From IMG/VR virus record IMGVR_UViG_3300033146_004127, positions 1 to 32,634 of that record: a stretch of 32,634 nucleotides of DNA; one strand, written 5' to 3'. The translations under genes were made by a program, and so were the position numbers. The DNA is from a virus. Shown here in pieces: positions 1 to 32,634 of this stretch. The notes beneath the pieces are model-generated. The model was not told the origin of the DNA and made no database searches. It was given only the letters and a program-made list of their open reading frames with translations. Each line of letters opens with the position of its first letter. The first letter of the stretch is position 1.

Positions 1-40
1 CAGTTTCATAAACAGTGTTTAGAACTGCATTTTTAATCAT
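1..40 (-). CDS. Start of next phage structural gene (partial)
   Basis: The ATG at 40 is preceded by a GAGGT-type ribosome binding site and opens a frame running off the left edge; only 13 codons are visible. It begins right after the stop of the upstream gene. In Mu-like phages the position after the gp36/gp37-type genes is taken by a small tail gene or the sheath, but these few residues do not identify it. Confidence 0.6.
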   Translation of the reverse strand, partial: MIKNAVLNTVYET

Positions 41-42
41 AA

Positions 43-504
43 TTATTTACCTCTAAATTCCAATGCCAATAATTCATGACTGATTTGTTGACGGTGTATC
101 CTATCCCCTTCACCATCAAATGTTTCAGTAGGGCTTACTGATGTTGTATATGATTCATAACAACCATCAGGAATCAAGTTATCAATAGCATCAATAATAT
201 TCTTACATGTTTCCAATGTACCCAATTCTCCCAGGGAATCATCGCCCATTGAAGCATTCTCATCCCGGATTAAATCTGAATATACACCTATCGTTATCTT
301 GTAGATGCTTGTTTTTTTGCCGTTGGTATCGCTTAACTTCACGTTCCAGGTAATGCCGCCGTCTTTTATTCCGATGCAAGGTAGTGTAACATGGATAGGA
401 ATATAATTAATATCTGGTGTAATATAGATATTTTCACTATCTACACCTGTTATCGTGCCCCGCAATCTTGCCTGAATAGTTATCAGAATATTTTTAGTTA
501 GCAT
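43..504 (-). CDS. Putative tail terminator / Mu gp37-like protein
   Basis: This 153-residue protein has no signal peptide or membrane span. Its start ATG overlaps the stop of the preceding gene (TGATG), so the two are probably translationally coupled. It directly follows a DUF1320 (gp36-like) gene, the place where Mu-like phages carry the DUF1834/gp37 gene, whose product caps the tail tube or joins it to the head. The assignment rests on gene order and size; I see no diagnostic motif. A DUF3168-like tail terminator is an alternative. Confidence 0.5.
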   Translation of the reverse strand: MLTKNILITIQARLRGTITGVDSENIYITPDINYIPIHVTLPCIGIKDGGITWNVKLSDTNGKKTSIYKITIGVYSDLIRDENASMGDDSLGELGTLETCKNIIDAIDNLIPDGCYESYTTSVSPTETFDGEGDRIHRQQISHELLALEFRGK

Positions 505-941
505 CAGTATTTATCCATTTCTTCTGATGAAAATATGGTTGTTCTTGAATTTGATATGAAATTTCCAGGTAGATCTTCAAGATCAGGAGAGTCAGGAGCA
601 GGCTGTAAGCCCAATGTTATTTTACCATCTCTGATATTTTCAAGAGTTTTTATACAATTGTCATATTGCTTCTGCCAGTGTTCCGGTGGTGTCTTTTTCC
701 TGATAAATAATTTATAAATTGCCATAGGGGCATTTAGTCTTTTTAAGATGCTTGGAATAGCTCCTATTATTGGCAGTTTAACTACATTTCCGATATAAGC
801 GTCAATAATATCTGCTTCTGCTGTGATTTCTTCTGTAATTACTGCTTGGTCTGGAATGCCTGCTTTGGCATCATCAGAAAGTTGAGTTAACACTCTTTCA
901 GGGCAGATTTTTACAAGATCATCATAGACGCAATATGACAT
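504..941 (-). CDS. DUF1320 (Mu gp36-like) head-tail connector protein
   Basis: The 145-residue product starts with the pattern of DUF1320 proteins: an N-terminal Y..YDDLVK segment, then LSDD at about residues 21-24, then an acidic helical stretch (EITAEADIIDAYIG). The C-terminal third is the usual variable tail. Mu gp36-type proteins lie just downstream of the major capsid genes and are thought to act at the head-tail joining interface. The ribosome binding site AAAGGA precedes the ATG. The next gene is coupled to it by overlapping stop and start. Confidence 0.75.
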   Translation of the reverse strand: MSYCVYDDLVKICPERVLTQLSDDAKAGIPDQAVITEEITAEADIIDAYIGNVVKLPIIGAIPSILKRLNAPMAIYKLFIRKKTPPEHWQKQYDNCIKTLENIRDGKITLGLQPAPDSPDLEDLPGNFISNSRTTIFSSEEMDKY

Positions 942-944
942 TTG

Positions 945-1124
945 TTATTTTCCTTTAAGTTTTGCAGTTTCAGGTTCGGGAACAGTTTGAACAGCTTTGC
1001 AAACACCTTTCTTGATGAGTTTTTTTGCTACATCATCCGGTGCGTCAAATATTTCAGATTTTGTTCCTTGGATATATCGTTTATCCTTGTAATCAACTGC
1101 ACCTTTTATAACTTTTATTTTCAT
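945..1124 (-). CDS. Small phage structural-region protein
   Basis: This is a 59-residue, lysine-rich protein ending three bases before the next start. I chose the ATG at 1124 because GGAG lies seven bases upstream; a TTG two codons earlier would put the ribosome binding site too close. It contains a VIKGAVDYK..RY pattern and a GVxKA segment, as in short proteins found between capsid and gp36-like genes in many Mu-like prophages. Function unknown. Confidence 0.6.
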   Translation of the reverse strand: MKIKVIKGAVDYKDKRYIQGTKSEIFDAPDDVAKKLIKKGVCKAVQTVPEPETAKLKGK

Positions 1125-1152
1125 TTTCAAGCTCCAATATTATTTTTAAATG

Positions 1153-1446
1153 TTAGATTGCGATCAATTTTCTACCGTTGTTTTCATCGTCAACAATTTT
1201 TACACCGGGTACAAACCATCCTGCTTCTGCAAGAGCATAAGACCCGTCGGGATTCCGCTGTTGAGTCGTAACTTGAACATTACAGCCTACGCCAGGCATT
1301 TCCATTGCTTTCGTGCTTTTCATCCATCCTTCTGATTCTGAACTTGCTTTAAAAAGCAACCTGAATGAATCACCGTCGCCAACAATTTTTATATCTTTTA
1401 CGTTTTGTCTTGCGCCTGATACTGTTGAATTGTGTAATGTTTTCAT
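1153..1446 (-). CDS. Conserved structural-module protein, unknown function
   Basis: This 97-residue soluble protein begins at an ATG behind a modest ribosome binding site (AGGAAA). It lies between the major capsid gene and the small connector genes, in the same orientation and with short gaps, so it is very likely a minor head or joining protein. It is glycine-rich and looks mostly beta (VGDGDSFRLLFK, GVGCNVQVTTQQR). No catalytic motif is visible and I do not recognise the family. Confidence 0.6.
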   Translation of the reverse strand: MKTLHNSTVSGARQNVKDIKIVGDGDSFRLLFKASSESEGWMKSTKAMEMPGVGCNVQVTTQQRNPDGSYALAEAGWFVPGVKIVDDENNGRKLIAI

Positions 1447-1479
1447 TTTTATTTCCTGATAATTTATGAATGTTTAAAA

Positions 1480-1499
1480 GTGCAGGGATAGCCCTGCAC
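1480..1499 (-). terminator. Intergenic hairpin after major capsid gene
   Basis: A perfect 8-bp stem (GTGCAGGG paired with CCCTGCAC) with a 4-base loop lies just after the stop of the major capsid gene. On the minus strand it is followed by only a short T run (CACTTTTAAAC), so it could be a weak terminator that reduces expression of downstream genes, or an mRNA-stabilising hairpin. Confidence 0.6.
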
Positions 1500-1504
1500 A
1501 ATAT

Positions 1505-2515
1505 TTATACTACGGTTGCTCTGATGACTGCTCCAGGTCTCTGGAGAACGGGCAACGGTCTGGTTTCAACTTTTATCCATCTACCGGAAGGCTCCTCAGT
1601 TTTCCAGGATTTTGAGAATGCAGGAACAGGTTTACCACCTGCTGTGATATTTCCGACACCCTTTGGTGCATCAAGATCAACTACGGGACCATAAGGACAG
1701 TTGGTTAAATCCTGACACAGACCGACAAGTAAAAATTCATCAGATTCAATAAATCTTTTTCGGGTACCTGCATTGTCAATGTAAGAACCCTGGTATTCAT
1801 CCAGTTCAATCTCAGATACTTTTTGAATTCTGCCAGATTCGGCAATTTTAGCACCCTGATCGTATTTGAGCAATTCCCTGATGTCAGCATTTGCAAGCAA
1901 TGCGTCCATAACTTCTGAACCACAATAGGCAAGCCAGCTTGTGATTGCTGCATTGGAATCGTCTTCAATGATTTGTTTCCACAATCTCATTTTATTAATC
2001 GGGTCAGAAGCAGTATCAGTCCAAAGTGCAGTTGAAGTCAGCGTAATATCATGAGATGCATCAACATTATAATCAACCAGAATGGTTGTTAAATCTGAAT
2101 CATAGATTTTACCTTTGAGCGCATTTACTGCCCAAAATTCCAGAGTTCGATCATGTTCAGCAACCATATCAAATTGTTCCCGTGCTACCCTATCTTTTAA
2201 CATTTCAGTAGCCATTTGAGCGCCGTATGCTCGTACTGCATTGAGTTCAGCAGCAGAGATATGACGTTTTGAGCTTAACCTGGGGGCTTCCAGGGTTACA
2301 GTTTTTCTTCCGGTCTTATCTGTCACGGTTGCCATTGCATTTGGGGCAAGATTCGGCAGGATACGCTGGGAGCCTGTTATGATGTCGAATGCCAAACGAT
2401 CACTTGTCTGCATGTTCTGGTACGGTCTGAACAGGCGATTAAATACCCGTGCTTCCTTGGTTTGCATTTCATTGACTGCACCAGTCAGCACCCTTGTTTT
2501 GAAGAGATTATCCAT
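1505..2515 (-). CDS. Major capsid protein, E family
   Basis: The 336-residue protein has the layout of phage major capsid protein E (lambda gpE type). It has an N-terminal segment with VNEMQTK and FNRLFRP, a central part with HISAAELNAVRAYG, and a C-terminal domain ending in the beta-rich stretch RWIKVETRPLPVL. It follows a gpD-like decoration gene and a protease/scaffold gene, the expected order. AAGGAAA precedes the ATG. The coat protein forms the icosahedral shell after scaffold removal. Length is normal for the family (about 330-350). Confidence 0.85.
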   Translation of the reverse strand: MDNLFKTRVLTGAVNEMQTKEARVFNRLFRPYQNMQTSDRLAFDIITGSQRILPNLAPNAMATVTDKTGRKTVTLEAPRLSSKRHISAAELNAVRAYGAQMATEMLKDRVAREQFDMVAEHDRTLEFWAVNALKGKIYDSDLTTILVDYNVDASHDITLTSTALWTDTASDPINKMRLWKQIIEDDSNAAITSWLAYCGSEVMDALLANADIRELLKYDQGAKIAESGRIQKVSEIELDEYQGSYIDNAGTRKRFIESDEFLLVGLCQDLTNCPYGPVVDLDAPKGVGNITAGGKPVPAFSKSWKTEEPSGRWIKVETRPLPVLQRPGAVIRATVV

Positions 2516-2546
2516 CTTTTTGTTTCCTTTCTATAAATTTAAAAAA

Positions 2547-2915
2547 TTACACAAAATCAGCATCAACAATAATGCCCCTATCTTGGAGTGCCAGGATTGC
2601 AGCATTTTTTTCAGCATCGGTTATTGTGGGCCAGACAAGATCAGAAAGCCTGTATTTTCCAGTAAGAAAAACCTGTGCTTCGGTATCTGCTGATGTAGCG
2701 TCAACATCTTCTGCCAAAATTGCCTTTGCATTTGTTCCTGCTGTGCCTGTAAGAACTTCATATTTGAATGTTGCGCTTAATTCAAGCACAGTACCTCTGA
2801 CTACAACACCTTCACCGCTTGCGACAACAGCCACTTTTTGCCTGCAATACTCTCCGGCAACAAGTTGACTCTGTCCATCTTCTAAATTGATTGTTGAACC
2901 TAATGTACCTGGCAT
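2547..2915 (-). CDS. Head decoration protein (lambda gpD-like)
   Basis: The 122-residue protein resembles lambda gpD-family decoration proteins: a short glycine-rich N terminus, small beta-strand segments (AGEYCRQKVAVVASG, VVRGTVLEL), and a helix near the C terminus with a DAEKNAAILALQDRGI pattern. Such proteins bind the expanded capsid at its 3-fold axes and stabilise it. It lies immediately upstream of the E-type coat gene, as in lambda. The ribosome binding site GGAGA precedes the ATG. Confidence 0.8.
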   Translation of the reverse strand: MPGTLGSTINLEDGQSQLVAGEYCRQKVAVVASGEGVVVRGTVLELSATFKYEVLTGTAGTNAKAILAEDVDATSADTEAQVFLTGKYRLSDLVWPTITDAEKNAAILALQDRGIIVDADFV

Positions 2916-2959
2916 TATCGGTCTCCTTTTTTAATATTTCAAGTTATCATTTAAGGTAT

Positions 2960-3466
2960 TTATTTATCTTTTTTATCTTTCACCCTGTCGGAAATGTCTT
3001 TTGCCATTTTTTCATCTTCCTCGGCTTCTTTGGTTTCTTTATCCTTTTCTTCATCTGTTTTGTCTTTTGTTGCGACCTCTTTTTTTAAACTCTTTGCAAG
3101 AGGTTTCATGACTTTATCCATATTTTCCAGGAAGGAAAGGAACCAGTCAGAAGAAATTTGTTTTTTTTCACCATCAGATTCTTTGAAGTCAAAACTTGTG
3201 GCATGGCTGGAGTCCAGAAATTCGGATATACCGGTGATAAAGATTGCAGGAGGAATATTGCTTTTTTCTTGAAATTCTTTGAGCTTTTCCCTGGTTTTAA
3301 CCTTTTTGTTTTCTAGGGCAGTTTTCCGTTCCTTCTCTGCGAACTCTGCTTTTGCTTCTTTCCGGACTTCTGCTTTTGCGGCTTCAATTGCTTTTATATT
3401 TCTTGCTTTTTCTATAGCGACTGCTGCTTTTGTCGCTGTGTCCATCTGTTCCTGTGTAAATTCCAT
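2960..3466 (-). CDS. Nested scaffold protein from internal start
   Basis: Inside the protease gene and in the same frame, an ATG at 3466 is preceded by a strong AAAGGAG ribosome binding site about nine bases upstream. This would give a 168-residue protein made only of the charged coiled-coil part. Mu I/Z and lambda C/Nu3 use exactly this arrangement to make extra scaffold from the protease gene. The start is inferred from the ribosome binding site and the domain boundary. Confidence 0.7.
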   Translation of the reverse strand: MEFTQEQMDTATKAAVAIEKARNIKAIEAAKAEVRKEAKAEFAEKERKTALENKKVKTREKLKEFQEKSNIPPAIFITGISEFLDSSHATSFDFKESDGEKKQISSDWFLSFLENMDKVMKPLAKSLKKEVATKDKTDEEKDKETKEAEEDEKMAKDISDRVKDKKDK

Positions 3467-3913
3467 GATTTTTTTCTCCTTTTTTTTCATTGAAAACTCA
3501 AAATTAATAAGATTTTCAGTATTGTTAAATTTCATATCCGCAAGACCTTTGACTGCTGGAATTGCACCGCCCAAAAAACCTACATGCCGAAGTCTACCGT
3601 CTGGAAAGAAGGATGCTGAACGTTTTTTATAAATATTTTTCTCAACTAATTCGGCAAATTCAGGAACGACATCTTTTGTTTTCATCATTAACCGTTTGAT
3701 GCCGTCTATTACTATTTCTTTTAATTCCTGAACCCAGCCAAAGGATGGTGAGTTATCTTCGGGATGACCAACAACAAGAGGTGGTTCCATTGTTGCAGGA
3801 TCAAATGTGTTGATGGCATTATCAATTAGCGAATCGCCGTCATGTTCATTGCCATCTGCATCAGTTTGTTTTCCGCCTTTGAATATTTCTACCCAATCAT
3901 CGAAACCTGACAT
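2960..3913 (-). CDS. Capsid maturation protease with scaffold tail (Mu gpI-like)
   Basis: This 317-residue protein has two parts. Residues 1-150 resemble Mu-like prophage I protein: PPLVVGHPEDNSPSFGWV, then KKRSASFFPDGRLRHVGFLG, with conserved histidine and serine that could be catalytic. Residues 150-317 are a highly charged coiled coil rich in K, E and A, typical of an internal scaffold. The enzyme is expected to cut the scaffold and itself during head maturation. GAGGT precedes the ATG at 3913. A nested start at 3466 would give the scaffold alone. Confidence 0.8.
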   Translation of the reverse strand: MSGFDDWVEIFKGGKQTDADGNEHDGDSLIDNAINTFDPATMEPPLVVGHPEDNSPSFGWVQELKEIVIDGIKRLMMKTKDVVPEFAELVEKNIYKKRSASFFPDGRLRHVGFLGGAIPAVKGLADMKFNNTENLINFEFSMKKKEKKIMEFTQEQMDTATKAAVAIEKARNIKAIEAAKAEVRKEAKAEFAEKERKTALENKKVKTREKLKEFQEKSNIPPAIFITGISEFLDSSHATSFDFKESDGEKKQISSDWFLSFLENMDKVMKPLAKSLKKEVATKDKTDEEKDKETKEAEEDEKMAKDISDRVKDKKDK

Positions 3914-3928
3914 AATTACCTCGCATAT

Positions 3929-4366
3929 TTATTTTAATGATAAAAACCTCCTAAGGATGTTTTTGAAATTTAAGATACTTTCCTTTTCAAAAACCATGAA
4001 CGGTCTTGCTGGAATATTTTGTTTTGTATAACCATATTGATGCGTAGCTGCATAAAAAACATTTGATCCCCAAACTACTTTTGCTCCAATTGTTTGATAG
4101 CTTATAGAGTTAATTAAAACTCCAGAGCGCTGAAGTATTTTGCCAGGCCATTTGCCAAGCCTGATTCTGTCATTTATTGTGGCTTGCTTTAGTTTAGGCC
4201 ATGAACCACTTGGACTGCCTTCATTTTTAAACACATTTCTTATTGCTGCTGTTCCTGCTTCACCGATTTCAGCTAATGCAGCATCTGGTTTTTTTATTCT
4301 ATCAGAGAGTTGTGTGAATAGCTTCAGAACACCCTGATCTTTAATTGTAATTGATACATTATTCAT
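3929..4366 (-). CDS. Phage virion morphogenesis protein (Mu gpG-like)
   Basis: The 145-residue product fits the phage virion morphogenesis family (Mu gpG, P2 gpS). It has an N-terminal helical part, then a W.KL...T......G..PGKILQRSG.L..SI segment, then W.SN..YAA.HQYG followed by IPARPF. The RPF near the C terminus is the family hallmark. These proteins act in head or tail completion. The ribosome binding site is poor. In Mu a gp30/MuF gene precedes gpG; here gpG follows the portal gene directly. Confidence 0.85.
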   Translation of the reverse strand: MNNVSITIKDQGVLKLFTQLSDRIKKPDAALAEIGEAGTAAIRNVFKNEGSPSGSWPKLKQATINDRIRLGKWPGKILQRSGVLINSISYQTIGAKVVWGSNVFYAATHQYGYTKQNIPARPFMVFEKESILNFKNILRRFLSLK

Positions 4367-4396
4367 ATTTATTCATATTTGCAATAGATTATTAAA

Positions 4397-5581
4397 TTAT
4401 AGCATATCCGTTGTGGTTTGCATTTCGATATCACCTTTTTCAAAACCGTAAACACGATCAAAATATTGCTGTTTAAAAACTATGCCTTGATTTCTTAATT
4501 TTTCATCTCTGTCTGCTCTTTCAGTTTGCAAATCTTCCTCCTCATAAAAATGAAAAATAGGAGGATCTGCATTTTGAAAGTTAAGATCACAAAACCATTT
4601 TGAAAGAATGTTGAATTGTTCTGCAACCATTTTTTTATCTGAATCTAATTTTTGTTGGAATACATCCATGTGTGTTTTGGATGCTGCATAGGAACCAACT
4701 TTACCTATTTCTGTGGTTAAAGTTTGTCCTACAATTGCTTTGCTAATTTCATTGTTTGCTATTGTAATGAATTTTTCATAAATATCAGCAGAAGCATTTT
4801 TGCTTTTTGATTCAAACATGTCAATTGATTGGTCGTCATCTATTACGGCAACCGCATCTTGCACCATTTGTTTGAGTCTGGTCAAGAAATTATTTCTTCT
4901 GGTGTCATCTGTATTTCGTGGAACCTTACCGATAGGCCAGGGCATTCCATATTTTTCAGTAAATATTGACCAAAATTTGAACCCACCACGTTTGAATGCA
5001 ACTGGCCAGAAACACCGAGAGAGAGTTCGTTCGCCATATGGATTCTTATATGATGGAAAATGCCTTGGGAGTAAGAATTTTAAATCAGGTAATGGTTCTC
5101 CTTCTAAAGCATGAGATTGTGATAGAAATTTTGGCTCGTTTTTGAAGTCGAATGCAAACCATTCGGGTGGCTTACCTTCGATTTTAATAGGTTTCCATAA
5201 GTTTTTTGTTTCCCATATTATTTCACATGGTGCAAAGCCAAAGTAGGGAGCCATTAACATGTCTGTTATGACATTTTGCATTGGCAATGCTGTTAAAGCA
5301 GCCTTAAATGCTTTCAGTGCTTTTGTAGATACTGCCTTATTCTTTGTATTGCCTGAAAGTTTCAACCTCCATTCACGGGCAAGCACGCCGTTTGTTCTGC
5401 CCGTTATGCAAGCCCATACATGAGCATCTGACATAAGCGATCGATAAACACTAACATGTTCACCTAATTTTTCCAAAACAGGATCCGGGTCTGGGAGGCA
5501 TCCGAAAAGACCGTCCCAGTCCCAGGATTTTGCTCTGGAAGCAAATTCATCTGAAAGTTTTGATGATATAATTTTATCCAT
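4397..5581 (-). CDS. Portal protein, DUF935 (Mu gp29-like)
   Basis: The 394-residue protein matches Mu-like portal proteins: VWACITGRTNGVLAREW near residue 55, the YFGFAPCEIIWE segment, FKFWSIFTEKYGMPWPIGK around residue 205, and KAIVGQTLTTE followed by a helical C terminus. DUF935 proteins form the dodecameric portal through which DNA is packaged. It follows the large terminase gene with an eight-base gap. It is shorter than Mu gp29 (about 500 residues), and the C-terminal extension appears reduced. Confidence 0.85.
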   Translation of the reverse strand: MDKIISSKLSDEFASRAKSWDWDGLFGCLPDPDPVLEKLGEHVSVYRSLMSDAHVWACITGRTNGVLAREWRLKLSGNTKNKAVSTKALKAFKAALTALPMQNVITDMLMAPYFGFAPCEIIWETKNLWKPIKIEGKPPEWFAFDFKNEPKFLSQSHALEGEPLPDLKFLLPRHFPSYKNPYGERTLSRCFWPVAFKRGGFKFWSIFTEKYGMPWPIGKVPRNTDDTRRNNFLTRLKQMVQDAVAVIDDDQSIDMFESKSKNASADIYEKFITIANNEISKAIVGQTLTTEIGKVGSYAASKTHMDVFQQKLDSDKKMVAEQFNILSKWFCDLNFQNADPPIFHFYEEEDLQTERADRDEKLRNQGIVFKQQYFDRVYGFEKGDIEMQTTTDML

Positions 5582-5589
5582 ATTGAATC

Positions 5590-7095
5590 CTAATAACCTG
5601 ATAGATTATGTCGTTTATAATATTGCTTATCTTCGGTTTCAAGCTCTGCGCTTTCAACTATGGGGATAACACCACCATTGATATTTTTTACTGCGTATAA
5701 TGCCATTGAACCTGCCAGGCCGGCATCGCCATGCCGGTATTCACCATCTCTGCCTTTTGATCTTTGATCTGGTATTTTTGCTATCCCGTTATTCATTACA
5801 AAGGATTTAAAATCATCAAGGATGTCTCCGTTTTTTGGGATTATTATTGCCTGTTCTTCAAAGATTGCTTTTACTCTGGGCATGTTTTCTCTGTACCAGT
5901 CCAAGGTAAGCATTACTTGATGTATTCGTGTTTTTCCGTATCTTTGCATTGCTACCTCTGCAAGATACTGACCGTTTCCTCTTGCATCTAAAGCTCCGCC
6001 TCTGAAATTTGGGAACCTGTCACAAATATAGAATAAAATTTGTTTTTGTTGTTCAAAAGGAACATTTCTTAATTCAACAACAAATGGTGTTATACAGGTT
6101 AAGTCGGTTTGTTCCTGCAAAGGCCAGATGATTGTTAAGTCACCTGATCGTCCAAAATCTTCGCCAAAAAATGATGGTGCATTTACATCAAGCCTGTTTA
6201 TAACTGGATCAATATTTTCTCTTAACCAGTCTTGTGCGTCTGCTTCTCTGATATGCCCTGGTAGTTCCTCAAAATTGGTTTCACAATGCCAAACTAACAC
6301 AGGAATACCAGGTTGCATACATGATTCTATAAGTGTTCTTGATAAGAAAGTATTACTGCCCTGGCTTGGAATGCAGTCAAGTTCTTCCTGGGCAGAAGTA
6401 CCATAAGCTTTATATATATCATTTATCCATTTTACTTGATTTGTTTCTGACCATTCTTTCCCTGTTTTTAAACATACTCGTTTATAAAGACCTTCATCCA
6501 CAGCTTTCATAAAAGGTACTCTGTGGATTGAACCGCTTCTTTTTCCTGCTCTAATGGCAAGGATTAATTGATTAAATTGGTTTGAATCGCCAAAATGAGT
6601 TGAAATAAGTCTCACTTTGCCTCCCCATATTAAAAAGGCTATTGCGGCATTAAGGAGTTCTGCAAGATCGTCTTGATGTGCTGCTTCGTCTCCTACTAAA
6701 ACCCCTTGTCTACCTCTGATTTTTTTAGGCCGGGAAGCTAATGCAACAATTTTATTCCCAGAAAGTGGAAATCTAATAGTGAATGTTAGGATGTGTTTAT
6801 CTTCTTTTTCGCCTTCGCCCCAGATGCCGGATTCTACTTCACTAGCTGCGGTATTAAAAATTCTTGCCCAATTAGCGCAGCAGTCTATGTATTCTTCAGT
6901 CATTTCTTTATCAGTACCGATATAATATACATTTTGGCCGCCATCTTTTTTGCAAGTTATTGCAATCAGCACATTATCTGCTGATTCTACCCATGTGATA
7001 CCTGTTCTTCTGCCTTTTTCACAAACTTTAAATTCTGATTTGTCTGCAATCCAGTCTTTTTGTGATTGTATTAATATATCATCTGTAAATTCCAT
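5590..7095 (-). CDS. Terminase large subunit (Mu gp28-like)
   Basis: The 501-residue ATPase-nuclease packages phage DNA. An arginine-type Walker A (CEKGRRTGITW) lies near residue 27, Walker B (VLVGDEAA) near 136, and a coupling motif (LISTHFG) near 164. The C-terminal RNase H-like nuclease begins with FFGEDFGRSGDLT near 312 and continues with GGALDARGNGQYLAE. The P-loop lacks the usual GK(S/T) and reads GIT, as in several Mu-like terminases. Its ATG overlaps the stop of the terminase small-subunit frame by one base (TAATG). Confidence 0.85.
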   Translation of the reverse strand: MEFTDDILIQSQKDWIADKSEFKVCEKGRRTGITWVESADNVLIAITCKKDGGQNVYYIGTDKEMTEEYIDCCANWARIFNTAASEVESGIWGEGEKEDKHILTFTIRFPLSGNKIVALASRPKKIRGRQGVLVGDEAAHQDDLAELLNAAIAFLIWGGKVRLISTHFGDSNQFNQLILAIRAGKRSGSIHRVPFMKAVDEGLYKRVCLKTGKEWSETNQVKWINDIYKAYGTSAQEELDCIPSQGSNTFLSRTLIESCMQPGIPVLVWHCETNFEELPGHIREADAQDWLRENIDPVINRLDVNAPSFFGEDFGRSGDLTIIWPLQEQTDLTCITPFVVELRNVPFEQQKQILFYICDRFPNFRGGALDARGNGQYLAEVAMQRYGKTRIHQVMLTLDWYRENMPRVKAIFEEQAIIIPKNGDILDDFKSFVMNNGIAKIPDQRSKGRDGEYRHGDAGLAGSMALYAVKNINGGVIPIVESAELETEDKQYYKRHNLSGY

Positions 7096-7564
7096 TAATC
7101 TGAGATACCTAAAAGGTCTTTTTTTAATCTGTTTACTGTTTGTGAAGATAATCCAGTATTAGATTTATTATTAGGATTAATATCTCCAGGTATGATAGCT
7201 GCTTTTTGAACCATTTGAATATTTTTCAATACCCTTGAGTATACTTCTAATTTTTCAGGGGATATCTTTTCTTTTTTGTCTGCTATTAACTTAAACTTTT
7301 GTGATATTTGGTCTGTCAGTAATTGTGTAAGGCGTAAGTTTTCTTTGTCATATGAGGCATTTATGGCTGATTTTTTCTCTATTTTTTTTTTTGAGTCTCA
7401 TCTACTACTTTTCTATTATAATTCTCTCGTACTTTTTGCCAGTCTTCTTTTGCAGATTTATTTTGAATTGTACTAAATCCACATCCGTATTTTACAGACA
7501 ATTCTTTAAGAGTTATATTCCCTTCAACATATTCAGATTTGATCTTTTGCCAGTTGTATTTCAT
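7095..7564 (-). CDS. Terminase small subunit, split by a frameshift at an A11 run
   Basis: The first part (7564-7379, 61 residues) carries a helix-turn-helix-like stretch (ITLKELSVKYGCGFSTIQN) as in phage terminase small subunits. It ends at a TAG directly after eleven A bases on the coding strand (plus-strand T run 7382-7392). Reading one A twice at that run opens the -1 frame, which continues without a stop for about 95 more codons (IEKKSAINASYDKEN... to LGISD) and ends in TAATG overlapping terminase. The joined protein would be 156 residues, normal for a small subunit. Either slippage on the A run makes the full protein, the gene is broken, or the run length is a sequencing error. Confidence 0.7.
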
Positions 7565-7617
7565 AATTGTTTTATTTCATTTATAAATGATTGCTTTAAT
7601 TTTCTAATTCGATAGCC

Positions 7618-8124
7618 CTATCTGATTTTTTTAAATATTTCGTACATTAATTTAATAGCTTCATCAGGTAATTCAATCTTGTCTTTGTTTTTTTCATAAT
7701 ATGCCTGGGCGGTATCTCCAAATTTATATCCCATAGCCATCCAATCTACTATCATATGAACACAATGAACAACCCAATGTGTTTTAAAGACATTTGGTGC
7801 ATAATTTTTAGTCCAATTTTCCCAATGATGCGGATTATTAATTATATGATGTTGCCATGCTTCATTCATAGAATATTTATCAATTTCATTTACAGAAGGA
7901 TAGAAAGCTTTTTGATACTGTATAAATTCATATTCTGAAACTTTTGACATGTCATGTTTTAACACAGACTGACCGATATTTTCATAATAATTATCATCCT
8001 GAATAAAAAACATGTCATTGCATTTTTCCTGAATTTCAAGCCATGCCTTCCTGACATTTATAATATGCTCTTCCAGATAATCACAATACTCTCTTATTTT
8101 TTCAATGTCTTTTAGTATTTTCAA
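7618..8124 (-). CDS. DUF5662 family protein
   Basis: The 168-residue acidic protein shows features of DUF5662: VLKHDMSKVSEYEF near residue 54, then AFYP, then HHIINNPHHWENW. The conserved histidines and aspartates suggest a metal-binding, HD-like helical fold, but no activity is established. It starts at TTG behind AGGAG with seven bases spacing; no ATG suits. It lies between the lysis cassette and the terminase genes and would be the first gene from the promoter at 8216-8243. Confidence 0.75.
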   Translation of the reverse strand: MKILKDIEKIREYCDYLEEHIINVRKAWLEIQEKCNDMFFIQDDNYYENIGQSVLKHDMSKVSEYEFIQYQKAFYPSVNEIDKYSMNEAWQHHIINNPHHWENWTKNYAPNVFKTHWVVHCVHMIVDWMAMGYKFGDTAQAYYEKNKDKIELPDEAIKLMYEIFKKIR

Positions 8125-8215
8125 TATTTTTCTCCTAATGAATTATTTGTACACCAATAACAATCTCGTTTTTTATTTCAACAGAATAATTACTATATTT
8201 TCTCATAGTATCCAG

Positions 8216-8243
8216 ATTATTCTATAACATCTTATAATGTCAA
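8216..8243 (-). promoter_or_regulatory. Predicted sigma70-type promoter for the packaging/head operon
   Basis: On the minus strand, TTGACA (8243-8238) is separated by 16 bases from AATAAT (8221-8216), one mismatch from TATAAT. It sits in the 129-bp gap between the PAS gene and the DUF5662/terminase genes, so it could drive DUF5662 and the packaging and head genes. Reading from sequence only. Confidence 0.55.
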
Positions 8244-8253
8244 GGATTAATAA

Positions 8254-9030
8254 TTAATTCGTTTTATCTATTATCATAGAAACACCCAGAACAGCACGCT
8301 CCCCGTTGTCATCACAAAAAGGTTTTTTCCAGGTTTTCAAGGTCAAAACATTCCCGTTGCAATCGGTTATTGTTTCGTAATAGCTAACTTTTACATTATT
8401 TTGGATAACCTGCTGATCGTATTTTAGAAATTGATATACCTCATCTTTTTTATCCGTAAAATCAGAATCAGTTTTTCCGATTAATTTTTTTGGATGAACA
8501 CCATAAATTTTTCCAACGGTTTTATTTGCAATTATAAATTTGCCTTCATTATTTTTGGCGAAAACCAACAGAGGAACAAGATCAATAACATTCCGCAGTA
8601 AACTTCTTTTCATTATTGCATCTTTTTCAGTTGCTTTGGATTTTTCTATTAATAATTTGTATTCCCGTTCCGATTCTTGCAGTTCATGGACTGCAAGAAT
8701 TAATTCCGTACCTGATTTTGTAAATTCTTCAAACATATTTTTATGATCCGATTCGTAAAAATCTTGCTTTCTTCTGAAAAAAAAACCGATCGCTAAAACT
8801 ATAAGAGAAATGATATTTATAGTTGTATATTGGATTATAGCCACTGCTGATTTTATGGTTAAGAAGCTTGAATCATAAAGATTAGTTAGATAATATCTGA
8901 AGAAAATTGGATGCCAAAAATACCAGAGGAATGAAGATAAACAACAGCATAAAATAGTATATAAAAAATACTTTAGCAAATATCTTTTTGTTCTATGTAG
9001 GTTGTAAAACATAGTAAAGAATTTTGTCAT
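8254..9030 (-). CDS. Membrane protein with two spans and a PAS domain
   Basis: The 258-residue protein has two membrane helices near residues 17-43 and 55-83, then a charged helical linker. A PAS domain follows at about 140-258 (DLVPLLVFAKNNEGKFI, NKTVGKIYG, LIGKTDSDF, FCDDNGERAVLGVSMIID). The protein ends right after the PAS domain: no histidine kinase, GGDEF, EAL or methyl-accepting module follows. Its ATG overlaps the stop of the XhlA-like gene (ATGA), so the two are made together. A role in sensing a cell-state signal that affects lysis timing is inference; capture from a host sensor gene is an alternative. Confidence 0.8.
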   Translation of the reverse strand: MTKFFTMFYNLHRTKRYLLKYFLYTILCCCLSSFLWYFWHPIFFRYYLTNLYDSSFLTIKSAVAIIQYTTINIISLIVLAIGFFFRRKQDFYESDHKNMFEEFTKSGTELILAVHELQESEREYKLLIEKSKATEKDAIMKRSLLRNVIDLVPLLVFAKNNEGKFIIANKTVGKIYGVHPKKLIGKTDSDFTDKKDEVYQFLKYDQQVIQNNVKVSYYETITDCNGNVLTLKTWKKPFCDDNGERAVLGVSMIIDKTN

Positions 9031-9251
9031 TTGGTTGCTCCTGTTTTGATAATTGTTACAATTATACCGACACAACCAATTAGAAAAGCGATAACCATTT
9101 TCCATGAAACGCCTGTTTTAAATCCATCCACAGCTTGTTTTATTTGTAACTCTCTGACATCTTTGCTAAGATCATCAAATTTTTTGATGATATTATCAAG
9201 GTCTTTTTGGAATCGTTCAATTAGAAATGATATGTTTAAATTATCGGGCAT
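9027..9251 (-). CDS. XhlA-like coiled-coil membrane protein (holin accessory)
   Basis: The 74-residue protein has an N-terminal helix with heptad-like spacing (FLIERFQKDLDNIIKKFDDL), a short loop and one C-terminal membrane span (VIAFLIGCVGIIVTII). This is the layout of XhlA/hemolysin-type phage proteins that act with holins. I chose the ATG at 9251; a TTG 15 codons earlier is possible, and neither has a strong ribosome binding site. It overlaps the preceding 52-residue gene by 11 bases and is coupled to the PAS gene after it. Confidence 0.7.
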   Translation of the reverse strand: MPDNLNISFLIERFQKDLDNIIKKFDDLSKDVRELQIKQAVDGFKTGVSWKMVIAFLIGCVGIIVTIIKTGATK

Positions 9252-9399
9252 ATTTATAAATTTGCGGTAAGAAACCCCTGAATTTTCCCAGAGCAATCAA
9301 TATTGTGTCAGTGGCTGATATTGCAGCATTTACAGCAGTTGAAAGCCCTGTAAGCACTTTTGATAATATATTGATATTTTGCGCTTTTGGTATTCTCAT
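9241..9399 (-). CDS. Small hydrophobic protein in lysis cassette
   Basis: An ATG at 9399 opens a 52-codon frame (MRIPKAQNINILSKVLTGLS...) ending at TAA 9241. GGAGG lies about 12 bases upstream, inside the end of the endolysin gene. The central part is hydrophobic and small-residue-rich (STAVNAAISATDTILIALG), and the C terminus is basic (KFRGFLPQIYKYAR). Between an endolysin and an XhlA-like gene, this could be a holin component; that is inference from position and composition. Confidence 0.6.
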   Translation of the reverse strand: MRIPKAQNINILSKVLTGLSTAVNAAISATDTILIALGKFRGFLPQIYKYAR

Positions 9400-9750
9400 T
9401 TAATATAATTTCCTCCAACTATTCTGCCGAACATCAATATGAATGAACGTTTTATGTTTTCCAATACCGTATTTGTTATGATATTTCTTTTCTAAATATG
9501 CTGAAATGTCAGCAGTAGAAATGTTTTTAATCCGAATATCAGCAGCCATGCCCCTTATATGATAAGATTTATTTGCACCGCCTATTTTTTTATTATGCGT
9601 TTCACACCGGCAGCCAGAATTTATAACTAATGGATTGAGAAAGTAAATTCTTAAATCTTCCAAAACTGCTAATAATTCAGCATCCACAGCGGAAAAACCG
9701 CAGCCGCATTTACAAGCAAATTCTTTTCTTTTGAAATATTTTGATACCAT
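9400..9750 (-). CDS. Peptidase M15 endolysin (D-Ala-D-Ala carboxypeptidase type)
   Basis: The 116-residue protein is a short zinc peptidase of the M15 type that cuts peptidoglycan cross-links. Visible motifs are SYHIRGMAADIR (SxHxxGxAxD, first zinc ligands and catalytic region) near residue 71 and FIHIDVR (HxD) near 105. The N terminus carries KRKEFACKCGCG, as in phage M15 enzymes. I chose the ATG at 9750 because AAAAGGATG precedes it; earlier in-frame starts lie in poorly coding sequence. It has no signal peptide, so release needs the holin-like neighbours. Confidence 0.85.
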   Translation of the reverse strand: MVSKYFKRKEFACKCGCGFSAVDAELLAVLEDLRIYFLNPLVINSGCRCETHNKKIGGANKSYHIRGMAADIRIKNISTADISAYLEKKYHNKYGIGKHKTFIHIDVRQNSWRKLY

Positions 9751-9839
9751 TTTTTCATCCTTTTTACTCACTCTCAATTTATTTTTGACTATGTATTTCA
9801 ACATAATATTCATATTCAACCTATCTAACCTTAAAGCAT

Positions 9840-9876
9840 AAAAGCCCTGATGACTGTTTCCAGCGACAGGGCTTTT
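9840..9876. terminator. Bidirectional terminator-like hairpin
   Basis: A perfect 10-bp stem (AAAAGCCCTG paired with CAGGGCTTTT) with a 17-base loop, T-rich on leaving in either direction. It lies between the promoter at 9924-9953 and the endolysin start, so on the minus strand it may be a leader attenuator or RNA-processing hairpin rather than an end point. Confidence 0.6.
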
Positions 9877-9923
9877 GTATTTCGATATTATCAATGCCCC
9901 TTATGGGGAATGCAGTAAATTTC

Positions 9924-9953
9924 TATATAAGATATTATATGTGTTTATGTCAA
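9924..9953 (-). promoter_or_regulatory. Predicted promoter for lysis cassette
   Basis: On the minus strand TTGACA (9953-9948) is followed after 17 or 18 bases by TTATAT or TATATA. It lies upstream of the endolysin gene in a 330-bp gene-free stretch that otherwise holds only AT-rich sequence and the hairpin at 9840-9876. A -35 with full consensus makes this a good candidate for lysis-gene expression. Confidence 0.55.
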
Positions 9954-10051
9954 GCGTGATTAAAATAACCCCCTCAAATATAGCCGTATTATGAACACCC
10001 ATATTTTTATTTTTATTTTTAATTCCTGGATAAAAATTAGCATCTGTTTAT

Positions 10052-10085
10052 TTTAAATCAATTAGCCAGCCCCAATTGATTTAAA
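10052..10085 (-). terminator. AT-rich hairpin at gene end
   Basis: A perfect 12-bp stem (TTTAAATCAATT / AATTGATTTAAA) with a 10-base GC-rich loop overlaps the stop of the 115-codon gene that ends at 10081. On the minus strand it is followed by AAAATAAAC, not a T run, so it may be an mRNA 3'-end hairpin rather than a classic terminator. Confidence 0.5.
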
Positions 10086-10425
10086 GTGGTAGTTCTTTAC
10101 ATACAGTCTTTACTATCAGCTTTCCAGCCAATAGAACACGGTGTGAGAATCGTCCGTAGTTTCTGTAACAAATGAAACAAGGTAAACCGTGACATGCATG
10201 AAAGGTGATGTCAAGTATATCAACTGAAATCTTTAACTTAACTTCAGGAACAAATATTTTTTTTTCCGAATAATCAACCGTGTAACCCAAGTTTTCAAGT
10301 AAAGCCTGGGCGATTTTAAATTCCTTCCTGATTTCATCAATGCAAAGATAATGTAACTTTTCGTTTCTGTAATATCTTTGTAATTTTGATCTTTTTATAT
10401 CACAAGTTTTGTCCATAAAATCCAT
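10081..10425 (-). CDS. Hypothetical protein
   Basis: The 114-residue basic protein begins MDFMDKTCD and contains six cysteines, four of them in its second half (ITFHACHGLPCFICYRN), which could bind metal. It follows the lipoprotein gene with a seven-base gap. No membrane span or signal is visible, and the family is not recognised. Confidence 0.5.
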   Translation of the reverse strand: MDFMDKTCDIKRSKLQRYYRNEKLHYLCIDEIRKEFKIAQALLENLGYTVDYSEKKIFVPEVKLKISVDILDITFHACHGLPCFICYRNYGRFSHRVLLAGKLIVKTVCKELPL

Positions 10426-10432
10426 CTTGTAT

Positions 10433-10867
10433 TCAAATACTATTGAGTTCTTTTCCCAAATTATTCAGATTATTTTCAAAATCAGTGATGATAGACTGTG
10501 TGTCATCGCCTTTGTTTAACCTTGCTGTCGAACTTGTTACGAGATCATTTATAATTGTGATTGTAAATGATTTATCAGTTGTTTCGTTCTCGGAAAGTAA
10601 TTTTTCCAAAAACATATTTGCCAGTAACTGAATTTGTTCGTAAACTGTGTTTGCTTTCAAATCATCTTCGCAAACTAAACATTTCGGTTCAATAATTTTA
10701 TCGGTAGTGCTTCTATCGCTGTTATCAATGTTGATGTTAATTGTGTTTCCTTCGGAAAAAGCATTTGTGTCTGGTTCTGTTGATGTATCACCGCCGCAAG
10801 ACATGATAGATGCAAGGATGAAACAAAAAAGAATAAACGTAAAGATATGGTAAAGTATAGTTTTCAT
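10433..10867 (-). CDS. Phage lipoprotein, unknown role
   Basis: The 144-residue protein has a clear lipoprotein signal: MKTILYHIFTFILFCFILAS followed by IMSCGGD, with the lipidated cysteine at about residue 24. The mature part is polar, rich in D, T and N (DTSTEPDTN, NINIDNSDRSTTDK), then helical, with a single CLVC motif. It could be an outer-membrane spanin, a superinfection-exclusion lipoprotein, or a surface protein made in the lysogen. Its place just upstream of the lysis genes slightly favours a lysis or envelope role. The ribosome binding site AAGGAATTAATC precedes ATG. Confidence 0.7.
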   Translation of the reverse strand: MKTILYHIFTFILFCFILASIMSCGGDTSTEPDTNAFSEGNTININIDNSDRSTTDKIIEPKCLVCEDDLKANTVYEQIQLLANMFLEKLLSENETTDKSFTITIINDLVTSSTARLNKGDDTQSIITDFENNLNNLGKELNSI

Positions 10868-10979
10868 GATTAATTCCTTTATGTTTTATTATTTTAAATT
10901 TTCATTTTTGTAGAATTATTTTTCCAATAATAAATTAGTCTACCTATAATTTCCAATTTACAAACAATTTTACAAATAA

Positions 10980-11016
10980 CCCCTGCCATTTGCAGAAACA
11001 AGTGCAGGGGCTTTTT
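10980..11016 (+). terminator. Hairpin with T run
   Basis: A 7-bp CCCCTGC/GCAGGGG stem is followed on the plus strand by CTTTTTG. On the minus strand, where the nearby genes lie, the run after it is weak (TTATTT). It marks the gap between a broken gene and the lipoprotein gene. Confidence 0.5.
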
Positions 11017-11038
11017 GTTTCTAAGTTTCTCTATTTAA

Positions 11039-11224
11039 TTATCCTGCCTTCGTTGTTTTCACGTCTTCAACATTTTCAAGCAAATATTCAATATTGTCTT
11101 TGTCAAAAAACTCACCTGTGGTGAAATCTATACCTCGTAATGGTTTCCAAGAACCCTAAATTTTTGCTGCTCCATTTAATGCATCCTTTCTTGACTGTTG
11201 TTGCTGTTGAATTAAGATTGAATT
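11039..11224 (-). pseudogene. Remnant of a coding region with an internal stop
   Basis: Reading the minus strand gives about 20 residues (QQQQQSRKDALNGAAKI), an in-frame TAG, and then 39 coding-like residues (GSWKPLRGIDFTTGEFFDKD... NVEDVKTTKAG) ending at TAA. No start codon with a ribosome binding site is visible, and an in-frame TAG closes the upstream end. The second part has normal protein composition, which suggests a decayed or split gene. A sequencing error in the internal stop is possible. The original function is not recognised. Confidence 0.4.
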
Positions 11225-11310
11225 CTACCTTTCCGGAGATTTCGCAAACACAATGAGATTGCGAGTTTACGGGAAAGTGTATGCATCACTTTCTGGAAAA
11301 ATATAGGGGT

Positions 11311-11424
11311 TTAATTATTTATTATTGCGTCCTGTAAATTTTCATATGATGCTACAAACTTCCATTTACTATCAGATGATCGACTAAAATCATTCTCAAT
11401 TATGTATTTTTTCTCTCCTATCAT
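11311..11424 (-). CDS. 37-residue small protein
   Basis: An ATG at 11424, four bases after GGAG, opens a 37-codon frame (MIGEKKYIIENDFSRSSDSK, then WKFVASYENLQDAIINN). It overlaps the end of the preceding gene in another frame by 29 bases. The composition is protein-like, but the overlap and small size leave doubt. Confidence 0.4.
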   Translation of the reverse strand: MIGEKKYIIENDFSRSSDSKWKFVASYENLQDAIINN

Positions 11425-11623
11425 GTTTCTCCATTATTGTTTTATATTTTTCTACTGGGCAACTCCGCTTATGGTCCTTTTTTATGTCATGTCCACAAAA
11501 ACGACATTTTGGTAAAAAGAACTCATTTAAATACGGCAATTTATACGGTTCTTCATATTGATCATTGCAAAGCAAGATCAACTCCTCCAGCAACTGATAT
11601 TTTTTATTTTTTTCTTCTGGCAT
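11396..11623 (-). CDS. Small protein with a CxxC...C zinc-type motif
   Basis: The 75-residue protein has a central KCRFCGHDIKKDHKRSCPVEKY segment (CxxC, then H and C), which could hold a zinc ion. The ends are charged helices. GGGGAAAAAC precedes the ATG, and the gene overlaps the end of the helix-turn-helix gene before it by 20 bases, so the two are probably coupled. Family not recognised. Confidence 0.55.
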   Translation of the reverse strand: MPEEKNKKYQLLEELILLCNDQYEEPYKLPYLNEFFLPKCRFCGHDIKKDHKRSCPVEKYKTIMEKHDRREKIHN

Positions 11624-11987
11624 GTTTTTCCCCTTTTTTTAGGCTATCACTTTTGTATTTTAACCCGTTTTTTCTTAACATCCAGCCGGCATGCTGAATG
11701 GAGCAATTGCATTTTATAGCAATCTCTTTTTGGGTCATAGATTTTATTTTTTCCGTATTTATATTCTCAAATAAATATGATACGCTGTTTGAAGTTACGT
11801 TTTTTCCCCTTCTGGGAATCCCGTATTTTATCATTCTGTTCATAAAAAATTTACTTGAATAGCCAATGATTTTAGCCATTTGCCGGATACTCATGGTTTT
11901 ATACATGGTTTCGATCAGCTCTTTTTCAGAGTTGATCGCAGGATTATAATCTTTTATAATTTCCATCGGGATCTCTTGTAGTGCCAT
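11604..11987 (-). CDS. Helix-turn-helix DNA-binding protein
   Basis: The 127-residue basic protein shows two helix-turn-helix-like parts. One is around residues 32-55 (SIRQMAKIIGYSSKFFMNRM) with IPRRG after it. The other is around 83-108 (MTQKEIAIKCNCSIQHAGWM) with LRKNGLKYK. Such tandem modules occur in phage regulators and in HNH-associated repeat proteins; no nuclease motif is visible here. AGGAGA precedes the ATG. It may regulate the downstream lipoprotein and lysis genes, but that is inference. Confidence 0.6.
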   Translation of the reverse strand: MALQEIPMEIIKDYNPAINSEKELIETMYKTMSIRQMAKIIGYSSKFFMNRMIKYGIPRRGKNVTSNSVSYLFENINTEKIKSMTQKEIAIKCNCSIQHAGWMLRKNGLKYKSDSLKKGEKHARRKK

Positions 11988-12046
11988 TTAATATCTCCTG
12001 TTAATATCTGTAAATTCCTGATTACAGAATTATTGCAGATTACAAA

Positions 12047-12688
12047 TTAGAACGGAATATCATCGTCATCAGGCATTGCACCATTAGGCGGCTGTTGCGT
12101 ACCCTGTTGCGTACCCTGTTTCCCCTGGTGATATTGTTGCTGTGCATATGTTAAGCTTTCCTTTTGAGGCTCTTGTGGAGGTTGAGTGTAGCTTTGTGGT
12201 TGAGGATAACCTTGTTGCTGTCCGTAAGCTTGCTGTTGAATTGATTGCTGATATTGTCCCTGTGTCGGTTGCTGTGTCGGTTGACCGTAGCCTTGTGGTT
12301 GATACTGACCTGGGTTCTGTCCCTGTCCTTGTGCTGGTGGCTGTCCCTGTCCTTGTTGGTCCTGGTTATCAGCTTTGCTGCCGAGCATCTTCATTATGTT
12401 GCAATTCACTTCCAGAGAAAATCTTTTTGCTCCAGATTGATCTTGCCATTCCGAAGTTGACAGCCGCCCTTCGACATAGACTTGTTTCCCCTTAGTAAGA
12501 TATTGTCCGCATATTTCTCCCAATTTTCCAAAGGCAGCGACCCGAAACCATTGCGTAGTCTCGGTACCTTTTATTTTTTCAGAAACTGCAACTGAAAAAT
12601 TGCAAATAGGCAAGCCCTCTTGAGTATATTTCATTTCAGGATCTCTGCCCAAGTTTCCAATAATATTTACCTTCGCTAAGCCTGCCAT
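12047..12688 (-). CDS. ssb: Single-stranded DNA-binding protein
   Basis: The 213-residue protein has a full OB-fold domain at about 1-112 (KVNIIGNLGRDPEMKYT, NFSVAVSE, TTQWFRVAAFGKLGE, KGKQVYVEGRLSTSEWQD). A linker of about 90 residues made of Q, P, G and Y follows, ending in the acidic tip DDDDIPF that recruits partner proteins in bacterial SSBs. It coats single-stranded phage DNA and probably loads RecT or the replisome. The Q-rich linker is longer than usual, and its gene shows short internal repeats (for example a duplicated 12-base TTGCGTACCCTG near 12095). GGGAGG precedes the ATG. Confidence 0.95.
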   Translation of the reverse strand: MAGLAKVNIIGNLGRDPEMKYTQEGLPICNFSVAVSEKIKGTETTQWFRVAAFGKLGEICGQYLTKGKQVYVEGRLSTSEWQDQSGAKRFSLEVNCNIMKMLGSKADNQDQQGQGQPPAQGQGQNPGQYQPQGYGQPTQQPTQGQYQQSIQQQAYGQQQGYPQPQSYTQPPQEPQKESLTYAQQQYHQGKQGTQQGTQQPPNGAMPDDDDIPF

Positions 12689-12793
12689 TATACAAACCTC
12701 CCTTGTTTATTTCGTATTCTGTTAAGATGATTTTTTTTAGCATGAAGCCTCATATGTTCATTGTGCAACATTAATTCTAAATTCAACAAACTA

Positions 12794-13141
12794 TTACCAA
12801 GTAATAAGTTCAAAGTTTATTGCTCCCTTGTACTGATGGGCAAAGAAAGCAAAGAAAGACATAACGTCATTGAACCCGTCAGCTATTGCAAAGGGTTCAA
12901 TCTGACCGATAGTCAAGGCGCATCCATCAATACAGATAGAGTCTGACCTGATCTCAATCTTTTTAACATCCGTGCAGATTTCCTGCCTTAATTTTCTGCA
13001 TTTCTTTGTCCGCATTCCCATATAGAGATATAATGTTTCCCCTGGCTTTGTCTGTCTTTTCCGTGGTTGCCGGATAGTTTGCCGTTTGGCTCCTGATTCT
13101 ACCATTGGGGCAAACTGTTTTTTAAAGTTGTATGCTGGCAT
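12794..13141 (-). CDS. ASCH domain protein
   Basis: The 115-residue protein resembles small phage ASCH proteins, an RNA/nucleic-acid-binding beta-barrel related to PUA. Visible are FAPMVESGAKRQTIR (the ..F...I..G.K..T.R hallmark), KPGETLYLYMGMRTKKC and a later EPFAIADGF segment. The role in phages is unknown; some family members act on modified nucleosides. The ribosome binding site AAGGAG lies right before the ATG, and the gap to the previous gene is nine bases. Confidence 0.8.
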   Translation of the reverse strand: MPAYNFKKQFAPMVESGAKRQTIRQPRKRQTKPGETLYLYMGMRTKKCRKLRQEICTDVKKIEIRSDSICIDGCALTIGQIEPFAIADGFNDVMSFFAFFAHQYKGAINFELITW

Positions 13142-13150
13142 CTTATCTCC

Positions 13151-13747
13151 TTAACAATGATCGTTTTGTGCATTAATCAAAGCTTCTGCATAAGTTTCAG
13201 GGTAATATTTTTTTAAAAATAGCAGAATATTTGCATAAAATTCTGCTATTTCATAAAGTACTGCATTTTCACCACATGGTGAGTCGTCATCTATGTGTAG
13301 ATTTAAAATATCATTACTCATAAGCTTCCTTTCATTTTTAATTTCTGATTCTTTATGATCGACCAAAAATTTTATCAGCCTATCAAACGTGGTACCTATA
13401 TACGACCAGCCACCACGTTTATGAATTAATTCAGATGTTGCTATTAATGATTTATACTGGCCCTTGTCAAATCCCTCGAGGATTACCTGGAACAAGCATT
13501 GTTTATCTTCTAAGTGTGCGCTATCAACTGCCTCGGCAATACTGAAAACGCCGGTCATGTCTGCGGTTATGACGTACAAATGGAAATCACAATCTTTTTT
13601 TTGCCTATATTCCTCTGCTTGGCATTCTGGTGTCCAGTCCTCGACTACCGGGTTAAAATATTTAATTTTATGCTCCTCCAAAAATGGTATTAATTCATCT
13701 CTCCAAGATGATCCATTACAAGTACCACCTAAAAAAACTTTTTCCAT
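13151..13747 (-). CDS. Nucleoside 2-deoxyribosyltransferase-like protein
   Basis: The 198-residue protein starts KVFLGGTCNGSSWRDELIPF, followed by FNPVVEDWTPECQAEE and FHLYVITADMTGVFSIAEAV. This is the fold and motif order of the nucleoside 2-deoxyribosyltransferase-like family; the SIAEA segment holds the usual catalytic glutamate. It could exchange or hydrolyse nucleoside bases in phage nucleotide metabolism. The C terminus (from about 140) is an added helical part. I chose the ATG at 13747 behind AAGGTG; a GTG three codons earlier would overlap this ribosome binding site. Confidence 0.8.
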   Translation of the reverse strand: MEKVFLGGTCNGSSWRDELIPFLEEHKIKYFNPVVEDWTPECQAEEYRQKKDCDFHLYVITADMTGVFSIAEAVDSAHLEDKQCLFQVILEGFDKGQYKSLIATSELIHKRGGWSYIGTTFDRLIKFLVDHKESEIKNERKLMSNDILNLHIDDDSPCGENAVLYEIAEFYANILLFLKKYYPETYAEALINAQNDHC

Positions 13748-13767
13748 TTTAGACACCTTATTTTTGG

Positions 13768-14646
13768 CTAATACTCCATTTTCATGAAGTCAATTTTTCC
13801 CGCGCTTACCAGAGATATAAATTTCCTGCCGTCAACATCAGAAATTTCAAACTGCATAAGACATTTAAGTGCGGCAAGGTTTCTTGATCTCCTGTGTTCT
13901 TTATCGGCAGCGAGGACTGCCAATTTATCTTGCTTAGCTTTGATTTCAGCTTGTTTAGCAGCTTCCTTTCTTGCAGCTTCTGCGTTTGCTTCCTGAATTG
14001 CTTTTTGCTTATCAAGTTCAGCTTGAGCTTTCAATTTTTCAATTTCTGCAAGGCGGTTCTTTTCCGCAAGTTCAACCTGAACCTTTGCCTCAATGATCTC
14101 TTGTTCAACTTTTTTTCTTGCGGTTTCCTCAGCTTCTTTTGCAATTCGAGCTTCATACTCGGCTTTTTCTTTTTTTGCTATTTGAGACTTTAAGATTGCT
14201 TCTTTAAGAGCAATTTTTCTTTCTTTTTCCCAAAGTTCATGGTCTTGTAGCCCTTGAACATGGTCTGCAATAATTTGATTCTTTTTTATAATTGCATCCG
14301 CTTTTTCTTTTTCATTAATTTCCCATTTAGTAAGAGGTTCCCGGATCTTGCTTTTCAATTCGTCAAGAAAGTCTCTTGAAAATTTTCTTTGGGTGTCAAC
14401 TTTTTTAGATTTTGCTTTCCATTCCTTAACCAGACTCTTCCCTGCTGCATCAAGGAAGGTTTTTGATTGCGCAATTTTGTAGCACAGGCTTGTTATTTCT
14501 TTCCTACCTGTGCCAGTTGATACGTCCGCTTGAAGTGCCATTGACTTTGTTTCAATTTCAGATAAAATGCTGTTTAATGTGTCCGTGTTTTCTTGGGAAA
14601 ACACATCAGATGTGATATTCCTAGTGATTGTTGTAAGATCATACAT
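13768..14646 (-). CDS. Long coiled-coil phage protein
   Basis: The 292-residue protein is almost entirely helical. A first part (1-125) resembles DUF1351-like phage proteins (SLCYKIAQSKTFLDAAGKSL, LDELKSKIREPLTKWE). Next comes a charged coiled coil rich in A, E and K from about 128 to 250 (AEKNRLAEIEKLKAQAELDK), and then a short folded end (CLMQFEISDVDGRKFISLV). Its start overlaps the stop of the preceding gene, and GGGGAG precedes the ATG. Proteins like this often lie beside recombination genes in phages; function unknown. Confidence 0.65.
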   Translation of the reverse strand: MYDLTTITRNITSDVFSQENTDTLNSILSEIETKSMALQADVSTGTGRKEITSLCYKIAQSKTFLDAAGKSLVKEWKAKSKKVDTQRKFSRDFLDELKSKIREPLTKWEINEKEKADAIIKKNQIIADHVQGLQDHELWEKERKIALKEAILKSQIAKKEKAEYEARIAKEAEETARKKVEQEIIEAKVQVELAEKNRLAEIEKLKAQAELDKQKAIQEANAEAARKEAAKQAEIKAKQDKLAVLAADKEHRRSRNLAALKCLMQFEISDVDGRKFISLVSAGKIDFMKMEY

Positions 14647-14839
14647 GTTTCACTCCCCTTTTAGCGTTAGATTTTATATTCTCTTTTGCGATAAAAAGTT
14701 TTAGGCCCTCACGGACACAGTCAGATTGACAGAATAGCCTTTTTTTTGGTTGCCTATCGGTGTTTTTATCGTTCATGATTTGTTGTAATTTTTTCCAATC
14801 TTCAATTGGAATTTGTCCGCCAAAAAAAATAGTACCCAT
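14639..14839 (-). CDS. Small protein, possible ribbon-helix-helix
   Basis: The 66-residue basic protein has a C-terminal helix pair pattern (CQSDCVREGLKLFIAKENIK) resembling the helical part of ribbon-helix-helix regulators, preceded by RQPKKRLF, which might be the DNA-contact strand. AGGAG precedes the ATG. It is the first gene after the 8-bp repeat block and candidate promoter at 14869-14920, a fitting position for a self-regulating protein. Confidence 0.5.
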   Translation of the reverse strand: MGTIFFGGQIPIEDWKKLQQIMNDKNTDRQPKKRLFCQSDCVREGLKLFIAKENIKSNAKRGVKHV

Positions 14840-14868
14840 GATTTCAACTCCTATTTAAAATATTTTAG

Positions 14869-14920
14869 TTTATATCTTTTAAGCTTTTAAGCTTTTAAAC
14901 TTTTAAACTTTTAATGTCAA
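14869..14920 (-). promoter_or_regulatory. TTGACA with five 8-bp repeats and a distant TATAAA
   Basis: On the minus strand TTGACA (14920-14915) is followed by five tandem 8-bp units of the form YTTAAAAG (14914-14876) and then TATAAA (14874-14869). The spacing is 40 bases, which equals 16 plus three repeat units. A closer -10 (TAAAAG) exists at 17 bases but is poor. The repeats may be operator sites for the next gene's product, or a slippage tract that changes promoter spacing. Confidence 0.45.
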
Positions 14921-14947
14921 GCATAATTTCAAACTTCCTTATTTGCG

Positions 14948-15148
14948 TTATTTGCAGACTTTTCTTTTTTTTGCGTGCCATTTATTAGCAGGGCATGTTT
15001 CAATAGCATGTATGAGCATATAGGACGGGTTAAAGAGATAATGTTTACAAGCTACAATATCATTTTTATAAAATTTACAGCCTTTGCAGGATTTTATATG
15101 ACAGGATAACGGGTCATAGTCTGGGCAGTGCTTTATTGCTTCATCCAT
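14948..15148 (-). CDS. Cysteine-rich small protein
   Basis: The 66-residue protein has seven cysteines and several histidines (CHIKSCKGCKFY, VACKHYLF, ETCPANKWH), which suggests two metal sites. Its ATG overlaps the stop of the MazG-like gene, so it is translationally coupled. It is not assigned to a known family. Confidence 0.55.
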   Translation of the reverse strand: MDEAIKHCPDYDPLSCHIKSCKGCKFYKNDIVACKHYLFNPSYMLIHAIETCPANKWHAKKRKVCK

Positions 15149-15395
15149 TTATTTTATTTTTCAATTTCAATAGTTTAGCGGTTTTATAGTCGTCAATCCG
15201 TTCAAAATTGAACATAATTCTTAATTGAGCACACATAATTTCAACATCCGCAATTTCTGAACAGACATCCTGCTCCATGACTTTTCCATCCTTGTAGTGT
15301 TTCAATGCCACAATTAACTCTGCCAGTTTTTCCTCAGCTTTCCCCATTTGTGGCTTGTATCCAAAATGTTCCACTATTTTTTTGTAAATATCCAT
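15141..15395 (-). CDS. MazG-like nucleotide pyrophosphohydrolase fold
   Basis: The 84-residue all-helical protein has a MazG-type signature: EKLAELIVAL (matching EExxEL...A) and SEIADVEIMCAQL (matching ExxD). MazG enzymes hydrolyse NTPs to NMP and pyrophosphate, and phages use them to alter ppGpp or nucleotide pools. At the second glutamate of the first motif there is a lysine, so activity may be reduced or the fold reused. I chose the ATG at 15395, six bases after GAAGGG; it overlaps the previous stop (TGATG). Confidence 0.65.
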   Translation of the reverse strand: MDIYKKIVEHFGYKPQMGKAEEKLAELIVALKHYKDGKVMEQDVCSEIADVEIMCAQLRIMFNFERIDDYKTAKLLKLKNKING

Positions 15396-15916
15396 CAGCA
15401 TCCCTTCTGTTTTAAAAATAATTGAAAGACGATATTATCGCTAAGCCTGTTTAAATCCTGTTTCGCTGCCCGTTTCCGGTTGAAGGAAGATGTTTCTTTC
15501 TCAAGAAAACTTTTCCGTAATGCTTCTTTTTTATCAGCAGAAAGATTGTTGTAATAATTTTTTGCTGTTTTAATTTGTTGGCCTATGGGTTTTGTCTCGG
15601 TATATTCAATCCATCTGGATTTATTTTGTTTTGCTTCTGATATCCGGCGCTGTTCTTTTTTGATGCTTTGGATTAACATGATAATTTCGCCAGGGCTTGG
15701 TAACCATTTCCGGCCCGGTTCCCTGGCTGCAAGAATAAAAGCATTATCAATGTCGTCAAGATCATAGGGGATCAATATTTCATACCATCCTCGAAGGCTG
15801 GCCTTAGAAAACTCAAATCCCGGCCGATAGACCTCGGCAATACCTGCAAGAATAGATTTAAACCTGATTTTTTCTGCTATCGTTTCTGGGTCTTTATCGT
15901 TTTCAGACTGTTTCAT
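15395..15916 (-). CDS. Putative helicase-loader-like replication protein
   Basis: The 173-residue protein has an N-terminal helical domain (FSKASLRGWYEILIPYDLDDID, AFILAAREPGRKWLPSPGEI) of the type seen in phage helicase loaders/inhibitors of the G39P/DUF kind. A basic C terminus follows (SSFNRKRAAKQDLNRLSDN). It sits right behind the replication-initiator-like gene, matching the initiator plus loader order of many temperate phages. AAGGAGG precedes the ATG at 15916. No ATPase motif is present. Confidence 0.6.
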   Translation of the reverse strand: MKQSENDKDPETIAEKIRFKSILAGIAEVYRPGFEFSKASLRGWYEILIPYDLDDIDNAFILAAREPGRKWLPSPGEIIMLIQSIKKEQRRISEAKQNKSRWIEYTETKPIGQQIKTAKNYYNNLSADKKEALRKSFLEKETSSFNRKRAAKQDLNRLSDNIVFQLFLKQKGC

Positions 15917-15931
15917 AATATTCAAGCCTCC

Positions 15932-16840
15932 TTAAAAATCCTTATTCATTGTGTTCCAGGCTGCCTGGCTCATATCCCCGTTGCGTACCGCTTCCGGGAT
16001 TTCCTGACCGTTGTTTGTATAATTACTAACTGGCAATATTACATCTTCCCACCTCCGGTCTTTAAGCCAGCCCTGCGCCATTTTTGGAGTTAAGCCTTTT
16101 TGTAATATTCTTTCTCGTTCTTTTGCATATGCTTCTGCTCCCTTTAAAATGTCAGCAAGAAGATTATCGTCAATATCTTCAATTTTGTTCCAAACAGTCA
16201 AAGTTGATGCACGGCTTCTTTTGTCACCAAAAGCATCCCAGAACTTTTCAAATGATTCTAATTTATTTCTGTTAATCTTTTTTTGAGGTTGTTTCCTATT
16301 ATCATCATCATTCAAAACATTTTTACTTTCTGCAAATGAAATTTGCAGTATATTTTTTTCCTGTTCCTGTTCCTGTTCCTGCTCCTGTTCCTGCTCCTGT
16401 TCCTGCTCCTGTTCACTGTCTAACTTTTCGGAAGCAATTAGATAACCGTTAGCTAACTGCCCTCTAACCCATTCTGACGTTTTATAATATTCTGATAATA
16501 CTTTGCTTTTTGGTAACGCCTTTAAGCCATTAACACATGCAATGGCTGATTTTGCATTGACTGGTTTGTTATATTTAAACCAGTTCGGGAAACATATTAA
16601 TCTTGTCTTTGGACATCTCAATATTAACCTGTTTTCTAACAGTTCTCTAACAGTTAGTTTTACTTTAGACTTGTCATAACCTGTGTCAGCCTGGATATAT
16701 AAATCATCAAGAATGTATGCTCCCCAAGGTGTAGAATGATGGCATGTCAGCAAATAGAAGAACATGAATTTTGCATCATTTGATAATGCTCTAAATTTTT
16801 CATCATTCCAAAGTTTTGTTTCTATTTTTCGGTATGCCAT
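15932..16840 (-). CDS. Replication initiator-like protein with Glu-Gln repeat linker
   Basis: The 302-residue protein starts with a winged-helix-like domain (KIETKLWNDEKFRALSNDAK, FMFFYLLTCHHS, then DKSKVKLTVRELLENRLI) typical of phage replication initiators (DnaD/O-like N terminus). Next is an uninterrupted (EQ)n tract from about residue 143, then a C-terminal domain (FEKFWDAFGDKRSRASTL..WNKI, then AQGWLKDRRWED) as in phage replisome organisers. GGTGG precedes the ATG. It presumably binds the phage origin and recruits the loader gene product that follows. No iterons are obvious within the gene. Confidence 0.75.
   Translation of the reverse strand: MAYRKIETKLWNDEKFRALSNDAKFMFFYLLTCHHSTPWGAYILDDLYIQADTGYDKSKVKLTVRELLENRLILRCPKTRLICFPNWFKYNKPVNAKSAIACVNGLKALPKSKVLSEYYKTSEWVRGQLANGYLIASEKLDSEQEQEQEQEQEQEQEQEQEKNILQISFAESKNVLNDDDNRKQPQKKINRNKLESFEKFWDAFGDKRSRASTLTVWNKIEDIDDNLLADILKGAEAYAKERERILQKGLTPKMAQGWLKDRRWEDVILPVSNYTNNGQEIPEAVRNGDMSQAAWNTMNKDF
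16361..16414 (-). repeat. 6-bp tandem repeat encoding (Glu-Gln)n
   Basis: Nine perfect-length copies of CTGYTC lie inside the replication initiator gene. They encode alternating Glu-Gln. Copy number can change by slippage without breaking the frame, so the linker length may vary between relatives. Confidence 0.9.
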
Positions 16841-17180
16841 TTTTAAACCACCTATCAACTGTTGATGATTTCCTTGCATTGCAAGAGTCACATAGCGTTT
16901 GCAAATTATCAGGATGATTATTTCCGCCATTACGCAATGAAACAATATGATCTATAACCAGGCATGATTTTTTGTTCGTACTTAATGTGTATTTACCTGT
17001 GTAAACCTCCGGTATTTTTGCAAAATCTCCACAAATTTTACATTTAAAGTTGTCTCTTTTATAAACAAACCGTCGCACTGCCAAATCACAAGGCATTTTA
17101 TGTTTTATCCGCCTTTTAGGAGTGATAACTCTCCAAATTAAACTTTTCTCATCTTTCCATGTACCATATTTACATATCAT
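16803..17180 (-). CDS. HNH endonuclease
   Basis: The 125-residue protein contains a full HNH module: CKICGD (first zinc pair), LVIDHIVSLRNGGNNHPDN (DH with the N and H) and LQTLCDSCNARKSS (second zinc pair). The N-terminal part is basic (RRIKHKMPCDLAVRRFVYKRD). It could be a homing-type or packaging-associated nuclease; it lies among replication genes, not next to terminase. Its ATG overlaps the stop of the small regulator gene (ATGA), and its 3' end overlaps the replication gene by 38 bases. Confidence 0.85.
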   Translation of the reverse strand: MICKYGTWKDEKSLIWRVITPKRRIKHKMPCDLAVRRFVYKRDNFKCKICGDFAKIPEVYTGKYTLSTNKKSCLVIDHIVSLRNGGNNHPDNLQTLCDSCNARKSSTVDRWFKNGIPKNRNKTLE

Positions 17181-17335
17181 TGCTGTACCCCTTCTGATTC
17201 CATTTTTTCCCTTATGATTACTCTTATTGCTTCGCCTATTGACATTTTGTTTTTTGCTTTTTTTTCAACATATGCCCTCATGTTCTTAGCGACTTTGACA
17301 ACTGGCAATGTATCAGTAAAAATTTTTTCTTTCAT
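17177..17335 (-). CDS. Ribbon-helix-helix regulator (52 residues)
   Basis: A 52-codon gene starts at ATG 17335 behind AAGGAG and encodes TDTLPVVKVAKNMRAYVEKK, then AKNKMSIGEAIRVIIREKM. The layout is a short basic strand, a helix, and a second helix beginning at MSIGEAIR, as in Arc/CopG-type repressors. It is a paralogue of the 55-residue regulator at 17622-17789: both share LP.(I/V).V...M..(Y/W)(V/I).KKAK.K.SI...R..I..EM. Two related repressors 300 bp apart suggest a regulatory pair. Confidence 0.65.
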   Translation of the reverse strand: MKEKIFTDTLPVVKVAKNMRAYVEKKAKNKMSIGEAIRVIIREKMESEGVQQ

Positions 17336-17431
17336 AATACTCCTTTAAATATGTAAGTAGGTTTAAAATCATTACCTGTAAAGCAACAAGTACCTCATAA
17401 GCAGGGCACTTGTCAAGGGGATTAATTATGC

Positions 17432-17629
17432 CTATACCCGTGTATTCCAAAGTAAATTAGCCAACAAATTTTTTGCTGTTTTCGTAGCAAAAAAAGAAGG
17501 GGCTTCTGCTAAACAAGATTTACAATAAACTTTAATGAAGCCAAAATCACCATTTGAACCAGGTTCTAAATCTTTTAAAAAACCTAACTTGTCACTCCCA
17601 CAAAAGGGGCACGGTTTTAATTCATTCAT
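17432..17629 (-). CDS. Lar-type restriction-alleviation-like zinc protein
   Basis: The 65-residue protein begins MNELKPCPFCGSDKLGF, the N-terminal zinc motif of the Lar family, followed by a second pair (VYCKSCLAEAP) and AKNLLANLLWNTRV at the end, where Lar-like proteins have A..A...WN.R. Lar of Rac prophage changes type I restriction activity; most phage members are untested. AAGGAGG precedes the ATG, and the gene overlaps the regulator stop by eight bases. Confidence 0.8.
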   Translation of the reverse strand: MNELKPCPFCGSDKLGFLKDLEPGSNGDFGFIKVYCKSCLAEAPSFFATKTAKNLLANLLWNTRV

Positions 17630-17789
17630 TGTCAGCCTCCTTATCCATTTCATTCTTAATCAAAGTTCTCATTATCACTGCGATACTTGTTTTTTTCTCC
17701 TTTGCCTTTTTTTTAATCCATGTTTTCATCTGAGAATGTACTCTGATTTCAGGCAGTTTCTTGTCAAAGTTTGTTTTGTAGATTTCCAT
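17622..17789 (-). CDS. Ribbon-helix-helix regulator at the divergent promoter
   Basis: The 55-residue protein shows LPEIRVHSQMKTWIKKKAKE, then KKTSIAVIMRTLIKNEMDKE: a short strand with basic residues, a helix, and a TS-capped second helix, as in Arc/CopG-type repressors that act as dimers. AAGGAC precedes the ATG. It is the first minus-strand gene from the divergent promoter pair at 17835-17867 and is the obvious candidate to control it. Longer in-frame extensions upstream cross the promoter and are not credible. Confidence 0.7.
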   Translation of the reverse strand: MEIYKTNFDKKLPEIRVHSQMKTWIKKKAKEKKTSIAVIMRTLIKNEMDKEADNE

Positions 17790-17834
17790 AATTTTGTCCT
17801 TTAATGTTATTTTAAAATATACGTACAATTTAGT

Positions 17835-17863
17835 TTGACATATAAATTGATCTAAAATATAAG
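17835..17863 (+). promoter_or_regulatory. Plus-strand promoter of overlapping divergent pair
   Basis: TTGACA (17835-17840), 17 bases, TATAAG (17858-17863): near-perfect sigma70 type. It points to the 80-residue plus-strand gene starting at 17981. Its -35 and -10 boxes overlap the -10 and -35 of the opposite promoter. Confidence 0.75.
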
Positions 17864-17867
17864 TCAA
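17839..17867 (-). promoter_or_regulatory. Minus-strand promoter of overlapping divergent pair
   Basis: On the minus strand TTGACT (17867-17862), 17 bases, TATATG (17844-17839). It points to the ribbon-helix-helix regulator at 17789. Because it occupies the same 33 bases as the plus-strand promoter, polymerase can hold only one direction at a time. The whole site is an imperfect inverted repeat (TTGAC.TATA...TATA.GTCAA). Confidence 0.7.
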
Positions 17868-17903
17868 GAAGAATGAAGAATCTGGAACCGAATATAAATC
17901 AAT

Positions 17904-17933
17904 GACCATCTTGTTGGCGATAACAAAATGGTC
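17904..17933. promoter_or_regulatory. Operator-like inverted repeat in plus-strand leader
   Basis: GACCATCTTGTT / AACAAAATGGTC form 12-base arms with one mismatch around a 6-base centre (GGCGAT). It lies about 35 bases downstream of the expected plus-strand start site, so a protein bound here, or the RNA hairpin itself, could block the plus-strand gene. Confidence 0.55.
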
Positions 17934-17980
17934 AGGTTGCAATTTAATTTTTAAAATGGGTTGGGGAAATGTGAGGCAGT

Positions 17981-18223
17981 ATGGGAACGAATATTATAGA
18001 ATTAAAGGATGAATCTGGTTCCATCTATGGCTGGAGGAATCCAATTCAGGTATATTCCCGTGGAATATCAAATGGTAAAAAAACTTCCCGGCACTGGTTT
18101 ATGGATTTTAAAACAATTCCAGATGCAGTCCGGGCAATCAAAAAGAACCATAGAGATAAAATAACGTATAAAGGTAGAGTAGTTACTTATCAGCAAGTAG
18201 AGTTAGAGTGGGGTGAGGGGTGA
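17981..18223 (+). CDS. 80-residue protein, plus-strand side of the switch
   Basis: This is the clearest plus-strand gene in the window. The protein is small and basic (SIYGWRNPIQVYSRGISNGK, HWFMDFKTIPDAVRAIKKNH) with no obvious DNA-binding motif. The beta-rich start followed by a helix could be a small binding domain. GTGAGG lies four bases before the ATG. A strong promoter reads towards it and its leader has an operator-like hairpin. By position it is the counterpart of the regulator on the other strand, but the function is unknown. Confidence 0.6.
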   Translation: MGTNIIELKDESGSIYGWRNPIQVYSRGISNGKKTSRHWFMDFKTIPDAVRAIKKNHRDKITYKGRVVTYQQVELEWGEG

Positions 18224-18224
18224 A

Positions 18225-18323
18225 ATGAAATTATCAGATAGAGAAAAAACCAGGCTTGAAACCTTTCACACATATTACACCTCCGAGATTTTTAAAACTG
18301 TTTTTGGTTCTTCGTTATGGTGA
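18225..18323 (+). CDS. Possible 32-residue peptide
   Basis: An ATG at 18225, just after the stop of the 80-residue gene and behind GGGGTGA, opens a 32-codon frame (MKLSDREKTRLETFHTYYTS, then EIFKTVFGSSLW). It overlaps the 3' end of the convergent resolvase gene by 49 bases. The ribosome binding site supports it; the overlap and size do not. Confidence 0.35.
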   Translation: MKLSDREKTRLETFHTYYTSEIFKTVFGSSLW

Positions 18324-18793
18324 CAATATCTTTTTTCGCCAGACCAACAAACGATCTGGCAATCATCAACCCAGATCATTTCAATCTCTGGAGTTATGAT
18401 CGTGCCTTTTTTATTTTTAGTAGGTTTTTTATTGCTGCATCTATCGTTGACGAATTTCAGCATATTGTCGAAATCATTTTTCTTGACAATCCAATGAATA
18501 GGTGTGTTTTTTTTCAGGATGTGCGAGTTTTTCCCGGTCCCGAAATGACATTTAGGACGTTCAGCTATAAACTCATAATCAACTCTAATTGCACCTATGA
18601 ACGGCTTATGACTGGCTGATCTACATTGTAGCATGATAAGCTGTTCATATCGTTTTTCTTCCTTTGTCTGGCTGGAATATTGACGGACGTGTTTCCCCTT
18701 GCCAGTTATCTTATTTGCTTGTTTTGCGACCGGATGCCCTGGAATGCTAATTATCATATATATTGTCTTTGAGTCAGGCACAACATAAGCCAT
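18275..18793 (-). CDS. RusA-type Holliday junction resolvase-like protein
   Basis: The 172-residue protein has the RusA family pattern: ISIPGHPVAKQANKI near the N terminus, RVDYEFIAERPKCHFGTG in the middle, HWIVKKNDFDNMLKFVNDRC with the conserved D.DN segment, and MIWVDDCQIVCWSGEKRY with the paired aspartates. RusA-type enzymes cut Holliday junctions formed during phage recombination or replication. It is somewhat longer than RusA (120), with a long loop between motifs. The start is not certain; I used the ATG at 18793, and an ATG near the IISIPG segment is an alternative. It is the last gene of the early minus-strand run. Confidence 0.8.
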   Translation of the reverse strand: MAYVVPDSKTIYMIISIPGHPVAKQANKITGKGKHVRQYSSQTKEEKRYEQLIMLQCRSASHKPFIGAIRVDYEFIAERPKCHFGTGKNSHILKKNTPIHWIVKKNDFDNMLKFVNDRCSNKKPTKNKKGTIITPEIEMIWVDDCQIVCWSGEKRYCHHNEEPKTVLKISEV

Positions 18794-18809
18794 GCCTGAC
18801 AAATCAAAA

Positions 18810-19199
18810 TTAACCGTTTAAAGGAAGATCCATTTGCAGGTCATCCTCAGTTGCTTTTCTGGTTTTCACTTCCTCTAATGTGTCAATACGGATGTATTTT
18901 ACTACTCGCTCAACAGGCCATACCTCCTGTTTGCATTCAATACCCCTGTATTCATAACCTGATCTGATCTTTTGTCCTGCTGCTGTGCGCTGATTTTCCG
19001 CACTGGTAATGTTTGCTTTAAATTGGGTTTGCATCTCCTTCAGATCATCTTTTAAAGAGACAGCTTGAGCATCATGCTCTGCCATTTCTGCTGAGATACG
19101 GCGGATTTCATCAACAGAAAATACGTATTTACAACTTTCCATAGACGTTTTTGGTAACTCAAAAACCTGATTTTTTTTCATAGTGGTTTGTTTCGCCAT
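18810..19199 (-). CDS. Helical phage protein, unknown function
   Basis: The 129-residue protein has a charged helical centre (DEIRRISAEMAEHDAQAVSL, then KDDLKEMQTQFKANITSAEN), then GYEYRGIECKQEV and a short acidic end (DDLQMDLPLNG). AAGGAG precedes the ATG. It sits two bases after a Cro-like regulator and before the RusA-like gene, as similar coiled-coil proteins do in other phage recombination clusters. No enzymatic motif is seen. Confidence 0.55.
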   Translation of the reverse strand: MAKQTTMKKNQVFELPKTSMESCKYVFSVDEIRRISAEMAEHDAQAVSLKDDLKEMQTQFKANITSAENQRTAAGQKIRSGYEYRGIECKQEVWPVERVVKYIRIDTLEEVKTRKATEDDLQMDLPLNG

Positions 19200-19201
19200 G
19201 A

Positions 19202-19420
19202 TTATTTACTCCTTTCAAAAAAGTAATTTGGGGACAAATTGAATTTGTCCATCAGCATACATAATGTATCTGCATTTGGCTTGCTCCCATTAAGCCAACG
19301 ATCAACGGTTGGACGGGGTTTAGAAATTAAAGATGCGAACTGTGGGATTGACAAAGATAGGTCCATTAACATATCTTTCAGCCAGTTCTTATTCCAGGTT
19401 ATACTTGGTTTTTGTTTCAT
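19202..19420 (-). CDS. Cro/CI-type helix-turn-helix protein
   Basis: The 72-residue protein has a helix-turn-helix at about 21-44 (SLSIPQFASLISKPRPTVDR) and ends DKFNLSPNYFFERSK, the common C-terminal pattern of small XRE-family regulators. The ATG at 19420 has AGGAGG seven bases upstream; longer extensions would run into the terminator. It could be the Cro-like partner of the regulator at 19915-20148. Confidence 0.75.
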   Translation of the reverse strand: MKQKPSITWNKNWLKDMLMDLSLSIPQFASLISKPRPTVDRWLNGSKPNADTLCMLMDKFNLSPNYFFERSK

Positions 19421-19449
19421 GGATTTTACCTCCTGAGAAACCATATGCC

Positions 19450-19489
19450 AAAAAAAAAAGCCCGTCAACAACATAAGTTGTTGACGGGC
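19450..19489 (-). terminator. Strong intrinsic terminator
   Basis: A perfect 13-bp stem (GCCCGTCAACAAC / GTTGTTGACGGGC) with a 4-base loop is followed on the minus strand by ten T bases. It separates the 128-residue gene from the Cro-like gene, so genes further left need their own promoter or antitermination. Confidence 0.95.
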
Positions 19490-19525
19490 AATTAAAAAAT
19501 TAAAATGCTGAGAAAATAAATTGGA

Positions 19526-19912
19526 TTATTGAGAAACCCAACATTCTTTTTCAAAATCATAATAATCAGGTTGTTCATCTGGATTAAGAATTTCAAACCA
19601 TCTAAATAATGTTTGACGTAAAGGATCTTCGCCAAAAGGAGTAAAACTTCCTTTTGGTTGATGATAAGTATAGCTATACTTATCATGGCAACACCAAAAA
19701 CCACAAACGCTGTCGTGATTACTTAAGCAGCATTCAATAATCATATCAATAGGTGGATCAATAATAGTGTGAATGACAACTTGTTCATTTGGAAAATTAC
19801 ATGATCGTAAGTAAGTACCCGGTCTATCTATGTAAGGTACAGAATCAAAATCACATTTATATTTAGCTAAAACAGCTTCCCTTGCCACAGAATCGTTTAC
19901 TAAATGAATCAT
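19526..19912 (-). CDS. Cysteine-rich hypothetical protein
   Basis: The 128-residue acidic protein contains CNFPNEQVVIHTIIDPPIDM and a dense cysteine stretch (ECCLSNHDSVCGFWCCHDKY), suggesting a metal site, and has many aromatic residues near its end. AAAGGA precedes the ATG. It follows a regulator gene with a two-base gap and ends before the strong terminator, so it is probably co-expressed with the regulator. Family unknown. Confidence 0.6.
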   Translation of the reverse strand: MIHLVNDSVAREAVLAKYKCDFDSVPYIDRPGTYLRSCNFPNEQVVIHTIIDPPIDMIIECCLSNHDSVCGFWCCHDKYSYTYHQPKGSFTPFGEDPLRQTLFRWFEILNPDEQPDYYDFEKECWVSQ

Positions 19913-19914
19913 AT

Positions 19915-20148
19915 TTAATCCTTTCCAAAAAAGTAGTTAGGCGTAACTTTCAAAACTGCTGCGATCTTTCCCAAAGTATCTGTGTTAATATTCTTCTTCC
20001 TCCCGGTTTCAATCCGGGATAAATTCCCGGCTGTTGTGCTGGCTAAATCTGCCAATTTTTCTAGGCTTAATTTTTGCTGTAACCGTCTCGGCTTTAGACG
20101 GCCGGGTTTAAATTCAAACGGAATTGTTTTTGCAGTGTTTCGGTTCAT
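19915..20148 (-). CDS. XRE-family helix-turn-helix regulator
   Basis: The 77-residue protein has a full XRE helix-turn-helix: RLQQKLSLEKLADLASTTAG, then NLSRIETGRKKN, ending LGKIAAVLKVTPNYFFGKD. AAGGAGA precedes the ATG. It has no peptidase or dimerisation domain, so it is Cro-like or a small repressor. The neighbouring gene after the terminator encodes a related regulator with the same NYFF ending. Confidence 0.8.
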   Translation of the reverse strand: MNRNTAKTIPFEFKPGRLKPRRLQQKLSLEKLADLASTTAGNLSRIETGRKKNINTDTLGKIAAVLKVTPNYFFGKD

Positions 20149-20162
20149 GATAAAATCTCCTT

Positions 20163-20366
20163 TTACCCTTTTAAGTATTTCTTTATGTGGTTTTCTATTT
20201 CTATTTTTTCTTCAAAAGAAAAATAGTTGGCCGGGATAACATCCCGGATATCCATATTGTAAGTTGTGTAATTCTCATCAATAAAAAACACCGCCTGTTT
20301 ACAGAATTTAAATATTAATCCTGAAACAGTTTGTTCTTTATTTTGAATTTCATCAAATATTTTCAA
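20163..20366 (-). CDS. Hypothetical 67-residue protein (TTG start)
   Basis: The frame starts at TTG 20366 with AGGAG nine bases upstream and encodes KIFDEIQNKEQTVSGLIFKF, then DENYTTYNMDIRDV, with a charged C-terminal helix. No ATG fits the ribosome binding site. Function unknown; the tight fit between neighbours supports it as a real gene. Confidence 0.5.
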   Translation of the reverse strand: MKIFDEIQNKEQTVSGLIFKFCKQAVFFIDENYTTYNMDIRDVIPANYFSFEEKIEIENHIKKYLKG

Positions 20367-20371
20367 AGTAA

Positions 20372-20617
20372 TTAACTCCTATAAAAAGAAAGCGGTAAGA
20401 TAAAGGGTGAATGACCAGTGATAAATTCATTCAATAAATTCAAAGCATCAAGTTGTTGATCTCTGGTTAATTTTGATGGATGGGTTTGACCGGGTTTATA
20501 AGCTAAATCTTCTATATTCTTGCTTATTGCTCCAAAACAATAAGCAAGACCATTGCCACCTACAAAATACCAAGTATCAGACTGACAAAGAGGTTCAAAT
20601 CCTCTGGCAAAATTCAT
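20372..20617 (-). CDS. Hypothetical 81-residue protein
   Basis: I chose the ATG at 20617, behind GAAAGG; longer frames overlap the upstream gene. The protein has FARGFEPLCQSDTWYFVGGN, a small glycine-rich turn, and a helical part (TRDQQLDALNLLNEFITG). The family is not recognised. A hairpin at 20633-20654 sits just upstream of its ribosome binding site, as for many early genes here. Confidence 0.55.
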   Translation of the reverse strand: MNFARGFEPLCQSDTWYFVGGNGLAYCFGAISKNIEDLAYKPGQTHPSKLTRDQQLDALNLLNEFITGHSPFILPLSFYRS

Positions 20618-20632
20618 AATAAAACCTTTCAG

Positions 20633-20654
20633 GGGCTGCCGATCACGACAGCCC
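20633..20654 (-). repeat. Intercistronic hairpin
   Basis: GGGCTG / CAGCCC stem with one more pair inside, between two early genes and directly before the AAAGG of the next gene. It lacks a T run on the coding strand. One of the hairpin series described in the findings. Confidence 0.65.
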
Positions 20655-20663
20655 AAATATATT

Positions 20664-20876
20664 TTAAAGATAAGCATCAACGTATTCACCGATATTGAAA
20701 CCAACGCATTCATATGATTGATACCGGTCATAATGAAATTCGAAATACTCGCAAGCTTTGTCATATAAAGACATTTTTGCCATAAGAGCAGCATAAGCGA
20801 ATTCATGCTTGGCATCAGAATAATCAAGCTCGTTATTTTCAATTTTTAATACATATTCTTCTAATAGTTTTTTCAT
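20664..20876 (-). CDS. Small acidic helical protein
   Basis: The 70-residue protein (YVLKIENNELDYSDAKHEFA, then YDKACEYFEFHYDRYQSYEC) is acidic and rich in tyrosine and is probably helical. AGGTGA precedes the ATG. It follows the RecT-type gene by 13 bases. Small acidic proteins in phage early regions can be DNA mimics or inhibitors of host enzymes, but nothing here proves that. Confidence 0.55.
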   Translation of the reverse strand: MKKLLEEYVLKIENNELDYSDAKHEFAYAALMAKMSLYDKACEYFEFHYDRYQSYECVGFNIGEYVDAYL

Positions 20877-20889
20877 GAGTCACCTATTG

Positions 20890-22047
20890 TTATTCTGAAT
20901 TATTAAAACAATCCATACATATTTGTCTTGTTTCGTCATTAATGTAACATGGTTGTAATTCTGCGGCATGTTTCCCGCAGTTCTCGCAAACATTCTCCGG
21001 TTCAGCGTGTGAGTCTCTGACATTTTGCTGAATTTTATCAGCGCAATCACGACACATCTTTTTTTTAACACCGTTTACCATGCAAGGTTCAAGCGGTTTA
21101 ACCACATGACAACCGAAACATGCAACACCAGAACTTGATAATGGGGTTTTAACCTGATCTGCAAAGCCTGGGAGCTTCAACATTAATGATGTGTAATCCG
21201 CCTGAGTCATCCCAGGCAAATTTTCTTTCCACCAGTGCTTAATATTCCATTTCTTCAAACAATAATCTTTTACCCGGTTACGGAAATATTTAATATCAAT
21301 AGTATTCGCCTTTGCAATATTTACTATTGCTTGCTCAAGGACGTTGTGTTGATCTTTTGTAATCATCACAGTTTTAGGCTCCTGTTGGATCGGAGGATTA
21401 ACAGGATGTTGCTCTGGCACAGACAATTTATTAGCATAATTATTAACATCAATTGCTTCCTGCTTGTAATCCATAGCCTCCTCGCCGAGGATTAAACCTT
21501 TCAAGACATGCGGAAACGAATCCCGGAGAGCAAAAGAACGTGCTCTCATTTGCAACATTCTTTTTGGGTATTTCTGCCAAACGCTTTGACCAAACTTATT
21601 TGGTTTATTCCAAAGCCCTGCTCTTTTTGCATCAGCAATGGAAAAACGAACTTGTTTTTGTTCACGGCCTTTTCTTTTCACAATGCAAACAGCCGCAAGA
21701 GAATCTGGCCATTCCGCAAGATTAAGAGAAAGATTTTCTGGCTCCATGTCAAAATATTCCTGGAAGTCCTCACATTCCGGTGAAGCTTCCACAAGCGCGA
21801 GAGCTGCATCTCCCCAAATAGAAGGACGGCCATTGATAACAGCAACATTCTGTAGGGCTTGCATGGGAGCAAGGCCAAGCTCTGCGCCGAATTGCATAGC
21901 AAGCAGGCAGTTACCCGGTTTCCCCTGGAAATCTTTTGGCACAAAGTTTGATTGTGAGACAATTTCCGCAAATTGCCATGCTTCTTGTAGCGAATTTATT
22001 TGTAAATCAAACTGATTATTTTTCTTTAAAACAATATTTTTTGGCAT
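20890..22047 (-). CDS. RecT-type annealing protein with zinc-finger tail
   Basis: The 385-residue protein has a RecT-superfamily core. Visible are KDFQGKPGNCLLAMQFGAEL, GLAPMQALQNVAVINGRPS, WGDAALALVEASPE and KRMLQMRARSFALRDSFPHV. RecT proteins anneal single strands during recombination. No partner exonuclease is visible in the window. After about residue 320 come four cysteine pairs (CFGC, CRDC, CENC, CMDC), enough for two zinc sites; this tail is not part of standard RecT. A 9-bp hairpin lies just upstream of the ribosome binding site. Confidence 0.85.
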   Translation of the reverse strand: MPKNIVLKKNNQFDLQINSLQEAWQFAEIVSQSNFVPKDFQGKPGNCLLAMQFGAELGLAPMQALQNVAVINGRPSIWGDAALALVEASPECEDFQEYFDMEPENLSLNLAEWPDSLAAVCIVKRKGREQKQVRFSIADAKRAGLWNKPNKFGQSVWQKYPKRMLQMRARSFALRDSFPHVLKGLILGEEAMDYKQEAIDVNNYANKLSVPEQHPVNPPIQQEPKTVMITKDQHNVLEQAIVNIAKANTIDIKYFRNRVKDYCLKKWNIKHWWKENLPGMTQADYTSLMLKLPGFADQVKTPLSSSGVACFGCHVVKPLEPCMVNGVKKKMCRDCADKIQQNVRDSHAEPENVCENCGKHAAELQPCYINDETRQICMDCFNNSE

Positions 22048-22060
22048 AGTGCGCCTTTCC

Positions 22061-22084
22061 TGCCCTGCCGATCATGGCAGGGCA
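22061..22084 (-). repeat. Intercistronic hairpin before the RecT-type gene
   Basis: Perfect 9-bp stem TGCCCTGCC / GGCAGGGCA with a 6-base loop, ending 13 bases before the RecT start codon. No T run. Member of the early-gene hairpin series. Confidence 0.75.
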
Positions 22085-22090
22085 ATATAA

Positions 22091-22468
22091 TTAAGCTGCT
22101 TTTTTTCCGTTGAAATTATCACGAAAACAAAGAATTGTTTGTTTTCTGTGGTTACAGTTTTCAAATTCCCTGGCCAGGTATTTCAGTTTCAGAGATATTT
22201 TTTTCATCATATTGTCTATTGTAGTTATTTCTTTTTGTATATGTCTGTTTGCTGCATCAAATTCAACGGATGACAGGCAGTTAGGGCAAATATCAATATC
22301 TTGAGAATTATATTTTACCCAGACCAATTTATTAAGATTAGCAATGATTGAAGACTCTAATGGTTTTTCAATCCCGCAACGGTCACATATTATTATATTG
22401 ATAATCCCAAAATCTTCTTTTTTTGAATTGTTTTTGGTATATTCTTTGACTCTCTGTACATTTGACAT
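22091..22468 (-). CDS. Zinc-type hypothetical protein
   Basis: The 125-residue protein has IICDRCGIEKPLE and DICPNCLSS, spaced like a zinc ribbon, then a helical basic end (DNMMKKISLKLKYLAREFEN). GAGGAGG precedes the ATG at 22468. It lies next to the RecT-type gene and could bind nucleic acid; function unknown. Confidence 0.6.
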   Translation of the reverse strand: MSNVQRVKEYTKNNSKKEDFGIINIIICDRCGIEKPLESSIIANLNKLVWVKYNSQDIDICPNCLSSVEFDAANRHIQKEITTIDNMMKKISLKLKYLAREFENCNHRKQTILCFRDNFNGKKAA

Positions 22469-22488
22469 ATTGCCTCCTCTTTTAATTG

Positions 22489-22514
22489 CGCCGGGTTCAG
22501 TAAATAACCCGGCG
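22489..22514 (-). repeat. Intercistronic hairpin, CCGGGTT type
   Basis: GCCGGGTT CAGTAAAT AACCCGGC, with one more outer pair, lies 20 bases upstream of a start codon. The hairpin at 24081-24104 differs from it at only two loop positions. Confidence 0.8.
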
Positions 22515-22523
22515 GTTGGTGTT

Positions 22524-22715
22524 TTATATGTTTTTTCCGTCGCTGCAAGAATCACAGTAACATTTATTTGTTCCCAAGCAGACAAGCTCCCAATCATCAT
22601 CCGGTTCCTGGTTTTCAAGATAGATAATATCCCCTATCTCATAACCTTTGCATTCTTCGGATCTTATTTCCATTTCAAAACCGCTGTTAAAATTACGTAC
22701 AATTGCTTTATTCAT
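22524..22715 (-). CDS. Small acidic protein with CxCxxC end
   Basis: The 63-residue protein (VRNFNSGFEMEIRSEECKGY, then EIGDIIYLENQEPDDDWELV) is acidic and ends in KCYCDSCSDGKNI. AAGGGG precedes the ATG. The fold suggests a small beta-barrel with a metal-binding tail; no known family. Confidence 0.55.
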   Translation of the reverse strand: MNKAIVRNFNSGFEMEIRSEECKGYEIGDIIYLENQEPDDDWELVCLGTNKCYCDSCSDGKNI

Positions 22716-22736
22716 ATTATTCCCCTTAAAGTTTGC

Positions 22737-22760
22737 GCCGGGTTCGTGGGGACACCCGGC
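22737..22760 (-). repeat. Intercistronic hairpin, CCGGGT type
   Basis: GCCGGGT / ACCCGGC, 7-bp stem with a 10-base loop, 22 bases before the next start. The T run lies on the plus-strand side, so it does not terminate the minus-strand genes. Confidence 0.7.
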
Positions 22761-22770
22761 TTTTTTGGTT

Positions 22771-23496
22771 TTAGATTTCAATCCCGTAAGGATTCTTTAA
22801 ATTCCATATGGTTTTCTTTTTTAAATCACCGGTTATTGTGCCGATGATTGAATTTAATTCGGTAACGATAGCCACAGCCATTTCGTTACCGTATCTGCCA
22901 GACCGGCATTGAGAAGACAGGCGGTATTCCCATATAGCATCTTCGGTGTTCAGGCCAGCGGCATATTGGCGGCCCAAACCTTTCAGCGTCGATTTATAAT
23001 ATACACTGGCAAAAATCAGTGCATACTCCGGGGCGTGAAGGTCGTACGTTCCTCCGTCAATCGGGTCTATGCTTAGATATTTATAAGCTTTCTGATGGAA
23101 TTTTTCATTATGGATTTCACCACTTTCATGTTCCACTTCCATAAGCCGAACTCTGCCCAAACCTTCCCGATTATATCTGAAATCATATAGATCAATTCTG
23201 CCATTCCATGAAACACCGGACCCGATGCTGCCCTTCACGATAGCGCGGGAGCAAGGACGATCCCCTTCCTGTGCCTGAAATTCTTGAAACCAATCCATAG
23301 GTAGGGCGATTTCAACCCTGTCCCATTCCTGGATCATTTCACGCCTGACAACTACCTTTTGCGGCGGCCTTCCCTGTGCCTTGTCTTTACATGAGGGGCA
23401 GGCGTTGGGCAGTTGGTTTAAACCAACTGCTTTTAGATGAACAGTATTAATTTGAAAGTTTCCTCCGCATCTGATACATTCTAATTTAATATTCAT
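22771..23496 (-). CDS. Zinc-ribbon phage protein, unknown function
   Basis: The 241-residue protein starts IKLECIRCGGNFQI and has ACPSCKDKAQGRP about 20 residues later: a zinc ribbon. A large mixed domain follows (IALPMDWFQEFQAQEGDRPC, YKYLSIDPIDGGTYDLHAPE, YYKSTLKGLGRQYAAGL) with several conserved-looking charged residues, including LMEVEHESGE. GAAAGG precedes the ATG at 23496. A nucleic-acid role is plausible from the ribbon and neighbours, but the main domain is not recognised. Confidence 0.6.
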   Translation of the reverse strand: MNIKLECIRCGGNFQINTVHLKAVGLNQLPNACPSCKDKAQGRPPQKVVVRREMIQEWDRVEIALPMDWFQEFQAQEGDRPCSRAIVKGSIGSGVSWNGRIDLYDFRYNREGLGRVRLMEVEHESGEIHNEKFHQKAYKYLSIDPIDGGTYDLHAPEYALIFASVYYKSTLKGLGRQYAAGLNTEDAIWEYRLSSQCRSGRYGNEMAVAIVTELNSIIGTITGDLKKKTIWNLKNPYGIEI

Positions 23497-23518
23497 TTGA
23501 AATCCTTTCAGGGATATG

Positions 23519-24046
23519 TTAAGCATCCCATATTATCGCTCTACATTGGGCGATTGCGTTTTTATCCCCGGTGAGTGCCTTCTCAAGAATCTCAACGGGG
23601 ATTGCCTTTTTAATCTGAAAAAATACAAAATCAGGTTCTTCAAAAACTGGCATTTCAAACAGCCAGTCTTCTTTTAATCCCCAATCCCAGGCTTTCCGGG
23701 GATAATAACAACTGCTTCCCTTCGGCCTATAATATCCATATCTTTTTGACATTTCATGCAGTCTGGCATGAACTGCTCTGCTAAAACATTTTATGCCGAT
23801 CCGATCTCGGCAATTCCCGAAAGCCCGGCGTTTAGAACCTACCCAAACATGTATCCGTTTCTTTTTTTTTGCTTCCAATTGCAGGAGCTGGCATTCCTGT
23901 ATTGTGTCTGCCTGATATGCAGACCATAAATGCAGGAACCGTTTTTTTGCTATGGATATAGCTACCGCCCGATAGTTTACTAGGCCTTTTGGGTATCTAT
24001 TTTTTGAGCGGCCGGTTTTGTGCCTCCAGGCGGTTACTCTATCCAT
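23519..24046 (-). CDS. Basic hypothetical protein
   Basis: The 175-residue protein is strongly basic in its first two thirds (WRHKTGRSKNRYPKG, KKKKRIHVWVGSKRRAFGNC, RYGYYRPKGSSCYYPRKAW) and ends with an acidic-aromatic part. The arginine and aromatic content fits DNA or RNA binding. AAGGA precedes the ATG. It may act with the zinc-ribbon protein encoded next; no family assigned. Confidence 0.55.
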   Translation of the reverse strand: MDRVTAWRHKTGRSKNRYPKGLVNYRAVAISIAKKRFLHLWSAYQADTIQECQLLQLEAKKKKRIHVWVGSKRRAFGNCRDRIGIKCFSRAVHARLHEMSKRYGYYRPKGSSCYYPRKAWDWGLKEDWLFEMPVFEEPDFVFFQIKKAIPVEILEKALTGDKNAIAQCRAIIWDA

Positions 24047-24080
24047 TTTTTAATCCTTTTTCTTTCAATGATTTATAAAA

Positions 24081-24104
24081 GCCGGGTTCAGTAAGAAACC
24101 CGGC
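24081..24104 (-). repeat. Intercistronic hairpin, CCGGGTT type
   Basis: GCCGGGTT CAGTAAGA AACCCGGC: perfect 8-bp stem. Near-copy of 22490-22513. It lies between two early genes, about 35 bases before the next start. Confidence 0.8.
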
Positions 24105-24112
24105 GATGCGAT

Positions 24113-24334
24113 TTAATTAAATCCCAAAATACCGAGATCATGAATCAAACTATTTTCAAAATTATTATCATTTTCCTGAATTGTTTTATAACCGCTGTTT
24201 CGGCTTAGCCAATCATTATTCTCCTGACATTGAGCGGTAATGCCATGAAGCATGTCAATGCCGCCCTGCATGTCAATTTTGAAATGAAAAATTGCTTTGC
24301 AAGGGAACTCGCCAGGAGCAATGTAAGCAGACAC
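24113..24334 (-). CDS. Hypothetical protein (GTG start)
   Basis: A GTG at 24334, behind a weak CTTGGG, opens a 73-codon frame (SAYIAPGEFPCKAIFHFKID, then MLHGITAQCQENNDWLSRN). An internal ATG near 24250 is an alternative start. The second half is polar and acidic. Support is the open frame filling the gap in the operon and its position before the next hairpin; function unknown. Confidence 0.45.
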   Translation of the reverse strand: MSAYIAPGEFPCKAIFHFKIDMQGGIDMLHGITAQCQENNDWLSRNSGYKTIQENDNNFENSLIHDLGILGFN

Positions 24335-24360
24335 CCCAAGTTATTTTTTTAAAAGCTCAG

Positions 24361-24678
24361 TTATACGGCCTGGGCTTTTTCTCTTTCGATTATCTCACCT
24401 CCGCCCAGTTGTTCAAGGGCTGTGTCAATAATGTTGATTGCCTGATTATATTTTCTTTGATGTACCAGGCTTTTGATTCTGACTTTTTCAAAATCTGCCA
24501 GAACGCTTTTGTGTTCCAGCATTAGGCTGAAAATATATTCCGCTTCTGTTTCAATAGTTTCTTCCTGCATCTGCCCAATTAAGGCACTGATTCTGATGCG
24601 AGCGGGTTTTCTTTTAGAATCGTTTATCATCAGGCGATGAATTGACTGTAATTCTTCTACTATTACTTTTTCTCTCAT
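24361..24678 (-). CDS. Helical hypothetical protein
   Basis: The 105-residue protein is helical throughout (KVIVEELQSIHRLMINDSKR, ETEAEYIFSLMLEHKSVLAD, NQAINIIDTALEQLGGGE). A repeat-type helical hairpin (TPR-like) is possible. GAAGGAGAC precedes the ATG. It overlaps the end of the preceding small gene by 65 bases. Confidence 0.55.
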   Translation of the reverse strand: MREKVIVEELQSIHRLMINDSKRKPARIRISALIGQMQEETIETEAEYIFSLMLEHKSVLADFEKVRIKSLVHQRKYNQAINIIDTALEQLGGGEIIEREKAQAV

Positions 24679-24808
24679 AATATTTGTCTCCTTCCATTAT
24701 TGATTCTTTTGTAATGCCTTCTTGCCCTGGCATTAGTCCGTGCAGGGCATAAAAAGCGTCAATTTTTTCTTTTTCGTATTCTGCTTTTTCGTATTCTGAT
24801 GATGTCAT
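24614..24808 (-). CDS. Possible small acidic protein
   Basis: A 64-codon frame from ATG 24808 behind GGTGGAAA encodes TSSEYEKAEYEKEKIDAFYA, then LHGLMPGQEGITKE. A 7-bp hairpin (24723-24749) lies within it, and its last third overlaps the following gene. It could be real, since the ribosome binding site is good, but the true coding part may be shorter. Confidence 0.4.
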   Translation of the reverse strand: MTSSEYEKAEYEKEKIDAFYALHGLMPGQEGITKESIMEGDKYYERKSNSRRITVNSSPDDKRF

Positions 24809-24820
24809 AATTTCCACCAT

Positions 24821-24844
24821 AGCCAGGTATATATATACCCGGCT
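24821..24844 (-). repeat. Intercistronic hairpin
   Basis: AGCCAGGTAT / ATACCCGGCT form a 10-bp stem with one mismatch. It ends about 12 bases before the ATG of the next gene. Same series as the CCGGGT hairpins. Confidence 0.65.
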
Positions 24845-24851
24845 GTTAAAA

Positions 24852-25103
24852 TTATTTAGCTATCTCGAAATCAATTTTTCCATACTGGTATTTATGGCTA
24901 AAAACATAATCTGTCAGTTTAGCTGAAAACTGTCCGCTTTTTGCCATGCCGATAATATCGGATTTATCGAAATTAAGATAGCCGGCATCTTGTATTTCTT
25001 CCGATGCGTCCATGTCCATTCCTGCGTTATTCAAGGCTTGTCCTATTGAGAAACCTTCGATTTCTCTTATGAAGAAACCATTTAATCTGAGATCGTATTT
25101 CAT
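24852..25103 (-). CDS. Hypothetical 83-residue protein
   Basis: The protein starts YDLRLNGFFIREIEGFSIGQ, followed by ASEEIQDAGYLNF and SAKLTDYVFSHKYQYGKIDF. It is acidic and mixed alpha/beta with no motif recognised. AAGGTGAAAATAAC precedes the ATG. A hairpin lies upstream and another downstream. Confidence 0.55.
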   Translation of the reverse strand: MKYDLRLNGFFIREIEGFSIGQALNNAGMDMDASEEIQDAGYLNFDKSDIIGMAKSGQFSAKLTDYVFSHKYQYGKIDFEIAK

Positions 25104-25133
25104 GTTATTTTCACCTTAAATTGTGCCGGGATA

Positions 25134-25155
25134 TTTCATCCGGCAGTTAATAATT
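25134..25155 (-). repeat. Intercistronic hairpin
   Basis: TGCCGG / CCGGCA, a 6-bp stem with a 10-base AT-rich loop, between two early genes. Shorter than its relatives but the same position pattern. Confidence 0.55.
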
Positions 25156-25360
25156 AATCCGCATAAACCCAATTTATTTTAAACTCTTTCCCTACCGGGT
25201 GACAACATGCCGCAAACTTAAGCCCCTTGGATGACAGATCGTCCAGGGCACAAGTTATAAATTTTCCTTTGTTTTTCCCATTGGTAATAAGTAGAATTTT
25301 AGTTCTTCTCTGCGTAAAACATCCATAGCCTTGAAGTATTTCATCTCTTGTGTATGTCAA
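25154..25360 (-). CDS. Hypothetical 68-residue protein (TTG start)
   Basis: The frame starts at TTG 25360, six bases after AAGGAGC, and encodes TYTRDEILQGYGCFTQRRTK, then ILLITNGKNKGKFITCALDD and AACCHPVGKEFKINWVYAD. The beta-rich pattern with four cysteines suggests a compact fold. No family assigned; no ATG fits the ribosome binding site. Confidence 0.55.
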   Translation of the reverse strand: MTYTRDEILQGYGCFTQRRTKILLITNGKNKGKFITCALDDLSSKGLKFAACCHPVGKEFKINWVYAD

Positions 25361-25385
25361 ATTTAAGCTCCTTAAGCTTGTCCAG

Positions 25386-25787
25386 TTAATGACAGGCGGC
25401 GGTTAAATTAAATTTGTTAATAGCATCAACAAAACAGCTTTTCTGAAATTCGTTTTTTAAGTCAATGCCTAGACTATAAATTGTTTCTGCTGGATCACCA
25501 GTTATAGAGAACTCATGGTTTCCCAATTCGTAAAGTATCGCATCTGTAAGAAATACCTTGCTTTTAAATGCGGTTTCTTTATCAGATACTAATTTATTAA
25601 GAAGTTTATCAAATGCCTTTACATCCTGTTTTCTTATGAATCCCCCCCCGCCGACAGAAACGGCATCTTTTTTGCAGATGTTTAATTTTTCCAAACCATC
25701 TGTAATCTGGTTTTCATTGAATGCAAAAAAGATTGCGAATTTTTCAAACTCTTTTTCCTGCTTTCTTTTAAATTCTTGATAGTTCAT
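25386..25787 (-). CDS. Conserved phage protein
   Basis: The 133-residue protein begins NYQEFKRKQEKEFEKFAIFF and contains VSVGGGGFIRKQDVKAFDKL and ETAFKSKVFLTDAILYELGN. The glycine run followed by FIRK is a pattern I associate with small phage proteins of unknown role seen in many phage genomes (similar to DUF7659). The end (HEFSITGDPAETIYSLGID) is well folded. AGGAGG precedes the ATG. Function unknown. Confidence 0.6.
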   Translation of the reverse strand: MNYQEFKRKQEKEFEKFAIFFAFNENQITDGLEKLNICKKDAVSVGGGGFIRKQDVKAFDKLLNKLVSDKETAFKSKVFLTDAILYELGNHEFSITGDPAETIYSLGIDLKNEFQKSCFVDAINKFNLTAACH

Positions 25788-25830
25788 TTTTTTTCCTCCT
25801 TTTAATTATTTTCTGTTTATGTGACTTCAT

Positions 25831-25856
25831 AAAGGCAGGCTGTGGAACCTGCCTTT
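25831..25856 (-). repeat. Intercistronic hairpin
   Basis: Perfect 9-bp stem AAAGGCAGG / CCTGCCTTT with an 8-base loop. On the minus strand it is followed by ATGAAGTC, with no T run beyond the stem. Confidence 0.7.
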
Positions 25857-25876
25857 AAAAAATGACATAAACTGTT

Positions 25877-26038
25877 TTAGTAATTGCTGTAAAAAAGATT
25901 TATTTTTTCGCAAAATCTATATTGTGCTTCTGTCCAGTCATAATGCCATGAAACAGCATTATTATTGATAATAGAATTTTGCAGACGGAGGTTGAGATTT
26001 GAAAAAAAATCATACGGGTTTCTTAATCTTAATTTCAT
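25877..26038 (-). CDS. Small hypothetical protein (53 residues)
   Basis: ATG 26038 lies behind GAAAGG and encodes KLRLRNPYDFFSNLNLRLQN, ending in YRFCEKINLFYSNY. It is basic and aromatic-rich. Further upstream in-frame starts overlap the hairpin and lack ribosome binding sites. Function unknown. Confidence 0.5.
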   Translation of the reverse strand: MKLRLRNPYDFFSNLNLRLQNSIINNNAVSWHYDWTEAQYRFCEKINLFYSNY

Positions 26039-26057
26039 TTTTAATATCCTTTCCTGT

Positions 26058-26082
26058 TTCCTCTGCTGAAATAGCAGAGGAA
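26058..26082 (-). repeat. Intercistronic hairpin
   Basis: Perfect 10-bp stem TTCCTCTGCT / AGCAGAGGAA with a 5-base loop, 20 bases before the next start codon. Confidence 0.75.
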
Positions 26083-26105
26083 GGTTAAATTTACTCTGGC
26101 AGTAT

Positions 26106-26201
26106 TTAATACGGTGTTGGTTTGCCAATATGACCAATTGTTAAAAGAACCAGAAAAAAAAGAAGATCGTAACCGAAATAAACGAGTAACTGCCCTTGCA
26201 T
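26106..26201 (-). CDS. Single-span membrane peptide (31 residues)
   Basis: ATG 26201, close behind AAAGGA, encodes QGQLLVYFGYDLLFFLVLLT followed by IGHIGKPTPY, a single membrane helix with a short tail. Longer frames run through the hairpin at 26248-26267. Small membrane peptides at the start of early operons often act on the host envelope, but that is inference only. Confidence 0.4.
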   Translation of the reverse strand: MQGQLLVYFGYDLLFFLVLLTIGHIGKPTPY

Positions 26202-26247
26202 ACATCCTTTTTTTAATGCGATTAATTTATTTATGCGATTAACAAAA

Positions 26248-26267
26248 GGCAGTTTGTGAAAACTGCC
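26248..26267 (-). repeat. Leader hairpin
   Basis: Perfect 8-bp stem GGCAGTTT / AAACTGCC with a 4-base loop, in the early leader about 45 bases before the membrane peptide start. Confidence 0.65.
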
Positions 26268-26478
26268 CTTGCTTAATAACATAACAACCTTTTTAAATAA
26301 GGCAGGACCTAAAAAATAGATGCTGCCTTGAGCGACCAAGTACTTTTGCTATCGTGGTATTATTAAAATAATTAATGCGAATAATTATTTTTAACAGTTA
26401 ACCTTTTTTTAAAAAAAACCTAATGCAGAAACCGCTAAGAAACTGCACAACATTTTAAAAAAAAATATAGACTTACCT

Positions 26479-26640
26479 TTAAAAAGGTTTAAATTTTCCC
26501 GCTTTCTGCAAATTGCCTTGTATCGCTTCTGATTTTGTAAGCCGTAGCTTCAACAAATTGCCACCAGGGCGGAAAAACTTTTTAAACTTTTCTTTATCTG
26601 TGGTTTCCGTGGAAACCCTGGAGTTAATCCCGCCTGTCAT
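26479..26640 (-). CDS. Small basic protein at start of early operon
   Basis: An ATG at 26640 opens a 53-codon frame (TGGINSRVSTETTDKEKFKK, then FFRPGGNLLKLRLTKSEAIQ and a basic end). It is the first frame after the strong promoter at 26718-26746. No good ribosome binding site is visible (CTCTCAATTTCGCACA precedes it), so it may be poorly translated. The composition resembles a small nucleic-acid-binding protein. Confidence 0.4.
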   Translation of the reverse strand: MTGGINSRVSTETTDKEKFKKFFRPGGNLLKLRLTKSEAIQGNLQKAGKFKPF

Positions 26641-26717
26641 TGTGCGAAATTGAGAGGACTATGACAGCAAACAAAGAACAAAAATAAATGTAACCTAACT
26701 TATTCAAAAACTAAGGA

Positions 26718-26746
26718 ATAATAGCAAATTGCTTGCTGATTGTCAA
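26718..26746 (-). promoter_or_regulatory. Strong early promoter with inverted repeats
   Basis: On the minus strand TTGACA (26746-26741), 17 bases, TATTAT (26723-26718). An AGCAA.TTGCT inverted repeat overlaps the spacer and an ACTTG...CAAGT inverted repeat lies just upstream (26753-26770); both could be operators. It reads into the early operon. The leader from here to 26201 is about 500 bases; apart from the 53-codon frame it holds AT-rich sequence and a weak stem-plus-T8 at about 26410-26447. Confidence 0.75.
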
Positions 26747-26800
26747 GGGTAAACTTGCTTTTAATCAAGTACATAGTTAATATTTTATTCTCATTAAAAA

Positions 26801-26816
26801 TGTTCTACGTGGAACA
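26801..26816. promoter_or_regulatory. parS-like palindrome
   Basis: TGTTCTACGTGGAACA differs at one base from TGTTCCACGTGGAACA, a common bacterial parS form bound by ParB. It lies between the early promoter and the terminator hairpin. No parA or parB gene is visible, so it could recruit host ParB or be chance. Confidence 0.45.
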
Positions 26817-26824
26817 ATTTTTAA

Positions 26825-26868
26825 AAAAAACAAGGGCAGGGGGGCTTTTTCCCCTGCCCTTGTTTTTT
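26825..26868 (-). terminator. Strong bidirectional terminator with GGCTTTTT loop
   Basis: An 18-bp perfect stem (core CAAGGGCAGGGG / CCCCTGCCCTTG plus six A-T pairs) has the 8-base loop GGCTTTTT. On the minus strand it begins five bases after the stop of the SLOG gene and runs into a T-rich stretch. Its loop matches the hairpin family at 27.4-29.3 kb. Confidence 0.9.
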
Positions 26869-26872
26869 GGTT

Positions 26873-27241
26873 TTAAAAAATGGCGATTTGGTTTTTATTT
26901 TGCAGAGGAAAAACAGAGCATGGGATATTGTATTTTTTAGCCTGGCTAATACTATGCCGGGTCCCGGATCCGGAACCGGGGAAAGCCAAAACATGAGACG
27001 AGATTTGAACAAGTTTTGTATTTCGGATTAATGGCGCTTTTCTCCCATATTTTTTATAATTGGGCTTAAATTCTATAAGCTGAATATTATTCAGCCTGGC
27101 GAAAGATGCCGCGCAAGTGTCGACACCTTTTGCCGCACCGGAAACGATGCAAGAAACCATTGAAAGAGGACATGGCAACGCCTGTAAAATATCTTGATCA
27201 GTCAAAATTCTGTCCCTTCCTCCTACAATTGCGATTATCAT
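26873..27241 (-). CDS. SLOG-family protein (DUF2493)
   Basis: The 122-residue protein has the DUF2493/YspA pattern: IIAIVGGRDRILTDQDI at the start, CIVSGAAKGVDTCAASFARL in the middle and HVLAFPGSGSGTRHSISQAK near the end. SLOG proteins bind nucleotide-type ligands; some act in signalling or defence, and small phage members are untested. AAAGG precedes the ATG; a promoter lies at 27287-27315 and the terminator follows directly, so it is a single-gene unit. Confidence 0.85.
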   Translation of the reverse strand: MIIAIVGGRDRILTDQDILQALPCPLSMVSCIVSGAAKGVDTCAASFARLNNIQLIEFKPNYKKYGRKAPLIRNTKLVQISSHVLAFPGSGSGTRHSISQAKKYNIPCSVFPLQNKNQIAIF

Positions 27242-27286
27242 ATTTAAAACCTTTCTTTTTTTGCTAACACATTAAAATAATAGCCA

Positions 27287-27315
27287 ATAATAGCATTAAG
27301 CTTGCTGAAATGCAA
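27287..27315 (-). promoter_or_regulatory. Predicted promoter of the SLOG gene
   Basis: On the minus strand TTGCAT (27315-27310), 17 bases, TATTAT (27292-27287), about 46 bases before the start codon. Confidence 0.55.
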
Positions 27316-27447
27316 GGATATTATTATTTTAATTGGTGAAAACTGGCATGGTAACTGCAAATTTCTTATTGAATACGTTTTTGACCTTATATAAATGCTT
27401 CTTTTATTCCTTATTCTTTTTAAGATTCTTATACGATACATAACCAT

Positions 27448-27492
27448 TGTTAAGGGTTATAGCAGGGCTTTTTCTGCTATTAGCCCTTAACA
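27448..27492. repeat. Hairpin with conserved loop GGCTTTTT
   Basis: TGTTAAGGG / CCCTTAACA outer stem, AGCAG / CTGCT inner stem, loop GGCTTTTT at 27466-27473. Member of the octaloop family. Confidence 0.8.
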
Positions 27493-27584
27493 TATAATAG
27501 CTTTTATTCCGATTAACGAATTTATACCTTATTCTTTTTTCTTTAAAGTTGATAAGTGGATAGTAACCCTTTTCCCAAGCTGAT

Positions 27585-27663
27585 AAATTTTTTTCATATC
27601 GGTTTTGCGCACGGAAAGAATTTTGCGGAGCAAAAAGAGCGCAAGCCGATGTGAAAAAAATTT
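27585..27663. repeat. Long hairpin in gene-free region
   Basis: Arms of about 25 bases (27585-27610 and 27639-27663) pair with few mismatches. Inside is a smaller stem TTTTGC / GCAAAA around a GGA loop. It does not carry the octaloop. Confidence 0.7.
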
Positions 27664-27735
27664 GCGCCCATAGGGCGTGTTGCGGAGTGAGATATTGGCT
27701 TTTGCCTAAAGGAAATGATGCATGGTGAAATTTGG

Positions 27736-27767
27736 TAGTCAAGACAAAATGTGAGTTGCCTTGACTA
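27736..27767. repeat. Short hairpin, left boundary repeat
   Basis: TAGTCAAG / CTTGACTA stem of 8 bp. Its right part begins a block (27755-27788) that recurs at 30055-30088. Confidence 0.65.
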
Positions 27768-27788
27768 TCAATACAAGTGAGCGTCTTT
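27755..27788. repeat. Boundary direct repeat, left copy
   Basis: GTTGCCTTGACTATCAATAC followed by AAGTGAGCGTCTTT. About 29 of 34 positions match the copy at 30055-30088. The two copies bracket the hairpin region. Confidence 0.65.
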
Positions 27789-27809
27789 GTATAGGCTGTT
27801 TAATATAAT

Positions 27810-27832
27810 TATACAGAAGGCATTGGCAGTTT
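27810..27832. repeat. TATACAGAAGGCATTG repeat, copy 1
   Basis: TATACAGAAGGCATTG followed by GCAGTTT, flanked by the inverted AT-rich arms TAATATA / TATATTA. Copies at 29161, 29351 and 29624. Confidence 0.75.
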
Positions 27833-27854
27833 AATATATTATGCACTGACCATT

Positions 27855-27961
27855 ACTGGTGTTTAAAAGTTAAAGGCTGCTTTTTCCCGAAACCGGAACA
27901 GCACGGTTGTTTGTGCTGTGGAGTCGGGAAAAAGTAGACTTTAACTTCAATCATCACCAGT
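27855..27961. repeat. Long hairpin with loop GGTTGTTT
   Basis: Nested stems: ACTGGTG / CACCAGT, then AAGTTAAAG / CTTTAACTT, then TTTTTCCCGA / TCGGGAAAAA, then ACAGCAC / GTGCTGT around loop GGTTGTTT (27905-27912). An internal asymmetric bulge (AACCGG opposite GGAG) separates the last two. Confidence 0.85.
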
Positions 27962-27973
27962 ACCTCGCTTCTT

Positions 27974-28050
27974 TGAGCGAATTAAAAGATATTTGGTATA
28001 TTGTGGAGCTTAGCGGAACAATATGCCAAATATCTTCAATCAATCGCTCA
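27974..28050. repeat. Long hairpin with GGAGC...AGCGGA centre
   Basis: TGAGCGA / TCGCTCA outer stem, then AAGATATTTGG / CCAAATATCTT and ATATTGT / ACAATAT inside. The apical part GGAGCTTAGCGGA resembles the AGCGGAAC motif of the repeats at 29.4 kb. It lacks the octaloop. Confidence 0.8.
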
Positions 28051-28071
28051 TGCCTTTGCTTATGTTTTAGT

Positions 28072-28114
28072 AAAAAGCAGTATGCCGAGCGGTTTTTTCG
28101 GCATTCTGCTTTTT
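28072..28114. repeat. Hairpin, terminator-like
   Basis: AAAAAGCAG / CTGCTTTTT and ATGCCGA / TCGGCAT stems around a loop containing GCGGTTTTT, similar to but not exactly the octaloop. T-rich in both directions. Confidence 0.75.
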
Positions 28115-28130
28115 TCGTACACGATTAGGA

Positions 28131-28170
28131 GCATATATAAAAGCACGGCTGTTTGTGCTTTTATATGTGC
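28131..28170. repeat. Hairpin with loop GGCTGTTT
   Basis: GCATATATAAAAGCAC / GTGCTTTTATATGTGC around loop GGCTGTTT (28147-28154); 14 of 16 pairs are perfect. Confidence 0.85.
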
Positions 28171-28216
28171 GGGCGCATTTAGGCTGTTGACCTTTGTAGC
28201 ATCCAGTTGAGTCATG

Positions 28217-28246
28217 CAAAAAAAAAGCCCGACCGAAGCCGGGCTT
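28217..28246 (-). terminator. Intrinsic terminator of the 112-codon gene
   Basis: AAGCCCG / CGGGCTT stem with an 8-base loop, followed on the minus strand by nine T bases, five bases after the gene's stop codon. Confidence 0.9.
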
Positions 28247-28251
28247 AATAA

Positions 28252-28590
28252 CTACGCAGGATAACTGATGCCTGCCCAAATCGGCCCAGCCAAGGCACGA
28301 CCTGGCAGGCTATCAGTTGCAACCGGCACGCTGATTACAAACTGAGCGCCTGTGTTCACGCTGGCACCGAAAGCGTTGCGAACCTGTACGCACGGGATGG
28401 ACGCTGGCAACAAACTTCGTACAAAATGCCCAAACCGTGCTATGGTCGCACGGTGTTTAAAGCCAACCACCGCTACAAACCCGGATGCTGATTTAACCGA
28501 CGGACGTATACCCATGAAACAAGCACCAAATGTACAACTAATATCAGCGATACGCTCATACGACGGCAACAAACTTTCAAAAATTTCCAT
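28252..28590 (-). CDS. GC-richer orphan gene inside the hairpin region
   Basis: ATG 28590 behind AAGGAGG starts a 112-residue protein rich in small hydrophobic residues (ADISCTFGACFMGIRPSVKS, FVAVVGFKHRATIARFGHFV, SVNTGAQFVISVPVATDSLP). It has four cysteines, no clear signal peptide and a likely beta-rich fold. Its G+C looks near half, well above its surroundings, and it has its own ribosome binding site and terminator but no neighbours. It looks like an inserted accessory gene. Function unknown. Confidence 0.65.
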   Translation of the reverse strand: MEIFESLLPSYERIADISCTFGACFMGIRPSVKSASGFVAVVGFKHRATIARFGHFVRSLLPASIPCVQVRNAFGASVNTGAQFVISVPVATDSLPGRALAGPIWAGISYPA

Positions 28591-28635
28591 AATTAACCTC
28601 CTTCTTAAAATAAAATTAATATAAACCACTAAACT

Positions 28636-28957
28636 TAGCCCTAACAAAGCATGTGTTTTTTAACATTACAAATGTTTGCACACTCATACGGATTGTAGAT
28701 TTAAACGTGCTTTTTTTTTATTTTATTTCTGGTTTTTAAAAAAATAAGTGCAGATAGTGATATATAAATACTGACAGTTAGTACGGGGCTGTTTCCGTGC
28801 TTACTGTCAGTTTATACATTGCTATCTGTGCTTATTTTTTTTAAAAGCGGGGTTTGAAAAAAAATAAAAAAACTGTGCGTTTAAATCGTACAAGCCGTTG
28901 AGTGTGGTCTTTAGCAAACATTTGTAATGTTAAAAAATACATGCTATAATTGGGCTA
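28636..28957. repeat. Giant 322-bp hairpin with loop GGCTGTTT
   Basis: Two arms of about 150 bases pair over their whole length with scattered mismatches and small bulges. The base is TAGCCC / GGGCTA, the next 30 bases (from AGCATGT) pair with one mismatch, the middle is A/T-rich, and the tip is GACAGT...ACGG around loop GGCTGTTT (28787-28794). No frame of useful length lies within it. If transcribed it would form a very long double-stranded RNA. Confidence 0.9.
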
Positions 28958-29001
28958 CTGTGTGTGTGAGACTCCTAACTTTTGAGCGATAGTGAGGACA
29001 T

Positions 29002-29043
29002 ACAGTAACTTATTGCGGGGCTGTTTCCGCAATTAGTTACTGT
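29002..29043. repeat. Hairpin with loop GGCTGTTT
   Basis: ACAGTAACT / AGTTACTGT and ATTGCGG / CCGCAAT around loop GGCTGTTT (29019-29026), with one mismatch between the two stems. Confidence 0.85.
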
Positions 29044-29064
29044 GTACGCAGTGGTAGCGACCTT

Positions 29065-29141
29065 ACAGCACATTAAAAGCAAATGTAGCAAAAGGGCGGC
29101 TGTTTGCCCTTTTGTGTAGTGCAGCTTCAATCAAGTGCTGT
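29065..29141. repeat. Hairpin with loop GGCTGTTT and outer stem
   Basis: The inner stem CAAAAGGGC / GCCCTTTTG is perfect, with loop GGCTGTTT (29098-29105). An outer ACAGCAC / GTGCTGT stem closes the unit. Confidence 0.8.
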
Positions 29142-29160
29142 TCCTTTGTTTATTGGGTGC

Positions 29161-29176
29161 TATACAGAAGGCATTG
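29161..29176. repeat. TATACAGAAGGCATTG repeat, copy 2
   Basis: Identical to the first 16 bases of copy 1. Here it runs directly into the next octaloop hairpin. Confidence 0.75.
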
Positions 29177-29222
29177 TTTTTATCATTTTGCTGAGGTTTT
29201 TTTCAGCAAGATGATAAAAACA
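29175..29222. repeat. Hairpin with loop GGTTTTTT
   Basis: TGTTTTTATCAT / ATGATAAAAACA and TTGCTGA / TCAGCAA around loop GGTTTTTT (29195-29202), with one G-T pair between the stems. Confidence 0.85.
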
Positions 29223-29234
29223 TCAAATAGATTT

Positions 29235-29266
29235 AACACGATGCACGGCTTTTTGTGCATGGTGTT
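29235..29266. repeat. Hairpin with loop GGCTTTTT
   Basis: AACACGATGCAC / GTGCATGGTGTT with one mismatch, around loop GGCTTTTT (29247-29254). Confidence 0.85.
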
Positions 29267-29345
29267 TTTCAAAAGTAATGCAATGCTATGCTTTTTTATA
29301 GTGGCTGTTGGCAGTGTGTGGAGTGCGCAGCACGTCTACAAGTGT

Positions 29346-29381
29346 GTTACTATACAGAAGGCATTGGCAGTTTGTAGTAAC
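29346..29381. repeat. TATACAGAAGGCATTG repeat, copy 3, in a hairpin
   Basis: TATACAGAAGGCATTG plus GCAGTTT (29351-29373), enclosed by GTTACTA / TAGTAAC. The same core sits in a different stem at copy 1. Confidence 0.75.
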
Positions 29382-29449
29382 GAGCGGAACCCCTCCAAAT
29401 CAGTGTGAAGCAGTAGCAACGAGCGGAACCCCTCCAAATCAGTGTGAAG
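29379..29449. repeat. Two tandem AACGAGCGGAACCCCTCC repeats
   Basis: Two identical 32-base copies (29379-29410 and 29418-29449), starting AACGAGCGGAACCCCTCC and ending CAAATCAGTGTGAAG without that order being broken, with a period of 39. A third partial copy lies at 29723-29743. Confidence 0.85.
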
Positions 29450-29465
29450 TGTTGATTACTGGTAA

Positions 29466-29515
29466 AGTGCCGGGGGAAATGCGCCCGTTGCATAAAGACT
29501 ACCTCCCCCGGCACT
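29466..29515. repeat. G/C-tract hairpin module A
   Basis: Perfect 12-bp stem AGTGCCGGGGGA / TCCCCCGGCACT with a 26-base loop. It is followed at 29516 by CGATGTCACGAATGTGCCGAG minus its last base, nearly the same as after module B. Confidence 0.8.
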
Positions 29516-29623
29516 CGATGTCACGAATGTGCCGAGCTTCGGCGCTATCTCTGCCACTGACCAAGTTGGGGGCAAGCGCTGTAGAATCAAGGTGGCACTG
29601 TGGCAGCGAGTGGGTAATACGTC

Positions 29624-29639
29624 TATACAGGAGGCATTG
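29624..29639. repeat. TATACAGGAGGCATTG repeat, copy 4
   Basis: One base differs from the other copies (A to G at position 8). No enclosing stem is obvious. Confidence 0.65.
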
Positions 29640-29722
29640 CACTTTGAAATGCTTAATAGTCGCGACTTAGTTAAGAAATACTTTGGAGAGCTCCTACACG
29701 AATCGTCGAGAAGAATTGTTAG

Positions 29723-29743
29723 GAGCGGAACCCCTCCAAATCA
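29723..29743. repeat. Third GAGCGGAACCCCTCC copy
   Basis: Matches the first part of the tandem repeats at 29379-29449, then diverges. Confidence 0.75.
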
Positions 29744-29755
29744 AGTTTAAATATA

Positions 29756-29804
29756 GCCGGGGGGGGATGACAGGCGATAGATGCAAGAGAACCCCCCCCT
29801 CGGC
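29756..29804. repeat. G/C-tract hairpin module B
   Basis: GCCG plus seven G pairs with seven C plus CGGC, one bulged T, loop of about 25 bases. It is followed at 29807 by CGATGCCACGAAGTGGCGAG, a near-copy of the sequence after module A, so A and B are diverged copies of one unit. Confidence 0.8.
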
Positions 29805-29826
29805 GTCGATGCCACGAAGTGGCGAG

Positions 29827-30054
29827 TCTCGTTAACGCTAGATAATGACCGTAGGCGATAATGGAGCTAACTTGAAACATGGCAATACTAAATTGAAGCT
29901 AACTTAAAATGTGGTAACTATAATCAGGTCTTTGTGGTGGAGAATCTTGGTAGCGGAATCCTTCGATTCAAGCTAAAATGTACATGCTAAGTGATGCAAG
30001 GCGTGTCAATGGCAAGATAGTGAATGGAAGCTCTTGAACCAATGTAAAACAATT
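29827..30054. other. Gene-free stretch with a short tandem duplication
   Basis: No frame with start signals is seen on either strand. It contains two diverged copies of AGCTAACTTGAAACATGG (29865 and 29897, period 32) and the sequence TAGCGGAATCC near 29952, reminiscent of the AGCGGAAC repeats. I see no strong hairpin. Confidence 0.5.
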
Positions 30055-30088
30055 GTTGCCTTGACTACCAACGCAAGGTGAGTTTCTT
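30055..30088. repeat. Boundary direct repeat, right copy
   Basis: Counterpart of 27755-27788 (GTTGCCTTGACTACCAACGC then AAGGTGAGTTTCTTT). It lies about 120 bases from the end of the lysozyme gene and marks the right edge of the hairpin region. Confidence 0.65.
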
Positions 30089-30209
30089 TACATTTCCCCA
30101 AAATATAAACATGAAGGAAAATATACAGGGGCTAACTAAAAAATATGACAAAAAGACCAATAACAATAAACAGAAGTAGAGACAAGGCATGCCTCGTCTC
30201 CACAACCAA

Positions 30210-30620
30210 TTAACCTGTCAGCATCATGTATCTAAGCTTAATGGCACGATTCCCAACTTGACCGTACCATCTGCTGTTCTTCATACTTGAACCTACTGCA
30301 TCCCAGTCCTCATGTTTCACTGCTGTAATAAGTTTCTTAAACTTCCGGAACGTACTCGGCCCAAGATTAAATCGCATATCAACTATTGCCATCTGTCGAT
30401 TATTAGACAAAGTACTGAAGTTGGGGAATATTTCCAAAACATCCTTAAGACAATCTTCAATATCATTGTTCAGTATAAACATTGCTTCTTTTTCACTGAT
30501 ACCAACATCATCAAGGTTCCTGCCAACACCAATAGTCAGTTTGCCTGCTGTGTATCTGTACGGTTTTAGATGCAAACCCTCATGGTCAATTAACTGAGCA
30601 TTTAATTTCTTCATATCCAT
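30210..30620 (-). CDS. GH24 lysozyme (T4-type endolysin)
   Basis: The 136-residue enzyme has the T4 lysozyme pattern: LIDHEGLHLKPYRYTAGKLT (catalytic Glu in HEG, Asp/Thr region at YRYTAGKLTIGVG), then VDMRFNLGPSTFRKFKKLI and NSRWYGQVGNRAIKLRYMM with the usual R.......M end. It cuts the glycan strands of peptidoglycan. In the classic E-x8-D-x5-T triad the D position is occupied by Y/R-type residues, so the catalytic set should be checked. No signal peptide. The ribosome binding site GGAGG lies ten bases before the ATG. It is far from the M15 lysis cassette. Confidence 0.85.
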   Translation of the reverse strand: MDMKKLNAQLIDHEGLHLKPYRYTAGKLTIGVGRNLDDVGISEKEAMFILNNDIEDCLKDVLEIFPNFSTLSNNRQMAIVDMRFNLGPSTFRKFKKLITAVKHEDWDAVGSSMKNSRWYGQVGNRAIKLRYMMLTG

Positions 30621-30623
30621 AGC

Positions 30624-30932
30624 TTAATGACCTCCTGTTAATACCTTCATGATTTTAATTGCATCCTCCAGACCAACCTTACCATTGCCATCCATATCCC
30701 CTTCAACCGTATCAGATAGCGTCTTTACCTCGAATGTATAGGATATGTCAGTATCAAGATCAGGTACATGCACACTATTACCTGGAACAATAAATTGTGG
30801 TGTATTGTTCCGGTCATAAGCAATGATCTGATACTTATCATCTGTAACAGGATTACCATCGCACCAGGGTTGGGTGAATATGATTGTTGCAGCCAGTCCC
30901 ATAAACACTAGGTTATTTATGATTTGTTTCAT
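30624..30932 (-). CDS. Secreted protein with one dockerin-type EF-hand
   Basis: The 102-residue protein has a hydrophobic N terminus (NNLVFMGLAATIIFTQPW), probably a signal peptide, then a small beta domain (YQIIAYDRNNTPQFIVPG, ISYTFEVKTLSDTVE). It ends in GDMDGNGKVGLEDAIKIMKV, a calcium-binding dockerin half-repeat with D, D, N, G and D in place. Standard dockerins have two repeats; only one is here. It is encoded right before the lysozyme, four bases apart. Calcium binding or attachment to a cohesin-like partner is inferred. Confidence 0.7.
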   Translation of the reverse strand: MKQIINNLVFMGLAATIIFTQPWCDGNPVTDDKYQIIAYDRNNTPQFIVPGNSVHVPDLDTDISYTFEVKTLSDTVEGDMDGNGKVGLEDAIKIMKVLTGGH

Positions 30933-31071
30933 TTGTATCTTTCACTTTTTTCACCTTTGAGATTAATTTTGGATTATCTTTACAGTTATCGCAAACCCAC
31001 GCCCAACCGCATTTGCCTCCATTAATAAACCAGGTTTCTGATTTAGGACATGTGTTTTTATTATATTTCAT
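30913..31071 (-). CDS. Small zinc-ribbon-like protein
   Basis: A 52-residue frame from ATG 31071 (KYNKNTCPKSETWFINGGKC, then GWAWVCDNCKDNPK) has four cysteines in a ribbon-like spacing and a basic tail. It overlaps the preceding 38-codon gene by 11 bases and the dockerin gene by 20. An ATG eight codons earlier is an alternative start. Function unknown. Confidence 0.5.
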   Translation of the reverse strand: MKYNKNTCPKSETWFINGGKCGWAWVCDNCKDNPKLISKVKKVKDTNETNHK

Positions 31072-31177
31072 AGTTTGTGTTATTTTTCTCACCATTAAAT
31101 ATTGCTTGTACTGCTTTGATTGCTTCCATTACTTCCATATTTCGTTTCATTGCTACTTCATTGTATTTATTTCTCAT
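31061..31177 (-). CDS. Small helical protein (38 residues)
   Basis: ATG 31177 has a strong AGGAGGG about five bases upstream. The frame encodes RNKYNEVAMKRNMEVMEAIK, then AVQAIFNGEKNNTNYEI, an amphipathic helix. The excellent ribosome binding site and the overlap with the next gene support it. Function unknown. Confidence 0.55.
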   Translation of the reverse strand: MRNKYNEVAMKRNMEVMEAIKAVQAIFNGEKNNTNYEI

Positions 31178-31432
31178 TGCAATCCCTCCTTTTGAATATC
31201 CCAAAAACACCTCTATAATACCCCTATATCACATAAACACATATTTTCATATTTGGCTTCAACCTCTGGATAAAAATTGCATAATCGCATGAAAAGTATA
31301 ACGACGCGTTTAAAATGACACAAAATGCACATAGAAATCAACATTAACATCTATACGCAAGGATTCCACCATAAAACGCCAACATTACTTTTTATGTGCA
31401 AGCAATTTCCTTTCAAATAAAAATCAAAGAAA
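31178..31432. other. Gene-free spacer
   Basis: About 255 AT-rich bases between the glycosyltransferase and the small genes. I see no frame, hairpin or promoter with good boxes; CTGGATAAAAATT recurs at 10026 and 31266, a short shared stretch. Confidence 0.5.
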
Positions 31433-31945
31433 TCAATATCTCCCCGTTTTTTGATGACTAAAAGTTTCATGATCTATCCTATTGTAAGAATTTTGCCTGA
31501 AAAAATGCTGTAATAAAATAGGTAAAAATATCTTTTTAGGGTCAAATTGTTCAATATATTTCATCATCCTTTTGAAGTAACTACACGCCCCATTAACATA
31601 AAAAAGATGATGTTCTGCGCCACAACCCCACTGCCCGAAGTATGGCATAGGTTTATTGAAGTCTGTATCAAATAATTTTCCGAAAAGAACATCTGTGTCA
31701 GCGTAAAATAAATCAGGATGTATGCAAGCATAATGGAATCTGACAAAATCAGCTTTAAATTGGATAAATCTGTCAGAATATATCTTCCAAAAGTCGACAT
31801 TTTCGACCTCCTGAATAGCTTGATCGTAGTAGGAATTAGGCAACATCAAATAAGTATCTTTTATCTGCATCAGCCTCTTGAATGATGCCACGCACCGTTG
31901 GTTTTTTTCAGGCATATAGCCTTCCCATATATTACAGAATATCAT
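31433..31945 (-). CDS. DXD-type glycosyltransferase
   Basis: The 170-residue protein starts FCNIWEGYMPEKNQRCVASF and has FKADFVRFHYACIHPDLFYA followed directly by DTDVLF, the DXD sugar-nucleotide/metal site of the sugar-binding DXD family. This domain usually transfers hexose to lipid or polysaccharide. It is shorter than many members. I placed the start at 31945, eight bases after the tail-protein stop; the ribosome binding site is weak and longer in-frame versions would overlap that gene. It could decorate the phage tail or the host surface. Confidence 0.7.
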   Translation of the reverse strand: MIFCNIWEGYMPEKNQRCVASFKRLMQIKDTYLMLPNSYYDQAIQEVENVDFWKIYSDRFIQFKADFVRFHYACIHPDLFYADTDVLFGKLFDTDFNKPMPYFGQWGCGAEHHLFYVNGACSYFKRMMKYIEQFDPKKIFLPILLQHFFRQNSYNRIDHETFSHQKTGRY

Positions 31946-31952
31946 AAAATTA

Positions 31953-32634
31953 TCATGTCCCTGGACATCCTTCGTTCCATAAAAAATTATCAGCGGAAAT
32001 GATCGCGGAATCATATCCGCTCCAACCAACACAAACATATCCATCAGACGTGTCTTCTGTTCCGTCCCTAGACAGAATGAGAGTACCTGATCCACTATCA
32101 CCGGACAGGATAGCCTCGTTATAAAGCAACTCATTTCCGTACACATCTTGAAAACTCAGAAAAAAAGCTAACCAATATTGCCCTTCTTCATCGCCTTCTG
32201 CTGAAATTGTATAATCTATTTGGACGCTAAATGAATCGGATGTTACCATCCCTTTACATCGTATTATGTCATTAGAATAACTGCCGTTGGCTGCTAATTT
32301 ATTATTCTGAATTTCAAGTAGTCCGCAATAAGCTTCCGACGTGTCCCATTTTGCCGGGTTAATGTCTGCACCGTTTGCGCCGGTAAAGTCATCATTCCAT
32401 TCACATACCCCCCCAGATACTGTAATATAGTTTTCTCTTAAAAGTATATCCTGGCAAGCTGCAAGATTAGCGGTAAGTGTAGGGCTGTATGTCCCTGCTG
32501 CGTAGGTGTGCACTAATACATCTGTGCTTGTTTCTGTGTCGTCAAAATTCAATAAGAATGAATCTGAATTTATTGAATTATTTTCAAATGTGACCACTAA
32601 TGGTGCTGATCCCGACAATGGGGAAGCAGTAAAA
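31953..32634 (-). CDS. PKD/lectin-like tail or fibre protein (C-terminal part)
   Basis: The frame is open at the right edge, so only the last 226 codons are seen. It begins inside a PKD domain (ASPLSGSAPLVVTFENNS, then LVHTYAAGTYSPTLTANL). A concanavalin/LamG-like jelly-roll domain follows (NDDFTGANGADINPAKWDTS, QIDYTISAEGDEEGQYWLAF, ILSGDSGSGTLILSRDG). A TTG at 32618 is only a codon inside the PKD domain, not the start. Such modules are typical of receptor-binding or adhesive phage proteins. Followed by the glycosyltransferase. Confidence 0.7.
   Translation of the reverse strand, partial: FTASPLSGSAPLVVTFENNSINSDSFLLNFDDTETSTDVLVHTYAAGTYSPTLTANLAACQDILLRENYITVSGGVCEWNDDFTGANGADINPAKWDTSEAYCGLLEIQNNKLAANGSYSNDIIRCKGMVTSDSFSVQIDYTISAEGDEEGQYWLAFFLSFQDVYGNELLYNEAILSGDSGSGTLILSRDGTEDTSDGYVCVGWSGYDSAIISADNFLWNEGCPGT

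Follow-up and report, generated by a model that had tools for sequence, protein, structure and literature searches.

The window analyzed here, that is, the whole stretch of DNA at its full length of 32,634 bases (G+C content, 36.6%), is IMG/VR virus record IMGVR_UViG_3300033146_004127, in which the minus strand carries nearly all genes. Head and packaging genes (major head protein, protease, portal, and terminase) lie at the left end, followed by an early region with SSB, a DnaD-like loader, HNH, RusA, and RecT. Terminase identity to named phages was at most 54.1% among the matches listed, the best being Escherichia phage PhiKM. Beyond connector and neck proteins, no tail genes were recognized among the ORFs scanned, and the record is therefore probably incomplete. 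Scans of the window for Rfam families and tRNAs gave no match. Two small HTH ORFs were found (19202-19420 [PF01381] and 19915-20148), and the unit upstream of the former ends at a very strong minus-strand terminator (19459-19490) with a GC-rich stem and at least nine T. Two different cell wall enzymes are encoded far apart, an endolysin/peptidase-like ORF (9400-9894; phrog_894) and a phage lysozyme (30210-30620; PF00959). Between 26830 and 29260, largely in long gaps without clear genes, the plus strand carries an array of hairpins with differing stems and a near-constant 8-nt loop, GGCT[GT]TTT; 7 of the 12 plus-strand octamers have stems of 6 to 18 pairs, and resampled sequence gave a mean of 0.07 such loops with stems of 4 or more. 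A 1.56-kb stretch (28648-30209) contains no convincing gene, which is unusual for a phage. The features at and around the locus discussed below are collected in Table 1.

Table 1. Genes and sequence features at and near the divergent gap, in window coordinates
Feature	Coordinates	Strand	Basis
DnaD-like helicase loader	15932-16945	-	phrog_1701, E 6.9e-29
HNH endonuclease	16803-17180	-	PF01844, E 1e-9
Second RHH-like ORF, 52 aa	17177-17335	-	Codon score 0.461; alignment to 55-aa ORF
Lar-like (restriction alleviation) protein, 73 aa	17432-17653	-	PF14354, E 1.2e-7 (above cut-off)
RHH-like protein, 55 aa, presumed regulator	17622-17789	-	Weak family matches; codon score 0.303
33-nt near-palindrome TTGACATATA-N13-TATAAGTCAA, containing both promoter-like sites	17835-17867		Symmetry count
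Rightward promoter-like site, TTGACA (17835-17840)-N17-TATAAG (17858-17863)	17835-17863	+	Predicted start ~17870
Leftward promoter-like site, TTGACT (17867-17862)-N17-TATATG (17844-17839)	17839-17867	-	Predicted start ~17832
Rival leftward promoter-like site, TCGCCA-N18-TATATT, -35 in inverted repeat	17891-17920	-	Consensus scan, weight matrix
Inverted repeat, 13-nt arms, 12 matched, 6 nt between	17903-17934		Repeat search
Rival rightward promoter-like site, TGGTCA-N17-TAAAAT, -35 in inverted repeat	17929-17957	+	Consensus scan, weight matrix
80-aa orphan protein, putative product of the rightward transcript	17981-18223	+	ORF call, codon score, gap length test
RusA-like resolvase gene	18275-18802	-	PF05866, E 1.3e-10

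The original prediction placed a ribbon-helix-helix (RHH) regulator on the minus side of the gap. An ORF is present there, with an AAAGGA ribosome-site-like stretch, and its end is overlapped by the Lar-like ORF; its assignment to the RHH fold is plausible but weakly supported. The 55-aa sequence gave weak matches to Arc-like PHROGs (E 0.01-0.02; best E 0.0097) and none in Pfam above the cut-off, and a single-sequence AlphaFold model consisted of one long helix. The second RHH-like ORF is 33% identical to it when the two are aligned, BLASTP between them returned no alignment, and a two-sequence profile built from both matched AvtR in the PDB (E 0.0015). The codon scores support both ORFs as genes.

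The 80-residue ORF predicted on the plus side was confirmed; it is convergent with the RusA-like gene. Its product had no match in PHROGs, Pfam, NCBIfam, or PADLOC; tblastn found none in 50,697 phage records or 72,556 plasmids, pattern scans of IMG/VR and of genome contigs gave no match, and it was found in none of 23 other records in which it was sought. Its codon score (0.113) ranks third among 107 plus-strand ORFs, a test that is not decisive because a higher score (0.15) belongs to an ORF that overlaps it in a different frame (18009-18164). On resampling the 485-nt gap, an ORF reached 80 aa in 49 of 5,000 trials (about 1%). The mean pLDDT of a single-sequence AlphaFold model was 54. Searches with the 80-aa ORF, the RHH-like ORF, RusA, DnaD, terminase, and RecT returned no ortholog of the locus, nor did tblastn of the RHH-like ORF and RusA against phages. 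Relatives of DnaD were kept from 80 loci (best, 52%) and of terminase from 19 (best, 57%). When 15 window ORFs were compared by tblastn with 108 loci, the RHH-like and 80-aa ORFs were unmatched among the matches listed.

The original prediction had described two promoters sharing 33 bases between these divergent genes. All four hexamers occur where it placed them, on opposite strands of the same DNA, as two sigma-70-type sites with near-consensus -35 boxes and exact 17-base spacers. The two were, however, called face-to-face, and the sites are divergent: the predicted starts lie about 38 bp apart, with the transcripts running away from each other. Nor does each -35 cover the opposite -10; the overlap is two bases per side (17839-17840 and 17862-17863). 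The shared stretch is strongly symmetric, with 22 of its 33 positions equal to its own reverse complement. Both -10 hexamers lack the T at their sixth position (-7) and were therefore missed by a consensus scan requiring A at -11 and T at -7.

Ranks and nested-pair counts were obtained with a promoter weight matrix of base frequencies. Among all sites in the window, the plus-strand site ranked 11th (score, 10.20) and the minus-strand site 173rd (7.15). An equally good nested pair arose in 0.16% of 5,000 shuffles of the 191-nt gap; when the whole window was shuffled 100 times, 12 of the shuffles contained one (mean, 0.13 pairs). The real window holds three nested pairs (10921-10956, 17835-17867, and 19658-19691), with the lowest score sum at 17835-17867, and the third lies inside an ORF (19526-19912); with three such pairs in one window and one of them within a gene, nested pairs evidently also arise without an obvious role. 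The first is a divergent pair (10921-10950 and 10956-10927) in a 528-nt gap (10868-11395), with a score sum slightly above that of the pair studied here. With both strands counted, the window has three occurrences of the strict motif TTGAC[AT]-N16-18-TATA[AT]N, and two of them make up the 17835-17867 pair. The pair is thus unusual at its location, yet such pairs are no proof of function.

The same element was sought elsewhere by scanning IMG/VR for the symmetric pattern TTGACWTATA-N13-TATAWGTCAA, which was present in at least 119 stretches. Among the matches listed, 113 of 119 are flanked on both sides by an ATG ORF of at least 60 aa that starts within 150 nt and runs outward; the other 6 are flanked in this way on one side. 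For a junction test (outward ORFs of 50 aa or more required; 12 matches less than 400 nt from a locus end dropped), random positions served as the control: all 107 testable matches listed lie between outward ORFs, as do 10.3% of 4,280 random positions in the same loci. One junction dominates, since 107 of the 113 two-sided loci listed place the element between an SNF2-type helicase and an ~119-aa member of the Pam3 gp32 family; among named phages, Pelagibacter phage HTVC027P has its nearest relative (49% identity). The matches, at least 119 in number, thus represent few independent events. Outside this junction, all seven loci listed are divergent (background, 10.7% of 2,800) and comprise about four junction types: helicase/Pam3 gp33-like, terminase-small-subunit-like/78 aa, and two of unknown genes. 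The window's own element likewise lies between outward ORFs; because 11.3% of 4,000 random window positions do as well, the test alone is weak for the window. In 14 records examined for copy number, 13 held one copy and one held a second with two mismatches; the reversed pattern, used as a control, gave no match in these 14 records.

Orthologous junctions in two other phages differ in what is kept. In phage 023Pt_psg01, where the gp32-like protein is 45.5% identical, each strand carries an outward TTGACA with TATA-like boxes 16 to 17 bases behind it and without an exact palindrome, as expected if the promoter boxes are the conserved feature. In Pelagibacter phage HTVC027P, TATATAAT is present without a TTGACA pair. 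Throughout loci L110-L228 the divergent SNF2 helicase/Pam3 gp32-like junction is marked by TTGACATATA-N13-TATATGTCAA, and in most of them 3 or 6 nt separate the element from the Pam3 gp32-like start codon, so that the transcript of this gene would be nearly leaderless. These phages, related to pelagiphage HTVC027P, thus share with the window the 33-nt pattern between outward genes, whereas the genes are different, no regulator gene was recognized beside the element, and the start codons are mostly 3 to 21 nt away, compared with 45 and 113 nt in the window. Dominated as the matches listed are by one junction, we take these observations as evidence that the symmetric module is a genuine promoter arrangement and that several phages use it.

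The recurrence of the symmetric element between divergent genes of other phages is the main reason for regarding the overlapping divergent promoter pair at 17835-17867 as likely to be functional. RNA polymerase would fit only one orientation of the two sigma-70-type promoters at a time, and the strong plus-strand -35 would be consistent with competition for polymerase. The predicted leftward transcript would encode the RHH-like regulator, the Lar-like protein, the second RHH-like protein, the HNH nuclease, and the DnaD-like loader; the rightward one would carry the small gene at 17981, an orphan that would form a moron-like unit by itself, opposed to the leftward early operon. The RHH-like protein would most probably bind in the 191-nt gap and repress its own promoter and, because the promoter sites overlap, the divergent promoter as well. 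Taken whole (overlapping promoters, mutual exclusion, and RHH-like control), this is the best explanation we can offer, and we hold it with about even confidence. A bolder version, in which the two RHH paralogues regulate the 33-bp bidirectional site, polymerase orientation chooses between the replication operon and the orphan gene, and the module was adopted independently at junctions of unrelated AT-rich phages, seems to us quite unlikely. If the pair works, it would be a compact means for two opposed sets of phage genes to compete for one polymerase. Since one symmetric promoter-like module marks divergent junctions across many AT-rich phage records, such junctions are easy to locate, and polymerase orientation as a regulatory device can be tested there.

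The inverted repeat at 17903-17934 had been put forward as an operator-like 12-base repeat. Its 12 matched pairs are there, but an operator role was not singled out by the half-site search: in the window, ATATAWGTCAA and TGACCATNTTGTT were not enriched (34 against 38 expected and 64 against 56, respectively). Repeats of like quality are common in the window (19 rows and 11 distinct hairpins, compared with 0.13 expected), and the leader at 17870-18000 folded no better than shuffles (z, 0.21). The repeat could be a hairpin of the rightward leader, a weak minus-strand terminator-like site, or an operator. Its exact arms occur in two IMG/VR records (L229 and L230) in unrelated contexts. When the 32-mer from L230 was searched, 73 phage and 99 plasmid records matched it in part, mostly weakly, and eight that were inspected did not share a gene context (behind ibpB, twice within dinD, next to a tRNA, and elsewhere). 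We regard these as chance hairpins; by a rough estimate, 13-bp hairpins of such composition would yield about two exact matches in a collection of that kind.

That the repeat terminates leftward transcription coming from the direction of RusA, ahead of the next leftward promoter, and is not an operator is a tentative reading, somewhat short of an even chance; it bears on the repeat alone and does not conflict with the promoter pair. The consensus scan lists 17903-17934 as terminator-like on the minus strand, where the RNA fold (-15.6 kcal/mol) is followed by TTGATTTATATT, and a clear terminator of like kind separates leftward units at 19459-19490. The T-tract is weak, though, with three T in the first five bases against nine after 19459, and the arm copies in L229 and L230, in unrelated contexts and at a number near that roughly estimated for chance hairpins, also speak against it. 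Alternatively, the repeat could be the operator of a different start region, with back-to-back promoters at 17891-17957 whose -35 boxes fall within it and the 33-mer reduced to a by-product or an upstream binding site. We consider this unlikely, even though the consensus scan described above lists these sites (17929-17957 on the plus strand and 17920-17891 on the minus strand) and not the 17835-17867 pair, their scores are 8.21 and 8.13 (ranks, 70 and 73) against 10.20 and 7.15 for that pair, and the repeat, far above chance, sits where an operator would block both. The -35 boxes of these sites are poor, consensus-scan sites in general are mostly noise because 67 were found compared with 51 in shuffles, and it is the 33-mer, not the 17891-17957 layout, that recurs at junctions elsewhere.

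It is about equally improbable, in our judgment, that the palindrome is a protein-binding site, for a repressor or for replication, that resembles promoters only through AT-richness and symmetry. The match of 22 of 33 positions to the reverse complement would suit such a site, and other loci that were inspected carry the same arms on both sides without the -7 T, which is unexpected under selection for strong promoters alone; part of that regularity is ascertainment, because the search pattern fixes those positions. The arm centers, 23 bp apart, would suit -35/-10 spacing more than a simple dimer site, and at the 023Pt_psg01 junction the boxes are kept and the palindromy is not.

The locus had also been proposed as a lysis-lysogeny decision point. 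Arc and Mnt of phage P22 are both RHH proteins, and its immI region uses a layout related to overlapping divergent promoters. By analogy, the RHH-like protein would maintain dormancy through repression of the rightward gene, a reading suggested by a regulator-like ORF facing an orphan gene across overlapping promoters and by the presence of two RHH-like ORFs where P22 has its two small repressors. We regard a switch of this kind as very improbable, and the proposal found no support in the analysis. No integrase, transposase, CI-type repressor, or antirepressor was recognized among the ORFs scanned, including every minus-strand ORF above 200 aa, an absence that is no proof in a record that is probably incomplete. 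From the RHH side, transcription would continue into replication genes, in a leftward operon whose Lar-like protein, HNH nuclease, and DnaD-like loader look like ordinary early genes, and the 80-aa orphan, which matches nothing in PHROGs, Pfam, NCBIfam, or PADLOC, gives no sign of being an antirepressor of the immI type.

The overlapping divergent pair can be compared with three described systems. The immunity I region of P22, with the genes arc, mnt, and ant (PMC2629481), is similar in that an accessory control region of the phage encodes small repressors, for which the RHH-like ORFs are the candidates in the window; as described there it has an antirepressor, whereas none was found among the ORFs scanned in the window. 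Bidirectional promoters of Escherichia coli and Salmonella, in the accounts cited (PMC12825309 and PMC10268837), share one -10 and have starts 7 to 25 bp apart, most often 18, and in E. coli polymerase competition is reported only where one direction is made strong or activated; the window's pair falls outside that class, with separate -10s and predicted starts about 38 bp apart. Closest is Pr/Pc of pLS20 from Bacillus subtilis, for which starts, operators, looping, and the regulator RcoLS20 are described and the authors favor a -10/-35 of one promoter coinciding with the -35/-10 of the other (PMC4207663). As far as that account goes, pLS20 and, by prediction, the window both have overlapping divergent promoters, the -35 and -10 of each falling on or next to the -10 and -35 of the other, a regulator gene (a candidate in the window) on one side, and a leftward start that lies shortly beyond the rightward -35 (6 bp in pLS20 and a predicted ~3 bp in the window). 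The pLS20 system was measured and has RcoLS20, while the phage pair is a sequence-level prediction and its candidate regulator is RHH-like. The arrangement in the window is indeed built unlike that of lambda, as had been claimed, yet it is not new: overlapping divergent promoters as a means of gene competition are already known, and pLS20 Pr/Pc, with its related layout, is a published precedent.

Follow-up and report, generated by a model that had tools for sequence, protein, structure and literature searches.

Hairpins with one loop and co-varying stems are a module of a structured noncoding region in an unclassified tailed phage

Introduction

Why would a phage carry, within a short stretch of its genome, a series of hairpins that agree in their loop and differ in their stems? 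The question is raised by the 32,634-base virus record IMGVR_UViG_3300033146_004127, analysed here over its whole length (the window), in which the initial annotation had described nine hairpins with the apical loop GGYTKTTT between positions 26825 and 29266. The record derives from an unclassified tailed phage with a recognisable portal, terminase, head maturation protease, lambda-D-like head decoration protein, RecT-like protein, single-stranded DNA-binding protein (SSB) and DnaD-like protein, and its recognisable phage genes all lie on the minus strand.

Results

The loop is constant and the stems co-vary

All nine loops were found at the positions claimed for them and all lie on the + strand (Table 1). 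The closing stems previously quoted were correct; GCGG/CCGC (29019) had been omitted, and GCAC/GTGC is common to three members. In dinucleotide shuffles of the window, GGYTKTTT hairpins with a stem of at least 4 bp occurred 0.10 times on average and at most once, compared with the nine observed, and shuffles of the region alone gave 0.006. The word itself was found 29 times in the window (12 expected). Nine of the 11 + strand words in the region form hairpin loops (background 1.2% of positions, binomial P 4e-16), and a 4-bp stem was absent at all 18 other GGYTKTTT words in the window. Eight of the nine 8-base-loop hairpins with at least six pairs in the region have this loop.

In an alignment of the nine hairpins, six of the eight loop columns and none of the stem columns were invariant. 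As 93% of the cells were paired, double changes were present at all eight pairs (29 cells versus 9.7 in shuffles) and the covariation score was high (1.07; shuffles scored 0.30 and slid controls no more than 0.23), the stems vary yet keep their pairing. The nine hairpins are paralogues of one genome, and their covariation is therefore not independent of shared origin; co-varying base pairs, a general criterion for a structured noncoding RNA, are in this case present among paralogous copies. The earlier view that structure has been selected here, rather than sequence plainly copied, is supported by the invariant loop, the co-varying stems and the single strand. An alternative reading of the loop is a YUKU tetraloop closed by tandem G.U pairs. 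An imperfect tenth member (28081–28105) scored 15.7 bits with the covariance model R1.

Table 1. Features of the hairpin region, with the uninterrupted Watson-Crick stem beside each 8-base loop
Feature	Position	Strand	Stem	Basis or remark
Hairpin, loop GGCTTTTT at 26843	26825–26868	+	18 bp	Perfect stem
Hairpin, loop GGCTTTTT at 27466	27448–27492	+	7 bp	Loop/stem scan, fold
Long hairpin, loop GGTTGTTT at 27905, with first 5x7 internal loop	27854–27961	+	7 bp	Fold
Hairpin with second 5x7 internal loop, different apical loop GGAGCTTAGCGGA	27974–28050	+		Fold
Imperfect tenth member, loop GCGGTTTTT, GGTTTTTT word at 28091	28072–28114	+		Model R1, fold
Hairpin, loop GGCTGTTT at 28147	28131–28170	+	12 bp	Loop/stem scan, fold
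Orphan 112-aa ORF P0001	28252–28590	-		Shine-Dalgarno-like site and terminator; splits the structured region
322-nt rod (imperfect palindrome), tip loop GGCTGTTT at 28787	28636–28957	+	4 bp; 17 bp with one T-T mismatch and one G.T tolerated	-160.7 kcal/mol, z = -23
Promoter-like site TTGTAA-17-TATAAT, TG ahead of second hexamer	28922–28950	+		Consensus match only; best + site
Hairpin, loop GGCTGTTT at 29019	28998–29046	+	7 bp	Loop/stem scan, fold
Hairpin, loop GGCTGTTT at 29098, with third 5x7 internal loop	29065–29141	+	9 bp	Fold
CTATACAGRAGGCATTG, three copies (29160, 29350, 29623)	29160–29639	+		Repeat scan
Hairpin, loop GGTTTTTT at 29195	29175–29222	+	7 bp	20-bp stem including one G.U
Hairpin, loop GGCTTTTT at 29247	29235–29266	+	6 bp	Loop/stem scan, fold
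Motif AGCGGAACCCCTCCAAATC at 29383, 29422 and 29724; diverged copy at 29952	29374–29974	+		Repeat scan

A wider structured region contains the hairpins as one of its modules

Real and strongly non-random, the hairpin family makes up a single module within a wider noncoding, structured region, which the initial annotation had overlooked. Between the lysozyme gene (30210–30620) and the early genes, the coding fraction drops to about 20% (26.66–30.2 kb), compared with 84% in the first 25.8 kb. A SLOG-family gene (26873–27241, - strand) lies inside this gene-poor stretch. The orphan structured region itself spans approximately 27.4–30.1 kb (about 3 kb) and is mostly gene-free, the single short gene inside it being P0001, for which a profile search found no Pfam or PHROG family and structure prediction without an alignment gave a pLDDT of 38, too low to be informative. 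In addition to the hairpins, the region contains a 5x7 internal loop in triplicate, the rod and several repeated motifs (Table 1).

When folded on the + strand, each 5x7 copy consists of an outer 7-bp stem, an asymmetric loop (5'-WUUAA / 3'-CAAUCAW) and an inner stem starting AAG/CUU. The three copies have the same internal loop yet differ by double changes at six of their seven outer pairs. Two of the three hairpins with this loop are capped by GGYTKTTT. The sequence CTTCAATCA had a single further occurrence in the window, on the other strand. A constant loop, co-varying stems, a single strand and a second recurrent structural motif thus characterise the region. The rod, which contains A+T-rich stretches, is an inverted duplication whose arms are identical at 127 of 148 aligned bases (86%). 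A fourth copy of CTATACAGRAGGCATTG, minus its first base, is present at 27810, and further repeated motifs were found at 27.75–27.83 and 29.16–30.08 kb. Pairing of the cap with the CTATACAG motif was considered and dropped: just ACAG/CTGT is possible, and this is missing in the GGCTTTTT variant.

The inverted duplication of the rod arms, the GCAC/GTGC stem of three members and the occurrence of intergenic palindromes with GGYTTTTT loops in unrelated Pseudomonadota genomes would all suit palindromic repeats of a REP- or MITE-like kind, or arising by template switching, that have no function for the phage. REP-like elements have a conserved foot tetranucleotide and a RAYT transposase, and REP/BIME-like repeats likewise form clusters of noncoding palindromes. 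In REPs, however, the stem sequence repeats, whereas the phage hairpins have a repeated loop on differing stems, which is the opposite of what copying a palindrome would give; moreover, the repeat families extend only 21–24 nt around the loop, and the 5x7 loop is kept at three places, which is unexpected from template switching. We regard this origin as distinctly unlikely. No common foot sequence was seen by eye in the hairpins and no transposase among the subset of ORFs scanned. Elsewhere in the window, the hairpins at 22498, 22744 and 24089 share nearly the same stem, GCCGGGT(T)/(A)ACCCGGC, and the loops of two of the three are similar (CAGTAAAT, CAGTAAGA); here the stem is constant and the loop changes, the opposite of the GGYTKTTT family.

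Strand bias points to a + strand RNA

Mismatches between arms are biased on the + strand, with 18 G.U versus 5 A.C (strand-neutral alignment, P 0.011), and a stricter gapless scan gave a ratio of 10 to 1, whereas elsewhere in the phage the ratio was 1 to 5. G exceeds C on the + strand in all hairpin segments, while the minus-strand genes show the opposite skew, and the folding energy was lower on the + strand for every fold tested except the small 27732 hairpin. Together with the promoter-like site, the G.U bias, GC skew and + strand fold stability point to a + strand RNA, which we consider the probable nature of the region. The initial annotation had offered protein sites, RNA sites, single-stranded DNA hairpins and substrates of an unseen element without ranking them; the G.U bias, the GC skew and the second recurrent motif favour + strand RNA.

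The promoter-like site lies in the right rod arm and would therefore serve 28957 onward, neither the rod nor the 27.4–28.2 kb cluster. No + strand terminator closing the region was found. Both rod arms carry matching promoter-like sequence, TTGTAA-17-TATAAT on the + strand and TTGTAA-17-TTTGTT on the - strand, and P0001 and the + strand region diverge from opposite ends of the rod.

G.T is better tolerated than A.C in DNA too, and a G.T bias can arise in single-stranded DNA as well. The hairpins might accordingly be one-strand DNA sites that fold when single-stranded during replication and are read by a replication or recombination protein, for which the phage's SSB, RecT-like and DnaD-like proteins, the A+T-rich stretches of the rod and the location of all hairpins on one strand can be cited. 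We find this rather improbable: the GC skew follows the pattern of a sense transcript, DNA sites seldom contain internal loops of the 5x7 kind, and a replication origin might more typically be sought in the 8-bp tandem array at 14876–14914, where CTTTTAAA is repeated five times, flanked by short ORFs and close to the DnaD-like gene.

One member had been taken for the terminator of the SLOG gene, and this fits: the 26843 hairpin follows the SLOG stop immediately, and past the stem the minus strand has a T run. A G+C stem, a T run and a gene end coincide at 26843 and in part at 29247, so that among the nine the 26843 hairpin alone fits clearly as a candidate terminator as well, and the cap is therefore compatible with terminator use. 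Terminator-like sequences on the + strand were detected by scanning at 26839–26855, 28082–28104 and 29241–29260. That the family as a whole represents ordinary intrinsic terminators with a favoured loop is nevertheless very improbable and largely refuted for the seven hairpins at 27466, 27905, 28147, 28787, 29019, 29098 and 29195, for which scanning of both strands showed no terminator-like T run and at which no recognisable gene ends.

The region has no counterpart among the sequences searched

In line with the earlier statement that no family with this loop has been described, Rfam gave no gathering match in the window. A covariance-model search beyond this phage had been suggested as a check; R1 recovered no second cluster, either from other phage-related loci totalling 581 kb or from 299 Pseudomonadota genomes. 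In the former, nothing exceeded 16.4 bits, pattern-selected sites aside, and in the latter (26 candidates scored per genome) there were single matches, several of them inside long open frames. None of the 16 Pseudomonadota loci that were read contained a hairpin cluster. The single close phage relative recovered (G001), with an 81% identical major capsid protein, shares the head genes alone, and the shared part does not reach the hairpin region. Relatives of the lysozyme and RecT in viral contigs had no such hairpins, nor had two RecT loci from genomes, and viral contigs yielded no relatives of P0001 or the DUF7659 protein. At the DNA level the region matched no phage; a 40-base match to a plasmid was taken as chance. 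Exact scans with GCACGGYTKTTTGTGC hit 59 viral contigs, none with a second family member, and AGCGGAACCCCTCCAAAT was absent from viral contigs and its 20-mer from genome contigs. The three matches to CTATACAGRAGGCATTG lacked the other motifs of the region and were taken as chance. At four loci in three Pseudomonadota genomes (L091, L092, L094, L096), intergenic palindromes with GGTTTTTT or GGCTTTTT loops were observed; these have GATTGGCGC-like stems with paired changes and adjoin GGGTCCAGGGC-type repeats.

Discussion

The motifs of the region match no known family, and the likeness to sponge RNAs and to ornate phage RNAs is one of general plan only. In the sponge RNAs CsrB and RsmZ, several hairpins with different stems carry one constant loop motif within one noncoding RNA, and in CsrB the loop motif is what gets read while the stem presents it. 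The phage region, a putative RNA, likewise has several hairpins (nine, all on the + strand) sharing one loop motif, but it is far longer. GGA is absent from all nine GGYTKTTT loops, and the phage caps are therefore not a Csr sponge by sequence; nor was a CsrA-like protein found among the phage ORFs scanned. Several CsrA dimers are bound by a sponge RNA (PMC5027483). As CsrB illustrates, a multivalent binding RNA requires a constant cap presented on stems of free sequence.

For the large RNAs GOLLD and ROOL, a tRNA neighbourhood is usual, not obligatory. These are large structured noncoding RNAs of phages and prophages whose function is unknown (PMC12286853). The phage region is similarly large, structured and noncoding but has no tRNA island and no recognised pseudoknot plan; no tRNA genes are present in the window, and neither the GOLLD nor the ROOL Rfam model was listed at E up to 5 in 26.7–30.2 kb. 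An ornate RNA of this kind, in which caps and 5x7 loops would act as loop and receptor in tertiary or intermolecular docking with no need for a protein, has in its favour two recurrent kinds of module and repeated motifs across 2.7 kb, and the precedent that GOLLD and ROOL assemble via loops without protein (PMC12286853). We judge it unlikely, given the lack of an Rfam match to any such family and of a tRNA nearby, the unequal numbers of caps (9–10) and 5x7 loops (three), a cap that is not self-complementary and the ORF that interrupts the region.

The explanation that we prefer, as a tentative one, is that one or more structured noncoding RNAs are encoded on the + strand of the region and that several copies of one RNA-binding protein bind their caps, the RNA serving as a scaffold or sponge. 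Such an RNA would be transcribed opposite to the phage genes and be assembled from reusable parts. The apical cap GG-YUKU-UU, on stems that are free in sequence provided that pairing holds, would present the same site about ten times. Copies of a single protein of host or phage origin may then occupy the caps, and their binding would make the RNA a multivalent scaffold or a titrating sponge. The phage ORFs that were scanned included no recognisable RNA-binding protein. It is conceivable, and we suggest this guardedly, that the region stands for an undescribed class of large phage RNA with interchangeable modules (cap GG-YUKU-UU, 5x7 loop) on varying stems, acting as a multivalent platform during infection.

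If transcribed, the region would add a new member to the large structured RNAs of phages; its repeated cap would point straight to the binding site, and a single 24-nt hairpin could serve as bait for the partner. A modular RNA with a readable repeated site would be an easier target than GOLLD and ROOL, whose functions stay poorly understood. The case also illustrates that a structured RNA may be recognisable in a single orphan genome from its own paralogous modules, without an alignment of species. Among other features of the window, an ORF on the - strand (8254–9105) matched a PAS fold (PF08448, E 7e-8), and a 12-base tandem repeat (TCCTGTTCCTGC, 4.7 copies, 16358–16419) lies within the DnaD-like gene.
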